Assembly (NCBI GenBank): GCA_030576275.1 | Contig: JALIBN010000019.1 | Span: forward strand, 124,001-188,000 | Origin: Pseudomonadota bacterium | Lineage (GTDB): Bacteria; Pseudomonadota; Gammaproteobacteria; Nitrosococcales; Methylophagaceae | Direction: 5' to 3' | Length of the DNA stretch: 64,000 bases | Part shown: one piece after another, positions 1 to 64,000 of the stretch | Layout: every line of letters begins with the position of its first letter | Numbering within the stretch: position 1 is the stretch's first letter | Position numbers and translations under genes: made by a program | The notes under the pieces: generated by a model | Databases searched by the model: none | The model's input: the letters and a program-made list of their open reading frames with translations, nothing else | What the model was told of the DNA's origin: nothing

Positions 1-438
1 ACAGGATGTTGTGCAGATACGTTGCAGACTGATGATTTAGTGATTTGTAATGTCGATGGAACTATGGGCGACGGGGCATCACTGGACACGCCGCTACATA
101 TTGAAGTGTATCGACATAATGCAAAGGCACAGGCGGTATTTCACAGTCATGGCCCACATGCAATAGCGCTCACCTTAAATGGTAATGATTTTGTGCCGGT
201 TGATTTCGAAGGTCAGTATTACTTCCCAACGGTGCCCGTCGTAACCATACCCTATGATCGTTATATTGAATTATCGCCTAGTTCTGTAGCCGATAAACTC
301 GCTGGTCACAAGGTCACTATTGTTCGTGGTCACGGCGTATACAGTTATGGCGAGACTATTAATCTCGCCTATAAGTGGAGTTGCTCGGTCGAGTTATCAG
401 CAAAGATCGCCTTGTTAAACTTTAACAGGGCACCTTGA
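1..438 (+). CDS. Class II aldolase/adducin family protein (5' end cut by window)
   Basis: The reading frame is open from the first base, so the true start lies outside the window; 145 residues are visible. The family comprises zinc-dependent aldolases and epimerases of about 210 residues acting on sugar phosphates, so roughly a third is missing. Two metal-ligand histidines are visible in FHSHGPH near visible residue 49, and the third is in the GHG motif near residue 111. The conserved start of the central sheet, DDLVICNVDG, is also present. The substrate cannot be told from the sequence. It converges on galU with only about 28 bp between the stops and no clear terminator. Confidence 0.85.
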   Translation, partial: TGCCADTLQTDDLVICNVDGTMGDGASLDTPLHIEVYRHNAKAQAVFHSHGPHAIALTLNGNDFVPVDFEGQYYFPTVPVVTIPYDRYIELSPSSVADKLAGHKVTIVRGHGVYSYGETINLAYKWSCSVELSAKIALLNFNRAP

Positions 439-466
439 TAGCTAATAAGTGGTCTGAACCTATTAA

Positions 467-1327
467 CTAAGCCTTTTCCTTCTTGTAGACATTTTCATAA
501 TAATAATTAGTGGCTTCAATAAAGCCATCAACACTACCACAGTCAAAACGGCGGCCTTTAAATTTCACCGCTAATACCTGGCGATCTTGTGCCAGCGCTT
601 TGAGAGCGTCAGTGATTTGGACTTCACCATTTGCGCCTGGTTTGGTATTGCGTAAATAACTAAATATTTCTGGAGTAAGAACGTAACGTCCGATGATGGC
701 CATGTTGGTGGGCGCATCTTCAGGCTTGGGTTTTTCAACCATGTCATGTACTTGATATATGCCGGGTGCTATCTCTTCACCAGAAATAATACCGTAACTG
801 CCGGTCTCTTCAGGTGGGACTTCTTCAATAGCAATAATACTGCACTGATATCGATCATACAGCGCTGCTAACTGGCCTAAGGCACGCATATGGTCGCCAT
901 CTGATGGCGCGGCACATAAATCGTCAGCCAGAACCACTGCAAAAGGTTCGTTACCAATCATTGGCTCACCGGTCAAAATGGCATGACCTAGTCCTAACAT
1001 TTCACGTTGGCGCATAAAGACAAATTCACATTTATCCATTACTTTGCGGATATCATCCAAATATTTTTCTTTTGATGTGCCCTTAATCTGGTGTTCTAAT
1101 TCATAGTTGTTATCAAAATGATCGGCGATGGCGCGCTTACCTCGACCTACAATAAACCCGATCTGATTCATTCCCGCTTCTAAGGCTTCTTCTACACCGT
1201 ACTGAATTAATGGTTTACTAACTATAGGCAACATTTCTTTGGGCATGGCTTTTGTAGCAGGTAAAAAGCGGGTGCCATAACCGGCAGCAGGGAATAAACA
1301 TTTGCGAATTTTAGTGGTATGCGCCAT
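467..1327 (-). CDS. galU: UTP--glucose-1-phosphate uridylyltransferase
   Basis: GalU makes UDP-glucose from UTP and glucose-1-phosphate in the cytoplasm, for surface polysaccharide and lipopolysaccharide synthesis. The 286-residue length is normal for bacterial GalU. The nucleotide-binding signature AAGYGTRFLPATK lies at residues 14-26, followed by PKEMLP. The metal-binding aspartates are in VVLADDL near 131-137, and the VEKPKPE motif lies near 192. The start ATG at 1327 gives the canonical short N-terminus. It is transcribed away from the nuo operon; a TATAAT -10-like hexamer lies on the minus strand near 1399-1404, but no convincing -35 was found. Confidence 0.96.
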   Translation of the reverse strand: MAHTTKIRKCLFPAAGYGTRFLPATKAMPKEMLPIVSKPLIQYGVEEALEAGMNQIGFIVGRGKRAIADHFDNNYELEHQIKGTSKEKYLDDIRKVMDKCEFVFMRQREMLGLGHAILTGEPMIGNEPFAVVLADDLCAAPSDGDHMRALGQLAALYDRYQCSIIAIEEVPPEETGSYGIISGEEIAPGIYQVHDMVEKPKPEDAPTNMAIIGRYVLTPEIFSYLRNTKPGANGEVQITDALKALAQDRQVLAVKFKGRRFDCGSVDGFIEATNYYYENVYKKEKA

Positions 1328-1695
1328 TGAAAAAATGCCTTATTAAATGTGACTTGGCTCTTTAAGAGGAATAGAGCGTGAGTAAAGTTCAAAAATAGAT
1401 TATACCTTAGACTAATTCAAGTATTATTTATTACGCTTGTGCAGAAAGAAATTTTGAGAATAAAAACGAAGGAATTTTAATAGGCATTTTTGCTATATTT
1501 TGTAGACAGTGAGAAAACAAAACTGTTACGTTCACAAAAAACAGCATTTTCTACTCACCCCTAGACGGTGTATAGTGAATTAGAATTAATTTCGGCATGT
1601 CACGTGAGCTAAATAATAAGTGTAATAAAAATAGCGATGATTGGAACTGCATTCAATCATAATCTTTATTAAGTAACTGAAAAAGAACTAAAAAT
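1328..1695. other. Intergenic region between galU and nuoA
   Basis: This 368-bp A+T-rich stretch separates the divergent galU and nuoA genes and should hold both promoters. A plus-strand TATAGT hexamer at 1571-1576 is a weak -10 candidate without a good -35. An inverted repeat, ATGATTG at 1637-1643 and CAATCAT at 1654-1660, would form a small hairpin in the nuoA leader. I found no tRNA, no secG and no small open frame here. Confidence 0.5.
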
Positions 1696-2052
1696 ATGCT
1701 GGAGAACTATCTCCCAATTTTGTTGTTTGTGATTATAGGTGTTGGTTTTGGTGTGATGCCATTACTTGCAGGCTTTGTTTTGGGGCCGCGCCGTCCTGAT
1801 GATGAGAAGAACTCACCCTATGAATGTGGTTTCGAGCCATTTGAAGATGCACACATGAAATTCGATGTGCGTTACTACCTTGTTGCCATTCTGTTTATTA
1901 TCTTCGATTTAGAAATTGCATTTTTGTTTCCATGGGCGGTTGTTCTTGACCAAATTGGTGTTTTTGGCTTGCTCGCGATGTTTTTATTTCTAGGAATATT
2001 AGTTGTTGGCTTTATTTATGAATGGAAGAAAGGGGCGCTCGAATGGGAATAG
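1696..2052 (+). CDS. nuoA: NADH-quinone oxidoreductase subunit A
   Basis: NuoA is a small membrane subunit of complex I that helps join the peripheral arm to the membrane arm. The 118-residue product has three hydrophobic segments (about 5-28, 60-82 and 88-110). The family-typical loop [23 protein letters not shown] carries the conserved cysteine and acidic residues. It opens the 14-gene nuo operon. The Shine-Dalgarno sequence ahead of the ATG is weak, and the 3' end overlaps nuoB by 10 bp. Confidence 0.96.
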
Positions 2053-2531
2053 AAGGTATTCTTGAACAAGGCGTTGTCACGACTTCTGCGGATAAACTAA
2101 TTAATTGGGCGAGAACAGGCTCATTATGGCCGATGACCTTTGGTTTGGCATGTTGTGCCGTCGAAATGATGCAAGCAGGCGCGTCACGTTATGATTTAGA
2201 TCGCTTTGGCGTGGTCTTTCGTCCAAGTCCACGACAATCGGATGTAATGATTGTAGCGGGTACTTTGGTTAATAAAATGGCGCCAGCATTGCGTAAGGTT
2301 TATGACCAGATGTCAGAACCGCGATGGGTTATTTCAATGGGCTCCTGCGCTAATGGTGGTGGTTATTATCACTATTCCTACGCCGTTGTTCGCGGCTGTG
2401 ACCGTATCGTGCCAGTAGATATTTATGTGCCAGGTTGTCCTCCGACTGCTGAAGCTTTGTTGTACGGTATTATCCAATTACAAAATAAAATACGCCGTAC
2501 CAATACTATCGCACGGACACAGGAAACTTAG
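2043..2531 (+). CDS. nuoB: NADH-quinone oxidoreductase subunit B
   Basis: NuoB carries cluster N2, the last iron-sulfur centre before quinone. With the chosen start the protein is 162 residues. The four N2 ligands are visible as the tandem pair C37-C38, C102 in GSCANGGG and C132 in PGCPP. An upstream in-frame ATG at 2022 would add seven residues, but the ATG at 2043 gives the widely conserved MGIEG N-terminus and is preceded by AAAGGGG. It is the short, mitochondrial or Paracoccus-like form rather than the longer E. coli type. Confidence 0.95.
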
Positions 2532-2536
2532 GCGCT

Positions 2537-3193
2537 ATGATTGATGTGTTGAAGGCCTCTTTAGAACAACATTTTTCAGCGGACTTACTTGATTGTGAGT
2601 TGTCGAATGAAGAAATTACACTGCATGTGGCTGCTGAAAGTATTTTGTCGGTATGTAAGCAGTTACGTGACCGCTTTGGCTTTGAGCTACTAGTCGATGT
2701 ATGTGGCGTTGATTATTCACAATATGGCGGCACAGCTTGGGAAACAAAAGGGGCTTCTGAGCACGGCTTTAGTCGGGCGGTTGATGGCGCTGGCAACATG
2801 GAGCCTGTTCAAGAAGGCTTTCGTTTTGCAGTGGTTTATCATTTGCTATCTATTCAACACAATCAACGTCTACGGCTTAAGGTGAGACTTGATGCAGATC
2901 AGCCTATTGTCGATAGTGTGACTTCAATCTGGAATGGCGCTAACTGGTTTGAACGAGAAGCATTCGACCTATTTGGTATTTTGTTTAATGGTCATGCTGA
3001 TTTACGGCGCATATTGACTGATTATGGTTTTATCGGTCATCCATTTCGTAAAGACTTTCCACTAATTGGTAATGTGGAAATGCGTTATGACCCTGATAAA
3101 AAACGCGTGGTTTACGAACCAGTAAGCATAGAAGAACGTATTTTGGTACCTCGGGTTATCCGAGATGATAATCGTTACAGTGGGAATAAATGA
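2537..3193 (+). CDS. nuoC: NADH-quinone oxidoreductase subunit C
   Basis: NuoC is the 30-kDa hydrophilic subunit of the complex I connecting module. The product is 218 residues. The family signature [14 protein letters not shown] lies near residues 137-150 and is followed by RRILTDYGF and the HPFRKDFPL element. nuoC and nuoD are separate genes here, unlike the fused nuoCD of enterobacteria and Pseudomonas. The stop overlaps the nuoD start in ATGA, which suggests translational coupling. Confidence 0.96.
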
Positions 3194-4446
3194 TGGCTGA
3201 AATTAAGAATTACACCTTAAATTTTGGGCCACAACATCCTGCAGCACATGGTGTATTACGCCTTATTTTAGAAATGGATGGCGAAGTTATTCAACGTGCC
3301 GATCCTCATGTCGGCTTACTTCATCGCGGTACCGAAAAATTGGCCGAAAGTAAGCCCTATAATCAAAGTATTGGTTACATGGATCGACTCGATTATGTGT
3401 CGATGATGTGTAATGAACATGCTTATGTGATGGCAATTGAGAAAATGCTAGGCGTACAAGTGCCTGAACGTGCTCAGTATATTCGAGTAATGTTTGATGA
3501 GATTACGCGAATATTGAATCATTTAATGTGGTTGGGCGCGCATGGTCTTGATATCGGTGCGATGACAGTATTCTTATATTGTTTCCGTGAACGTGAAGAT
3601 TTGATGGATTGCTACGAAGCAGTGTCCGGTGCTCGCTTACATGCCACTTATTATCGTCCTGGCGGCGTGTATCGTGATTTGCCTGATACGATGGCTAAAT
3701 ACGAAAAATCAAAATGGCATAGCGCAAAAGAAGTTAAACAAAAAAATACTAATCGAGAAGGTAGTTTGCTCGATTTTATTGAGGACTTTACCCACCGTTT
3801 CCCTAACTGTGTCGATGAATATGAGACATTATTGACGGATAATCGTATTTGGAAACAGCGCACAGTGGGTATCGGCGTGGTAACGCCTGAACGTGCTCTA
3901 CAACTTGGTTTTACTGGTCCAATGTTACGCGGTTCAGGTATTGCGTGGGATTTACGAAAAAAACAACCTTATGAAGTATACGACCGGATGGATTTTGACA
4001 TTCCTATTGGTGTTGAAGGTGATTGTTACGACCGATACTTGGTGCGAGTGGAAGAAATGCGCCAATCAAATCGAATTGTTAAGCAGTGTGTTGATTGGTT
4101 ACGCACTAATCCCGGCCCCGTGATTACCACTGATGCCAAAGTCGCTCCGCCAAAACGTACCGATATGAAAAATGATATGGAGTCGATGATTCATCACTTT
4201 AAATTATTTACCGAAGGTTATTGTGTGCCAGAAGGTGAGATATATACCGCCGTTGAGCATCCTAAGGGTGAATTTGGTATTTATATGATTTCAGATGGTG
4301 CTAATAAACCCTATCGACTTAAAATTCGGGCGCCAGGCTTTGCCCATTTATCTGCGATGAATGAAATGATCAAAGGTCATATGTTAGCCGATGTTGTGGC
4401 CGTTATTGGTACGATGGATATTGTATTTGGTGAGGTCGATCGATGA
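3190..4446 (+). CDS. nuoD: NADH-quinone oxidoreductase subunit D
   Basis: NuoD is the 49-kDa subunit that, with NuoB, forms the quinone-binding pocket; it is related to the large subunit of [NiFe] hydrogenases. It has 418 residues and the N-terminal signature [13 protein letters not shown] near 13-25. It lacks the hydrogenase metal cysteines, as expected for the family. Two ATGs in tandem (3190 and 3193) are possible starts; both give essentially the same protein. It overlaps nuoC and nuoE by 4 bp each. Confidence 0.97.
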
Positions 4447-4946
4447 ATCTTACTGGTGCAAAAGAACATCTATTTAACGCTGAACTTCGTGAGCAATTCG
4501 ATGCATGGGTGGCAAAATATCCAGCAGGTAAAGCTCAATCAGCAGTTATTCCTTGTTTACATATATTACAAGCCGCCAACGAAGGTTGGTTAGCTAAGCC
4601 TGTAATGAATGCCTTAGCTGACTATTTAGCTATTCCTGCGATTAGTGTTTATGAAGTAGCTACCTTCTACACGATGTTCGACCTTAAACCCGTCGGCAAA
4701 CATAAAATTAATGTCTGTACCAATATTTCTTGTCTGCTTAATGGCTCTGATGAAGTTGTTGCCCATTTAGAATCACGCTTGAATGTTAAATTAGGTGAAA
4801 CGACTGAAGACGGTCAATATACACTGAGACAAGTAGAATGCTTGGGTGCTTGTTGTGGCGCGCCGATGATGCAAATTGGTCGTGATTATCATGAGTATTT
4901 AACCAATGACAAGATTGACCACATTTTGGCAGGGCTCAAATCATGA
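4443..4946 (+). CDS. nuoE: NADH-quinone oxidoreductase subunit E
   Basis: NuoE is the 24-kDa thioredoxin-fold subunit of the NADH dehydrogenase module and holds the [2Fe-2S] cluster N1a. The four ligands are visible at C92, C97, C133 and C137 of the 167-residue product, in VCTNISC and ECLGACCG. It overlaps nuoD and nuoF by ATGA, so its expression is probably coupled to both. Confidence 0.96.
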
Positions 4947-6244
4947 CATCCATATCTTCAGATGATTTGAAGCTTGATCAGATTTGTTTTCGCACCCGCC
5001 ATCTTGATGAGCCTTGGACTCTCGACTCTTATCGTAGTGTCGGTGGTTATGAGCAATTAGAAAAAATCCTAAAAGAAAAAACACGTGCCGAAGATATAAT
5101 CGAACAACTTAAAGATTCAGCGCTACGTGGTCGGGGAGGAGCAGGTTTTCCAACCGGCTTGAAATGGAGTTTTATGCCACGCCGGATGCCTGGTGCAAAA
5201 TATATCGTCTGCAACTCAGATGAAGGTGAACCTGGCACGTGTAAAGATCGCGATATTTTACGATTCAATCCTCATCAAGTGGTAGAGGGAATGATTATCG
5301 CGGGTTATACCATCGGTGCACAAGCCGGTTATAACTATATTCGCGGGGAATTTGTTGAACCCATTGACCGCTTCGAAGCGGCGATTCAAGAAGCAAAAGA
5401 TGCAGGCTATCTAGGTAAAAATATATTAGGTTCAGGTTTTAACTTTGAACTCTATACTCAGCCCGGTGCTGGTGCGTATATCTGTGGTGAAGAAACTGCT
5501 TTATTGGAATCGTTAGAAGGCAAAAAAGGCCAACCACGTTATAAGCCTCCATTCCCTGCAGGTTATGGTTTATATGGTCGACCGACCACTATAAATAATA
5601 CCGAAACATTAGCGTCTGTTCCTGTCATCCTACAATATGGTGGTGATTGGTTTCATGAGTTAGGAACGCCCAATAATGGCGGTAGCAAGATTTTCAGCGT
5701 GTCCGGCCATGTTAATAAGCCAGGGAATTACGAAGTGCCATTGGGCACACTGTTCTCCAAATTATTAGAATTAGCGGGTGGTATGCGAAATGGCAATAAA
5801 ATAAAAGCTGTTATTCCTGGTGGTAGCTCAACACCCGTGGTGCCAGGTGATACGATGATGGAGCTTGCAATGAGCTACGATGGCATTAGCCGTGGCGGAT
5901 CAATGTTAGGTGCTGGTTCAGTCATTATCATGGACGAAACTACGTGCATGGTGAAAGCATTAGAACGAATCGCCGAGTTCTATTATGAAGAGTCGTGTGG
6001 CCAATGTACGCCTTGTCGAGAAGGAACTGGCTGGCTTTACAGAGTGGTAAAACGTATAGAACATGGTGAAGGCACCCAACAAGATTTGGATCGTTTGGTT
6101 GAAGTCGCCAAAAATATCAATGGTAATACTATTTGTGCTTTAGGTGATGCCGCGGCTGCACCTGTCATTAGTTTTATCAAACATTTCCGTGAAGAGTTTC
6201 AATATCACATTGATCACAAATGTTGTCAGGTAGAGAGTAAATAG
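4943..6244 (+). CDS. nuoF: NADH-quinone oxidoreductase subunit F
   Basis: NuoF is the 51-kDa subunit where NADH binds and passes a hydride to FMN, with electrons leaving through [4Fe-4S] cluster N3. The NADH-binding loop [13 protein letters not shown] is at residues 63-75. The first three N3 ligands are C352, C355 and C358 in [11 protein letters not shown], and the fourth is near C398 in TICALGDAA. Its 433 residues are typical. It starts within the nuoE stop (ATGA) and abuts nuoG with no gap. Confidence 0.97.
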
Positions 6245-8620
6245 ATGGTTAACATCGAAATCGACGGTATTCCACTAAAAGTGGATTCGACAAAAATGAT
6301 TATTCAGGCGGCTGATGAGGCAGGCATTGATATTCCGCGTTTTTGTTACCATAAAAAACTGTCGATCGCGGCCAATTGTCGCATGTGTTTAATCGAAGTA
6401 GATAAATCACGTAAAGCCTTACCTGCTTGTGCGACACCGGTTACGGAGGGGATGAAAGTATTTACCCATTCAAAAACGGCGATTGATGCACAACGTAGTG
6501 TGATGGAGTTTTTACTCATTAATCACCCTCTTGATTGCCCAATTTGCGATCAGGGTGGCGAATGTGAATTACAAGATCTGTCGATGGGTTATGGTTCAGG
6601 TCTCGGTCGATTCAGTGAAGGTAAACGGGTTGTTAAAGATAAAAATATAGGGCCATTGATCACTACCGACATGACGCGTTGCATACATTGCACCCGTTGT
6701 GTTCGTTTCGGTGAAGAGATCGCAGGTATCAAAGAGTTGGGGGCTGTTGGTCGCGGCGAACATATGGAAATCGGCACCTATGTTGAAAGTAGTCTTATTT
6801 CAGAATTATCAGGTAACATTATTGACTTGTGTCCTGTAGGCGCTTTGACCTCTAAACCATATCGTTATCGTGCTCGTGCATGGGAGCTCGTTGCTCATCC
6901 ATCCATTGCACCGCATGATGCCGTTGGCTCTAATATTGAATTTCACACTCGCGGAAAAGACGTTATGCGAGTGGTACCTCGCGACAATGAGAGCCTTAAT
7001 GAAACGTGGCTATCAGACCGTGACCGTTTTAGTTATTTAGGTATTAACCACGAGCAACGCGCTACTGAGCCGATGATTAAACAAAATGGCGAATGGCAAG
7101 TTACGGATTGGCAAACTGCGCTTGCTATGGCGGCAGACAGTCTGAAAGCATTGAAAACCAAACATGGTGCGGATCAAATTGCCGGAGTGATCTCGCCGAC
7201 TGCGACTTTGGAAGAGGCATATTTATTTCAAAAACTGCTACTTGGTCTAGGCTCTAATAATGTTGATCACCGGTTGCGTCAACAAGATTATTCTGGGGAC
7301 AACGCCGATTATAATCACCAAAATTGGTCTTTAGCGGATATAGAACAGAGTGATGATATTGTTTTAATCGGTTGTAATATTAGAGCCGAACAGCCTATTA
7401 TCGCCCATCGTATTAGACAAGCCGCCACTGTGGGTGGAACGACTGTCACCGATATTAACTTTTTTAGATCTGATCTATTAATGCCTGTTAGCACCCACAT
7501 GACAGTTAACATCAAGGGCATGTTAAGTTGCCTGTCAGGCATTGCAAAAGCATTGCTCGCATTAGGAGGCAAGGAAGAAAAAAGCTGGGTTGAATTATTA
7601 GAAAATGTTATTCCTAAAGCCGCCGACCAGACAATAGCCATCCGTTTATCCAATGCTAGGAAAGCAACATTATTTGTGGGTGCTTTAGCCAATAATCACC
7701 CACAGGCAATGAAATTAAAAGCTTTAACAGCATTAATTGCTCGTTTGACTAATAGTCAACTTATAATCTTACCTGCTGCAAATTCCACTGCAATAACTCT
7801 TTCGGACCTTCTGTCAAAAGATAAGGTCAAAGCAAATGAAGCTGAATCTGTGGGGCTTAATAGCGAGCAAATTTGGCAGCATAAATTACGTGCTTATTTA
7901 TTGTTGGGTGTTGAGCCTGAATTAGATTGTGCTAATCCAAACTTAGCTCAATATGCCTTACAACATGCCAGTCTGGTGGTTTCAATCACTAGCTATGTTA
8001 CTGACACCTTATTAGCCTATGCCGATGTCATTTTACCGATGGCTAGTTTTGCTGAAACTTCAGGTACGTTTATTGGTATCGATGGCCAATGGCAAAGCTT
8101 TACAGGAGCTGTAACTGCTAAAGGTGACAGTCGACCAGGTTGGAAAATATTACGAGTATTAGGTAATTTAGCTAATATTAAAAACTTTGATTACGTCTCA
8201 TCGCAAGATGTGCGTGATGAAGTGAGTGATAAATTTAATTTGCATTCACCCGCTAAAATATCATCTTATATTCCTGATAGTTTGAATGTTACTAGTAAAT
8301 TAATGGCAATTTCTGAAGTGCCGATGTATCAGACTGATGCCGTAGTTAGGCGTAGTGAACCCTTGCAGCAAACGCCTGAAAATAAGCGCGCCTCACTGGC
8401 ACGAATGAATAGTAAAGAAGCTGAAAAACATAAGCTCAGCGAAGCTAAAATGATTAAGGTGACTCAGGATCATAATCATCTGATTGTGGCATTTGAAATT
8501 GATGATGCCATTGCAGATGGCTGTATTTATTTAGCGGGCGGTATTGCACAAACATCAATGCTTGGTGCCAGCTTTGCCGATGTTCAAATAGCGCTTGCTG
8601 AACAAGGAGCAATATCATGA
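6245..8620 (+). CDS. nuoG: NADH-quinone oxidoreductase subunit G
   Basis: NuoG is the largest peripheral subunit of complex I. Visible ligands are a [2Fe-2S] site (C34, C45, C48, C62), the N5 site with one histidine (H94, C98, C101, C107) and the N4 site (C146, C149, C152, C196). The cysteines that hold the extra cluster N7 in E. coli-type NuoG are absent; the corresponding stretch reads [13 protein letters not shown]. The C-terminal molybdopterin-oxidoreductase-like domain is present, and the protein has 791 residues. The start directly follows the nuoF stop, and the end overlaps nuoH by ATGA. Confidence 0.96.
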
Positions 8621-9660
8621 TTGACTGGGTTGTGAACAATACCTTGTTATTCACTGTGCTTAAAATTGTCGCCATAATTGTGCCCTTGATGTTGGGCGTG
8701 GCTTATTTAACCTTGGCTGAACGAAAAGTCATCGGTTATATCCAAGTGCGTATTGGTCCTAATCGTGTTGGCCCTTGGGGATTATTACAACCGATTGCTG
8801 ATGGACTAAAATTGGCATTAAAAGAAGTAATATTTCCTGCCAAATCAAACTTGTACTTATTTTTAATTGCTCCCGTGTTAGCTATAGGCCCTGCCTTAGC
8901 TGCGTGGGCTGTAATGCCATTCGATGCCACGATGACCTTGGCCAACATAGATGCGGGATTGTTGTATATATTAGCCATCACATCGATGGGTGTTTATGGC
9001 ATCGTAATCGCTGGCTGGGCTTCAAATTCTCGCTACGCTTTTTTAGGTGCATTACGCTCAGCGGCTCAAGTAGTATCTTATGAAATTGCTATGGGTTTTG
9101 CCTTGGTAGGCGTGCTTGTGGCGGCTGGAAGTTTGAATCTAGGTGAGATTGTGTTGGCACAACAAGGCGGATTTTTACATTGGTTCTGGTTGCCATTATT
9201 TCCGCTTTTTGTAGTCTATTTTATTTCAGGCGTGGCAGAAACTAATCGAGCACCATTTGACGTGTCTGAAGGTGAGTCGGAGATTGTGGCTGGATTCCAT
9301 GTCGAGTATTCGGGTATGGCCTTTGCGGTGTTTTTCCTTGCGGAATATGCCGATATGATCTTAATTTCAATGTTAGCAGCCGTGTTGTTCATGGGTGGCT
9401 GGTTATCACCATTTCAAGGCATTCCTGGTCTTGAAACTTTGTTTTCATGGGTGCCTGGTATTGTATGGCTGTTGATGAAAACCTGTATTTTCTTATTTTT
9501 ATATTTGTGGTTTAGAGCAACGTTTCCTCGCTACCGCTATGATCAGATCATGCGTTTGGGATGGAAAATATTTATCCCCGTCACCTTAGTATGGTTAGTA
9601 GTGGTCGCTACCGCACAGGTATTTGATATTGGCCCCTGGTTTACGGAGGCCGTTTTATGA
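8617..9660 (+). CDS. nuoH: NADH-quinone oxidoreductase subunit H
   Basis: NuoH is the membrane subunit at the foot of the peripheral arm and lines the quinone chamber. The 347-residue product has about eight membrane helices. It shows the family motifs [20 protein letters not shown] (about 30-49) and [20 protein letters not shown] (about 208-227), whose acidic residues face the quinone site. It overlaps both neighbours by ATGA. Confidence 0.97.
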
Positions 9661-10148
9661 TGTCTTCTATTCGACATTTCTTTAAGAGTTTTTTGCTTTG
9701 GGAATTGTTATTAGGCTTGAAACTGACAGGGAAATACCTGTTTGCAAAAAAAATAACCGTGCAATATCCCGAAGAAAGTACACCGCAATCACCTCGCTTT
9801 AGAGGTCTGCACGCTTTACGTCGTTATCCGAATGGTGAAGAACGCTGTATTGGTTGCAAATTATGTGAAGCGGTTTGTCCTGCCTTGGCCATAACTATAG
9901 AAACAGAACCGCGTGATGACGGTACGCGGCGTACTACGAAGTATGAGATCGATTTATTTAAGTGTATTTACTGTGGGTTTTGTGAAGAATCATGTCCTGT
10001 AGATTCCATTGTGGAAACACGCATCTTTGATTATCACTTTGAGAATCGTGGTGAAAGCATTATGACCAAGGATATGTTGTTGGCAATTGGTGATAAAAAT
10101 GAAGACCAAATAGCGGCTGATCGGGCTGCCGATGCGGAGTACCGATAA
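9657..10148 (+). CDS. nuoI: NADH-quinone oxidoreductase subunit I
   Basis: NuoI is a ferredoxin-like subunit holding clusters N6a and N6b on the path to N2. Two complete CxxCxxCxxxCP sets are visible: C64, C67, C70, C74 and C103, C106, C109, C113. The 163 residues, with an N-terminal amphipathic stretch, match the family. Two ATGs at 9657 and 9660 are alternative starts. It overlaps nuoH by 4 bp and nuoJ by 1 bp. Confidence 0.97.
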
Positions 10149-10774
10149 TGGAACAATTCATATTCTATGGTTTTGCCGCTGTTTTATTAGTAGCCGCTAC
10201 CATGGTGATCACGGTAAGAAATCCAGTAAGGGCAGCCTTATTTTTGATCTTAGCTTTTTTTACCAGTGCCGGTATTTGGCTATTATTAGAAGCTGAATTT
10301 TTAGCCTTAACGCTCGTTCTGGTTTATGTTGGCGCGGTTATGGTGTTATTTTTGTTTGTGGTCATGATGTTGGATATTGATTTAGCACCGCTACAAGAAG
10401 GTTTTACTAAGTATCTACCGCTGGGTATCATCGTTGCTGCTTTAATTACTATTGAGATGATTGCCGTCTTAGGCGCTGCCCATTTTGGACTGGATATTGT
10501 GCCTGCTCCAACACCACACCCAGAAGGCTATAGTAATACTAAAGAAATAGGCCTCTTGCTCTATACCGTCTATGTATATCCGTTTGAAATTGCTTCGGTG
10601 ATTTTAACCGTTGCAATTGTGGCGGCTATCACCCTGACTTTGCGTGATAAGAAAAGTAAATCACAAGATGTATCTCAGCAAGTAAAAGTCCGCCGAGAAG
10701 ACCGAGTGAGACTAATTAGAATGGATGCTGTTACAAAGCCTAAAGATGAAAAGCCTCGGGAGCTAAAATCATGA
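10148..10774 (+). CDS. nuoJ: NADH-quinone oxidoreductase subunit J
   Basis: NuoJ is a membrane subunit of complex I whose third helix contains a conserved pi-bulge. The 208-residue protein has five hydrophobic segments and the conserved stretch [20 protein letters not shown] near 57-76. Its C-terminal 45 residues are charged and cytoplasmic. The start shares one base with the nuoI stop (TAATG), and the end overlaps nuoK by ATGA. Confidence 0.96.
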
Positions 10775-11076
10775 TTGCTTTATCAGATTTTCTGACCTTG
10801 GGTGCGTTGCTGTTCAGTTTGTCGGTCGCGGGTATATTCATTAACCGTAAAAATATCATCATCTTATTGATGTGTATTGAATTGATGTTATTGGCCGTGA
10901 ATCTTAATTTTATAGCGTTTGCTCATTTTGCTGGTGATATAGCGGGCCAAGTATTTGTATTTTTTATATTAACGGTGGCTGCGGCAGAAGCGGCTATCGG
11001 CTTGGCTATATTGGTGGTGCTCTTTCGAAATATACATACAATTAATGTCGCCGATTTAGATAAGCTGAAAGGATAG
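10771..11076 (+). CDS. nuoK: NADH-quinone oxidoreductase subunit K
   Basis: NuoK is a three-helix membrane subunit related to MrpC of cation/proton antiporters. Its two membrane-buried glutamates essential for proton transfer are visible at E37 in MCIELML and E73 in AAEAAIGLA. The length of 101 residues is exactly that of the family. It overlaps nuoJ by 4 bp and lies 3 bp from nuoL. Confidence 0.97.
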
Positions 11077-11079
11077 CTC

Positions 11080-13026
11080 ATGAATCAAACCTTACTACTC
11101 AGCATCGTCCTTGCGCCATTATTCGGCAGTATTATCGCTGGATTATTTGGCAATCAAGTAGGCCGAGTCTGGGCGCATCGCGTCGCTGTTTATGGTGTCG
11201 GTATTGCCTTTGTCTTATCTGTATGGGTACTTAAGTTAGTCGCTATGGACGGTGAAACATACAACCAGCAAGTCTATCAATGGCTACAGTCTGGTTCCTT
11301 GAGTCTGGAAGTGGGATTTATGGTGGATGCCCTGACCGCGATGATGATGGTTGTGGTGACATTCGTCTCACTGATGGTGCACATCTACACCATAGGCTAT
11401 ATGCAAGACGATGACGGTTATGCCCGTTTTTTTAGTTATATTTCTTTGTTTACCTTCTCGATGTTAATGCTGGTGATGGCTAATAACTTCATGCAACTAT
11501 TCTTTGGTTGGGAAGCCGTTGGTCTAGTTTCATATTTATTAATCGGGTTTTGGTATAAAAAACCGACGGCAATATTTGCTAACTTAAAAGCATTTTTAGT
11601 TAATCGTGTAGGTGACTTCGGATTTTTGCTAGGGATTGCAGGCATATTAATGTATGCCGGTAGTCTGGATTACGTGGAAGTCTTTGCTCAAGCTCCCGTT
11701 ATGTCAGAACAAAGCATCGCGATTTTTACAGGCCATGATTGGTCTGTAATGTCGCTTATTTGTATTTTGCTATTTATTGGCGCCATGGGTAAATCAGCAC
11801 AAGTACCTCTGCATGTATGGTTACCTGACTCTATGGAAGGCCCAACACCGATTTCGGCATTGATCCATGCCGCAACCATGGTAACAGCAGGTATCTTTAT
11901 GGTGACTCGCATGTCGCCATTGTTTGAATTTTCTGAAACCGCTTTATCTTTTGTATTAGTTATCGGTTCTATAACTGCTTTGTTTATGGGCTTTTTGGGA
12001 CTGATTCAAAATGATATTAAACGGGTAATTGCTTATTCCACCTTGTCTCAACTGGGCTATATGACCGTCGCACTCGGCGCATCCGCTTATTCAGCTGGCG
12101 TATTTCATTTAATGACTCACGCTTTCTTTAAAGCCTTATTATTCTTGGGTGCAGGTTCGGTGATTATGGCGATGCATCACGAACAAGATATTCGCAAAAT
12201 GGGCGGATTGAAGAAATATATGCCAATCACTTATTGGACTGCATTAATTGGATCATTGGCATTGATTGGTTTTCCTGGTTTATCGGGCTTTTTTTCTAAA
12301 GATTCGATTATCGAAGCAGTGCATGCTTCCGAAATTGCCGGTAGCAGCTTTGCTTATTTTGCTGTGGTAGTTGGAGTCTTTGTAACTGCGCTGTATAGCT
12401 TCCGACTATTTTTCTTAGTATTCCATGGTAAAGAACGTTTCAAAATTGATAGGCATCATCTTCCACATGAGTCACCCGCTGTGGTGACAGTGCCGTTGAT
12501 CTTATTGGCTATTCCATCGGTAATATCAGGTTACTTGATAGGTTCTATGGTATTCGGTGATTTCTTTGGTAGTGCAATAGTGGTACATGCTAATCATGAT
12601 GTACTGGCGGAACATGCCGAAAGTTATCACGGCGTAATGAGCTTTATGTTGCATGGCTTAACTGCTTTACCTTTCTGGTTGGCAATGGCTGGCATTGCAA
12701 CAGCCTACTACTTGTATATGATGCGCCCTGATATCCCCGCAAAGTTACAGCAACGGTTCAACTGGCTGTACTGCATACTTGATAATAAATACGGTTTTGA
12801 TAGCTTTAATCAAACCGTGTTTGCTGGCGGTGCAAGATCATTTGGAAATTTGTTATGGCAAGTTGGTGACCGGCTTTTAATCGATGGCTTTATTGTCAAT
12901 GGTGCCGCTAAAACCGTTGGATTTACTTCCAAGGTTGTACGTCATGTTCAATCAGGTTATTTATATCACTATGCCTTTGCAATGATTATAGGTCTGTACT
13001 TATTGCTTACCTTTTTTGTGGTCTAA
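11080..13026 (+). CDS. nuoL: NADH-quinone oxidoreductase subunit L
   Basis: NuoL is the distal antiporter-like subunit of complex I, thought to carry one proton channel, with the long lateral helix at its C-terminus. The protein has 648 residues and many membrane helices. It contains the conserved FFGWEAVGLVSYLLIGFW segment with the key glutamate near residue 146, and the KSAQVPLHVWLPDSMEGPTP segment with the central lysine and proline near 230. It lies between nuoK and nuoM in the standard order. Confidence 0.97.
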   Translation: MNQTLLLSIVLAPLFGSIIAGLFGNQVGRVWAHRVAVYGVGIAFVLSVWVLKLVAMDGETYNQQVYQWLQSGSLSLEVGFMVDALTAMMMVVVTFVSLMVHIYTIGYMQDDDGYARFFSYISLFTFSMLMLVMANNFMQLFFGWEAVGLVSYLLIGFWYKKPTAIFANLKAFLVNRVGDFGFLLGIAGILMYAGSLDYVEVFAQAPVMSEQSIAIFTGHDWSVMSLICILLFIGAMGKSAQVPLHVWLPDSMEGPTPISALIHAATMVTAGIFMVTRMSPLFEFSETALSFVLVIGSITALFMGFLGLIQNDIKRVIAYSTLSQLGYMTVALGASAYSAGVFHLMTHAFFKALLFLGAGSVIMAMHHEQDIRKMGGLKKYMPITYWTALIGSLALIGFPGLSGFFSKDSIIEAVHASEIAGSSFAYFAVVVGVFVTALYSFRLFFLVFHGKERFKIDRHHLPHESPAVVTVPLILLAIPSVISGYLIGSMVFGDFFGSAIVVHANHDVLAEHAESYHGVMSFMLHGLTALPFWLAMAGIATAYYLYMMRPDIPAKLQQRFNWLYCILDNKYGFDSFNQTVFAGGARSFGNLLWQVGDRLLIDGFIVNGAAKTVGFTSKVVRHVQSGYLYHYAFAMIIGLYLLLTFFVV

Positions 13027-13036
13027 GAAATTGAAT

Positions 13037-14548
13037 ATGATTACTAATTTTCCTTTATTAAGTCTCATTATTTGGCTACCAATTATTGGTGGCGTAGCCG
13101 TATTGATTAATGGTGATGATAACCCTTGGGCGCGGCCATTATCATTGCTAGTGTCATTGCTCACTTTAGTATTGTCTATTGGTTTATACACTGGTTTTGA
13201 TAACACAACATATCAGATGCAATTTGTTGAGCACACTTCGTGGATTAGCACATTCAACATTAACTATTATTTAGGTATTGATGGCTTTTCGATGCCATTA
13301 ATTATTTTGACTGCATTCTCCACTGTGATTGTTGTGGTTGCTGGTTGGCAAGTTATAGAGCAGCGAGTAAGCCAATATATGGCATCATTTTTGATTATGT
13401 CTGGACTGATGATTGCCGTGTTTGCCGCATTAGACGCCATATTGTTTTATGTGTTTTTTGAAGCGATGTTGATCCCGCTATTTTTAGTCATAGGCATTTG
13501 GGGTGGCCCTAATCGAGTTTATGCCACGATTAAGTTTTTTCTATATACCTTATTTGGTTCCGTATTTTTATTATTAGCATTATTGTATTTACACCATGTC
13601 GCAGGTAGCTTCTCGATTTTGGACTTTCATGATGTAGCATTATCAATGCAAGAACAGTTTTGGCTGTTCTTAGCCTTCTTAATCGCGTTTGCAGTAAAAG
13701 TACCCATGTGGCCTGTGCATACTTGGTTACCCGATGCTCATGTTGAAGCACCAACAGGCGGTTCCGTAATCTTAGCGGCTATTACCCTGAAAATTGGTGG
13801 CTATGGTTTGATACGTTTTGCATTACCTATTACACCTGATGCGAGTTTGGCACTTGATTGGCTAGTGATCGGTTTGTCATTAACCGCCGTGGTCTACATC
13901 GGGCTTGTTGCCTTGGTGCAAACGGATATGAAAAAGTTAATCGCCTACTCCAGTATTGCTCATATGGGGTTTGTAACCTTAGGTTTATTCATTGTATTTA
14001 GAATATTTGCTAACTCGGCTACGGGCAGTGGAGCGGTATTAGCGGTGGAAGGGGCGATGGTGCAAATGATTTCGCATGGCTTTATCGCGGCTGCAATGTT
14101 CTTATGTGTCGGTGTATTATATGACCGTATGCATACCCGTGAAATCAGTGCCTATGGCGGTGTTGCTAATACTATGCCGACCTTTGCTGGCTTTGCTGTA
14201 TTTTTTGCGATGGCAAATGCTGGTTTGCCTGGGACATCAGGATTTGTTGGTGAATTCATGGTGATTTTAGCGGCTTTTCAGGCCAACTTTTGGTTTGCAT
14301 TCTTGGCGGCAACAACCTTGATCTTAGGTGCTGCTTATTCATTGTGGATGGTCAAACGAGTCATATTTGGTGAAGTAGCTAACGAGAATGTCGCCAAATT
14401 AGAAGATATAAATCGTCGTGAGTTTTGGATGTTGGCATCATTAGCCATCATTATTTTAGCGATAGGTTTGTGGCCTGCACCGTTGACTGAAGTGATGCAT
14501 GCATCAGTCGAACACTTATTAACCCAAGTTTCACAGTCTAAGATCTAA
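13037..14548 (+). CDS. nuoM: NADH-quinone oxidoreductase subunit M
   Basis: NuoM is the second antiporter-like membrane subunit of complex I. With the ATG at 13037 it has 503 residues; TTG codons upstream at 13016 and 13031 are possible but less likely, because the ATG has AAGAAA about 7 bp ahead and gives the usual N-terminus. The proton-path glutamate is in [21 protein letters not shown], and the conserved lysine lies before [18 protein letters not shown]. It follows nuoL with about 10 bp between stop and start. Confidence 0.95.
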
Positions 14549-14562
14549 AGGTGGCAACAGAC

Positions 14563-15999
14563 ATGATGTTTGAAGTGACAAATATGGCTTTTGCGCTACC
14601 AGAAATGTTTATGCTAGCAATGGCGTGCGTGATCTTGTTAGTGGTCGCCTTCTTAGGTAAAACTGCGGCAGGTCCAGCTTATGTGCTAAGTCAACTGACG
14701 TTAGCTATAACAATGGTGCTCATTTATCAATCTATGGGTGAAGTAGGGGGACTCACGTTTGATGGCACCTACATAAAAGATATCTTCAGCGATATTTTAA
14801 AGATGACTATCTGTGCGCTTAATATCGTGGTGTTAACCTACTCTACTAGCTACTTGAAGGCACGCGGCCTATTTCAAGGCGAATATTATGTACTGGCGAT
14901 ATTTTCTACCTTAGGCATGATGATCATGGTGTCTGCCTATCATTTCTTAACTCTTTATTTGGGCCTAGAACTGATGTCGCTATGCCTCTATGCCATGGTG
15001 GCGATGCATCGAGATTCAGCGGTAGCTACAGAAGCGGCAATGAAATACTTCATTCTTGGTGCAATCGCATCAGGTATGTTGCTCTATGGCATGTCGATTA
15101 TTTATGGCGTGACAGGCAGTCTAGCGCTAACTACTATTGCAGACACTATTCAGGCAGGCGGAATAGATAATACGGTGCTTAGTTTTGGTTTAGTCTTTTT
15201 GATTATCGGCATCGGTTTTAAGTTAGGCGCTGTTCCGTTTCACATGTGGTTGCCAGACGTCTATCACGGCGCTCCGACCGCAGTGACACTGTTTATTGCC
15301 ACGGCACCCAAAATTGCGGCATTTGCAATGGCCATGCGTTTGTTAGTTGATGGCTTGGGTGATGCCCATGAATACTGGCAAGGAATGGTTATCATGCTAT
15401 CAGTATTATCAATGATAATAGGTAATGTTGTTGCCATCGCACAAACTAACTTAAAACGTATGCTAGCGTACTCCACTATATCGCACATAGGTTTTATTTT
15501 GCTGGGTATTTTGTCTGGTAGCCAAGAAGGCTACGCGGCGGCAATGTTTTATGCTTTAGTCTATTCTTTAATGAGTTTGGGCGGCTTTGGTATGATCATC
15601 TTGATGAGCCGAAATGGCTTTGAGGCAGATAACATTAATGATTTCAAAGGTTTAAGTGGTCGCAATCCATGGTATGCATTAATGATGTTAATTTTGATGT
15701 TCTCAATGGCTGGTATTCCACCGTTAGTGGGTTTCTATGCTAAGTTAACCGTGATTAAATCGGTGGTCGATATTAACTTGATGTCAGTCGCCGTTGTGGC
15801 GGTAGTAATGTCGGTAATAGGTGCGTATTATTATTTACGGATTATCAAGGTCATGTATTTTGATAAAGCTATACAACATGAAGAACTACAAGCGCCGGTA
15901 GATATGCGTGTTATGTTTAGTGTGAATGCCTTGACGGTTTTTGCTCTTGGCATATTTCCAGGATCATTATTAGCACTGTGTACTAGTGTTTTCTCATAA
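14563..15999 (+). CDS. nuoN: NADH-quinone oxidoreductase subunit N
   Basis: NuoN is the third antiporter-like subunit and closes the operon. A GTG at 14551 is in frame, but that codon lies inside the purine-rich AAAGGTGG sequence that makes a good ribosome binding site for the ATG at 14563, so 14563 is preferred (478 residues). The family motif [14 protein letters not shown] holds the conserved glutamate, and [18 protein letters not shown] is the central signature. Confidence 0.94.
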
Positions 16000-16014
16000 A
16001 CAACTGATAAAGCT

Positions 16015-16320
16015 ATGTCATCAACAATACTCATTTTAATATTTTTCATTATTGCTAATTTACCGTGGATTAGTGAGCGTGCTTTCCTTGTCATCCGTTT
16101 ATCTAACGTTAAATCGTCATGGCTGAGATTAGTAGAGTTAATCGTCTTTTATTTTGTAAGCTTATTGATTGCGATCGCTGCGGAAATTCAATTTTCTGGT
16201 GAAATTTTCCCCCAACAGTGGGAGTTTTTCGTGACTACGTTTTCCGCCTTTTTAGTTTTGGCTGTGCCAGGCGTTATATATCGTTATCAATGGTTAGCTA
16301 TGCAAAAACATATGGTGTAA
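16015..16320 (+). CDS. DUF2818 family membrane protein
   Basis: This 101-residue hydrophobic protein has about three membrane segments (3-19, 37-58 and 71-90). From memory of the family it is DUF2818, whose genes repeatedly sit just behind nuoN in beta- and gammaproteobacteria. No function is established. The position 15 bp after nuoN, with 15 bp to the next gene, suggests co-transcription with complex I and possibly a role in its assembly; that is inference. The start ATG at 16015 has no strong Shine-Dalgarno sequence. Confidence 0.85.
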   Translation: MSSTILILIFFIIANLPWISERAFLVIRLSNVKSSWLRLVELIVFYFVSLLIAIAAEIQFSGEIFPQQWEFFVTTFSAFLVLAVPGVIYRYQWLAMQKHMV

Positions 16321-16335
16321 TAAATAAGGATTGTT

Positions 16336-17415
16336 ATGACCGATATAGCGATATGGATAGCTAATTTTGACCCGACAACTCAGCTTGTCGTTGGCGCAAT
16401 ATATTATCTTGCCGCAGCAATGTTGCTTGCATCAGTTATAGATCTATTAGTAAAACTTGGAGCTCGTTACGGCATTAATGAAGATAAACGCCCGATATTA
16501 CACTTCATACTTAAAAAAATACGAGTTCCATTAGCATGGTCGGTGATTTTACTGGGCATAAACTTCACCATCGCACAGCTCTCTTTATCACCTTGGCTGA
16601 GTAATTTAGTCCTCCAAATTTCTCAAACAGTAACTATTATTGTCTGGGGCCAAGCTACATACCGTATTATTCGCTTCACGCTAAAAACTCACTGCACATC
16701 GTCTACTAAGATCGGATTTTTAAAACCCCAAACACTACCGCTATTTGATAATCTCGCCAGCATCGCAATGGTGGTGTTGGGACTGTATTTTATATTCCTG
16801 ACATGGCAAATAGACATGACTGCTTGGTTAGCTTCTGCTGGCGTTGTAGGTATTGCAGTTGGTTTTGCCGCTAAAGATACTTTAGCCAACTTGTTTTCTG
16901 GGGTATTTATCCTGGCAGACTCCCCCTATGAAATTGGCGATTATATCGTGATAGATTCTGGTGAACGAGGGAAGGTTACTCACATTGGTTTGCGATCAAC
17001 GCGAATGTTAACGCGTGATGATTTAGAAATTACCGTGCCAAATTCGCTTATTGCTAATGGCAAAATAATCAATGAAAGCAAAGGCCAACATGTAAAGTCA
17101 CGGGTTAGGTTGGCCGTGAGTGTTGCTTATGGTAGCGATATTGATAAGGTTCGCAGAGTTCTACTTGAAGAGGCTGCACAAGAAAACGGGGCATGCACCT
17201 CGCCTGAGCCTCGAGTAAGATTTCGACGTTTTGGTGGATCAGGCTTAGATATTGAGCTTTTATTTTGGATTGATGATCCGGAAGTACGTGGTCGCATATT
17301 AGATTTACTTAATGTTTCTGTATATAAGCGTTTTGCCGCTGAAGGTATAGAAATCCCGTATAGCAAGCATGACCTTTATATCAAACAGATGCCTTCAGAA
17401 AATAAGATTTTGTAA
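16336..17415 (+). CDS. MscS-family mechanosensitive ion channel
   Basis: The protein belongs to the small-conductance mechanosensitive channels that open under membrane tension to relieve osmotic pressure. The pore helix and its entry into the beta domain are recognisable as GVVGIAVGFAAKDTLANLFS (residues 169-188), followed by the MscS motif SPYEIGDYI. About five hydrophobic segments precede or include it. It has 359 residues, longer than E. coli MscS (286), with an extra N-terminal part. It lies 15 bp after the DUF2818 gene and may be the last gene of the nuo transcript. Confidence 0.92.
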   Translation: MTDIAIWIANFDPTTQLVVGAIYYLAAAMLLASVIDLLVKLGARYGINEDKRPILHFILKKIRVPLAWSVILLGINFTIAQLSLSPWLSNLVLQISQTVTIIVWGQATYRIIRFTLKTHCTSSTKIGFLKPQTLPLFDNLASIAMVVLGLYFIFLTWQIDMTAWLASAGVVGIAVGFAAKDTLANLFSGVFILADSPYEIGDYIVIDSGERGKVTHIGLRSTRMLTRDDLEITVPNSLIANGKIINESKGQHVKSRVRLAVSVAYGSDIDKVRRVLLEEAAQENGACTSPEPRVRFRRFGGSGLDIELLFWIDDPEVRGRILDLLNVSVYKRFAAEGIEIPYSKHDLYIKQMPSENKIL

Positions 17416-17635
17416 GTGTAAAATTTTTTTGAATGTCGAGAACTAAATCTGTATGTTAGTTGCTAATAATACATTAAATAGACTGTAACTGGAGTCATAA
17501 GAGTATTAAGTAAGCTACGAACCTGCTTTTACCTGTATTGTCGTTTAAGCGTGCGATAACTTACGAATTGGTATAGAATAGTAGGGTTTATTTTCGTGTT
17601 TTTGTAACACATTATCATTTTCAGAGACGAACACA

Positions 17636-19729
17636 ATGGCTGCAGATCTATCCAAATATAGAAATATTGGTATCTTCGCGCATGTAGATGCGGGTAAGAC
17701 CACCACCACAGAACGAATTTTGAAACTAACCGGTAAAATTCATAAAATCGGTGAAGTACATGATGGCGAATCAACAATGGATTTCATGGATCAGGAAGCT
17801 GAACGTGGGATAACCATTCAATCAGCGGCCACAACTTGCGAATGGGACGGTCACCGTCTAAACGTAATTGATACACCAGGTCACGTTGATTTCACAATTG
17901 AAGTATATCGCTCACTAAAAGTATTAGATGGTGGTGTTGGTGTATTCTGTGGTTCAGGTGGTGTAGAACCTCAATCTGAAACTAACTGGCGTTATGCTAA
18001 TGACTCTGAAGTTTCTCGTATTATCTTTGTTAATAAACTAGATCGTATGGGTGCAGACTTCTTCCGAGTTGTTAAACAAGTTAAAGATGTATTAGGTGCC
18101 CACCCATTAGTAATGGTATTACCAATTGGTATCGAAGAAGATTTCAAAGGTTGTGTTGATTTATTAACCCGTAAAGCATGGATATGGGATAACGAACAAG
18201 ATACAACTGCTTTCCGTATTGAAGAGCCACCTGCTGATATGGCGGATCAAATCGAAGAATACCGCGAAATGTTGGTTGAAACAGCGGTTGAGCAAGATGA
18301 TGATTTGATGGAAAAATATCTTGATGGTGAAGAGCCTTCAATCGAAGCTATTCAAAAATGTATCCGTTCAGGTACATTGAAAATGGATTTCTTCCCAACA
18401 TATTGTGGTTCAGCCTTTAAAGATAAAGGTGTTCAAATGGTATTGGATGCTGTTGTATCCTATTTACCGAGCCCAACTGAAGTTGATCCTCAACCTGAAG
18501 TTGATTTGGAAGGTGAACCAACAGGTAAGTTTGCGATTGTTGATACTGATGGACCTTTCCGTGCACTTGCGTTTAAAATAATGGATGACCGTTTTGGCGC
18601 ATTGACCTTTATCCGTATCTATTCAGGTACTTTAAATAAAGGTGATACTGTACTTAATACGTTCACAGGTAAAACAGAACGTGTTGGTCGAATGGTAGAA
18701 ATGCATGCTGATGATCGTAATGAATTAAGTCATGCTCATGCCGGTGATATTATTGCCATCGTAGGTATGAAAGATACACAAACAGGACACACCTTGTGTG
18801 ATCCTAAAAACCCAGCGACATTAGAACCAATGGTTTTCCCTGATCCAGTTATTTCAATTGCCATTTCACCTAAAGATAAAGCAGCATCTGAAAAAATGGG
18901 TATTGCACTGGGTAAAATGATCAAAGAAGATCCTTCATTCCGTGTTGAAACTGATCAAGACAGTGGCGAAACTATCATCAAAGGTATGGGTGAATTACAT
19001 TTAGATATCAAAGTTGATATCTTACGCCGTACACATGGTGTTGACGTTACAGTAGGTGCACCACAAGTAGCTTACCGTGAAACAATTACGCTACGTACTG
19101 AAGACAGCTACACCCACAAAAAACAATCAGGTGGTTCTGGTCAATTTGGTAAGATCGACTACATCATCGAGCCAGGTGAAACGGGTAGTGGTTATGTGTT
19201 TGAATCAGTTGTTACGGGTGGTTCTGTACCTCGTGAATTCTGGCCTGCAGTTGAAACTGGTTTCAAGAAAATGATGGGACGCGGCGTACTTGCTGGTTAC
19301 CCTTGTTTAGACTTCAAAGTAACGTTAACTGATGGTTCTTTCCATGCGGTCGATTCATCTGCAATGGCATTTGAATTAGCAGCAATGGGCGCATATCGTC
19401 AAACAATGAAAAAAGCCGGTCCACAGATCATGGAACCAATCATGAAAGTGGATGTATTTACACCTGATGATCATGTTGGTGATGTTATCGGTGACCTTAA
19501 TCGTCGTCGTGGCATGATTAAATCACAAGATGCAGGTGTAACAGGTGTACGTATTAAAGCAGACGTTCCATTGAGTGAAATGTTTGGTTATATCGGTACG
19601 CTACGTACAATGACATCGGGTCGTGGTCAGTTCTCTATGGAGTTCTTACAATATAGTCCTTGTCCGCGGAATATTTCTGAGCAAGTAATTACAGATGCTA
19701 AAGAACGTGAAGCAGCTGCAAAGAAATAA
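17636..19729 (+). CDS. fusA: Elongation factor G, EF-G2-type paralogue
   Basis: EF-G is a GTPase that drives ribosomal translocation and recycling. G1 is AHVDAGKT (15-22), G3 is DTPGH (79-83) and G4 is NKLD (near 134). At 697 residues it covers domains I to V. The N-terminus [21 protein letters not shown] and the segment [13 protein letters not shown] match, as I recall them, the second EF-G of Vibrio and Pseudomonas rather than the canonical one. It stands alone, outside the rpsL-rpsG-fusA-tuf cluster, with its own terminator. The codon choice (GGT, CGT, GAA, AAA) suggests strong expression. Confidence 0.93.
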
Positions 19730-19750
19730 GTAAGTAGTATTTGGTTAAAT

Positions 19751-19787
19751 AAAAAAGGGGCTGATTATTAATCAGCCCCTTTTTTTA
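19751..19787 (+). terminator. Rho-independent terminator after the EF-G2 gene
   Basis: A GGGGCTGAT arm (19757-19765) and an ATCAGCCCC arm (19771-19779) form a perfect stem with loop TATTA. It is flanked by A residues before and a T run after, so it could also stop minus-strand transcripts. Confidence 0.93.
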
Positions 19788-19889
19788 TGTCAGTACCTTG
19801 AGAAGTAAGTTTAAATAGCCTTATCGTTACATAGTTTTTATTTTAACTGTTCTAAAAACTAGGGCGAAAACACTATTTTTTATTATAAA

Positions 19890-20861
19890 TTATTTCTCAT
19901 CACGATTGAGTCTTTGATCTTTGGCTAGTGCAGCCAAAATATTGAGCATGTCATTTGGCATCTCAACTTGCCACGAAACAGCTTCACCTGATCCGGGGTG
20001 AATAAAGCCTAATGAGCCTGCATGGAGCGCTTGACGACGGAAACCCTGTAAGGCTTCGCGAAACTCTTCTGTCGAGTTCTTAGGGAGTCTTAATCGACCA
20101 CCATAGACTGGATCACCAAATAGTGGATAACGGATATGTGCCATATGAACACGAATCTGATGAGTACGACCCGTTTCTAGCTTACAGCGTATATGGGTGT
20201 GAGCACGGTAACGATGGGCTACACGGTAGTGAGTAATCGCTGTTTTTCCCGATGATGTGACAGCCATACGCTTACGTTCAACTGGATGACGGCCCATGGG
20301 TTGATCAACAGTACCACCTGCAGTCATAACACCCATAGCAATGGCTTGATATTCACGTTCTACAGAGCGCTCTTGTAACTGGTTTACGAGTGAGTTATGT
20401 GCCTGTAATGTCTTGGCAATCATCAACAAACCAGTAGTACCTTTATCTATACGATGCACGATACCGGCTCGAGGAATAATTTCCAGTTCTGGTGCGTGGC
20501 TTAATAATGCATTCACGAGAGTACCATCGTGATTTCCGGCACCAGGATGGACCACCATACCTGCTTCTTTATTGATGATTAGGATATCTTCGTCTTCATA
20601 AACAATATCAAGCTTAATGTCTTCTGCGATCCATGTATCATCAACCGCTTCTATTTGGGCATTGATGACTACATGTTCTCCTCCTAGAACTGAATCACGC
20701 GGACGAAATTGTTGTTTGTCTACGCTGACAAAACCTGCTTTAATCCATTTTGTGAGTTGACCTCGCGAGTAGTCAGGAAAAAGTTGGGCAAGCGCTTGGT
20801 CGAGTCTCATTCCAGATGATTCGTCAGGAATAAAGTCTTCAAGTAAAAGGGTTTCAGACAT
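19890..20861 (-). CDS. rluD: 23S rRNA pseudouridine(1911/1915/1917) synthase
   Basis: RluD makes three pseudouridines in helix 69 of 23S rRNA, which matter for subunit joining and termination. The 323-residue protein has an N-terminal S4 RNA-binding domain (about 17-75) and a catalytic domain with the motif HRIDKGTTG (136-144), where D139 is the catalytic aspartate. The start ATG at 20861 gives the usual acidic N-terminus. In many gammaproteobacteria rluD diverges from bamD; here its divergent neighbour is a cytochrome gene and bamD is 30 kb away. Confidence 0.95.
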   Translation of the reverse strand: MSETLLLEDFIPDESSGMRLDQALAQLFPDYSRGQLTKWIKAGFVSVDKQQFRPRDSVLGGEHVVINAQIEAVDDTWIAEDIKLDIVYEDEDILIINKEAGMVVHPGAGNHDGTLVNALLSHAPELEIIPRAGIVHRIDKGTTGLLMIAKTLQAHNSLVNQLQERSVEREYQAIAMGVMTAGGTVDQPMGRHPVERKRMAVTSSGKTAITHYRVAHRYRAHTHIRCKLETGRTHQIRVHMAHIRYPLFGDPVYGGRLRLPKNSTEEFREALQGFRRQALHAGSLGFIHPGSGEAVSWQVEMPNDMLNILAALAKDQRLNRDEK

Positions 20862-20878
20862 GGGAAGTTATTTATACT

Positions 20879-20894
20879 ATGATGATGAAGTCAT
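20879..20894. promoter_or_regulatory. Inverted repeat between rluD and the cytochrome c gene
   Basis: ATGATGA and TCATCAT form a perfect 7-bp inverted repeat with a 2-bp spacer in the 80-bp divergent region. The position would suit a dimeric regulator acting on either promoter. TATACT (20873-20878, plus) and TATAAT (minus, just beyond the repeat) are -10-like hexamers beside it, but neither has a good -35. This is only a candidate site. Confidence 0.3.
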
Positions 20895-20941
20895 CATTAT
20901 AGCCTAGGCGATAACTATTGGCTGATTTTAAGGAGTGGATA

Positions 20942-21235
20942 ATGCGTTGTAATTTAATTGTTTTATGTCTGTTGGGCTTTGCCGCTACAACTGTTATTGC
21001 TGAAGAAACTAGAAATGCTGAACTACTAGCGTCATCTTGCGCGGCTTGCCATGGTACAAATGGACATAGTGTGGGTGGACTGCCGAGCTTAGCCGGTGTG
21101 GATAAGCTCTATTTGATTGAACAAATGCAACAATTTGTCAGTGGTGAACGCACGTCGACTGTCATGCTACATCACGCGAGTGGTTATACAGCAGAAGAAA
21201 TTGAATTGATGGCTGACTTTTTTTCAAAACAATAG
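20942..21235 (+). CDS. Periplasmic monohaem cytochrome c, FccA-like
   Basis: The product is a small exported class I cytochrome c, probably an electron carrier in the periplasm. A 20-residue signal peptide ends at A20. The haem site is CAACH (C33, C36, H37), and M75 is the best candidate sixth ligand. The pattern SCAACHGTNG, then RTSTVM and GYTAEEIELMADFF, resembles the cytochrome subunit of flavocytochrome c sulfide dehydrogenase. An in-frame TTG lies upstream at 20918, but AAGGAG 6 bp before the ATG at 20942 decides the start. The likely flavoprotein partner is encoded 22 kb away at 43242-44513. Confidence 0.88.
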   Translation: MRCNLIVLCLLGFAATTVIAEETRNAELLASSCAACHGTNGHSVGGLPSLAGVDKLYLIEQMQQFVSGERTSTVMLHHASGYTAEEIELMADFFSKQ

Positions 21236-21270
21236 TCATTCTGTATTAGATTGTTTGATTAGGCTAAACT

Positions 21271-22098
21271 TTACTTAAGTCTCTGGCATTTTGGACAATA
21301 AAAGGTAGCTCGCTGTGCTTCTTTATAGTGTTCAATGTGAGTGCCGCAGTGAATACAGGGTTCACCTTGTCGACCGTAAACATTGAGCTGTTGAGCAAAA
21401 TATCCTGGCTTACCATCACTTTTCCTGAAATCTTTTAAGGTAGTGCCACCGGCTATGATTGCCTGCGTAAGTATGGCTTTGATGGCTGTTACTAATTTGT
21501 CGCAGTCTTTTTTTGTCAGCTTATTTGCGATTTTTTTTGGATGGATTTCAGCCATAAATAACGCTTCATTTGCATAAATATTACCGACACCAACGACTAC
21601 TTTTCCATCCATAATCAGGGTTTTAGCACTGCATCGACGGTTTCGTGACTTGGCTAACAGATAAGCATCATCGAATGGTTCGGTTAGTGGTTCTGGCCCA
21701 AGATGGCTAAATAGCGGATGCACTTGAATAGGACCTTCAGTCCATAAAATCGAACCGAATCGTCTAGGATCCGTATATCTCAGTATGTGATCATTTTCGA
21801 CAACCATATCAAAATGATCGTGCTTTTCGGGGGGGGGATTTTCACTGACGTTTAAGATTCGCAGTCGACCAGACATGCCAAGATGGATAATTAAAGTACC
21901 GGTATCACATTCCAGTAATAGATATTTCGCGCGACGATACAGTAAATGAATTGTCTGGCCAGTAAGTATCTCAGCAAGACGTGGGTTTATAGGCCAGCGC
22001 AGTGAAAAATTTCGGATCGTGACCTGGCTTATCTTTGTATCTTTGAGAAAGGGTTCTACACCACGCAGTGTAGTTTCAACTTCAGGTAATTCAGGCAT
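21271..22098 (-). CDS. mutM: Formamidopyrimidine-DNA glycosylase
   Basis: MutM (Fpg) removes 8-oxoguanine and other oxidised purines and nicks the resulting abasic site. The catalytic N-terminal proline is in PELPEVE right after the start Met. The conserved lysine K58 is in RRAKYLL. A C-terminal zinc finger has cysteines at 248, 251, 268 and 271, with the RATFYCP motif. It has 275 residues, as usual. Codons 88-90 (three prolines) are CCC CCC CCC, a nine-C run that could slip. The gene lies 11 bp downstream of the DUF4340 gene and is probably in the same operon. Confidence 0.96.
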   Translation of the reverse strand: MPELPEVETTLRGVEPFLKDTKISQVTIRNFSLRWPINPRLAEILTGQTIHLLYRRAKYLLLECDTGTLIIHLGMSGRLRILNVSENPPPEKHDHFDMVVENDHILRYTDPRRFGSILWTEGPIQVHPLFSHLGPEPLTEPFDDAYLLAKSRNRRCSAKTLIMDGKVVVGVGNIYANEALFMAEIHPKKIANKLTKKDCDKLVTAIKAILTQAIIAGGTTLKDFRKSDGKPGYFAQQLNVYGRQGEPCIHCGTHIEHYKEAQRATFYCPKCQRLK

Positions 22099-22109
22099 GA
22101 TTTAGGCTA

Positions 22110-22991
22110 CTATTCGATGGTCTGGAAAGGCAATAATTGTGCAAGTGATTCTAAGGTAAATTGATAGCTGAGCTGTAGTTGATGGTCAACAACAAATAAG
22201 GCGTTATCACTCAGTTTTAACTCATACTTAGTGGGTAATGCTTGATCGTTAAACCAAATTTGTAATTTATGAGTCGCAGTGCTTACGCGACCATTTTCTT
22301 GAAGGGGTAAAACTTGCAATGCGTAGGCATGTTGCCAATTTTGAATGAAGGCGCTCAGTCGATCGGTTGTTATTGTTGGCGAATTACTTTGCCAATGACC
22401 ATTGTTATTTTCGATGATAATTGATTCAGCTGACAGGCTGTTGTCAGTATTGGACTTCGATACAATAAGCTTGGTGATGATATTGGTTTTAGGAAATAAT
22501 TTATTTTCGATAAAGCTTGTGGCATTGGCGCGTAATAATGGCGTAATGCGATCAGTGATTAAGTGAATAACGTTATCGATCAAAACATAACGATGTTTAC
22601 TGATGGGTTCTACGCCACCAAATTGGACACGGTGTTGATCTAAAGTTAAAACAAGATTGGCCGGTTCTAACTCGTACTGGCTGAGGGATTTACCATCGCC
22701 AATTGTTATTTGAGCATAACTCGGTGTGTTTAAAAAACTGAGTAATAATTCAACACGTTTATTATTTGCTATGGCCTTAATGGGCTGAGTGATTTGCCAA
22801 CCAGATGCTGACTTTGCTAATACGATATCTACAATATTTGGTCGAGAAATAGTAATGTAATGAATATTATTGCTGTTGAGTGAACTAAGTTGCGGCATCT
22901 CATTTTCAGCCGAATAATCGAAGGTATTAAACCAATACAATCCAATGATTAAACCTATAAGGATCAGGTTTCTAAGGTAACTTTTTTTCAT
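22110..22991 (-). CDS. DUF4340 domain-containing membrane-anchored protein
   Basis: This 293-residue protein has one N-terminal membrane helix (about 7-23, LRNLILIGLIIGLYWF) and a periplasmic remainder with the repeated beta-rich pattern of DUF4340. Genes of this family typically follow a GldA/GldF/GldG-like ABC transporter, as here. Its start overlaps the stop of the GldG-like gene in ATGA. Its function is not established; a periplasmic accessory of the transporter is the best inference. Confidence 0.8.
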   Translation of the reverse strand: MKKSYLRNLILIGLIIGLYWFNTFDYSAENEMPQLSSLNSNNIHYITISRPNIVDIVLAKSASGWQITQPIKAIANNKRVELLLSFLNTPSYAQITIGDGKSLSQYELEPANLVLTLDQHRVQFGGVEPISKHRYVLIDNVIHLITDRITPLLRANATSFIENKLFPKTNIITKLIVSKSNTDNSLSAESIIIENNNGHWQSNSPTITTDRLSAFIQNWQHAYALQVLPLQENGRVSTATHKLQIWFNDQALPTKYELKLSDNALFVVDHQLQLSYQFTLESLAQLLPFQTIE

Positions 22992-24361
22992 TGTCGACGC
23001 CTATACCACCAAAGGCTTAAGCCAATACCAAGTAGTAATAAAGGCATAACAATTAAAAAGCCGATGCCTATAATTAAGGACTGAGTTTGGTTTAATTGTA
23101 GTTGATTATCTATGGTCGTTTTGACCGGAATGCTGATTAGGGCATCGTCGCCAGCTAGCCAGTTCATTATCGCCATACCAAGTTCAAGATTGCTACCGTT
23201 GCCCAGATAGGTGTTGGATAAAAAGTCACCATCACCAATGATTGCGATGCGTTGTTCTGCGTTTTTTTCTTTCTTTGTCATTGTGCGTGAAAGTAAATAG
23301 CCGATATTAAGTGGACCTTTAGTATCATCGCCAAGATTAAAAACAAAAGGTTGTTCAGCTCCTTCCTTAGGGGGCGTTGTCTCACTCCAGACATTAGCGT
23401 GAGTGGTTAATAGCGGCAAATATTGCCAATCAACATCGTCATTTGGAATCTGTTCGAGCGCCACGGCTTGTGGAAATACCGTTACGCCCGAGGTCGCTTG
23501 CCCGATAGGATGATTAGCATAATCTGTAATCAACACAAATTGTGGATCGCTGATACCCAATTTTTGGGCATTAGGATCTATAATAATACTCGGTATAAAT
23601 TCTAGTTCGAGTTGTTCGCCTAGTCCAGCTAGGAATTGATTACTATCTGGTTCGGCTAACCAGAGTAAATTACCACCATTAGCGACATAGTTTTTTATGA
23701 TATCAATTTCGCCATCCAACCACTCACTTTCAGGACTAGCAATCACAACGGCAGTCGCATTATTAGGAATTTCATTATTTTCAACCAAATTTAGTGGTAG
23801 AAATTTAAAGCCTTTTTGCATGAGTTGATCGCCCCAAACACTGAGGTTGTAATTAGCTGAATTAAGCGGACTGCGTTCTCCATGACCTTCAATAAAAACT
23901 AGCCATTGTTCTTGTTGCCGAGAGACTGTGATGAGGGCGTTAGTTAACGATTGCTCAGATAGATCAAAGACGTGTGTTTGTTTGTCTCCCTGCGCGACAA
24001 CCATTTCACCTTGTTGTTGGATCTTGAGTTCGCGAACTAAGTCTGGCGAGAAGTCTGGATTGATATAGCTGACATTGAGTTGAGAATTATGACTTTGGTA
24101 ACTTGAAAGTAACGATTCTAAAGCTGGGCGATATTCGCTACTTGGGCTGATGAAAGCTTGAATAGTAATAGTTTGATCAAGATGAGTTAGAAAATTGGTG
24201 GTGATCTTGGAAAGGCTATGGCGGTTGTTTGCCGTCCAATCACTGCGGATATTTGTTTTAAGTGAGAGCTGCGCTAATAATGCAACCACAATAATCACCA
24301 GTATATAAAAAATGATGTTTTGTAGTTTAAGTTGGCGCTGTATTTTTTGAGTGATGTTCAT
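22988..24361 (-). CDS. GldG-like ABC transporter auxiliary protein
   Basis: The protein has membrane segments at both ends (about 14-36 and 425-450 of 457 residues) and a large periplasmic domain between them, as in the GldG / ABC-type uncharacterised transport auxiliary family. The N-terminal TM is followed by SDWTANNRHSLSKIT, a recognisable family feature. I chose the ATG at 24361, one base after the stop of the permease gene; an ATG at 24382 and a TTG at 24385 would overlap that gene. The exported substrate is unknown. Confidence 0.82.
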   Translation of the reverse strand: MNITQKIQRQLKLQNIIFYILVIIVVALLAQLSLKTNIRSDWTANNRHSLSKITTNFLTHLDQTITIQAFISPSSEYRPALESLLSSYQSHNSQLNVSYINPDFSPDLVRELKIQQQGEMVVAQGDKQTHVFDLSEQSLTNALITVSRQQEQWLVFIEGHGERSPLNSANYNLSVWGDQLMQKGFKFLPLNLVENNEIPNNATAVVIASPESEWLDGEIDIIKNYVANGGNLLWLAEPDSNQFLAGLGEQLELEFIPSIIIDPNAQKLGISDPQFVLITDYANHPIGQATSGVTVFPQAVALEQIPNDDVDWQYLPLLTTHANVWSETTPPKEGAEQPFVFNLGDDTKGPLNIGYLLSRTMTKKEKNAEQRIAIIGDGDFLSNTYLGNGSNLELGMAIMNWLAGDDALISIPVKTTIDNQLQLNQTQSLIIGIGFLIVMPLLLLGIGLSLWWYRRRQ

Positions 24362-24362
24362 T

Positions 24363-25115
24363 TTAATTGAGTCGTTCAGCATCAAGTCGGCGAATAGTTA
24401 AGGCTAAAAATGCCACAATAATAATTAAGTAATAGGCTACGTCGCTACTGTTTACTTCGCCTTGCAATAAAGGTTCATAGTGTCTTAATAAGGATAACCA
24501 GCTGAATAGATCTGATGTCGACGCCGTCACTTGTGTATTGCCAGCCCAATCAATTATCCATAATAAAAATAGGGTGGCAAAGGTAGTCACTGCGGCAATA
24601 GTGGGTTGCGTCGTCAGCGAGGATAAAAATAAGCCTATGGCTGTAAAGCTAGACACTAATAAGGTTAAACCCAACAAGCCCGCGGTAATAACACCATAGT
24701 CTAAATCTGCCCCTAAGCTCAGCGATAGTGGCATCAGGCTGATTAGAATAAGTAGGATAATGAAAAAGCTCAGGGTGCCTAGATATTTACCGATAACAAT
24801 CTGCCTAATCGATAGCGGGGCGGAAAATAATAAGGGTAAACTGTTATTACGACGTTCTTCTGCAATAAGTCGCATCGTGATCAGTGGTGCAATTAATAAT
24901 AAGATAGTGGCGGCATTATTTAATAAAGGTATCGCAATCAGTTCGGTTACGCCAGGAGCACCTGGAATAGCCGATATTTTGCCTTGGAGTTGCATGAAAT
25001 AATCAATATGGGTCAAAAATAAATAGGCAATAAGGAGCTGACACAATGCCAAAATTACCCATGCGAGGGGAGATAAAAATAAACGGTAAAGTTCATTGCG
25101 AGCAAGCGTAAACAT
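24363..25115 (-). CDS. ABC-2 type permease, GldF-like
   Basis: This is the membrane component of an ABC transporter, 250 residues with six hydrophobic segments. The N-terminal FTLARNELYRLFLSPLAWV resembles GldF and other ABC-2 permeases. The frame is open 99 bp further upstream, but the ATG at 25115 shares its A with the stop of the ATPase gene (TAATG), a typical coupled start. It pairs with the ATPase upstream and the GldG-like protein downstream. Confidence 0.87.
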   Translation of the reverse strand: MFTLARNELYRLFLSPLAWVILALCQLLIAYLFLTHIDYFMQLQGKISAIPGAPGVTELIAIPLLNNAATILLLIAPLITMRLIAEERRNNSLPLLFSAPLSIRQIVIGKYLGTLSFFIILLILISLMPLSLSLGADLDYGVITAGLLGLTLLVSSFTAIGLFLSSLTTQPTIAAVTTFATLFLLWIIDWAGNTQVTASTSDLFSWLSLLRHYEPLLQGEVNSSDVAYYLIIIVAFLALTIRRLDAERLN

Positions 25116-26065
25116 TAGATCGTTTGACCCACAGTCACAGATTCTTGTTGAATGATGTTCATAAATACATCTTCTAATGAATGTTGTTCGGGCATCAGCT
25201 CTGTTAACTGCCACTGTTGCATTACTGCACGGCTAAGCAACTCAGTAGTAGGATTAATATCGGGTTGGTAATGTATACGAAATTGCGTGGGATTTAAGGT
25301 CTCTACAGAGATAACGCCAGTAATTTCCTGCAATGCGCCCAATGGTGGTGGCGAAAGTAATGTACACAGTAAATTGGAGACTTGGCGCTGTTTATTTAGA
25401 GCTGAGATGGTGTCACTAAAAATTAAGTGACCATGACTTATGATTTGTACTCGGTCACATAACATCTGCACTTCAGGCAAAATATGAGTCGATAAAATAA
25501 CGCTGTGTTCGGTGGCTAAATCACGAATTAAATGGCGAATTTCTCGGATTTGAATAGGGTCGAGTCCTGAGGTAGGCTCATCGAGGATTACCACGGCAGG
25601 GGTATGAATAATGGCTTGTGCGATGCCAACACGCTGTTGATAGCCTTTTGATAAATTAGCAATTAGGCGTTTGGTCATATCACCTAAACCGCAGCGCTCG
25701 ATCGCGGTGTTAACTGCCGAATTGATGTTGTTAGAGGGAATGAGATTGATTTTGGCACAAAAATATAAAAATTCCTTAACCGTTAACTCTTTGTAAAGTG
25801 GCGGTTGTTCTGGCAGATAACCAATGTGCGCTTTTGCTTGTTTTGGTTGATTTAATAAATCATAGCCATTGATCGTAATTTGTCCATGATTGGGTGCAAG
25901 ATTGCCGCTGAGCATTTTCATGGTAGTGCTTTTTCCTGCACCATTAGGACCGAGGAAACCTAAAACCTCACCTTTATAAATATCAAAACTCACCTTGTTT
26001 ACGGCAAGGTGAGTGCCGTAATGGTGGGAGAGTGACTGTGCAGAAAGAAGTGGTGATGAACTCAT
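25115..26065 (-). CDS. ABC transporter ATP-binding protein, GldA-like
   Basis: The ATPase has Walker A GPNGAGKST at 39-47, the signature LSKGYQQR at 138-145 and Walker B VVILDEPTSG at 158-167. At 316 residues it has the extra C-terminal domain usual for ABC-2 export ATPases. Together with the following permease, GldG-like and DUF4340 genes it would form one transporter. In Bacteroidetes the related Gld proteins are linked to gliding; in Proteobacteria the role is unknown. It lies 7 bp after the EAL-HDOD gene. Confidence 0.92.
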   Translation of the reverse strand: MSSSPLLSAQSLSHHYGTHLAVNKVSFDIYKGEVLGFLGPNGAGKSTTMKMLSGNLAPNHGQITINGYDLLNQPKQAKAHIGYLPEQPPLYKELTVKEFLYFCAKINLIPSNNINSAVNTAIERCGLGDMTKRLIANLSKGYQQRVGIAQAIIHTPAVVILDEPTSGLDPIQIREIRHLIRDLATEHSVILSTHILPEVQMLCDRVQIISHGHLIFSDTISALNKQRQVSNLLCTLLSPPPLGALQEITGVISVETLNPTQFRIHYQPDINPTTELLSRAVMQQWQLTELMPEQHSLEDVFMNIIQQESVTVGQTI

Positions 26066-26072
26066 GGAATGT

Positions 26073-27296
26073 TTATAAGCTCGATTGAGTTTCTATGGTC
26101 CACTCGGTGGCATTTATGTAATGCATTCCAAGCTGTTCTAGCGAGATTTGTGTGGTGTCAACTTCATCCCATAAACCATGTTCATATTGAATGACAGCCT
26201 TTAGTAGTTGCCCTAAACTGCCCTGCCGTCCAGATAGCGCTTGCTTGATATCATTATTTAAAGGTAATGATTTTAAGAGTTTATCCATAGGATGCGACAA
26301 CATGGCATCAATAGTTGAAAATAAACCCACTAAAAATCCCGTTTCATTTGCGCAATTGTAATCTGGGGCTAATTGTTGACACATTTTAGCTCGAATAAGG
26401 GTATTAGCCATCAATTCGGGTGGGGAACACTTCATATCATTAAGGGCGATTAATGTGGTCCATGTTCTAATAGCTTTGAGACCTAAAAGAATCAGAGCTT
26501 GTTTGATAGACTCTATTTTTCTTCGTAGCCCAATGGCAGCAGAATTGAGTAACCTAAGCAATTTATAAGTTAGACCTACATCTTGACTGATCAATTGTTC
26601 AACATCATCAATCTCTACATCGGGATTTTGTAGCTTTGTGATGATGGAAAGTAAGTTAAGTTGACTATCTGGTATCGCTTGACCTTCGATAATGGTGGGG
26701 CGACTAAAAAAATAGCCCTGAAAATAATCAAATCCTAATTTTTTGCATAGCTGAAACTGTTCATGAGTTTCTACTTTTTCGGCAAGCAGTTTGACCTTTT
26801 CTTGGTTTAATAATGTTACCTGTTCTTTCAGCGCTTGTTCACTTAAAGCCAATAGATCAATTTTGATGATCTCAGCTAATTTTACTAATGGTCTTAAGGA
26901 TTCATCAAAGATAAAATCATCTAAGGCAATAACATAACCTTGATCAACTAATTTTTGGGTGGCAGCAATCAGTTCATCATCCGCTACAATATCTTCAAGA
27001 ATTTCTAAAACCACGCGATCTTGAGCAAATGGCAGAGGATCATCGGTCAAGATAAATTTACGTGTTAAGTTTACAAAAGCGAGATGATTGCCAATAACAC
27101 GTTCGATACCCAATTCCATGAAAGTATGATTGATTACGAGGCTGGTTGCTTCATCACCCCAAGCATCGACGACCCCCGAGTCTGTCTGTTTGTTGTTACT
27201 ACGAAATAGTAACTCATAGGCATAGACATTCAAATCTTTATCGAAGATTGCTTGTCTGGCAACTATTGGAGCGTTATTGAGAAATGAACCAGACAT
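26073..27296 (-). CDS. Degenerate EAL plus HDOD domain signalling protein
   Basis: The 407-residue protein joins an N-terminal EAL-like domain (about 10-200) to a C-terminal HDOD domain (about 205-390), the layout of YuxH/CdgJ-type proteins. The EAL motif reads ELL (28-30). AEKVET and a lysine in IIKID are kept, but the catalytic loop DDFGTGYSS is replaced by DDFIFDES, so phosphodiesterase activity is unlikely and a binding or adaptor role is more probable. AAAGGGA lies ahead of the ATG. It stands 8 bp before the ABC ATPase gene and may sense or regulate that system. Confidence 0.87.
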   Translation of the reverse strand: MSGSFLNNAPIVARQAIFDKDLNVYAYELLFRSNNKQTDSGVVDAWGDEATSLVINHTFMELGIERVIGNHLAFVNLTRKFILTDDPLPFAQDRVVLEILEDIVADDELIAATQKLVDQGYVIALDDFIFDESLRPLVKLAEIIKIDLLALSEQALKEQVTLLNQEKVKLLAEKVETHEQFQLCKKLGFDYFQGYFFSRPTIIEGQAIPDSQLNLLSIITKLQNPDVEIDDVEQLISQDVGLTYKLLRLLNSAAIGLRRKIESIKQALILLGLKAIRTWTTLIALNDMKCSPPELMANTLIRAKMCQQLAPDYNCANETGFLVGLFSTIDAMLSHPMDKLLKSLPLNNDIKQALSGRQGSLGQLLKAVIQYEHGLWDEVDTTQISLEQLGMHYINATEWTIETQSSL

Positions 27297-27361
27297 TATG
27301 TCCCTTTAACCGAAGTATACTGTATCGATGCATTGTAAGATAATAGCTGATTGACGGGCAT

Positions 27362-27389
27362 AAAAAAACCCGCAAAAAAGCAGGTTTTA
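27362..27389 (-). terminator. Rho-independent terminator after rpmG
   Basis: Read on the minus strand, ACCTGC and GCGGGT arms form a short stem with one G-T pair and a T-rich loop, followed by a run of seven T. It lies 25 bp after the rpmG stop and separates the ribosomal genes from the EAL-HDOD gene. Confidence 0.75.
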
Positions 27390-27414
27390 ATATTATATGT
27401 ATTTAAAGCTAATA

Positions 27415-27570
27415 TTATTTGATTTTAGCTTCTTTATACATAACGTGTTTACGAATAACTGGATCGAATTTTTTCATTTCCAGTTTTTCAGGCATAGTAC
27501 GTTTGTTTTTGTCAGTAGTGTAAAAATGACCAGTACCAGCAGATGAAACTAATTTAATTTTATCGCGCAT
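27415..27570 (-). CDS. rpmG: 50S ribosomal protein L33
   Basis: The 51-residue basic protein starts [20 protein letters not shown] and ends in a lysine-rich tail, which is the L33 family. It is the cysteine-free form, lacking the zinc-ribbon CxxC pairs of the other L33 type. It lies 10 bp after rpmB on the same strand and is followed by a terminator, so rpmB-rpmG form the usual two-gene unit. Confidence 0.95.
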
Positions 27571-27580
27571 GATTTATCTC

Positions 27581-27820
27581 CTAAACTTTTTCGCCGCGGG
27601 CACGGATTTCGACTAATACAGCATCAATACCACGTTTGTCGATAATGCGTAAACCGTGATTACTCACACGTGATAATTTAACCCAACGTTGTTCTGATTC
27701 GACCCAGATACGGTGTGGATGAAGGTTAGGAAGAAACCGACGTCTTGTTGTGTTGTGGGCGTGAGAAACATTGTTCCCAGCCATCGGGCGTTTACCCGTT
27801 ACCTGACATACTCGTGCCAT
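27581..27820 (-). CDS. rpmB: 50S ribosomal protein L28
   Basis: L28 is a small basic protein of the large ribosomal subunit. The 79-residue product begins [20 protein letters not shown] and has the RRRFLPNLH element, both typical of the family. The ATG has AGGAG about 9 bp upstream. A good sigma70-type promoter lies just upstream at 27893-27921. Confidence 0.97.
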
Positions 27821-27892
27821 ATTAAATCGCTCCTGGTGGACATGCTATATACTGGGTACCAATTGCACCCAACTAAAACTACAAAGCCAAAC

Positions 27893-27921
27893 TTTATACC
27901 ATAAGACTTGGTTAATGTGAA
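27893..27921 (-). promoter_or_regulatory. Sigma70-type promoter of rpmB-rpmG
   Basis: On the minus strand TTCACA (27916-27921) is followed after exactly 17 bp by TATAAA (27893-27898). Each hexamer matches the consensus at five of six positions. Transcription would start about 65 bp upstream of rpmB. Confidence 0.65.
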
Positions 27922-27933
27922 ACTAGATTGACA

Positions 27934-28440
27934 TTAACTTTTGACAAACCCCATTTTCTGTAGTTTTTCATGCATGTAGTCAATATTAATGTTACCTATT
28001 TTGCGCATGATGATTTCACCTTCGGGCGCAATTAAAAAATGGGTGGGTGTCACTCGGACATTATCAAAAGCTAAGGCCATTTCAGCGTTATGATCCCATG
28101 TGATAATAAAGGGTAGCTTTCGCTCATCGCGCATCGCTTTAATATGATGTAATGAATCGTGAGCCATTGCTACATCAATCATCACAAGACCTTGTTCCGT
28201 ATATTGATTATGTAAAGCGATCAGATCAGGCATTTCTTGAATACATCCTGGACAATCTGTTGCCCAAAAAGTAAGCAGGATCGGTTTGCCTGTATATTGA
28301 CTCAATGAATGTTGCTGACCATCAATATCGGTAAAAGAAAGTTCGGGACGCATGCTTGAGCTAGTATTTAGCCAGTTAATAGCAAATAGGGCGACTATTA
28401 AAACGAGCGCTAATAGGATATTGCGATGCTGTGTTTTCAT
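27934..28440 (-). CDS. TlpA/ResA-like membrane-anchored thioredoxin-fold protein
   Basis: The 168-residue protein has an N-terminal membrane anchor (about 8-24) and a periplasmic thioredoxin fold with the redox motif CPGC (C63, C66), in WATDCPGCIQEMPDL. Such proteins reduce or oxidise disulfides in the periplasm, for example during cytochrome maturation. A TTG at 28455 is in frame, but the ATG at 28440 has GAAGG at a better distance and gives a normal N-terminus. It follows the acetolactate-synthase-type gene by about 20 bp and is probably co-transcribed with it; the functional link is unclear. Confidence 0.86.
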   Translation of the reverse strand: MKTQHRNILLALVLIVALFAINWLNTSSSMRPELSFTDIDGQQHSLSQYTGKPILLTFWATDCPGCIQEMPDLIALHNQYTEQGLVMIDVAMAHDSLHHIKAMRDERKLPFIITWDHNAEMALAFDNVRVTPTHFLIAPEGEIIMRKIGNINIDYMHEKLQKMGFVKS

Positions 28441-28460
28441 TATACTTGCCTTCAAATCTA

Positions 28461-30098
28461 TTAATTAGCTGAAGTGAGTTGGCCGAGAGCGGCTGTCAAT
28501 TTAAGATTTTCACGGTAATCGACGGGACAATCGATGATGGTGACGGTATCTCTTGCTAAGGCGGCTTCTAATTCAGGCATTAATTGTTCTGTAGCTTCAA
28601 TTCTAACACCCTCCGCACCAAAGGATTGAGCATACTGCACAAAGTCAGGATTAGTAAATTTTACATTACTGGTGCGGCCAAATTGATTTTGTTGTTTCCA
28701 TTCAATCAAGCCATAACTCGCATCGTTCCAAATCAAGATGACGATGGCAATATTAAGCCGCATTGCGGTCTCTATTTCTTGTGAATTCATTAGGAAGCCA
28801 GCATCGCCTGTAACCGCAACAATCTTGCGTTCAGGATAGGCTAGCTTGGCGGCAATCGCCCCCGGCACTGCAATACCCATACTAGCAAATCCATTGGAAA
28901 TTATGCAGGTGTTGGGGTGTTCACAGCGGAACATGCGTGACATCCACATTTTATGGGCGCCAACATCACAAATAACGATGTCTTTTAAATCCATCGCCGT
29001 ACGCAGATCCCAAATAATTTTCTGTGGCTTCACTGGAAATTCTGCATCATCGCGATGTTGCTTCATTTCGGTGACTAGACTGTCACGTAACGTACGCATT
29101 GTTTTGTCTTTATGGGGCGTACTGAGTGCTGCAATGCGATTCAAACTATGATTGATATTACCTATTACACCCAAAATAACACTGTAATAAGCATCGACTT
29201 CTGCATGGGTAGCATCGATATGAATGATAATGCGATCTCGTGATGGATGCCATAGGTAAGGGTGATACTCAACCATGTCATAGCCGATACATATAATAAT
29301 GTCTGCATTAGCAAAACCACTGTTGGCATAATCACCAGATTGCAAACCAACACTACCTAGTGCGCTAGGGTGATGGAATGGAATAACACCTTTAGCCATA
29401 AAGGTATTGGCAACAGGAATACCTAAATTTAAAGCAAATTCGGCCAGTGCCTGAGATGCATTGGCTCGAACCACGCCGTTACCAGCCAAAATGATCGGGC
29501 TTTTAGCATTCGAGATAAGTTCTGCCGCACGTTGAATTTGTTCGATAGCAGGTTCAGGTGGGGTGGCATGTTTGACCCTTAACGGTGCATCATCAACCTC
29601 CATTTCAGCAATGTTTTCAGGAAACTCGATAAAGCTGGCGCCGGTTTTCTCGGTTTGAGCTACTTTAAATGCTTTACGAACTATTTCAGGAATGACTTCT
29701 GGGCTAAGAATACGTGTGGAATATTTAGTGATGGGTAGAAACATCGCTTCTAGATCCAGCACTTGATGTGATTCTTTATGAAGTCGGTGTGTTGAGGCCT
29801 GTCCTGCTATGGCAACTAGGGGTGCATGATCCATATTAGCATCGGCAACGCCGGTGATTAGATTTGTTGCACCTGGACCCAATGTCGCGAGGCAAACACC
29901 AGCACGGCCTGTTAGCCTGCCATAAACATCAGCCATAAAGGCTGCTCCTTGTTCATGACGAGTCGTGATGAATTTTATCTTTGAATCTAGCAGTGCATCC
30001 ATAACATCTAGGTTTTCTTCACCTGGAATGCCAAAAATAAATTCTACACCTTCATTTTCAAGACTACGGACAAAAAGTTCAGCTGCCTTCATTTTCAA
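28461..30098 (-). CDS. Acetolactate synthase-type thiamine diphosphate enzyme
   Basis: The 545-residue protein has the three domains of ThDP-dependent acetolactate synthases: the catalytic glutamate in RHEQGAAF (E49), a central FAD or nucleotide-fold domain, and the ThDP-metal motif GDAGFLMNSQEIETAM in the C-terminal part. It probably condenses two pyruvates to acetolactate. No regulatory small subunit (ilvN/ilvH) or other ilv gene is adjacent, so a catabolic or overflow role (AlsS-like) is possible; related oxo-acid decarboxylases cannot be excluded. AAGGA lies 8 bp before the ATG. Confidence 0.87.
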   Translation of the reverse strand: MKMKAAELFVRSLENEGVEFIFGIPGEENLDVMDALLDSKIKFITTRHEQGAAFMADVYGRLTGRAGVCLATLGPGATNLITGVADANMDHAPLVAIAGQASTHRLHKESHQVLDLEAMFLPITKYSTRILSPEVIPEIVRKAFKVAQTEKTGASFIEFPENIAEMEVDDAPLRVKHATPPEPAIEQIQRAAELISNAKSPIILAGNGVVRANASQALAEFALNLGIPVANTFMAKGVIPFHHPSALGSVGLQSGDYANSGFANADIIICIGYDMVEYHPYLWHPSRDRIIIHIDATHAEVDAYYSVILGVIGNINHSLNRIAALSTPHKDKTMRTLRDSLVTEMKQHRDDAEFPVKPQKIIWDLRTAMDLKDIVICDVGAHKMWMSRMFRCEHPNTCIISNGFASMGIAVPGAIAAKLAYPERKIVAVTGDAGFLMNSQEIETAMRLNIAIVILIWNDASYGLIEWKQQNQFGRTSNVKFTNPDFVQYAQSFGAEGVRIEATEQLMPELEAALARDTVTIIDCPVDYRENLKLTAALGQLTSAN

Positions 30099-30173
30099 GA
30101 TCCTTTGCTACGCAAAAAAGAATAGCGTGTGACATTTTACTAATGTCGATAATTCCGAATGTCAGATTGTTCT

Positions 30174-31628
30174 TTATTTGAATGCGGCAGGTATTTGAGT
30201 ATGCCAATCAGTTGCTTGTTGGTAGCGATGAGCCACATTCAATAAACGTGCTTCATCAAAGTGATTACCAATAATTTGCAGACCAACAGGTAAACCATTA
30301 ACAAAACCAGCTGGAATTGACATGCCTGGCAAACCAGAAAGATTAGCGCTAATTGTATAAATATCAGCTAGATATGTGGCGACTGGGTCATCAATATTAT
30401 CGCCTAAATTAGAGGCTGTGGTCGGTGATGTAGGTCCCATAATGACATCGATATCGGCAAATGCTTGTGTGAAATCATCACTGATTAAACGACGGCATTG
30501 TTGTGCTTTTAAATAATAGGCGTCGTAGTAACCGGCAGATAGGGCATAAGCGCCAATCAATATGCGTCGTTTAACTTCATCGCCAAAACCTTCGCCTCGT
30601 GAACGTTGATACAAATCTTGTAAATCTTTAGGATTTTTGCAACGATGACCAAAACGCACACCATCCATCCGCGATAAATTAGATGAACATTCAGCAGGTG
30701 CAACCACGTAGTAAGTGGGGACTGCTAGGTGAGTGTTAGGCAGGGTGATTTCTTTGATTGTTGCGCCTAGAGATTCATACACTTTAATGGCGGCTTCAAT
30801 AGTAGTGGCAACCTCAGGATCTAATCCTTCATCAAAATATTCTTTTGGTAAGCCGATGCGAAGACCTGCTAATGAATTATTTAAATCCGCGGTATAATCT
30901 GGTACATCACGTTCTACGCTGGTTGAGTCACGCTCATCAAAGCCTGACATTACATTCAATAATATGGCGGCATCTTCTGCGCTATTAGCCATTGGACCTG
31001 CTTGATCGAGGCTAGATGCAAAAGCAATCATGCCGTATCGTGAAATCCGTCCGTAGGTAGGTTTTAAACCTGTTAAGTTGCACAATGATGCTGGTTGACG
31101 AATTGAGCCGCCGGTATCGCTGCCCGTTGCAATCGGTGCTAAGCGTGCAGCTATGGCAGCAGCAGAGCCGCCTGATGAACCACCTGGTACTCGGTTAGTG
31201 TCCCAAGGATTTTTTACGGCACCAAAGAAGCTTGTTTCATTGGATGAGCCCATAGCAAATTCATCCATATTGGTTTTACCCAAGGTCACCATGCCGGCCG
31301 CATTAATTTTCTCTACGACGGTCGCGTTGTATGGTGAAATGAAGTTGGATAACATTTTTGAGGCACAACTCGTTAATACACCTTGCGTGCAGAAAATATC
31401 TTTATGGGCTAAGGGAATACCGGTCAAAATGCCGGCATTTTTTTGTTGTAATTGTTGATCGGCCATCTTTGCTTGTTCTAAGGCGCGATCGTCACACACG
31501 GTAATAAAAGCATTTAAGTTGTTATTGTGCGTATTAATACGGTCAAGGTAGTGTTGGGTTAATTCAACACTGCTAAATTCGCCGCTGTGTAATGACGCCG
31601 AAAGTTCAGAAAGAGATTTGTTATGCAT
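30174..31628 (-). CDS. gatA: Aspartyl/glutamyl-tRNA amidotransferase subunit A
   Basis: GatA is the glutaminase-amidase subunit of GatCAB, which converts Glu-tRNA-Gln or Asp-tRNA-Asn to the amidated form. The Ser-cisSer-Lys triad is visible as K76 in PLAHKDIF, S151 in [10 protein letters not shown] and S175 in [12 protein letters not shown] prefer the ATG at 31628 (484 residues), which gives the usual [10 protein letters not shown] start; an ATG at 31643 would add five residues. gatC is just upstream. No gatB follows: the next gene is the acetolactate-synthase-type gene. Confidence 0.95.
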
Positions 31629-31713
31629 GTGTGTGCCTGTCATTCGATGTTTTGTTTAATTGCGATACAGCATAGGAATACTGGTGAGATCTTTAAATAC
31701 CGAGTATCTAAGC

Positions 31714-32001
31714 TTATTCGATAACTTGTGGAACGAGGTAAAGACCGTCCGCTGTTTCTGGTGCAATCGCTTGAAATAATTCGCGTTGATTTGTTTCGGT
31801 GACGACGTCTGGGCGTAATCGCTGATGTGCATCTAGCGGGTGGGCCATTGGCGATATGTTGTTAGTATCGGCATAACTGAGATTTTCAACAAGATTAAAT
31901 ATATTGCTCAAATCCCGCACATAGCCAGGAATGTCATTCTCATTAATCGCTAGACGCGCTAAATGCGCAATTTTTTCTACATCTGTTTTATCTAAACTCA
32001 T
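31714..32001 (-). CDS. gatC: Aspartyl/glutamyl-tRNA amidotransferase subunit C
   Basis: GatC is the small wrapping subunit that stabilises GatA-GatB. The 95-residue product has the family features KIAHLARL near 11-18, then the DxxNIFNLVE helix and MAHPLDAHQRLRPD. GGAAG precedes the ATG. It diverges from mreB and leads the gatC-gatA pair, with about 85 bp between them. Confidence 0.95.
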   Translation of the reverse strand: MSLDKTDVEKIAHLARLAINENDIPGYVRDLSNIFNLVENLSYADTNNISPMAHPLDAHQRLRPDVVTETNQRELFQAIAPETADGLYLVPQVIE

Positions 32002-32026
32002 TGACGCTTCCAGAGGTTATTATTAG

Positions 32027-33169
<1,143 letters not shown>

Positions 33170-33195
33170 GTTATTACTTATCGCTACATTTTAGG

Positions 33196-33230
33196 CCTTT
33201 GCGACAGACTAACTGTCGCAAAGGTTTTTT
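33196..33230 (+). terminator. Rho-independent terminator between mreB and mreC
   Basis: A perfect 12-bp stem, CCTTTGCGACAG (33196-33207) and CTGTCGCAAAGG (33213-33224), with a 5-base loop is followed by six T. It would reduce readthrough from mreB into mreC, giving high MreB relative to MreC and MreD. Confidence 0.93.
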
Positions 33231-33249
33231 AGTTTTTGGAACATAGACT

Positions 33250-34116
33250 ATCAAACCTTTATTTACCCATCTCCCGTCACTGAATGTCCGATTGCTATTA
33301 GCGTTAATAGCATCATTAGTCTTGTTTTTTCTAGATACACGACTGGATTATTTTTCACCTACTCGAAGTGCGTTATCTACAATTGTTTACCCAATTCAAG
33401 TCGTTGCTTCTTTTCCGAGTGATGCCAGCGAATGGATGAGTGAGTTTTTTGAAAATCGAGACGAGTTAAAAGAACAAAATGCGGTTTTAGAAGCTACAAA
33501 TCTATTAAATAATGTTCGATTGCAAAAGTTACAGAATTTGGAACGAGAAAATACGCGACTGCGCGAATTATTAGGTTCTTCTTTTCGTCTGACGGAACGA
33601 GTCTTAGTTGCGGAGTTACTGTCGATAGACCTTGACTCCTTTTCTCAGCAGGTGGTCCTTAATAAAGGACTACGTGATGGTGTTTTTAGTGGTCAACCGG
33701 TATTAGATGCTCATGGTGTGATGGGGCAAGTCACAGAAGTCACCAGTTTTTCTAGTCGAGCAATGTTATTGACAGATCCTAGTCATGGCTTGCCTGTCCA
33801 GATTAATCGTAATGGGTTACGAGCAGTCGCCATTGGACGAGGAATGGGTGAATCCTTGCAATTGGAACATTTAGCGCATAATGCTGACGTACGCGTAGGT
33901 GATGTATTGGTGACTTCCGGACTAGGTGGACGTTTTCCTGTCGGCTATCCTGTCGGCACGGTAATCGCTATTCATTTTCCTCAAGGGAAAGCATTTGCTC
34001 ATATTGCCGTTAAACCAGCGGCTGAATTAGATACTAGTCGAGAAGTGTTATTAGTACTACCCACAGAAAATAAACAAGAAAAAAACGAGTTGAAATCGCC
34101 TGAGGAAGTAAGTTAA
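33250..34116 (+). CDS. mreC: Rod shape-determining protein MreC (apparent ATC start)
   Basis: MreC is a bitopic inner-membrane protein linking MreB to the periplasmic elongation enzymes. One TM helix is followed by a coiled coil rich in E, L and R (about 60-100) and the beta domains. The first ATG/GTG/TTG that keeps the membrane helix is TTG at 33292, but the frame stays open back to a TAG at 33244, and the codons from 33250 read IKPLFTHLPSLNVRLLLAL. This aligns with the usual MKPxFxRGPSLxxRLxLA start, so the initiation codon appears to be ATC, about 9 bp after GGA. From ATC the product is 288 residues; from TTG it would be 274. Confidence 0.88.
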   Translation: MKPLFTHLPSLNVRLLLALIASLVLFFLDTRLDYFSPTRSALSTIVYPIQVVASFPSDASEWMSEFFENRDELKEQNAVLEATNLLNNVRLQKLQNLERENTRLRELLGSSFRLTERVLVAELLSIDLDSFSQQVVLNKGLRDGVFSGQPVLDAHGVMGQVTEVTSFSSRAMLLTDPSHGLPVQINRNGLRAVAIGRGMGESLQLEHLAHNADVRVGDVLVTSGLGGRFPVGYPVGTVIAIHFPQGKAFAHIAVKPAAELDTSREVLLVLPTENKQEKNELKSPEEVS

Positions 34117-34595
34117 TGGCCACCACTAGAGCGCCACAGGGTGGTAGCTTTATCGTTATTACCATTATGATTGCCATGTTATTAATGCTGGTGCCACTCC
34201 CTGATAACCTAAGATTTGCGAGACCAGAATGGGTATTGATGACACTCATTTATTGGGCAATGGCCTTACCCCAACGCATTGGTGTCGGTTATGCATGGTG
34301 TGTGGGTCTGTTGATGGATGTGCTTATGGGCGGTTCGTTAGGCGTTGAGGCATTTTCTTATGCGTTTGTTATCTATTTGATATTGCGTTTTCATTTACAG
34401 CTACGCCAATATCCTCTGTGGCAGCAAGCGTTAAGTATTATGGCCTTTGTGCTTGTAGTTAATATTCCATCGGTATTAATGGCATCTAATTTCGCCAGTT
34501 GGTATGTGTGGTTACCCGCCGTAACAACAACCGTGCTATGGCCAATTGTCTACGCATTTTTGCGGGCTGTTCGACGCGCATTTAATGTTAGTTGA
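34116..34595 (+). CDS. mreD: Rod shape-determining protein MreD
   Basis: MreD is a polytopic inner-membrane partner of MreC. The 159-residue protein has five or six hydrophobic segments and the family feature RPEWVLMTLIYWAMALPQRIGVG with the conserved later GLLMDVLMGGSLGVEA. It starts on the last base of the mreC stop (TAATG), so translation is coupled. Confidence 0.94.
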   Translation: MATTRAPQGGSFIVITIMIAMLLMLVPLPDNLRFARPEWVLMTLIYWAMALPQRIGVGYAWCVGLLMDVLMGGSLGVEAFSYAFVIYLILRFHLQLRQYPLWQQALSIMAFVLVVNIPSVLMASNFASWYVWLPAVTTTVLWPIVYAFLRAVRRAFNVS

Positions 34596-34602
34596 ACTTT
34601 AA

Positions 34603-36456
34603 ATGTCTACACATTTTGCATTAAAGAATCATTTTCACGAAGGTCGAATAGTAAATGATCGCCTCATTTTTTCAGCCCTGTTTGCTGGGCTACTTTTTAT
34701 AGCGTTAATCGCCCGTTTGATTGTTCTACAAGTGGTAGAATTTGAACATTTTGACTCGTTATCTGAACAAAACAGAGTAGATATTAGTTCCATCGCACCG
34801 CAACGTGGCCTGATTTATGATCGTAACGGCGTGCTACTAGCAGAGAATATTCCTACGTTTAGCCTAGAATTGACGCCAGAAAATGTTCCAGATATCGAGG
34901 ATACGCTACAACAATTAGCCGCTTTATTTGCGATGACTGAAGAGGATATGGTCGATATTAAAGAGCAGATTAAGCAGCAACGTCGTTTTCGACAGGTCAT
35001 TCTTAAAGAAAGGTTAACCGAAAAAGAGGTTGCCATTTTTTCTGTCAACCGCCATCGTTTTTCAGGTGTAGATGTTGTTGGAAGGTTGATTCGTCACTAC
35101 CCGCAAGGTGCACTATTTGCTCATACGGTCGGTTATGTTGGGCGGATTAACGAACAAGATTTACAAGAGATCGATGTAAACAACTACAAGGGTTCTATGC
35201 AGATAGGCAAAACAGGCATAGAAAAACAATATGAAGAATTGTTGCATGGTCAGGTGGGGTATCAACAAGTAGAAACCAATGTGCAAGGACGAATTGTTCG
35301 TGAGTTAAACAGTATGCCTTCAGTATCAGGACAAGATTTATTTTTGCATTTAGATATCAATTTGCAACGCGTTGCCGCTGAAGCAATGGCCGATTTTAAT
35401 GGCGCAGTCGTGGCGATTGATCCAAAAACAGGCGGTGTCCTGGCAATGGTTAGTAAGCCGGACTTTGATCCTAATGAGTTTGTTTTAGGCATTAGTAGTA
35501 AAAATTATGCGGCTTTAAGAGATTCGCCGGATATGCCTTTATTTAACCGTAGCTTACGTGGACGTTATCCGCCGGGCTCTACCTTGAAACCGTTCATTGC
35601 GCTAGCTGGATTAGAATATGGCGTTATAACCGAACAATCTAAAAGCTTTTGCCCTGGCTGGTACACCTTACCAGGTCAAGATCATCGCTATCGTTGCTGG
35701 AAATCTCATGGCCATGGACATATGGATTTGAAAGCAGGCATTGCTCAGTCATGTGACGTCTATTTTTATGACCTTGCTAATACTATGGGCATAGATCGCA
35801 TTCATAGTTTTCTAGATTTATTCAGATTTGGGCGGCGTACTGAGATAGATCTCCCTGGTGAAAGCAAAGGCTTGTCCCCTTCAAAAGAATGGAAACGTGC
35901 TAGTCGCAATAAAGCATGGTATCCAGGAGAGACCTTAATTTCAGGTATTGGTCAGGGATTTAATCAAATGACACCAATTCAGATCGCTCATGCCACAGCT
36001 GTTTTGGCAATGCGTGGCATTGATATTAGTCCAAGAGTGGCCAGAGCCAGCAGACCAACAGGACAAAGCGAATTGCAACTTTTCCCAGCACAGACCTATC
36101 AAACATTACCTATGGAAAATAGTCGGAATTGGGAAGCGGTGATTGATTCGATGGTCGAGGTAGTACATGGTGCTCGTGGTTCTGCTCGTCATATTGGGAA
36201 AGATCTGCCATTCAAAATAGCAGGGAAAACAGGAACAGCACAGGTATTTGGCATCAAACAAGATGAAAAATATGACGCAGAAACCTTAGCAAGAAAATTG
36301 CACGATCATGCTTTATTTATCGCTTTTGCACCAGCAGAAAACCCGCAGTTTGTGGTGGCCGTCGTTGTTGAACATGGTGGTGGTGGTAGTACAATGGCTG
36401 CGCCTATTGCTCGTAAAATTATCGATCAATATTTTGGGACGGCAGTTAATGAATAA
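34603..36456 (+). CDS. mrdA: Penicillin-binding protein 2 (peptidoglycan transpeptidase)
   Basis: PBP2 is the class B transpeptidase of the elongasome. The 617-residue protein has one N-terminal TM helix (about 22-43), a dimerisation domain with PQRGLIYDRNG, and a transpeptidase domain. The catalytic motifs are SxxK at S326-K329 in PPGSTLKPF, SxN-like SCD near 382, and KTG at 542-544 in AGKTGTAQ. It is followed by rodA, its glycosyltransferase partner, with an 8-bp overlap. Confidence 0.97.
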   Translation: MSTHFALKNHFHEGRIVNDRLIFSALFAGLLFIALIARLIVLQVVEFEHFDSLSEQNRVDISSIAPQRGLIYDRNGVLLAENIPTFSLELTPENVPDIEDTLQQLAALFAMTEEDMVDIKEQIKQQRRFRQVILKERLTEKEVAIFSVNRHRFSGVDVVGRLIRHYPQGALFAHTVGYVGRINEQDLQEIDVNNYKGSMQIGKTGIEKQYEELLHGQVGYQQVETNVQGRIVRELNSMPSVSGQDLFLHLDINLQRVAAEAMADFNGAVVAIDPKTGGVLAMVSKPDFDPNEFVLGISSKNYAALRDSPDMPLFNRSLRGRYPPGSTLKPFIALAGLEYGVITEQSKSFCPGWYTLPGQDHRYRCWKSHGHGHMDLKAGIAQSCDVYFYDLANTMGIDRIHSFLDLFRFGRRTEIDLPGESKGLSPSKEWKRASRNKAWYPGETLISGIGQGFNQMTPIQIAHATAVLAMRGIDISPRVARASRPTGQSELQLFPAQTYQTLPMENSRNWEAVIDSMVEVVHGARGSARHIGKDLPFKIAGKTGTAQVFGIKQDEKYDAETLARKLHDHALFIAFAPAENPQFVVAVVVEHGGGGSTMAAPIARKIIDQYFGTAVNE

Positions 36457-37579
36457 CTCACTATACGATCGACGTCAACCACAGCGATGGAGCTTCACTC
36501 GAGCTTTAAGAATTATTCATATTGATGCTTTACTTCTATTGGGCATTTTAATGTTATTGGCCGCTGGTTTAGTTATTCTATACAGTGCGGCTGATCAGAG
36601 TACTGCACTTATAATTAGACAATTGATTAGAATGGGCACTGCGTTTACGGTGTTATTCGTATTAGCTAATATTCATCCTGATCGTATGCGAGATTCCGCT
36701 TATTGGTTGTATGGGGTCGGGTTGATTTTGCTAGTCGCTGTCTTAGTGTTTGGCCATGAGGGTAAAGGCGCCCAGCGTTGGTTAGACTTGGGGTTTTTTA
36801 GATTCCAACCTTCAGAATTGATGAAGTTGGCAGTACCGTTATTAGTTGCCAGCTATTTAGCCGAGCGACCTTTGCCCCCTACTTCGGGAAGATTATTGGT
36901 GAGCTTGGCAATAATTATTGTGCCATCAATATTGATTGCCAAACAACCGGATTTGGGCACGGCATTACTTATTGCTAGTTCTGGTTTGATTGTAGTTTTT
37001 TTGTCGGGTATTAGCTGGCGGATTATTTTTGGCTTTATTGGCCTAAGTACTGCTGCGTTACCGGTATTGTGGTATGTGATGCATGACTATCAACGACAAC
37101 GCGTGTTAACCTTTCTCAACCCAGAAAGTGATCCTTTAGGCTCTGGTTATCATATTATTCAGTCTAAAATTGCAATAGGATCGGGTGGGGTATTTGGCCG
37201 TGGCTGGTTAGATGGTACGCAATCACATTTAGCGTTTTTGCCTGAACGTACCACCGACTTTATTTTTGCCGTTATCTCCGAAGAATTCGGTTTGGTGGGC
37301 GTAGCTATATTATTAATACTTTATTTATTGGTTGCTGGCAGGGGTATTTATATTGCTAGTAAAGCACAAACTAGTTTTGCGCGATTATTAGCTGGGAGTA
37401 TTTCTTTGACTTTTCTAGTCTATGTATTCGTTAATGTCGGAATGGTCACAGGATTGTTGCCAGTTGTAGGTGTCCCGTTGCCGATGATCAGTTATGGGGG
37501 AACATCAATGGTGACCTTGTTGGCTGGCTTCGGTATTCTAATGTCTATTCATACTCACAGAAGGATGATGTCTCCATGA
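36449..37579 (+). CDS. rodA: Peptidoglycan glycosyltransferase RodA
   Basis: RodA is the SEDS-family glycosyltransferase that polymerises lipid II with PBP2. From the ATG at 36449 it has 376 residues and about ten membrane helices; the frame is open 141 bp further back inside mrdA, but that extension is not family-like. SEDS motifs are visible: GAQRWLDLGFFRFQPSELMK, KQPDLGTALL and a late GVPLPMISYGGTS. It overlaps mrdA by 8 bp and mltB by 4 bp. Confidence 0.96.
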   Translation: MNNSLYDRRQPQRWSFTRALRIIHIDALLLLGILMLLAAGLVILYSAADQSTALIIRQLIRMGTAFTVLFVLANIHPDRMRDSAYWLYGVGLILLVAVLVFGHEGKGAQRWLDLGFFRFQPSELMKLAVPLLVASYLAERPLPPTSGRLLVSLAIIIVPSILIAKQPDLGTALLIASSGLIVVFLSGISWRIIFGFIGLSTAALPVLWYVMHDYQRQRVLTFLNPESDPLGSGYHIIQSKIAIGSGGVFGRGWLDGTQSHLAFLPERTTDFIFAVISEEFGLVGVAILLILYLLVAGRGIYIASKAQTSFARLLAGSISLTFLVYVFVNVGMVTGLLPVVGVPLPMISYGGTSMVTLLAGFGILMSIHTHRRMMSP

Positions 37580-38556
37580 AAATAGTTTTACTCTTAAGTG
37601 CTTTTTTATTTGCCGGCTTAGCACAAGCAGATAATGAGCCGGATTTACCGGGCTTGCCCGATTTCTTAGCTGAAATGCAGCAGAAACACGGTTTTAATAG
37701 TGATGAGCTAGCGGTGTCATTTGCTCAGGTTGAAGTCAAAGATTCGATTCTTAGTGCTATTTCACGTCCTGCGGAAAAGAGTAAAGATTGGTTTGAATAT
37801 CGCGCTATTTTTATTACAGACTCACGGATAAAAGGTGGGATTGAATTTTGGCAACAGCATGCGGATGATTTGGCGCGTGCAGAGAAGAAATATGGTGTGC
37901 CAGCAGAAATAATTATTGCTATCTTGGGTGTGGAAACACGCTATGGCGGCAATGTTGGCAGCTACCGAGTTATTGATGCTTTATCAACTTTAGCCTTTCA
38001 ATATCCACCGAGGAGCCCCTTTTTTCGCTCAGAATTGGAAGCATTCCTACTCTTAACACGTGAAGAAAACCTATCTGTTCTGGATCCTATCGGCTCTTAT
38101 GCTGGAGCAATGGGCTTAGGGCAATTTATGCCCAGTAGTTATCGTGAATATGCGATAGATTTTGATGGTGATGGACACCGTGATATTTGGACAAATCCTA
38201 TTGATGCGATAGGGAGTATCGCTAATTATCTTAAACGACATGGTTGGGTTGCAGGTGAAAGCATTACTCATCCTATCTATTTTTCTGGCAAAGTTGCCGA
38301 TGATTTGATTGATAAAGGAATGAAGCCCTCGCTTACTCGCCAAACACTAGCAGCGGCTGGTGTTAGTTTGAGAGGGGTGCCTGAAGGTGATGATGAACTT
38401 GCCTTAATCTCATTAACTCAAGAAAATGGTGAAGAATATTGGTTGGCTAGGCAGAATTTTTATGCGATTACGCGTTACAATCACAGTCGGATGTACGCCA
38501 TGGTAGTCACTCAGCTTGGGCAGGAAATACGATTAGGCTATGAGGACAAGCATTAA
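37576..38556 (+). CDS. mltB: Lytic murein transglycosylase B
   Basis: MltB cleaves the glycan strand of peptidoglycan to 1,6-anhydro-muropeptides. The catalytic glutamate is E120 in LGVETRYGG, and the family segments YAGAMGLGQFMPSSYREYA and DIWTNPIDAIGSIANYL follow. The 326-residue protein has a plain signal peptide of about 18 residues ending AQA, with no lipobox cysteine, so it should be soluble in the periplasm rather than a lipoprotein as in E. coli. The start overlaps the rodA stop. Confidence 0.95.
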   Translation: MKIVLLLSAFLFAGLAQADNEPDLPGLPDFLAEMQQKHGFNSDELAVSFAQVEVKDSILSAISRPAEKSKDWFEYRAIFITDSRIKGGIEFWQQHADDLARAEKKYGVPAEIIIAILGVETRYGGNVGSYRVIDALSTLAFQYPPRSPFFRSELEAFLLLTREENLSVLDPIGSYAGAMGLGQFMPSSYREYAIDFDGDGHRDIWTNPIDAIGSIANYLKRHGWVAGESITHPIYFSGKVADDLIDKGMKPSLTRQTLAAAGVSLRGVPEGDDELALISLTQENGEEYWLARQNFYAITRYNHSRMYAMVVTQLGQEIRLGYEDKH

Positions 38557-39350
38557 TGTTGCGAAGTTTGAAATGGATCGCTATTAGTAGCATTTATTTG
38601 AGTTTGATCTCATGTAGTAGCATTACGGAACAAGCTGATAGGGCGCCAACTTCACCGCCAGATGTCTCTAATATACCTAATGCAATACCTAAAGATGAAC
38701 CGCGAAGTAAATATGGTAATCCAACAAGTTATGATGTCTTAGGTAAGCGTTATTTCACCTTAACGAGTAGTCAAGGTTATCAAGAAAAAGGTATTGCTTC
38801 CTGGTATGGTACAAAATTTCATGGTCAACGGACTTCTAGTGGCGAAACTTATGACATGTATGCGATGACGGCGGCCCATAAAACATTACCTTTGCCCTCG
38901 TACGTGGAAGTGACTAACCTGAGTAATGGTCGTAAGGTCATTGTTAAAGTTAATGATCGAGGGCCTTTTCACGACAATCGTTTGATTGATTTATCTTACA
39001 GTGCGGCGAAAAAACTGGGGATTATTGGCCACGGCACAGGCATGGTAGAAGTAAGAGCCATTTCTAGTGGTGAAGAGCCTATGAACGTAGCAACTAATGT
39101 GCAACAAAAACCAGTCATAGATACGCAAGCTGGAATGTACTTACAAGTCGGGGCCTTTAGTACCTCGACCAATGCTCAACAGTTCAAAAGTAAAGTACAA
39201 AGTAAGATTGGCGATGAGGTAATCGTGACCTCAGATGGCAAGTTATATCGAGTTCGTATCGGCCCACTAGACAATGTTGAAGAGGGTGATTCCTTGGCCA
39301 GTCGTTTGCTGAATTTAGGCTTTAATGATACCCATTTAGTCGTCGAATAA
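38556..39350 (+). CDS. rlpA: Septal ring lytic transglycosylase RlpA family lipoprotein
   Basis: RlpA proteins cleave or bind naked glycan strands and are important for daughter-cell separation in Pseudomonas. A lipobox LISC sets C20 as the lipidated residue. The double-psi beta-barrel domain (about 75-170) has ASWYGTKFHGQRTSSGE and VKVNDRGPF. A C-terminal SPOR domain (about 185-262) should bind denuded glycans. The gene starts on the last base of the mltB stop. Confidence 0.94.
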   Translation: MLRSLKWIAISSIYLSLISCSSITEQADRAPTSPPDVSNIPNAIPKDEPRSKYGNPTSYDVLGKRYFTLTSSQGYQEKGIASWYGTKFHGQRTSSGETYDMYAMTAAHKTLPLPSYVEVTNLSNGRKVIVKVNDRGPFHDNRLIDLSYSAAKKLGIIGHGTGMVEVRAISSGEEPMNVATNVQQKPVIDTQAGMYLQVGAFSTSTNAQQFKSKVQSKIGDEVIVTSDGKLYRVRIGPLDNVEEGDSLASRLLNLGFNDTHLVVE

Positions 39351-39372
39351 TTTATTTTAATAGAGAGTTTTC

Positions 39373-40518
39373 ATGCTGAAAATAGTAAAAACCATATTGC
39401 TAGCAGGTGTTATGTTGAGCAACATAACAGTTCAGGCAGCCATAACCCCTAATCCAACAGCGCCAAATATAGCTGCGAAATCTTATATATTGCAGGATTT
39501 TGCCAGTGGTCGAGTCATCGCTGAAAATAATCCAGATGAACGATTGCCGCCAGCAAGTATCACTAAATTAATGACCGCTTACGTGGTATCACATGAGTTG
39601 GCGTCAGGAAATATTAAGCTGGATGATGATGTGCTGATTAGTGAAAAAGCATGGCGTATGGTGGGATCACGAAGTTTTATTGAAGTTAATACTAAAGTCC
39701 CCGTCGAAGCATTATTACGCGGAATGATTATTCAATCAGGTAATGATGCCGCTGTTGCATTAGCTGAACACATAGCGGGTAGCGAAGAAACCTTTGCTCA
39801 AATGATGAATCAATATGCTCAGCAATTAGGCATGGTTGATACTAATTATCGAAATTCAACAGGCTTACCGGACCCTGACCACTACACGACGGCTAGAGAT
39901 ATAGCGACCTTGTCGGCGGCGATTATTCAAGACTATCCTGACCATTACAAATGGTATGCGGAAAAAGAGTATAAATATAATGATATTACACAACATAACC
40001 GTAATAAATTATTGTGGCGTGATAGCAGTGTCGATGGTTTAAAAACAGGCCACACAGAAGAAGCAGGTTATTGTTTAGCTGCCTCAGCTGCGCGTGATGA
40101 TATGCGGTTGATTTCTGTTGTTTTGGGTACACGAAGTGATAATGCGCGCGCTCAAGAAACCCAAAAACTATTTAATTATGGTTTCCGTTTTTTTGAAACT
40201 CATGAGTTATATCCAGCACTGACAAAAATTGCTGATAGTAAAGTTTGGAAAGGTAGTGAAAAACTGGTTCAGTTAGGACTGGCAAAACCTCTTTCTGTGA
40301 CGGTGCCTAGAGGTCGTTACAAAGAATTGGTAGCGAGCACTAACATACAGCAACCAATAATTGCACCTATTGCCACAGGTGCACAATTGGGCGAAGTAGA
40401 AATTCGTTTGGGTGACGAGCTGATTACTAAGCAAAATCTAGTTGCCATAACTGCTGTAGAACAAGGTAGCTGGTGGCGTCGTTTGATTGATTCTTTATTG
40501 ATGCTTATTTGGGGCTAA
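39373..40518 (+). CDS. dacA: D-alanyl-D-alanine carboxypeptidase (PBP5/6 family)
   Basis: DacA removes the terminal D-Ala of pentapeptide side chains. The 381-residue protein has a signal peptide ending at about A22-A23. Motifs are SxxK at S62-K65, SGN at 122-124 and KTG at 224-226. A C-terminal amphipathic stretch, WWRRLIDSLLMLIW, would anchor it to the outer face of the inner membrane. It is in the usual place between rlpA and the transaminase-ybeD-lipB genes. Confidence 0.96.
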   Translation: MLKIVKTILLAGVMLSNITVQAAITPNPTAPNIAAKSYILQDFASGRVIAENNPDERLPPASITKLMTAYVVSHELASGNIKLDDDVLISEKAWRMVGSRSFIEVNTKVPVEALLRGMIIQSGNDAAVALAEHIAGSEETFAQMMNQYAQQLGMVDTNYRNSTGLPDPDHYTTARDIATLSAAIIQDYPDHYKWYAEKEYKYNDITQHNRNKLLWRDSSVDGLKTGHTEEAGYCLAASAARDDMRLISVVLGTRSDNARAQETQKLFNYGFRFFETHELYPALTKIADSKVWKGSEKLVQLGLAKPLSVTVPRGRYKELVASTNIQQPIIAPIATGAQLGEVEIRLGDELITKQNLVAITAVEQGSWWRRLIDSLLMLIWG

Positions 40519-40521
40519 AGA

Positions 40522-41376
40522 ATGAAGGAGGTCTATTTAAATGGTGATTTTTTGCCTGAGGTTGAGGCAAAGGTATCAGTATTTGATCGTGGCTTCTTAT
40601 TAGGTGATGGCGTTTATGAGGTAATCCCTGTTTATGATGGTCGTAGTTTTCAGTTATTGGCTCACCTAGAACGGTTGCAGCGTAGCCTCGATGGCGTGCG
40701 GATGAAAAACCCATTCACCAAGGCCGAATGGCAAACCATGATTGAGCAATTGATCGAGCGTAATGGTGGAGGTAATCAATCTTTATATTTACAGGTTACA
40801 AGAGGAGCGGCGCCACGTGATCATCTATTTCCACAAGGGGTTACACCTACGATCTTTGCAATGAGTAATCCTTTACACCCCGTGGAAGAAAAGTATAAAA
40901 AACATGGTATCGCGGCTATTACTTTGCCTGATATTCGTTGGCACAATTGTAATATCAAGGCGATTACCTTGTTACCGAATAGCTTATTGAAGCAGCAGGC
41001 ACTGGAAGCGGGTGCGCAGGAAGCATTGTTAATTCGTGATGGCTGTCTGACTGAAGGTTCAACTAGTAATGCCTATATAGTCATTAATGGTACTATTTAT
41101 ACTTCGCCTAAAGATGAAAAAGTATTGCCTGGCATTACCCGTGAAGTTGTCATTGCGTTGGCTGCTAAGTCAGGGATACCATTGTTGGAGCGAGGCGTTA
41201 CACTCAACGAGTTAAAACACGCTGATGAGGTCTGGGTGAGCAGTTCTACTAAAGAGATATTGCCCGTTACACTATTAGATGGTGACAAGGTAGGAAGCGG
41301 AATTCCTGGTCCGGTATGGCAAAGAATAGATGTACTTTATCAGCATTATAAAAAGGATGTCGCAGCATGGCATTAG
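40522..41376 (+). CDS. D-amino acid aminotransferase (class IV, PLP)
   Basis: The protein is a class IV PLP aminotransferase of 284 residues. The PLP lysine is K146 in HNCNIKAITLLPN, and EGSTSNAYIV is the class IV signature. FDRGFLLGDGVYE near 21-33 is typical of D-alanine transaminases. It probably exchanges D-alanine and D-glutamate, so it fits next to dacA: D-Ala released in the periplasm could be recycled. Branched-chain aminotransferase activity is the main alternative. It overlaps ybeD by 10 bp. Confidence 0.9.
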   Translation: MKEVYLNGDFLPEVEAKVSVFDRGFLLGDGVYEVIPVYDGRSFQLLAHLERLQRSLDGVRMKNPFTKAEWQTMIEQLIERNGGGNQSLYLQVTRGAAPRDHLFPQGVTPTIFAMSNPLHPVEEKYKKHGIAAITLPDIRWHNCNIKAITLLPNSLLKQQALEAGAQEALLIRDGCLTEGSTSNAYIVINGTIYTSPKDEKVLPGITREVVIALAAKSGIPLLERGVTLNELKHADEVWVSSSTKEILPVTLLDGDKVGSGIPGPVWQRIDVLYQHYKKDVAAWH

Positions 41377-41639
41377 ACGAAAAAGAAGCTAAGATGGAAT
41401 TTCCATGTGAATATGGGATCAAAGCGATGGGGATTACCGACCCAGAGTTTGATGCTACTGTCGTGAACATTGTTCGACGCCATGTCGAAGATATTAAGGA
41501 AGACGCGGTAACTATCAAACAAAGTTCTAGCGGCAAATTTACTTCAGTTACGGTTGATTTTTACGTGACGAGTCGTGAGCAATTAGAAGCGATACATCGC
41601 GATTTGATTAACCACGAAGCAGTTAAATACGTTTTATAA
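41367..41639 (+). CDS. ybeD: YbeD family protein (DUF493)
   Basis: This 90-residue alpha-beta protein has the family features FPCEYGIKAMG and a C-terminal REQLEAIHRDL. It belongs to DUF493, whose genes lie between dacA and lipB in many proteobacteria. The fold is like a small regulatory (ACT-like) domain; a role in lipoate metabolism has been suggested but is not proven. It overlaps the end of the transaminase gene and lies 10 bp before lipB. Confidence 0.93.
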   Translation: MALDEKEAKMEFPCEYGIKAMGITDPEFDATVVNIVRRHVEDIKEDAVTIKQSSSGKFTSVTVDFYVTSREQLEAIHRDLINHEAVKYVL

Positions 41640-41649
41640 TTTTCACACA

Positions 41650-42261
41650 ATGATAATAAAAGACTTGGGTCTAGTTGATTATCAGGCTACTTGTGACGCC
41701 ATGCGAATATTTACTGCCCAGCGTGATCAACATACGCAAGATGAACTATGGTTAGTAGAACATCCCCCCGTTTTTACACAAGGCTTGAATGGTAAAGATG
41801 AACACGTGCTTAATAGCGGCGATATTCCAGTTATTAGAACTGATCGTGGTGGTCAAGTTACCTATCATGGTCCTGGGCAATTAATTGCCTATACATTATT
41901 TGATTTGAAACGACTCAATATCGGCGTACGTGAGATGGTGTCACGCATGGAAAATAGTGTGATAAGCATGCTTGATGACATGGCAATTAAAGCGAATGCG
42001 CGTGCTGATGCGCCCGGTGTATATGTTGAACAACGTAAAATAGCGGCATTAGGATTAAGAGTTAAGCAAGGGTCTTGTTATCATGGCCTAAGTATCAATA
42101 TCTCAATGGACTTAGCACCTTTCAGCTATATTAACCCTTGTGGTTATAAAGGTATGGAAGTGGTTGATTTAAAATGCCTAGGTTATGACATGACAATGTC
42201 ACAGGCGAAACAACAGTTTTTATCAGCGTTTGAAGCGCAGATGTTTAAGGTGAATAAATGA
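41650..42261 (+). CDS. lipB: Octanoyl-[acyl-carrier-protein] transferase
   Basis: LipB moves octanoate from ACP to the lipoyl domains of oxoacid dehydrogenases and the glycine cleavage H protein. The acyl-binding cysteine is C164 in NPCGYKGME and the partner lysine K130 is in RKIAALG. The substrate loop [13 protein letters not shown] is at 66-78. The 203-residue length is typical. The stop overlaps the lipA start in ATGA. Confidence 0.96.
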
Positions 42262-43214
42262 CCGAAAAAGTACAGCCAAAACGCGACGTTAGTGCACTGA
42301 AAGGTGCATCCAAAGTATCCCGCATCCCAATAAAAATAATACCTAGTGAACCTAAACGTAAACCCGCTTGGATCAGAGCGAAAGCACCGAGTAGTCCCGA
42401 GGTCATTCGTTTAAAAGAACTGCTACGTGAGAATGAGCTACACACCGTATGTGAAGAAGCTTCATGCCCTAATTTAGGTGAATGTTTTACCCATGGCACT
42501 GCCACTTTTTTGATTATGGGTAATATTTGTACTCGTCGCTGCCCATTTTGCGATGTCGCACACGGTAAGCCTGATCCTCTTGATGTCAATGAGCCAGAGC
42601 ATTTAGCCAAAACGATTGCAGCTATGCAGCTTAAACATGTGGTGGTGACCTCTGTGGATCGAGATGATTTACGAGACGGAGGTTCTACTCATTTCACCCA
42701 ATGTATCGCTGAAATACGTAAACAATCACCTAACACAAGAATTGAAGTACTTGTTCCCGACTTTCGTGGACGTATGGATGTGGCTTTAGTTGAATTGTCA
42801 AAATGCCCGCCGGATATCTTTAATCATAATTTAGAAAGTATCCCTCGCCTTTATAAAGCCGTTAGACCCGGATCAGATTATCAATGGTCACTAAATTTGA
42901 TTAAAAGGTTTCAGCAACTACATCCCGAAGTGCCAACTAAATCGGGTTTAATGTTGGGATTAGGCGAAACATTGCAAGAAGTACAGCAAGTGATGCAGGA
43001 TTTGCGTGATCATGGATGTCGGATGTTAACCTTAGGTCAATACTTACAACCCAGCCGACATCACTTGGCAGTAGAACGTTTTGTAACACCAGCGGAATTT
43101 GATCAACTGGCCGTTGTTGCAAAAGAAATGGGCTTCGAACATGTGGCTAGTGGTCCAATGGTTAGATCGTCATATCATGCTGATTTACAAGCGCAAGGAG
43201 AACACGTATCTTAG
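42258..43214 (+). CDS. lipA: Lipoyl synthase (radical SAM)
   Basis: LipA inserts two sulfur atoms into protein-bound octanoyl groups. The radical SAM motif CTRRCPFC gives C91, C95 and C98, and the auxiliary cluster, which is the sulfur source, is held by C65, C70 and C76. The C-terminal RSSYHA serine motif, also an auxiliary cluster ligand, is present. It has 318 residues. It forms a coupled pair with lipB; fccB follows after 27 bp. Confidence 0.97.
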
Positions 43215-43241
43215 GGTGTTGAATATAAGAGGTTTATTGTT

Positions 43242-44513
43242 ATGGCTTTAAAACGTAGATGTTTTATTAAAACAGCAATTGCAGCGGGTTCTCTGGCAAT
43301 CTTGCCTAAAATAGCATTAGCATCGAAAAAGTCAGCTACTTCGCAACGAGTAGTAGTGATTGGCGGTGGTTTTGCCGGCGCTACGGCGTCCAAATATCTC
43401 AAGATGTGGTCCCCTGGAACTGAGGTGATAATGATTGAGCGAAATGCTCAGTTTGTTTCATGTCCTCAGAGTAATCTCGTATTGAGTGGTAGCCGCACTC
43501 TGCAGCAACTTACTTATGATTACAATGGCCTAGCTTATAAATATGACGTGAGAACGGTACAAGCTGAAGTCATGGCCATTGATACCGATAAACAACAAGT
43601 AACACTGCATGATGGTGTTGTCGTGAGCTATGATCGTCTAGTCATTGCACCGGGCGTTGATTTTATTTATGACGATCTGCCGATGTTGGCAAGTTATGAG
43701 GCTCAAAATATTGTGCCTCATGCATGGAAAGCAGGTCCTCAAACCGAAATATTAAAACAACAGTTAGTGAGTATGAAAAAAGGCGGTACCGTCATAATGA
43801 CTGTTCCGCCAACACCTTTTCGTTGTCCGCCTGGACCTTATGAACGGGCCTGTCAGATAGCGCTTTACTTAAAAACTCATAACCCTAGCGGTAAATTAAT
43901 TATCCTAGATGCTAATGGCGATATAGCCTCTAAAAAAGCCTTATTTAAAGGCGCATGGCAAGAACATTATGCTGGTTTGATTGATTATGTCCCTAGTAGC
44001 ATGATTGAGAGTGTCGATGTAGAGATGTTGACTATTGATACTGAATTTAATAAATTTTCTGCGGATGTGTTAAATGTTATCCCACCACAAAGAGCTGGAA
44101 AAGTAGCTGAGTTGGCGGGAGTCATAAATATTGACCAACGTTGGTGTGAGGTTGACTTTGTAACTTATGAATCGAAAGTTAAAAGTAATGTGCATGTGAT
44201 TGGGGATGCGGTACATGCCGTATTGCCTAAGTCAGGTCACATAGCCAATGCACAAGCAAAAGTGTGTGCGGCAGCAATAGCATCGCTATTAGCTGAAACG
44301 GAGCCGGAACAACAACCTGTATTTAGTAATACCTGTTACAGTTTTATTGATGATCAGCAAGCTGGTCATGTTGCCGCTGTATATCGTTATGATAAGCAAC
44401 AACAATCGATGATAGCTATGCCTGGCGGCGGCGTTTCAGAACAACCCTCGAAACTTGAGGGTGTATACGCAAATGCATGGGCTAACAACATTTGGCATGA
44501 TATCTTGGAGTAG
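43242..44513 (+). CDS. fccB: Flavocytochrome c sulfide dehydrogenase, flavoprotein subunit
   Basis: FccB oxidises sulfide in the periplasm and passes electrons to a cytochrome c subunit. An exported twin-arginine-like leader (KRRCFIKTAIAAGS) precedes the FAD motif VIGGGFAG (39-46). C74 in FVSCPQSN aligns with the cysteine that binds FAD covalently in Allochromatium, and C195 in PFRCPPGPYERA plus C365 in NTCYS are the likely redox-active pair. The length of 423 matches. No cytochrome gene is adjacent; the FccA-like cytochrome is at 20942-21235. It sits 27 bp after lipA, an unusual neighbour. Confidence 0.92.
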   Translation: MALKRRCFIKTAIAAGSLAILPKIALASKKSATSQRVVVIGGGFAGATASKYLKMWSPGTEVIMIERNAQFVSCPQSNLVLSGSRTLQQLTYDYNGLAYKYDVRTVQAEVMAIDTDKQQVTLHDGVVVSYDRLVIAPGVDFIYDDLPMLASYEAQNIVPHAWKAGPQTEILKQQLVSMKKGGTVIMTVPPTPFRCPPGPYERACQIALYLKTHNPSGKLIILDANGDIASKKALFKGAWQEHYAGLIDYVPSSMIESVDVEMLTIDTEFNKFSADVLNVIPPQRAGKVAELAGVINIDQRWCEVDFVTYESKVKSNVHVIGDAVHAVLPKSGHIANAQAKVCAAAIASLLAETEPEQQPVFSNTCYSFIDDQQAGHVAAVYRYDKQQQSMIAMPGGGVSEQPSKLEGVYANAWANNIWHDILE

Positions 44514-44537
44514 TATTTTTCGTGCGGAGGGATCTTG

Positions 44538-46211
44538 ATGACATTTAACGGACAGGCATTCTTAGGGTATCAACTCCCTGAATTACTTGATGCTAAAATG
44601 CCCAAAGGTATTCCTCTAACCTTAAAACAGCTGGATCTATGGTTCAGCAGTTTACCGCTATTAAATGTACGGCAGTTGTCATCTCAAATTCCTCAATACA
44701 TTTACAACATTAATCGCCTTCCGATATCAGATGCTCAACGATTTTTAATACTTGAACGTTTACGCCCAACCGTCGATTATTTATACGATTCAATAATTAA
44801 AGAAATCAGAGGTAGAAACTTATATCTATCAAAAGAACATCGAGAATTTGAGCTAGTAACCAGAGAATTGATAATGGGGATGGCTATTGGATATCAGCGC
44901 TTATTGTTTAATATAGCTAAACAGAAACCCTTTTTTTTTAGTCGGAACAGATATCGTTTATTAGCTCAAAGGACAGTGTATTATTTAGGTGAACAAATTC
45001 GAGTTTCATACCTATTAAGTGAGACTGTACCTAAACAACTGTGGAAAGATTTTCATGTAAGTTACGCTTTTTCTTTTTATTTCCGGCTAAATAAGGGAAA
45101 AATAACAGATCAATTTGCATATCATCACAATAATAAAGGTTCGATAGGAAATCTATATCATCGGATTTTATTGCTAGCAATGATTTCACCCTATAGTTTG
45201 CGAAACGGAGAATTAGATCAAGTTTATTTTGCTTTAGAACCCTGGTTGAATGACATTAAGCTGACGAGGACAATAAAAGAGCAAAGTTCTGGTTATGTTC
45301 TTGAAATACAGAGTGATATAGGACCTAGTTATGTAGATGAAATCAAGCTGGGCAAAAAATCATTAATAGTAGATAGTAGTAAATTGCTGAATAAGCTACA
45401 AACCTGGTTAGAGTCTGGTGTCGTGCCAAAATTAGTCGACAATAAAGCTATGTCTACTAAATTATTAAAACATCTTATCTCGAACCTTGATGTCAGTAAA
45501 CGGCCTGTTAGACAGCGTTTGGACGGTGGTGGAGAACAAGTAGAAGTTATCATCGGCTTGCAAGATATTCATGTTTTCCTAGAACATATTAGAGCGATTG
45601 TTAGTGATAATACAGCTGACTTGCTATCTGATATCAATAAGGATCAAGGCTCAGAAGCTAATAATGATTGGGGAAGACATCTTGAAAGCAGTTGGGATGG
45701 ACATCAATTTTATGAATCTAGTGTCTCATCTACACAAAATCGTTCAGAAGAAAGAATGAAGCCTTCCGTTAGACGGCATGATTTTACGATAGAAAATGAA
45801 AGTGAAACAAGTGTTTGTCTTAGTTGTGATAGCCTACATGGCAATGGTTTGTGCATTGGCGAGCTGATGATAATTAGGCGTAATAATTCAGTTGCATGGA
45901 CGCTGGGTGTGGTTCTTTGGATGAGTTTGTCATATAAAGAATTGAAAGTAGGACTATATCTTTTGTCGACTAAAGTCGATTGGGTTACCGTAGAGAAAAT
46001 GGGAACAAATGATGATGTATCGATTGATGCGTTATGGTTAGCAGGAGGCGAGCAGGGTGATACTCTTTTATTAACCCGTGCCGAATTTAAAACGGGTGAT
46101 TATATTGAATTAAATCATCATGGTGAACGTTTATTGCTTACTTTGGCAGATGCTGTTTGGCATAGCGAAGGTTTTGCTCAATTTAAGTTCATAGTCAAAG
46201 GTCTCGCTTAA
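44538..46211 (+). CDS. Uncharacterised protein with C-terminal PilZ-like domain
   Basis: I do not recognise a characterised homologue. The 557-residue protein is soluble-looking: a helical N-terminal two thirds rich in basic and aromatic residues (several YLY, FFF and RY patches), an acidic linker near 370-400, and a C-terminal beta-rich region of about 110 residues resembling a PilZ domain. The PilZ motif is imperfect: SLHGNGLCIGE stands where D/NxSxxG is expected, and the RxxxR part is unclear, so c-di-GMP binding is uncertain. GGAGGG lies 6 bp before the ATG at 44538; a TTG at 44535 is too close. It follows fccB by 24 bp. Confidence 0.75.
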   Translation: MTFNGQAFLGYQLPELLDAKMPKGIPLTLKQLDLWFSSLPLLNVRQLSSQIPQYIYNINRLPISDAQRFLILERLRPTVDYLYDSIIKEIRGRNLYLSKEHREFELVTRELIMGMAIGYQRLLFNIAKQKPFFFSRNRYRLLAQRTVYYLGEQIRVSYLLSETVPKQLWKDFHVSYAFSFYFRLNKGKITDQFAYHHNNKGSIGNLYHRILLLAMISPYSLRNGELDQVYFALEPWLNDIKLTRTIKEQSSGYVLEIQSDIGPSYVDEIKLGKKSLIVDSSKLLNKLQTWLESGVVPKLVDNKAMSTKLLKHLISNLDVSKRPVRQRLDGGGEQVEVIIGLQDIHVFLEHIRAIVSDNTADLLSDINKDQGSEANNDWGRHLESSWDGHQFYESSVSSTQNRSEERMKPSVRRHDFTIENESETSVCLSCDSLHGNGLCIGELMIIRRNNSVAWTLGVVLWMSLSYKELKVGLYLLSTKVDWVTVEKMGTNDDVSIDALWLAGGEQGDTLLLTRAEFKTGDYIELNHHGERLLLTLADAVWHSEGFAQFKFIVKGLA

Positions 46212-46370
46212 AATTAAGCAATCAGCCAACCTGAATATTTGATAGCAGACTGAGTAATATCACAAGATCTGATATGATTACGCTCATTTTAAAGCAATAG
46301 TGTTAGTCCCTTTATAATTTCTTCGAACACTAGGCTAAATAACATTTAATGAATTTTACGAGAGGTTGTT

Positions 46371-47537
46371 ATGAGTGAGTTTTTACCAGGGCTAGAAGGC
46401 GTAGCCGCTACGCAGTCGGCAATATCATACATTGATGGTGATAAAGGCTTATTGTCTTATCGTGGTTATTCGATTGAAACTTTAGCCAAACATAGTACGT
46501 TTGAAGAAACAACCTTATTATTACTGCAGGGCGAGCTTCCTACTACGACTGAGTTGGCTGAATTTACGACGCAATTACGGGGCCAGTATCGTATTAAATA
46601 TCACATTCGCGAAATGATGCGTCACTTCCCCTCAACGGGCCATCCAATGGATATGTTGCAAACAGCCGTATCCAGCCTAGGTATGTTTTATCCTGGTAAT
46701 GAATGTCTAACGAGTAGTGATTCTTGCCAGGATCTGAATTACGTTCGAAATATGACAGTTAATATCATCGCATCAATGGCGCCTCTAGTCGCCATGTGGG
46801 AGCATATGCGCCGGGGCTATGATCCTATTAATCCTCGCGAAGATTTATCTGTTGCTGAAAACTTGCTCTATATGTTTTCAGGTAAAGAACCAGATCCCCT
46901 GATGGCTAAAATTATGGATGTTTGCTTGATTCTTCATGCCGAACATACCTTAAATGCCTCGACGTTTTCGGCCTTAGTTTCAGGTTCTACATTGGCAACA
47001 CCTTATAGTGTTATTTCGGGAGCCATTGGCACATTATCAGGTCCTTTACACGGTGGTGCCAACTCTCGTGTAGTCGATATGCTCAAAGAAATTGGTAGTG
47101 CAGATAAAGCTGAAAAATGGATTGATAATGCGCTGGCTAATAAACAAGTAATTTGGGGTATGGGACATCGTGAATATAAAGTAAAAGATCCACGAGCAAC
47201 CATTTTGCATCAACTCGTTGCGGAATTGATTGAGGATCGAGGTAGTAGCTTAGACACTACGTTTGAGACGGCGATGCGAGTAGAAGAAATTTGTGCAGAC
47301 AGATTAGGCCACAAAGGTGTTTATCCAAATGTAGACTTTTATTCTGGAATTTTATATGCAGAAATGGGAATTCCAGCCGATCAATTCACCGCTCTTTTTG
47401 CTGTGGCGCGTTCCGCTGGTTGGTTAGCACACTGGAGAGAACAAATATCTGATAATCGTATTTATCGTCCAACCCAAATCTATATTGGTAGTGGTGAGCG
47501 GGATTATATTCCAGCCGAAGAACGATCTAGAAATTAA
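46371..47537 (+). CDS. gltA: Citrate synthase
   Basis: Citrate synthase condenses acetyl-CoA and oxaloacetate to enter the TCA cycle. The catalytic set is H227 in PLHGGAN, H266 in GMGHREYKVKDPRA and D322 in NVDFYSG. At 388 residues it lacks the N-terminal NADH-binding extension of the hexameric E. coli type (about 427) and resembles the shorter form found in Gram-positives and some sulfur or methane oxidisers. 2-methylcitrate synthase activity cannot be excluded. GAGAGG precedes the ATG. It converges on epmB, with stops overlapping by 4 bp. Confidence 0.93.
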   Translation: MSEFLPGLEGVAATQSAISYIDGDKGLLSYRGYSIETLAKHSTFEETTLLLLQGELPTTTELAEFTTQLRGQYRIKYHIREMMRHFPSTGHPMDMLQTAVSSLGMFYPGNECLTSSDSCQDLNYVRNMTVNIIASMAPLVAMWEHMRRGYDPINPREDLSVAENLLYMFSGKEPDPLMAKIMDVCLILHAEHTLNASTFSALVSGSTLATPYSVISGAIGTLSGPLHGGANSRVVDMLKEIGSADKAEKWIDNALANKQVIWGMGHREYKVKDPRATILHQLVAELIEDRGSSLDTTFETAMRVEEICADRLGHKGVYPNVDFYSGILYAEMGIPADQFTALFAVARSAGWLAHWREQISDNRIYRPTQIYIGSGERDYIPAEERSRN

Positions 47538-48541
47538 GCGATTATGGTTTTACTGGCTTCACCTTGTTGCTCTCGAACCAACCGAGGAACAAGGTAGCCA
47601 GGCAACATCTTTCGAATCTGTGCTATCAATTCAATGCCATGCTGTTCTGAAACGTCAAAATGACTAGCCCCGCTAACTTTATCGAGTAAGTGAAGATAAT
47701 AGGGTATGACACTAACCTCGCTAAGGCGTTCGCTTAAGTCATATAAAGCTTGTGACGAGTCATTAATTCCTTTTAGCAATACCGTTTGATTAAGTAGCTG
47801 GCATCCTGCTAAGCGTAATTTATTGAGAGCCTTGGCAACAAAGTCGTCAATTTCATTGGCATGATTGGCATGAATCACCATGACGACTTGCAGTTTAGCA
47901 TCTGCAATCCACGACAATAAGTGTTCATCTACACGTTCCGGTAAAACGATAGGCAATCGTGTGTGTATGCGCAGACGTTTAAGGTGAGGAATCTTTTGAA
48001 GATCATGCACTAGATTAACGAGCTTATTATCGGTTAATGACAGGGGATCACCTCCACTGAGAATCACTTCATTGATACTAAGATCCTCTGCTATATTTTC
48101 CAGTGTTTGCTGCCACTGACTTGCCAGTGGGTTACTGTCACCATAAGGGAAATGCCGACGAAAACAATATCGGCAATGAATCGCGCAAGCGCCAGTGGTT
48201 AGTAATAATGCACGGCCATGATATTTTTGTAATATGCCCGGCGACGTCACCGCTAAATTATCACCAACCGGATCGGCAACAAAATTAGCGACATCAAAAC
48301 TTTCGTCTATAAGTGGGAAAACTTGTCTTAATAAAGGGTCGTCCTTATCTCCATGGCGCATTTTATTGATATAAGCTTGTGGTACACGCAGTGGAAAGTT
48401 TTTGATGGCATCAGCATCAATTTCTTGTAATTTATCTGATAAACCCAGTTGTGTGAGTAGGGCTGTAGGCTCTTTGACTGCATTAGCTAAAGCAGTTTGC
48501 CATGGTTGTTTTGTCACCAAGTTGTGTGATTGCGGTATCAT
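47534..48541 (-). CDS. epmB: EF-P beta-lysylation protein EpmB (lysine 2,3-aminomutase)
   Basis: EpmB is a radical SAM/PLP enzyme that turns (S)-alpha-lysine into (R)-beta-lysine for modification of EF-P. The radical SAM cysteines are C119, C123 and C126 in [15 protein letters not shown]. From the ATG at 48541 it has 335 residues; the frame is open 216 bp further back through efp on the other strand, but this is not family-like. It diverges from efp with 52 bp between, which holds a minus-strand TATAAT. Together with efp and epmA it makes a complete beta-lysylation set. Confidence 0.95.
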
Positions 48542-48593
48542 AGGGGGCTTTAAAATTATTATAGACGTTGATCGTCCCCTAAAAGAGGTTGCC

Positions 48594-49163
48594 ATGGCAA
48601 ATTTTAGTACAAGTGAATTTAAATCAGGACTCAAAATCATGTTGGATGGCGATCCATGCAATATCATTGAAAATGAATTCGTAAAACCAGGTAAGGGCCA
48701 AGCATTTAGCCGAGTAAAATTCCGCAATCTGAAAACAGGGCGCGTTAATGAGCGCACTTTTAAGTCAAATGAAAGCGCCGAAGGTGCCGATGTGATTGAG
48801 ATGGAATTGGAATATTCATATACCGATGGCGAGTTCTGGCATTTTATGGATCCAACTACATTTGAACAATATGCTGCAGATGCAAATGCTATTGCTGAAT
48901 GTAAAAACTGGTTAAAAGAACAAAATTTTTACACTGTAACACTTTGGGATGGTTCGCCATTAGTCGTTGCGGCACCTAACTTTGTTAATCTAATTGTAGC
49001 TGAAACAGATCCTGGTTTGAAAGGTGATACATCAGGAGGTGGCGGTAAGCCTGCTACATTAGAAACGGGTGCCGTTGTTCGCGTACCACTATTTATCGAA
49101 ATTGGTGAACTATTACGCGTAGATACGCGAAGTGGTGAATATGTTGAGCGAGCTAAAGGCTAG
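48594..49163 (+). CDS. efp: Elongation factor P
   Basis: EF-P rescues ribosomes stalled at polyproline stretches. The 189-residue protein has three beta-barrel domains, and the modified lysine is K34 in VKPGKGQAF. The start at 48594 follows AGAGG and gives the usual [12 protein letters not shown]. The frame is open 192 bp upstream on the strand opposite epmB, but that extension has no family match. Two of its three modification genes, epmA and epmB, flank it; epmC is not in the window. Confidence 0.97.
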
Positions 49164-49180
49164 ACTGTTTAGTTACTAAT

Positions 49181-50161
49181 ATGGCATATAGTTGGCAGCC
49201 CTCGGCTGACATAACAACATTAAAACGGCGGGCACAGTATTTAGCTGATGTCCGCCGTTTTTTTCATGAGCGCGATGTATTGGAGGTTGAGACGCCTATC
49301 TTATCGCTAGCGGCACCTACGGCACCTTATATGGATAGTTTTACTACAGACTTTATGCCATTAGGTTCGTCATCTAGGCAAGCCTATTACCTACAAACTT
49401 CACCCGAATTTGCGATGAAGCGTTTACTCGCAGCAAATTTAGGCGCCATTTATCAAATCGCACACGTGTTTCGTAACGGAGAACAGGGTAGGCTTCATTC
49501 GCCTGAATTCACCATGCTGGAGTGGTATCGACCAGAATTATCACTGATTCAACTGATGGATGAAGTGAAGGCGCTAGTGCAACAAGTCTTTCATTTAAAT
49601 TCAATTATGCGTTTAAGTTATCGTGGCGTGTTTGAGTTTTATGTGAAACTGAATGTGTTGACCTGTTCAGACCAACAAATAGAACAGTGTGCTTTAGGGG
49701 TGATAACAGGCTTACCCATTGATTTAGAGCTTGATCGCGATGGTTGGCTAGAATTACTGATGAGCCATATTATTGAGCCGCGATTAGCTGCAATGAATTT
49801 AGCGGTGTTTATTTATGACTTTCCGGCCTCACAAGCGCAATTAGCTAAAATAAAAAAAGATGACGCTGGGAATGATGTAGCAGATCGTTTTGAACTTTAT
49901 ATCAAGGGTGTCGAGATCGCGAATGGTTATAACGAATTACTAGATGCAGATGAGTTACAACGTCGATTTACCGAAGATAATAAGCTCCGACAAGATCAAG
50001 CTATCGTTGAAATGCCCATTGATCATAATTTACTAGCCGCCATGAAATCAGGCATGCCTGTATGCTCAGGTGTCGCATTAGGTTTTGATCGAATTGTAAT
50101 GCTGGCCTTAAATAAACAAGATATTCAAGCAGTACAGACCTTTACTTTTAGCCATTCTTAA
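49181..50161 (+). CDS. epmA: EF-P--(R)-beta-lysine ligase
   Basis: EpmA is a shortened class II lysyl-tRNA synthetase-like enzyme that attaches beta-lysine to EF-P. Motif 1 is in RRFFHERDVLEVETPIL, motif 2 is RNGEQGRLHSPEFTMLEWYR and motif 3 is GVALGFDRIVML. The 326-residue length, with no anticodon-binding domain, separates it from LysS. It lies 17 bp after efp, so the two are probably co-transcribed. Confidence 0.96.
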   Translation: MAYSWQPSADITTLKRRAQYLADVRRFFHERDVLEVETPILSLAAPTAPYMDSFTTDFMPLGSSSRQAYYLQTSPEFAMKRLLAANLGAIYQIAHVFRNGEQGRLHSPEFTMLEWYRPELSLIQLMDEVKALVQQVFHLNSIMRLSYRGVFEFYVKLNVLTCSDQQIEQCALGVITGLPIDLELDRDGWLELLMSHIIEPRLAAMNLAVFIYDFPASQAQLAKIKKDDAGNDVADRFELYIKGVEIANGYNELLDADELQRRFTEDNKLRQDQAIVEMPIDHNLLAAMKSGMPVCSGVALGFDRIVMLALNKQDIQAVQTFTFSHS

Positions 50162-50206
50162 TAAAGTAATAAGCTCAAAGCTAGCGTCACTAAATTAACT
50201 TAACGG

Positions 50207-50986
50207 TCATTGAGCCATAGTTTTGCTTACTTCTGCTACACCCGGATGACCAGGATAATTTAATTCTAAGACGCGCAAGGCATCTTCGGATAAGGTGTCT
50301 AAACCCATTATTTTGTATGCTTTAGCCATTACCAACAAGGCTTCGGGCATTGATGGAGTACGAGGATAATTTTCAATAACATATTTACCGCGATTAGCGG
50401 CTGCAAGATAAGCACTACGTTTCATATAATAATACGCAACATTGACTTCATGCTGAGCTAAACGGTTGCGTAAATATACAATGCGCTGTGAGGCATCTTC
50501 ACTGTATTTACTGTTTGGGTAACGATTTACTAATGTAGTGAAATCTTGAAGAGCAAGAAGCGCTGAGCCAGGATCACGCTGTGTTTCATCGCGTGGAATA
50601 TACTTTTCCATAATGCCTATATCACGAGTGAAGTTAGTCAATCCTCGGAGATAGATCGCATAGTCCATATTAGTGTTTAATGGGTAGACTCGCATAAAAC
50701 GGTCAATGGTAGCGATCGCTGTTTCAGGATCATCATCTTTATATTGTGCATAAGCTGACTCTAATAGTGCCTGTTGCGCATATTCACCGAAGGGAAAACG
50801 AGCTTCAAGCTGACCGTAGTGTTGAAGCGCAGTACGGTAATCACCAGCATCTAAGGCTGCTTTAGCTTCAGAATAAACACGTTCTACAGGCCAGTTTTCA
50901 GCCGTCTTGACCTCATCTTTAGAAAAAAGTGAGCAACCAGAAGAGGAAACTAGGCAAATAATGAGAGGTATGTAATATTTTTTCAT
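50207..50986 (-). CDS. bamD: Outer membrane assembly lipoprotein BamD
   Basis: BamD is an essential lipoprotein of the BAM complex that inserts beta-barrel proteins in the outer membrane. The lipobox SSGC gives C18 as the lipidated residue. The rest consists of TPR-like repeats (AKAALDAGDYRTALQHYGQLEARFPFG and similar blocks to about 245). It has 259 residues. It diverges from the L,D-transpeptidase gene; the usual divergent partner rluD is elsewhere. Confidence 0.95.
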   Translation of the reverse strand: MKKYYIPLIICLVSSSGCSLFSKDEVKTAENWPVERVYSEAKAALDAGDYRTALQHYGQLEARFPFGEYAQQALLESAYAQYKDDDPETAIATIDRFMRVYPLNTNMDYAIYLRGLTNFTRDIGIMEKYIPRDETQRDPGSALLALQDFTTLVNRYPNSKYSEDASQRIVYLRNRLAQHEVNVAYYYMKRSAYLAAANRGKYVIENYPRTPSMPEALLVMAKAYKIMGLDTLSEDALRVLELNYPGHPGVAEVSKTMAQ

Positions 50987-51123
50987 GTGCGTAGATTACG
51001 CTAGCTTACGATTGTTGGCAAAGCAGATTTCACCTTTTTTTAAAACGATCTAGAGTTAAGTGCAAAAATTGTAATCATGTACAATTAGCGGATTAACAAA
51101 TCATAGATAAGCAGGAATAAAGA

Positions 51124-52284
51124 ATGCTACACACAGTTATCACCCTAATTATGGGTCTGATATTTACATCTGCACACGCAACAACCTTTGAGTTGGAGGA
51201 TGCTGATACTCGGGTAGTCGGCCATAATCTCATTGTATATAGCCACCGCGAAGATACTTTGTTAGATATCGGTCGCGCTTTCGATGTCGGTTATGAAGAA
51301 ATAGTAAGTGCTAATCCAGATTTAGATCCTTGGTTACCAGGCGAAAATCAACGCGTTATAGTACCCAATCGTTTTATATTACCGGATGCGCCGCATGAAG
51401 GTATTGTAATTAATTTGGCTGAAATGCGACTTTATTATTATCCAAAACCAAATAAAAATGAACGCCAAAAAGTAATCACGCACCCGATCGGTGTTGGACG
51501 TGAAGGCTGGACAACGCCACTTGGCAAAACGCGGATTATTCAAAGAATAAAAGATCCATCATGGACGCCACCTGCATCTATAAAAGCAGAGCATCTTGAG
51601 AAAGGTGATCCCTTACCGAATGTTGTGCCCGCTGGACCTAATAATCCATTGGGTGCGTTTGCGATGCGCTTAGGAATGCCTGGATATTTGCTACATGGCA
51701 CTAATAAACCCTTTGGTGTAGGTATGCGGGTCAGTCATGGCTGTATTCGGTTATTTCCAGAAGATATTGAACATTTATTTGGGATTGTCGCCGTTAACAC
51801 ACCGGTGGAAATTTTATATCAGCCCGACAAGGCTGGATTGTTAGATGGTGAACTTTATCTCGAAGCACATGATGTGCAGAGCGATTTTGATCAACGTCAG
51901 GGTAATAATATGACATCTATGGTGACGGCTATCTTGAAAGCTCAGGATTCATTATTAAGTGACGCTGATTTTCCGTTTGCAGAAAGAATAGTAAGACTGC
52001 ATAGTGGTCTGGCAAGACGCGTTAATCAACCTGAAGAAGCCATTGTAAATGACGTTTGGTTTGTCCATACGGGTCTAACACAGAATGCAAAGCTAAAACT
52101 AGCAGAAGCATCCATGCGCTTAAATGTTAATGATTCTTTCTGGCCATTAAGACGGGGAGCTGAAGGGGAAATTGTTCTTGGACCTTTCGATACTCAACAA
52201 CAGGCAAATGAGCGCGTGATAGCGTTAAAAAAGGTTACAGATATTTTGGCATGGACTGCGCTAATATCAAGTGATGCATTGTAA
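51124..52284 (+). CDS. L,D-transpeptidase (YkuD) with LysM domain
   Basis: The enzyme cross-links peptidoglycan stem peptides or anchors lipoproteins to them. A signal peptide of about 19 residues is followed by a LysM domain (about 35-82), the YkuD domain (about 93-225) with H191 and the catalytic SHGCIRL motif (C207), and a long C-terminal part. That part ends with GPFDTQQQANERVIALKK, which looks like a SPOR element. The layout matches the ErfK/YbiS group, which joins Lpp to the wall. It faces an OprI-like lipoprotein gene across a shared terminator. Confidence 0.93.
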   Translation: MLHTVITLIMGLIFTSAHATTFELEDADTRVVGHNLIVYSHREDTLLDIGRAFDVGYEEIVSANPDLDPWLPGENQRVIVPNRFILPDAPHEGIVINLAEMRLYYYPKPNKNERQKVITHPIGVGREGWTTPLGKTRIIQRIKDPSWTPPASIKAEHLEKGDPLPNVVPAGPNNPLGAFAMRLGMPGYLLHGTNKPFGVGMRVSHGCIRLFPEDIEHLFGIVAVNTPVEILYQPDKAGLLDGELYLEAHDVQSDFDQRQGNNMTSMVTAILKAQDSLLSDADFPFAERIVRLHSGLARRVNQPEEAIVNDVWFVHTGLTQNAKLKLAEASMRLNVNDSFWPLRRGAEGEIVLGPFDTQQQANERVIALKKVTDILAWTALISSDAL

Positions 52285-52339
52285 CTTATTGCGCAAGTAA
52301 TGCGTGCTATGACCGAGCCTGAGGCATTTATTTTGGGCA

Positions 52340-52371
52340 AAAAAAAGCCGGGATTTAACCCCGGCTTTTTC
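52340..52371. terminator. Bidirectional terminator between L,D-transpeptidase and OprI-like genes
   Basis: GCCGGG (52347-52352) pairs with CCCGGC (52360-52365). An A run before and a T run after make it function in both directions for the convergent genes. Confidence 0.92.
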
Positions 52372-52382
52372 TAGCTAAGAGC

Positions 52383-52682
52383 TTACTTGCTCATTGCTTT
52401 TTCGAACATACGATCAATTTTTGCGCAACATTCATCAACTGAGCTTTGAGCCGCATCAGCTGATTTTTGAGCATTTAATGCTGCTAATTCAGCATCGCTA
52501 GCTGAGCGTTGTGCTACATCAGCTGTTGATTGAGCATTCTTTGCTGTTAATAATGCAGAATCAGCAGTTGATTGTGCAGCGCTAACAGATGATTTTAATG
52601 CATCCATTTCTGCAGTATTTGCACACGCAGTCAAAAACGCTAAAGGAAGTACAATAGCACCTAATTTTGTCAATGATTTCAT
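52383..52682 (-). CDS. OprI/Lpp-like alanine-zipper outer membrane lipoprotein
   Basis: The 99-residue product has a lipobox LTAC (C20) and then a mature part of about 79 residues. This is a long alanine-rich coiled coil with A, S and D in heptads (QSTADSALLTAKNAQSTAD and similar). The C-terminus RMFEKAMSK resembles that of Pseudomonas OprI and ends in lysine, the residue that anchors Lpp to peptidoglycan. Two cysteines at the end of the coil (ECCAK) are unusual for Lpp. The start at 52682 follows GGAGA; an upstream extension of the frame lies over the promoter. It is probably abundant. Confidence 0.9.
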   Translation of the reverse strand: MKSLTKLGAIVLPLAFLTACANTAEMDALKSSVSAAQSTADSALLTAKNAQSTADVAQRSASDAELAALNAQKSADAAQSSVDECCAKIDRMFEKAMSK

Positions 52683-52722
52683 AACGAGTCTCCATAAGGA
52701 AAATATAAGTTTTTGTGGGTCA

Positions 52723-52751
52723 ACTATATTGCTAAGAACAATATATACCAA
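52723..52751 (-). promoter_or_regulatory. Sigma70-type promoter of the OprI-like gene
   Basis: On the minus strand TTGGTA (52746-52751) and TATAGT (52723-52728) are separated by exactly 17 bp. The transcript would have a leader of about 35 bases holding the GGAGA ribosome site. Confidence 0.6.
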
Positions 52752-52799
52752 TAGGCTAGCAGGTATTATTTTGGCTGTCTAATGTCCTTTAACTTAAAG

Positions 52800-52829
52800 C
52801 TGATAAATATAGTGAATTATTGTTATAAT
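52800..52829 (+). promoter_or_regulatory. Extended -10 promoter of suhB
   Basis: TATAAT (52824-52829) is preceded by TGT, giving the extended -10 TGTTATAAT. CTGATA at 52800-52805, 18 bp upstream, is a moderate -35. The leader to suhB would be about 80 bases. Confidence 0.6.
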
Positions 52830-52915
52830 GGTTCGTTTTAATAACCCCGTGATAATATATTTGTCACAGAAACGGTAGATAAAACCGTTTCACTCGCTCT
52901 GGAAAAAACTAGTCT

Positions 52916-53713
52916 ATGCATCCTATGCTGAATATTGCCATTCGGGCAGCCCGTAGCGCGGGCAGTATCATCGTTCGTTCTTTACAACATGTTGAACATC
53001 TTGAGGTGACGACTAAAGGTCGCAATGACTTTGTTACTGACGTAGATCGTTTGGCTGAACAAGAGATCATTAATGCCATCAAGAAAGCTTATCCTGATCA
53101 TGCCATTTTGGCTGAAGAGTCTGGAAAGCAGGGCGATAATGAAATTATGTGGGTGATTGATCCACTAGACGGTACGACTAACTATTTACATGGCTTTCCG
53201 CATTATTGCGTGTCAATTGCAGTGATGGTACGTGGTAAAACTGAACATGCGGTTATTTACGATCCATTGCGTGATGAATTATTTTCTGCCAGCCGAGGTG
53301 GTGGTGCAAAACTTAACGATCGCCGCTTGCGTGTGACTAAGAAAAAAGAATTGGCAGGCACGCTAATAGCAACGGGTTTTCCTTTTAAATATCCACAGCA
53401 CTTAACGCCCTATCTAGCTACGTTTAATGCAGTTTTCCTGCAAGTTGCTGATGTGCGACGAGCAGGATCAGCGGCCTTAGACTTGGCCTATGTTGCCGCA
53501 GGACGCTTAGATGGTTATTGGGAAATCGGCCTGGAAAAATGGGATTTAGCTGCTGGCATCTTACTCGTTGAAGAAGCTGGTGGTGTTGTGACTGATTTTG
53601 CCGGTGGTGACAATTATTTCAATCAAGGAAATTTGGTTGTAGGCAACCTGGCGATTCAGCAACAAATTTTAGATAGTATTACGCCACACTTAACTGAAGA
53701 GTTAAAAAAATAA
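52916..53713 (+). CDS. suhB: Inositol-1-monophosphatase family protein SuhB
   Basis: SuhB is a magnesium-dependent inositol monophosphatase fold protein that also joins rRNA antitermination complexes in E. coli. Metal ligands are visible in AEESG (E67/E68) and the signature IDPLDGTTNYLHG (D82, D85). A C-terminal WEIGLEKWDLAAGILLVEEAGG completes the active site. It has 265 residues. It has its own extended -10 promoter and is separated from typA by 70 bp. Confidence 0.95.
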   Translation: MHPMLNIAIRAARSAGSIIVRSLQHVEHLEVTTKGRNDFVTDVDRLAEQEIINAIKKAYPDHAILAEESGKQGDNEIMWVIDPLDGTTNYLHGFPHYCVSIAVMVRGKTEHAVIYDPLRDELFSASRGGGAKLNDRRLRVTKKKELAGTLIATGFPFKYPQHLTPYLATFNAVFLQVADVRRAGSAALDLAYVAAGRLDGYWEIGLEKWDLAAGILLVEEAGGVVTDFAGGDNYFNQGNLVVGNLAIQQQILDSITPHLTEELKK

Positions 53714-53783
53714 CGCTTAGAGTATTTAAATATTCTTACATTTATATGCTAATAGCATTCCTTTTTTATATGCAGAACTAAAT

Positions 53784-55619
53784 ATGACAATTAATCTTAG
53801 AGAAATCAGCAAGTTACGAAATATTGCTATCATCGCTCACGTCGATCACGGTAAAACAACCTTGGTTGATCAATTATTACGCCAATCAGGCACATTCAGT
53901 GACCACGAAGAATTACAAGAACGTGTGATGGATTCAAACGATCTTGAAAAAGAACGTGGTATTACTATTCTTTCTAAAAACACGGCAATTCGTTGGAATG
54001 GCTACCACATCAACATTGTTGATACACCGGGCCATGCCGATTTTGGTGGTGAAGTAGAACGTGTATTATCGATGGTTGATTCTGTGTTGTTATTGGTTGA
54101 TTCATCTGAAGGTCCGATGCCACAAACTCGTTTCGTAACTCAAAAAGCTTTAGCTTTAGGTTTGAAGCCGATTGTGGTTATCAATAAAATCGACAAACCA
54201 AGCGCCCGTCCAGCATGGGTTTTAGATCAAACATTTGATTTGTTTGCTAATCTTGATGCCACCGACGAACAGTTAGATTTTGAAGTTATTTACGCTTCAG
54301 GTTTGAATGGTTTTGCTGGTTTAGAAGAAACAGTACGTGACGGCGATATGGAGCCGTTGTTCCAACTAGTTGTTGATAAAGTCAAAGCACCAGATGTTGA
54401 TGTAAACGGTCCATTCCGTATGCAAGTTTCATCGATTGATTACAACAGCTATGTCGGCGTTATCGGTGTAGGCCGTATCGAACGCGGTACTGTTAAAACT
54501 AATACTCAGGTTACAGTTGTCGACGTTGAAGGCAAAACGCGCAACGGTCGTATTTTAACAGTGATGGGTTTCATGGGCTTGCAACGTGAAGAAGTTCCGT
54601 TTGCTCAAGCAGGTGATATTATTGCCTTCACAGGTGTTGACCCACTTCATATCTCTGATACTTTGTGTGATCCATCTGAAGTTGAAGCACTGCCGCCATT
54701 ATCGGTTGACGAACCAACTGTTACGATGACATTCCAAGTTAATAATTCACCGATGGCGGGTAAAGAAGGTAAGTTTGTCACAACCCGTCAAATTAAAGAG
54801 CGTCTTGATCGTGAATTGATTCATAACGTAGCATTACGTGTTGAACAAATCCCAACAGATCCAGATAAATTCCGCGTATCAGGTCGTGGTGAATTGCATT
54901 TATCCGTGTTGATTGAAAACATGCGTCGTGAAGGTTTCGAAATGGGCGTATCACGTCCAGAAGTTATCATTCGTGAAATCGATGGCAAAAGACAAGAACC
55001 ATTTGAAGCAGTAACTGCCGATGTAGAAGCAGAGCATCAAGGTTCGATTATGGAAAAATTGGGTGAGCGTGGTGCTCAATTAACTGACATGGTGCCAGAC
55101 GGTAAAGGTCGCGTACGTTTAGACTTTATCATTCCATCACGTGGCTTGATTGGTTTCCGTACAGAATTCTTAACGGCAACTCAAGGCACAGGCTTGATTT
55201 TCAGTGTATTTGACCATTATGCACCCATTAAAGTGGGTGACTTTGGTAAGCGTCAAAATGGTGTATTGGTTTCTAATGGCATGGGTAAAGCGGTTGCCTT
55301 CTCAATCTTCAACTTACAAGAGCGTGGCCGTATGTTTATAGGTCACAATGATGATGTATACGAAGGTATGGTTATCGGTATTCACTCACGCGATAATGAT
55401 TTAGTTGTTAATACATTAAAAGGTAAGCAATTAACTAACGTACGTTCATCAGGTACCGATGAAGCAATCAACTTAGTACCACCTATTAGAATGAGTTTGG
55501 AACAAGCTTTAGAATTTATCGGTGAAGATGAATTATTAGAAGTAACGCCAAAATCAATTCGTGTTCGTAAAAAATTATTACTGGAACACGAACGTAAAAG
55601 TGCGTCACGTGGTAAATAA
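53784..55619 (+). CDS. typA: Ribosome-associated translational GTPase TypA/BipA
   Basis: TypA (BipA) is an EF-G-like GTPase that helps 50S assembly and stress adaptation. G1 is AHVDHGKT (about 18-25), G3 is DTPGH, and G4 is NKID. The effector region has the [10 protein letters not shown] motif. The protein has 611 residues, and the C-terminal TypA-specific domain carries [16 protein letters not shown]. The gene is monocistronic, with a terminator 45 bp after the stop. Confidence 0.97.
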
Positions 55620-55661
55620 GCTTTATTGAATTTATAATATTTAATTTAGCTAAATGTAAAT

Positions 55662-55698
55662 AAAAAAGGGCATCCTATGGACAGGGTGCTCTTTTTTT
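55662..55698 (+). terminator. Rho-independent terminator after typA
   Basis: AGGGCATCC (55667-55675) pairs with GGGTGCTCT (55684-55692) with two G-T pairs and an 8-base loop, followed by a T run. Confidence 0.85.
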
Positions 55699-55843
55699 AT
55701 GTCTGTAATTCACCAATGAGTGATAATGGATAGCAAGGTCTAATCTTGAACAGCAGATTTTGATTCCAGTACTAGGTCACAACTTGCAAACAAGTACTAA
55801 CAATAGGCAAGTACACGAATTAAGAGCAATGAAATGATTCCAT
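55699..55843. other. Non-coding stretch upstream of a gene remnant
   Basis: No open frame, RNA gene or repeat of note was found here, apart from two copies of AGTACT about 22 bp apart. The base composition and lack of coding fit decayed sequence. Confidence 0.4.
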
Positions 55844-55981
55844 ATGTTTAAAGAGAATAAGATTCGGGCCGAACAGGCAAAAATTCTCTATCAACGATCA
55901 CCTAAGGTTTTGATTGTAACGCTACTCTTGGTGATGCATGTTATCTCGTTTTTTAAAAGTCGGCTTGATCAAGTTTTATAA
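55844..55981 (+). pseudogene. Short frame, likely N-terminal remnant of a membrane sensor protein
   Basis: A 45-codon frame reads MFKENKIRAEQAKILYQRSP and then a hydrophobic stretch KVLIVTLLLVMHVISFF before TAA. This looks like the first TM of a membrane sensor or GGDEF-type protein, which often begins with such an AEQ...LY...P pattern. The rest of such a protein is missing. The following 104-codon frame is in phase, so reading through the TAA would join them. I cannot assign a family with certainty. Confidence 0.4.
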
Positions 55982-56008
55982 TATCGTGGACTAGTAAGGA
56001 TATTAATT

Positions 56009-56323
56009 GTGCAATACTGTTATAAATTAATGGTGCCATTAGTTAATAGAATTATTGGCAGTTTAAGTGAGTTAAATAATAATTGTACTATTCAGCGTAT
56101 TAATGAAACGCTAAATGATCCCAAATTTGCGGATGCTAATCGTTACTATATGAATGCTACCGCAGTCACATTCTCTAGCTATGAGCAATTATGCGGTGAC
56201 CGTGTAGCTTCAAATGAAGGTTTTATTATTTCTGCAGATGCCATAGTACGAATGCAATCCCCCGCCTATGAAGAAGATGTGGGAGACAATATGTGCGATG
56301 GTGTCAAAATGTCCTGCCCATAG
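56009..56323 (+). CDS. Hypothetical protein
   Basis: This 104-residue frame starts at GTG 56009 with AAGGA 8 bp before it; an ATG at 56030 is an alternative. I recognise no family. It has five cysteines (C4, C26, C62, C95, C102) and no signal peptide or membrane segment. It ends shortly before a terminator, which supports a real transcription unit, but it lies in a degraded region and could itself be a remnant in phase with the 55844-55981 frame. Confidence 0.45.
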   Translation: MQYCYKLMVPLVNRIIGSLSELNNNCTIQRINETLNDPKFADANRYYMNATAVTFSSYEQLCGDRVASNEGFIISADAIVRMQSPAYEEDVGDNMCDGVKMSCP

Positions 56324-56356
56324 TCATTACTATTAAAGGCGAGACTGCTAATTCAT

Positions 56357-56388
56357 AAAAGGGTATTCTATTTGTAATACCCTTTTTT
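56357..56388 (+). terminator. Rho-independent terminator before the PP0621-type gene
   Basis: GGGTATT (56361-56367) pairs with AATACCC (56376-56382) with A residues before, an 8-base loop and six T after. It ends the upstream hypothetical unit. Confidence 0.87.
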
Positions 56389-56408
56389 ATTTGTAACGAG
56401 GTTTAAAA

Positions 56409-56618
56409 ATGCGAATTTTAGTTTTAATTGCCATTGGTCTTTTACTGTATGTGATTATTGGTCGTTTATTGCGAGCGAGCCGCCCGTCTTCGCCAAAAGC
56501 TATAACTGAAAAAATGGTCAAGTGTAAACACTGTGGTTTACATGTTCTTGAGCAAGAAGCCATTCAAAAAGGTGACAACCATTATTGTTCGACTGAACAC
56601 CTTGAGGCTGACAGCTAG
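56409..56618 (+). CDS. PP0621 family protein with small zinc-site motif
   Basis: This 69-residue protein has an N-terminal membrane helix (about 2-19) and a cytoplasmic tail with C39, C42, H44, C60 and H64 (KCKHCGLHV then YCSTEHL), a likely zinc site. It resembles the PP0621 family, whose genes lie directly upstream of pilS in Pseudomonas and relatives. It is 5 bp before pilS and probably co-transcribed; no function is known. Confidence 0.85.
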   Translation: MRILVLIAIGLLLYVIIGRLLRASRPSSPKAITEKMVKCKHCGLHVLEQEAIQKGDNHYCSTEHLEADS

Positions 56619-56623
56619 CAGAC

Positions 56624-58228
56624 ATGGAATGGTTTAAATTTAGGATAACATCACCATCATCTTCTTTAGGGGTCTCATGGCGTGAATTAACGATCTTTTC
56701 TGCTTACAGAGTGTTTTTGGCTGTCATGCTGTTTGCGACATTTTATTTAGAGTTACCACCAAGCTTTTTAGGTCAATCTAATCCAGTTTTATATCTAACG
56801 ATTAGTCTACTTTATTTATTAATAGCCCTTGTATGGTTAGTATCGAGCTTTAGTAAATGGGGGGAATTTAGCTTTCAAACCCAAATACAGTTGATCTCAG
56901 ATATTGTGTTTATTACCTTGCTAGTTCACTTCAGTGGTGGCTTACAAACAGGTCTAGGTACCTTGTTAGTCGTCGTTGTCGTTACTGGCGGAACATTGAC
57001 CCCAGGCCGAATTTCACTTTTTATCGCGGCGATGGCGGCCTTATCAGTGTTGTTAGAAGTGAGTTATAGTCAGTTTACGGGTGATGGTGTAACTAAGTAC
57101 AGTCACGCTGGTATGCTAGGTGCGACATTTTTTGTAACAGCCTTGTTGGCTCAAACCCTCTCAAAAAAAATGAAACTTTCACAAGTGCTGGTTGAGAAAC
57201 ACTCTCAAAATGCGGCTAAATCAGCAGCCTTAAATGAACATATTATTAGTAGTATGCAAACAGGTGTGTTGGTGGTCGACGAATATGGTGTGGTGAAACT
57301 CAGTAACCAGTCAGCAAGGAAATTATTAGGTCTTAATCATCAATCAACGGGAAGATCTTTGGCTGATACTGTACCAGCATTGTCTAAACAGTTAACAATG
57401 TGGAGAAATCATAACGAGGCTGCATTTGAAACAGTACAGATTCGACCTGATTTACCAGAGATTCATGCTCGCGCAACCGTGTTAACAAATGGCGAAACAT
57501 TGATCTATTTGGATAATACTTCCGCATTAGCTCAGCAAGCTCAACAATTAAAACTAGCTTCTTTGGGTCGATTGACAGCAAGTATTGCACATGAGATTCG
57601 TAATCCACTTGGCGCTATTAGTCATGCCAGTGAATTATTAGCAGAAGTACATAATAATGATTCAGCAAGTAGTAAACTGACTGATATTATCCAACGCCAT
57701 AGCGCGAGGGTAAATGGCATTATTGAAACCATATTAGAGATGAGTCGCCGGAAAGTAGTCAAACCAACCGTTGTAGCATTGGCACCATGGCTCAAAGAAT
57801 TTTTAACTGAATTTTGTGAGTTCAAACATGTTCAACAACATGATTTTAAGCTGATGATTTCTTCTTCATTGGCTAGTGTCAACATGGATCCTGAGCAATT
57901 ACATCAAGTTATGTGGAATTTAGTGGAAAATGCATGGCACTATTCTGATAAAACCTCGTCGATTAAGCCGCCTGTGCAAGTTCACCTATATCATCAATAT
58001 AATGAAGTGGTCATCGATATTAGGGACAATGGAAAAGGTGTTACAGACAACATGCAGCAATATTTATTTGAACCCTTTCATTCTGATCGAACGGGCGGTA
58101 CTGGTTTAGGCTTGTATCTGGCGCGAGAGCTTTGCCAAGCAAATGGAGCCCGCTTAAATTATTTGCCTGATCAACCAGAACGCTGTTTTCGTATTAGCTT
58201 TCCACTTGTAAACCAAAGGACTTTATAA
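56624..58228 (+). CDS. pilS: Sensor histidine kinase PilS
   Basis: PilS is the membrane kinase that controls type IV pilin transcription with PilR. Six hydrophobic segments (about 24-180) precede a PAS-like domain, the H box ASIAHEIRNPLG (about 325-336), and the catalytic boxes NLVENAWHYS, DNGKGV and TGGTGLGLYLARE. It has 534 residues. It is coupled to pilR (stop and start share a base). No pilin gene is in the window. Confidence 0.92.
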   Translation: MEWFKFRITSPSSSLGVSWRELTIFSAYRVFLAVMLFATFYLELPPSFLGQSNPVLYLTISLLYLLIALVWLVSSFSKWGEFSFQTQIQLISDIVFITLLVHFSGGLQTGLGTLLVVVVVTGGTLTPGRISLFIAAMAALSVLLEVSYSQFTGDGVTKYSHAGMLGATFFVTALLAQTLSKKMKLSQVLVEKHSQNAAKSAALNEHIISSMQTGVLVVDEYGVVKLSNQSARKLLGLNHQSTGRSLADTVPALSKQLTMWRNHNEAAFETVQIRPDLPEIHARATVLTNGETLIYLDNTSALAQQAQQLKLASLGRLTASIAHEIRNPLGAISHASELLAEVHNNDSASSKLTDIIQRHSARVNGIIETILEMSRRKVVKPTVVALAPWLKEFLTEFCEFKHVQQHDFKLMISSSLASVNMDPEQLHQVMWNLVENAWHYSDKTSSIKPPVQVHLYHQYNEVVIDIRDNGKGVTDNMQQYLFEPFHSDRTGGTGLGLYLARELCQANGARLNYLPDQPERCFRISFPLVNQRTL

Positions 58229-59583
58229 TGAATCCACAAGCACTCATTGTTGATGATGAACCAGATATTCTCGAATTATTGACGATGACATTGTCAGGCA
58301 TGTCGATTGATTGTGTGCCGGCAGAGAATTTGGCTCAAGCGAAACAGGCTTTAAAACAGCAAGCTTTTGATTTATGCCTAACAGATATGAGATTGCCGGA
58401 TGGCAATGGTTTAGATTTTGTCGAAGCCTTACAGCGACACTATCCCGATCTTCCTGTAGCGGTAATTACTGCACATGGCAATATGGATTTAGCCGTCCAA
58501 GCTTTAAAATTAGGCGCGTTTGATTTTGTCTCAAAACCCCTCAAATTAAGAGTCTTACGAGATTTGGTCGCGACGGCACTTAAGTTATCGCCTATAAAAC
58601 CTATCAGAAAAGAGCGGCGTTCACGCGATACGCTGTTAGGCGAAACTGACATTATGAAAACCTTGCGTGGAAAAATTACAAAATTAGCACGTAGCCAAGC
58701 ACCAGTATACATAAGTGGTGAATCGGGTACAGGGAAGGAATTAGTGGCAAAGTTGATTCACCAACTTGGTGCACGCTCAGAACATGCTTTTGTGCCGATA
58801 AACTGTGGTGCTATTCCTTCAGAATTGGTTGAAAGCGAATTGTTTGGTCATGTGAAAGGTTCATTTACAGGTGCTATTGCCGATAAAAAAGGCCTGTTTC
58901 AAACAGCTAATGGCGGCACTTTATTTTTAGATGAGGTGGCAGATCTACCTTTGATGATGCAGGTAAAGCTGTTACGAGCAATCCAAGAAAAAGCAATACG
59001 CCCTGTTGGTGGTCATGAAGAAATCAATGTAGATGTTCGTATTTTATCCGCAACCCATAAAAATTTAGCCGAAGCCGTCAAACGAGGCATATTTCGAGAA
59101 GATTTATTCTATCGATTGCACGTTATTGAGTTGATAGTGCCACCATTGCGAGAACGCCAAGCGGATATATTATTGCTAGCGAATCATATCCTGCAACATG
59201 TGGCGAAGAAAAACGCGGTAATATCTCCTACATTAAATGAGCAGGCAATAGCGGCATTAAATACTTACGACTTTCCAGGCAATGTCCGTGAATTGGAAAA
59301 TATACTTGAGCGAGCATTAACTTGGGCTGAGGGCACAAGCATTACTCAACAAGATTTAATGTTGCCAACGCAATTAAATCCCACTGGACTCCTTAATAAT
59401 CGGCAAGCTGACAGAGTATTAAGTGTAGAAAATGATCTGGAAAGTAAGCTTGAAGAGCAAGAACGCGAATTAATTACCCAAGCATTAGAATCCACACGCT
59501 GGAATAAAACTGCTGCGGCGAAAAGATTGGGAATTACGTTTCGAGCTTTACGATATAAGCTTAAAAAATTGAATCTAGAATAA
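58228..59583 (+). CDS. pilR: Sigma54-dependent response regulator PilR
   Basis: PilR is an NtrC-type activator of sigma54 promoters, classically pilA. The receiver domain has D53 as phosphoacceptor in LTDMRLPDG. The AAA+ domain has Walker A GESGTGKE and the sigma54 loop in GSFTGA form, as in other PilR proteins. A C-terminal Fis-type helix-turn-helix lies near 418-450 (WNKTAAAKRLGITFRALRYKL). The 451-residue length is typical. The kinase gene is immediately upstream. Confidence 0.95.
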   Translation: MNPQALIVDDEPDILELLTMTLSGMSIDCVPAENLAQAKQALKQQAFDLCLTDMRLPDGNGLDFVEALQRHYPDLPVAVITAHGNMDLAVQALKLGAFDFVSKPLKLRVLRDLVATALKLSPIKPIRKERRSRDTLLGETDIMKTLRGKITKLARSQAPVYISGESGTGKELVAKLIHQLGARSEHAFVPINCGAIPSELVESELFGHVKGSFTGAIADKKGLFQTANGGTLFLDEVADLPLMMQVKLLRAIQEKAIRPVGGHEEINVDVRILSATHKNLAEAVKRGIFREDLFYRLHVIELIVPPLRERQADILLLANHILQHVAKKNAVISPTLNEQAIAALNTYDFPGNVRELENILERALTWAEGTSITQQDLMLPTQLNPTGLLNNRQADRVLSVENDLESKLEEQERELITQALESTRWNKTAAAKRLGITFRALRYKLKKLNLE

Positions 59584-59602
59584 CAAAAATAGAGATAAAA
59601 AT

Positions 59603-60020
59603 ATGACAGCATCCCATTCGAACAACCCTGATTTACATTGAAGTCAAGTACGAGAAACGGTACGAATGATGAATTTAGCTGTTGCCCAGATAGAAATGTC
59701 AATGAAAGAGGGTGATGATTCGGTTGATACATTGACCGAGATGCATCAAGCCATTATCGCTTTTTAGTTCTATGACAAGCTAACGCAAAGGCTTAGTCAT
59801 GTTTCTATTCCTTGGGTTCACTAGTTGATCTTGTCGGCGATAATAAGCGGTTATTTAGTCCTGTATGAGTGGTCTTTGTTGCAAACTTAAATCAAAATAT
59901 ACAATGCCAGCAGAGCACCTTATGTTTGAATTGATGATGCAGGGAATGTCGATTGAAGATGTTTTAAAACAAACATTGCTTGTCACAGAATCAACTGACG
60001 ATGATATTGAGTTATTTTAA
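59603..60020 (+). pseudogene. Multiply disrupted gene downstream of pilR
   Basis: The frame begins MTASHSNNPDLH, hits TGA at 59639, continues in frame as SQVRETVRMMNLAVAQIEMS, then TAG at 59765, then FYDKLTQRLSHVS. Continuation needs a shift near 59808 (SLGSLVDLVGDNKRLFSP), another near 59860 (LYEWSLLQ) and a third near 59888 (KSKYTMPAEHLMFELMMQGM ... DDDIELF, TAA at 60018). Joined, these give one coherent acidic protein of about 137 codons. I do not recognise the family with certainty. Five lesions argue against sequencing error and for real decay. Confidence 0.75.
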
Positions 60021-60036
60021 ATATCATCGTCAGTTG
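59992..60036. repeat. 16-bp perfect inverted repeat across the pseudogene stop
   Basis: The arms are 59992-60007 and 60021-60036, each 16 bp and fully complementary, with a 13-base loop containing the TAA stop. The following bases are only weakly T-rich, so it is not a typical terminator, though the hairpin itself would be very stable. Confidence 0.85.
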
Positions 60037-60090
60037 TTACCTGCTTGGATCTAAGCGTTGATTTTTTTGCACAATAACATGGCGGATCAA

Positions 60091-62033
<1,943 letters not shown>

Positions 62034-62166
62034 TTAACGCCTGAAAACCAAACTGTCATGGTTTTTTACATAGACTAGTGGGGTGGTTTTACGATAAAAT
62101 TGGCAGGATTTTGTCTGGGGAGAGCGTCACGTTGGCCCTATAATTTTTATCTGGTGGAGGTTCCCT

Positions 62167-63297
62167 TTGCGAACAAGCGCATTACTCGCTCTTGAAGACG
62201 GTACGGTTTATCACGGTGAATCGATTGGTGCTATTGGGCAATCAGTTGGTGAAGTCGTATTTAATACTGCAATGACTGGTTATCAAGAAATTCTGACCGA
62301 TCCTTCATACTGTCGCCAAATTGTTACACTTACTTATCCGCATATTGGTAACGTTGGTGTTAATGCTGAAGATGAAGAGTCAGCAAATATCTATGCTAGC
62401 GGCTTAATTATTCGTGAGTTATCGCCCGTTGTCAGTAGCTGGCGCAGCGAAGAAGCATTAGATACTTATCTCGAACGTCATAATGTTGTAGGTCTTGCTG
62501 GCATTGATACGCGTTCATTAACACGTCTTCTCCGAGAAAAAGGTGCGATGAAAGGCTGTATCGTCGCCGGAGATAATATTGATGTTAATGCCGCAATTGC
62601 AGCAGCTCAGGCTTTTGGTGGCTTAAAAAACATGGATTTAGCTAAGGTTGTGAGCACTGAACAAGCTTACCAATGGGATAAGCCTTGCTGGCATTTGTCT
62701 GGCGAATCTCAAGCTGTTGCAGAACGTTTTCATGTCGTGGCTTATGACTTTGGCGCTAAGAGCAATATCCTGAGGATGTTGGTAGAACGTGGTTGTCGTT
62801 TAACCGTTGTACCTGCCGAAACTTCTGCTGAAGAGGTGTTAGCATTAAATCCAGATGGTGTGTTCTTGTCTAATGGTCCAGGCGATCCTGAACCTTGTAC
62901 TTATGCCATTGAAGCGATTAAAACCCTACTTGACACTAATCTACCTATTTTTGGTATTTGTTTAGGTCACCAATTATTAGCGTTAGCCTGTGGTGCGAAA
63001 ACGGTCAAAATGAAGTTTGGTCATCACGGTGCGAATCATCCGGTACAAGAACTGACCGCAGGTTTGGTGATGATTACCAGCCAGAACCATGGCTTTGCTG
63101 TTGACGAAACGACACTGCCTGATACCTTGACTGCAACACACATTTCATTGTTTGATGGTTCCTTACAAGGTATTCATCACAACACGAAACCAGCATTTAG
63201 TTTTCAAGGGCATCCAGAAGCAAGCCCTGGGCCACAAGATGCAGCTCCTTTATTTGATCACTTCATCGATCTACTTGAAACAGCGACAGGTAAGTAA
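62167..63297 (+). CDS. carA: Carbamoyl-phosphate synthase small subunit
   Basis: CarA is the glutaminase subunit that feeds ammonia to CarB for carbamoyl phosphate, used in pyrimidine and arginine synthesis. The catalytic triad is C265 in [10 protein letters not shown]349 and E351 in [11 protein letters not shown]. The N-terminal domain has the usual [17 protein letters not shown]. The start is TTG at 62167, supported by the strong GGTGGAGG 6 bp before it. It has 376 residues. A TATAAT at 62139-62144 may be the -10. carB follows after 6 bp. Confidence 0.96.
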
Positions 63298-63303
63298 ACC
63301 ACA

Positions 63304-64000
63304 ATGGCAAAACGTACTGATATCAAAAGCATCCTAATCCTAGGCGCGGGTCCAATTGTAATTGGACAGGCCTGTGAGTTCGATTATTCCGGGGCGCAAG
63401 CCTGTAAAGCATTACGCGAGGAAGGTTATCGCGTCATTTTGGTGAACTCTAACCCAGCGACCATCATGACCGACCCTAATATGGCTGATGCCACTTACAT
63501 TGAACCAGTAACTTGGCAAGCGGTGAGCAAGGTTATCGAGGCTGAACGTCCTGATGCTATTTTACCAACGATGGGTGGGCAGACAGCGTTAAACTGTGCA
63601 TTGGATCTCGAGCGCCATGGTGTTTTAGAAAAATTCGGCGTGGAAATGATCGGTGCTGATAGCGAAGCAATTAACAAAGCAGAAGATCGCGATTTATTCC
63701 GTGCAGCTATGACAAAGATTGGCTTAGATATGCCAAAATCAGCCATTGCTCGCAATATGGAAGAGTCAATTGAAGCTCAGAAGCAATTTGGTTATCCAGT
63801 GATTATTCGCCCATCATTCACGATGGGTGGTAGTGGTGGTGGTATCGCTTATAATCAAGAAGACTTTATTGATATTTGTCAGCGTGGTTTATATCTCAGC
63901 CCAACATCTGAACTATTGATCGAAGAATCAATTATCGGTTGGAAAGAATACGAAATGGAAGTGGTGCGAGATCGTAAAGATAATTGCATTATTGTCTGTT
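63304..64000 (+). CDS. carB: Carbamoyl-phosphate synthase large subunit (3' end cut by window)
   Basis: CarB makes carbamoyl phosphate from bicarbonate, ATP and ammonia. Only the first 232 codons are visible: the N-terminal pre-ATP-grasp part with [19 protein letters not shown] (about 11-29) and [15 protein letters not shown], then the start of the ATP-grasp fold with [14 protein letters not shown]. The full protein is about 1070 residues. It follows carA by 6 bp in the same frame order as in other Proteobacteria. Confidence 0.97.

Follow-up and report, generated by a model that had tools for sequence, protein, structure and literature searches.

In Escherichia coli K-12, where we checked the order, rpmB, rpmG and mutM adjoin each other without a Gld operon. 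In the stretch of 64,000 nucleotides analysed here (the window), five more genes stand between rpmG and mutM, and the question is whether they came in together as one dedicated system or belong to an older arrangement. An earlier note had described them as an insertion forming one operon with one function, headed by a signalling protein with a degenerate EAL domain. Its account of the five genes, with their place and domains, was borne out by the open reading frames and Pfam (Table 1), which put all five on the - strand, and the three E. coli genes are indeed neighbours.

Table 1 Features of the mutM-ending unit in the window
Feature	Position	Strand	Evidence
EAL-HDOD protein, 407 aa	26073..27296	-	Pfam EAL 54 bits, HDOD 75 bits, both above cut-off
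GldA-like ABC ATPase, 316 aa	25115..26065	-	Pfam ABC_tran 123 bits; top NCBIfam model GldA
GldF-like ABC-2 permease, 250 aa	24363..25115	-	PF12679 54 bits (scored with longer start); TIGR03518
GldG-like protein, 457 aa	22988..24361	-	PF09822 ABC_transp_aux 76 bits, DUF7088 42 bits
DUF4340 protein, 293 aa	22110..22991	-	PF14238 34.7 bits, cut-off 25
mutM (Fpg), final gene of unit	21271..22098	-	TIGR00577 316 bits
Probable intrinsic terminator 3' of rpmG, between rpmB-rpmG and unit	about 27362..27388	-	hairpin and T tract

The genes run head to tail in the order EAL-HDOD, ATPase, permease, GldG-like, DUF4340 and mutM, and their spacings of -4 to +11 bp confirm the claim of overlaps or gaps under 12 bp from the EAL-HDOD gene through mutM. 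There are 7 bp between the EAL-HDOD and ABC genes, a 1 bp overlap of the ABC and permease genes, 1 bp between the permease and GldG genes, a 4 bp overlap of the GldG and DUF4340 genes and 11 bp before mutM (the permease and GldG starts are our choice from the sequence; the open reading frame list has longer forms). The gap between rpmG and the EAL-HDOD gene, 118 bp, contains the hairpin and T tract. A 65-nt stretch with this hairpin has a folding energy of -14 kcal/mol (z -2.8), and 2 of 200 shuffles were equally good. A pattern scan did not list the hairpin at 27362-27388, and a sigma-70 promoter scan, in which sites were rarer than in shuffles, was uninformative. By its spacing the unit is tight and would be co-transcribed.

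The transporter part has the same three-part make-up as GldA-GldF-GldG of Flavobacterium, with an ATPase, an ABC-2 permease and a GIFT-domain auxiliary subunit encoded together, and each protein has its Flavobacterium counterpart as best NCBIfam model. All three scores are under the curated cut-offs: the ATPase reaches 299.7 bits with GldA (TIGR03522, 402.6 needed), the permease 107.7 with GldF (TIGR03518, 288.5 needed) and the GldG-like protein 68.2 with GldG (TIGR03521, 389.85 needed). Since these equivalog cut-offs are missed, the Flavobacterium function is not transferable; a further difference is that here a DUF4340 gene and mutM come after. By analogy the unit would work like GldAFG, yet we do not file it as GldAFG. 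The ATPase contains GPNGAGKST, LSKGYQQR and DEPTSGLD, which we take to be ABC ATPase motifs. Searched against the PDB, the permease profile had NosY (7o0y) as its sole match, weak and partial (E 0.011, profile positions 54-187). In NosDFY the ABC complex has a partner in the periplasm, and no relation of NosD to GldG or DUF4340 is known. In the predicted model of the GldG-like protein (460-aa form, pLDDT 86), N- and C-terminal helices flank a thioredoxin-like and a GIFT domain, the latter matching that of IFT52 at Z 22.8, and the ABC_transp_aux/GIFT architecture is common to Flavobacterium GldG. The DUF4340 model (pLDDT 93.3) shows a single helix at the N terminus and a domain rich in beta strands. 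Foldseek against the PDB returned nothing for it at E <= 0.001, the best VIA Z was 6.5, with a thioesterase-like protein, and from this model we claim neither a relative nor a new fold.

In F. johnsoniae, according to PMC9127263, GldA needs GldF and GldG to localise to the membrane, and GldK/PorK depends on GldF for its stability. A gldA/F/G-like trio in a gammaproteobacterium is present in the genome report of Thiothrix nivea (PMC3368414), the accessible part of which mentions neither DUF4340, mutM, EAL-HDOD nor class-wide conservation; that trio may be of the mutM-linked type or of the other Gld type. The genome of the window also has a second Gld set, which could hold the main role. A search of this genome for SprA (T9SS) gave no match, and the control genomes likewise gave none.

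The order ABC-permease-GldG-DUF4340-mutM recurs across Gammaproteobacteria. Among GldG loci of other families than the window's, each counted once, mutM lies at most five genes away on the same strand in 118 of 139 (135 of the 139 have at least three genes downstream or had mutM found), and inside the window's family mutM comes after the Gld genes in 35 of 38; duplicates between collections (25 of 202 GldG loci) were removed ahead of these counts. A class sample of 80 loci was our own pick among the matches listed, with one to four per family code and the window's family excluded, all fetched loci being at E < 1e-139. There the ABC gene is upstream of GldG in 71, the permease gene upstream in 72 and the DUF4340 gene downstream in 65, and 60 have mutM at most five genes away on that strand, in 49 cases as the immediate neighbour. 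The script found no GldG gene in two of them (L214, L240), and among the 78 with one, mutM was absent within five genes in 18, several near contig ends; none was obtained either for one (L163) of the 80 named loci. Furthermore, over 120 loci protein distances correlate with those of mutM (r 0.78 for GldG, 0.71 for ABC, 0.74 for DUF4340, 0.65 for the permease). At E <= 1e-40 the GldG profile matches 215 of 370 sampled class genomes, a hand count that possibly includes the second Gld type.

The claim that these genes were inserted between rpmG and mutM was thus not supported. With an arrangement so widespread, and with distances that track mutM, rpmB-rpmG-mutM as seen in E. coli is most plausibly a reduced order and the five-gene block is probably not an insertion; the class-wide synteny led us to discard an insertion or mobile origin. 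Two plasmid records have a distant GldG, with 22-24% identity. To judge from gene order and sequence, the four core genes are probably an old gammaproteobacterial operon for a membrane machine, kept by many beside a DNA-repair gene, and we read mutM as a conserved neighbour, a passenger in the unit.

The EAL-HDOD protein needs separate treatment. Its EAL match (residues 91-200) and HDOD match (215-329) lie on one chain. The earlier note was right that the EAL loop is altered: loop 6 is DDFIFDE, against DDFGxG in canonical EAL domains. At least 59 of 60 aligned copies have another residue in place of the G, so the altered loop is characteristic of the class. The protein retains its catalytic residues, and the word degenerate does not fit. 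A set of nine catalytic or metal-binding positions, known from RocR and placed by eye, is present in the window protein (E28, N76, E98, D126, D127, K145, E173, E176, Q193). Compared with that copy as reference, 48 of 49 different full-length proteins encoded at Gld loci retain all nine; the exception, one distinct protein (L152/L174, same contig), has lost four. Copies shorter than 371 aa, such as a split one (L067), were excluded from this count and from the tree. The N-terminal EAL and C-terminal HDOD are shared with ZpdA, CdgJ and VC1851 of Vibrio cholerae and with Geobacter and Bacillus phosphodiesterases (PMC12607878). According to the accessible text of that paper, ZpdA, of the same architecture and with the same ELL signature, is a proven phosphodiesterase that a change of ELL to AAA inactivates, and its gene is in a zinc-regulated island operon with no Gld transporter named beside it. 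The EAL-HDOD protein is thus a probable c-di-GMP phosphodiesterase with an ELL signature.

Is it part of the same system? Inside the window's family it is missing in 8 of the 26 loci that retain the transporter, and a stop interrupts one of the 18 copies present (L067); the unit thus does not require it. Where present in the family, its spacing to the ABC gene is -59 to +11 bp (with automatic starts, the large overlaps being upper estimates). Among 106 distinct loci from other families, 3 have it immediately before the ABC gene and 24 have it within the upstream flank; all 15 of these 24 with rpmB/G on the fetched stretch have it between rpmG and the ABC gene, and mostly an opposite-strand hydantoinase and/or diguanylate cyclase gene lies between it and the ABC gene. 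A pair of genes of 580 and 450 aa in several loci made us suspect PilS-PilR beside EAL-HDOD, which a search with the kinase/regulator pair of the window did not support; we presume the 580 and 450 aa genes to encode PTS enzyme I and MgtE.

In the EAL-HDOD tree, which contains an 88% identical relative (L043) in place of the window's own copy, all 22 copies included from the window's family fall in a single clade (100/99), whose sister (97/94) consists of three copies from another family sited between rpmG and the ABC gene. Support for the deep forks is weak, and copies without the linkage are interspersed with linked ones, so the ancestral place of the gene is not proven. EAL-HDOD distances also track mutM outside the family (r 0.78, 19 loci; none of 2000 Mantel permutations was as high). 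Across 370 genomes EAL-HDOD and GldG are associated with an odds ratio of 3.6, from a hand-counted table that ignores phylogeny and genome size. One genome (G119, locus L264) has EAL-HDOD and hydantoinase and no Gld gene labelled. In 15 of 20 more EAL-HDOD regions, most of them picked for lack of GldG listed nearby, rpmB/G and GldG were both absent from the fetched stretch, some being cut by contig ends. The earlier note had named a lack of co-occurrence with the transporter in relatives as a refutation, and this check weakens its claim in the strict sense: the two are associated, but neither needs the other. Of its proposal of one operon with one function, the tight spacing and a Gld-type four-gene module shared across the class stand, and one system with EAL-HDOD as a strict member is not supported. 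EAL-HDOD is a facultative member, and it looks like an old rpmG neighbour brought beside the ABC gene through gene loss.

A GGDEF gene can also adjoin the transporter. In the class sample, 11 of 70 loci have a divergent GGDEF gene as neighbour of the ABC gene, whereas 8 of the 720 remaining flanking positions hold one. The comparison is to be read knowing that the GGDEF profile was partly built from the genes that occupy this position in the named loci, so that their orthologs are found more easily than other GGDEF genes. All ten Gld-adjacent GGDEF genes scanned are protoglobin-coupled. The window genome has a single protoglobin-GGDEF (C32), 27-32% identical to ten Gld-adjacent ones (with no match to L223 at 1e-10), which have 38-55% mutual identity except for L223 (26-29%); given this identity it is probably not an ortholog, and we rejected it as a displaced Gld partner. 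We can offer as a tentative possibility that a conserved gammaproteobacterial Gld-type ABC and DUF4340 envelope machine is under local c-di-GMP control by opposed neighbours, namely a divergent protoglobin-coupled, probably oxygen-sensing cyclase and the upstream EAL-HDOD phosphodiesterase. Some lineages would retain both genes, others one or none, and in the Methylophaga family the phosphodiesterase would have been fused into the operon without an adjacent cyclase.

The reading that we prefer, with somewhat better than even confidence, is that of an envelope complex of the Gld type, driven by ATP and facultatively wired to c-di-GMP, encoded by an old mutM-ending unit that EAL-HDOD joined by gene loss in Methylophaga relatives. 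The ABC ATPase, GldF-like permease, GldG-like and DUF4340 proteins would form one inner-membrane complex in which the ATPase drives a permease dimer. GldG and DUF4340, anchored by their terminal helices and with large domains predicted outside the membrane, would pass the conformational change to the periplasm, and we infer mechanical work there with a link to surface behaviour. The target would be an envelope component, with the complex assembling, extracting or positioning a surface structure and not importing small solutes. The unit would be old in Gammaproteobacteria, with mutM at its end as passenger. EAL-HDOD would act as a c-di-GMP phosphodiesterase built like ZpdA and CdgJ, and its gene probably followed rpmG directly in the ancestor. 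Loss of the opposite-strand genes that separated this gene from the ABC gene would, in Methylophaga relatives, have made it the first gene of the Gld unit, a place from which it could couple expression of the unit to local c-di-GMP breakdown.

Other explanations have to be weighed against this. The five genes could be one dedicated system, with EAL-HDOD as a c-di-GMP sensor that gates the Gld complex by direct action. The close spacing in the family, the association across genomes and the divergent GGDEF gene agree with it, but the absences within the family and the few directly upstream copies outside it do not, and the kept catalytic residues suggest an enzyme and not a pure receptor; we think it unlikely. 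The opposite extreme, synteny without shared function, would make EAL-HDOD, the Gld genes and mutM neighbours by descent near ribosomal-protein genes, and the family operon an accident of gene loss. Outside the family EAL-HDOD is in fact often after rpmG amid unrelated opposite-strand genes, with a desaturase between rpmG and EAL-HDOD and the hydantoinase before the ABC gene, and nothing evident ties mutM to an envelope machine. On the other side are the tight packing of the four Gld genes and mutM over long times, the GGDEF enrichment solely beside the ABC gene and the whole-genome association of EAL-HDOD with GldG, which make it improbable.

A true solute or lipid exporter of the ABC-2 drug, lipid or polysaccharide type, in place of a mechanical machine, seems quite improbable. 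The permease does belong to the ABC-2 family and the ATPase also resembles DrrA-type exporters (TIGR01188, 227 bits, below cut-off), yet the best ATPase model is GldA and not DrrA, and the unit has two accessory proteins of large size, whose GIFT, thioredoxin-like and beta-rich domains set it apart, since to our knowledge simple ABC-2 exporters lack such proteins. An anti-phage defence system was set aside for want of a specific PADLOC match: four of the five proteins had no match to its models, and the ATPase matched parts of seven (mad3, mad8, AriA, HEC-01A and others), which we read as shared ATPase motifs.

In the accessible literature on Gld, DUF4340 and mutM linkage, where DUF4340 is rarely mentioned, we found no description of a mutM-linked Gld operon. 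The finding reverses the polarity with which this region has been seen, and it is now the familiar rpmB-rpmG-mutM order of E. coli that would need explaining by loss. It also gives a testable hypothesis for Gld-type ABC complexes outside Bacteroidota, with c-di-GMP as a handle on what they may do.

The earlier note had described a block of five genes beside mutM, and this arrangement was confirmed. ORF listing, Pfam and NCBIfam verified, on the reverse strand, genes for an EAL-HDOD protein, a GldA-like ABC ATPase, a GldF-like permease, a GldG-like protein and a DUF4340 protein, followed by mutM, and the junctions read from the sequence were +7, -1, +1, -4 and +11 bp from EAL-HDOD to mutM. A hairpin with a T tract is located 3' of rpmG, so the unit is probably transcribed from its own start at the EAL-HDOD gene. 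The ABC ATPase retains the sequence motifs of an active enzyme of this type. Beside mutM there is a small cytochrome c gene that recurs at many loci of the family (Methylophagaceae). The best named records place the source organism close to Methylophaga, and its genome contains flagellar FliG, three PilT-family matches above the cut-off and 32 GGDEF matches, part of them fragments. In addition, contig 6 carries a separate and complete second Gld set (ABC, permease, a 636-aa GldG and a 371-aa DUF4340 protein), in which GldG and DUF4340 had higher Pfam scores than the window copies. A DUF2333 gene adjoins this second set.

Location of individual genes and gene sets (L-numbers are fetched loci)
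Feature	Location	Strand	Remarks
Small cytochrome c gene	window 20918-21235	+	between mutM and an rluD-like gene, on the opposite strand
Second Gld set	source genome (G000) contig 6, L088:8396-13199		outside the window
EAL-HDOD paralogue	contig 19, L089:4299-5483		
Divergent GGDEF genes	L177, L178, L188, L190, L192, L198, L200, L204, L207, L220, L223		341-381 codons

We have compared this region with other genomes by searching for GldG in 59 relatives (match in 44), in the genome_contigs collection (at least 593 stretches matched the pattern, at least 581 encoding a relative; the best 80 were used) and, with a profile, in 370 genomes of the Gammaproteobacteria (243 with a match at E <= 0.001). 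The order ABC-permease-GldG-DUF4340-mutM recurred across the loci, where genes were labelled with profiles built from those same neighbourhoods. In a class sample of 80 GldG loci outside the family, mutM was found on the same strand and at most five genes away in 60, covering 42 of the 58 family codes sampled. With duplicates removed, mutM was kept at 35 of 38 distinct loci inside the family and 118 of 139 outside it (135 of the latter had at least three downstream genes or mutM seen), which argues against the insertion proposed in the earlier note. The fullest order (e.g. L177, L192 and L204) runs from rpmG through a desaturase, EAL-HDOD, a hydantoinase and a protoglobin-GGDEF gene (all but EAL-HDOD on the opposite strand) to ABC, permease and GldG, with DUF4340 and mutM next in most; radC and rpmB precede rpmG wherever the fetched stretch extends that far. 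The gene content between rpmG and ABC varies among loci. E. coli K-12 has the radC-like yicR, rpmB, rpmG and mutM. Among the control genomes, E. coli included, DUF4340 had no match and ABC_transp_aux matched only in Synechococcus and Haloferax. Loss of the Gld genes in the E. coli lineage would be the simpler reading of that arrangement. Furthermore, the four Gld proteins diverge between loci in step with mutM (correlation of pairwise distances, r 0.65 to 0.78, 120 loci), which fits vertical descent. Locus L264 of another genome (G119) reads rpmB-rpmG-desaturase-EAL-HDOD-hydantoinase-mutM with no gene labelled Gld, and looks like a case of transporter loss with the neighbours retained. Seven loci (L114, L116, L117, L120, L121, L175 and L178) have a small staphylococcal-nuclease-like gene between permease and GldG; the one scanned, L114, gave Pfam SNase at 38.5 bits.

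The EAL-HDOD gene is a less constant component. Of the 29 distinct family loci that extend three or more genes upstream, 18 have it immediately before ABC. Among 26 loci of family relatives with rpmG and ABC on one contig, 8 lack it, L045 of these keeping a 47-aa remnant, and one of the other 18 (L067) has it split. Outside the family it directly precedes ABC at 3 of 106 loci and occurs anywhere in the upstream flank at 24; in all 15 of these 24 with rpmB/G on the fetched stretch it stands between rpmG and ABC. Maximum-likelihood analysis of 70 copies grouped the 22 that were included from the family into one clade (100/99), sister (97/94) to the copies of L145, L177 and L195, which belong to another family and are located between rpmG and ABC; deep forks are weak, and linked and unlinked copies intermingle. 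Both this placement and the sister clade suggest that EAL-HDOD is an old neighbour of rpmG, and that contact with the transporter would have arisen by loss of intervening genes. The expected company of EAL-HDOD and transporter in relatives holds as an association, but not at every family locus. Across the 370 genomes a strong GldG match and EAL-HDOD went together (104/136 vs 111/234, odds ratio 3.6, Fisher p 4e-8), in a hand-counted, raw table uncorrected for phylogeny or genome size. L047 has a tandem pair of EAL-HDOD copies upstream of ABC. At L051, L053 and L070 a 400-410 aa gene lies upstream of EAL-HDOD; at L099, on the same contig as L053, it is presumably an FAD-dependent oxidoreductase-like protein.

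Loop 6 of the window EAL-HDOD protein deviates from the canonical motif, and the domain had been called degenerate. This was not sustained: of the 49 distinct full-length proteins encoded at Gld loci, 48 retain all nine catalytic positions, a set taken from RocR and placed by eye. Like the window protein, ZpdA of V. cholerae has the EAL-HDOD architecture with ELL in its active site, and it is reported to lower c-di-GMP, its ELL-to-AAA form being without effect; CdgJ, VC1851 and Geobacter and Bacillus proteins are listed there with the same architecture (PMC12607878). The protein of the Gld operon is probably an active, facultative phosphodiesterase. In its paralogue on the same contig (contig 19) Pfam detects HDOD only, and the catalytic residues of the EAL half are lost.

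The best independent support for a possible c-di-GMP link comes from a GGDEF gene adjacent and divergent to ABC at 11 of 70 class-sample loci (10 family codes), which are kin by descent and hence not 11 events; elsewhere in the flanks, within nine genes on either side, GGDEF was found at 8 of 720 positions, with a profile partly built from the ABC-adjacent genes. All ten scanned (every one except L207) are protoglobin-GGDEF proteins. Their mutual identity is 38-55% leaving out L223, a distant version in an equal position. None of the 29 distinct family loci had a GGDEF gene there; the single protoglobin-GGDEF of the window genome is located elsewhere and is 27-32% identical to the ABC-adjacent ones.

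As for the transporter, the GldG model (pLDDT 86) consists of terminal helices, a thioredoxin-like domain (cysteine-free in the window copy) and a GIFT domain (model residues 150-411) nearest to IFT52 (Z 22.8, 2.4 A, 213 residues) and also near the OST48/Wbp1 oligosaccharyltransferase subunits (Z 20-23). The DUF4340 model (pLDDT 93) has a single N-terminal helix and a beta-rich domain, and comparison with the PDB gave no convincing relative. The permease profile matched only NosY in the PDB (E 0.011). In Flavobacterium, GldA membrane localisation is reported to require GldF and GldG, and GldK/PorK stability to require GldF (PMC9127263); in Verrucomicrobium, a DUF4340 domain, within one protein, is reported to be scored as essential (PMC12283558). 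Taken together, these models, the NosY match and the findings in both genera suggest an ATP-driven machine whose periplasmic subunits would act on envelope components.

The literature searched (Gld, DUF4340, mutM linkage), which mostly did not cover subscription journals, contained no description of a mutM-linked Gld operon. What stands, from sequence comparison, is a putative widespread Gld-type operon with a facultative, probably active phosphodiesterase neighbour, and with a protoglobin diguanylate cyclase in other lineages.
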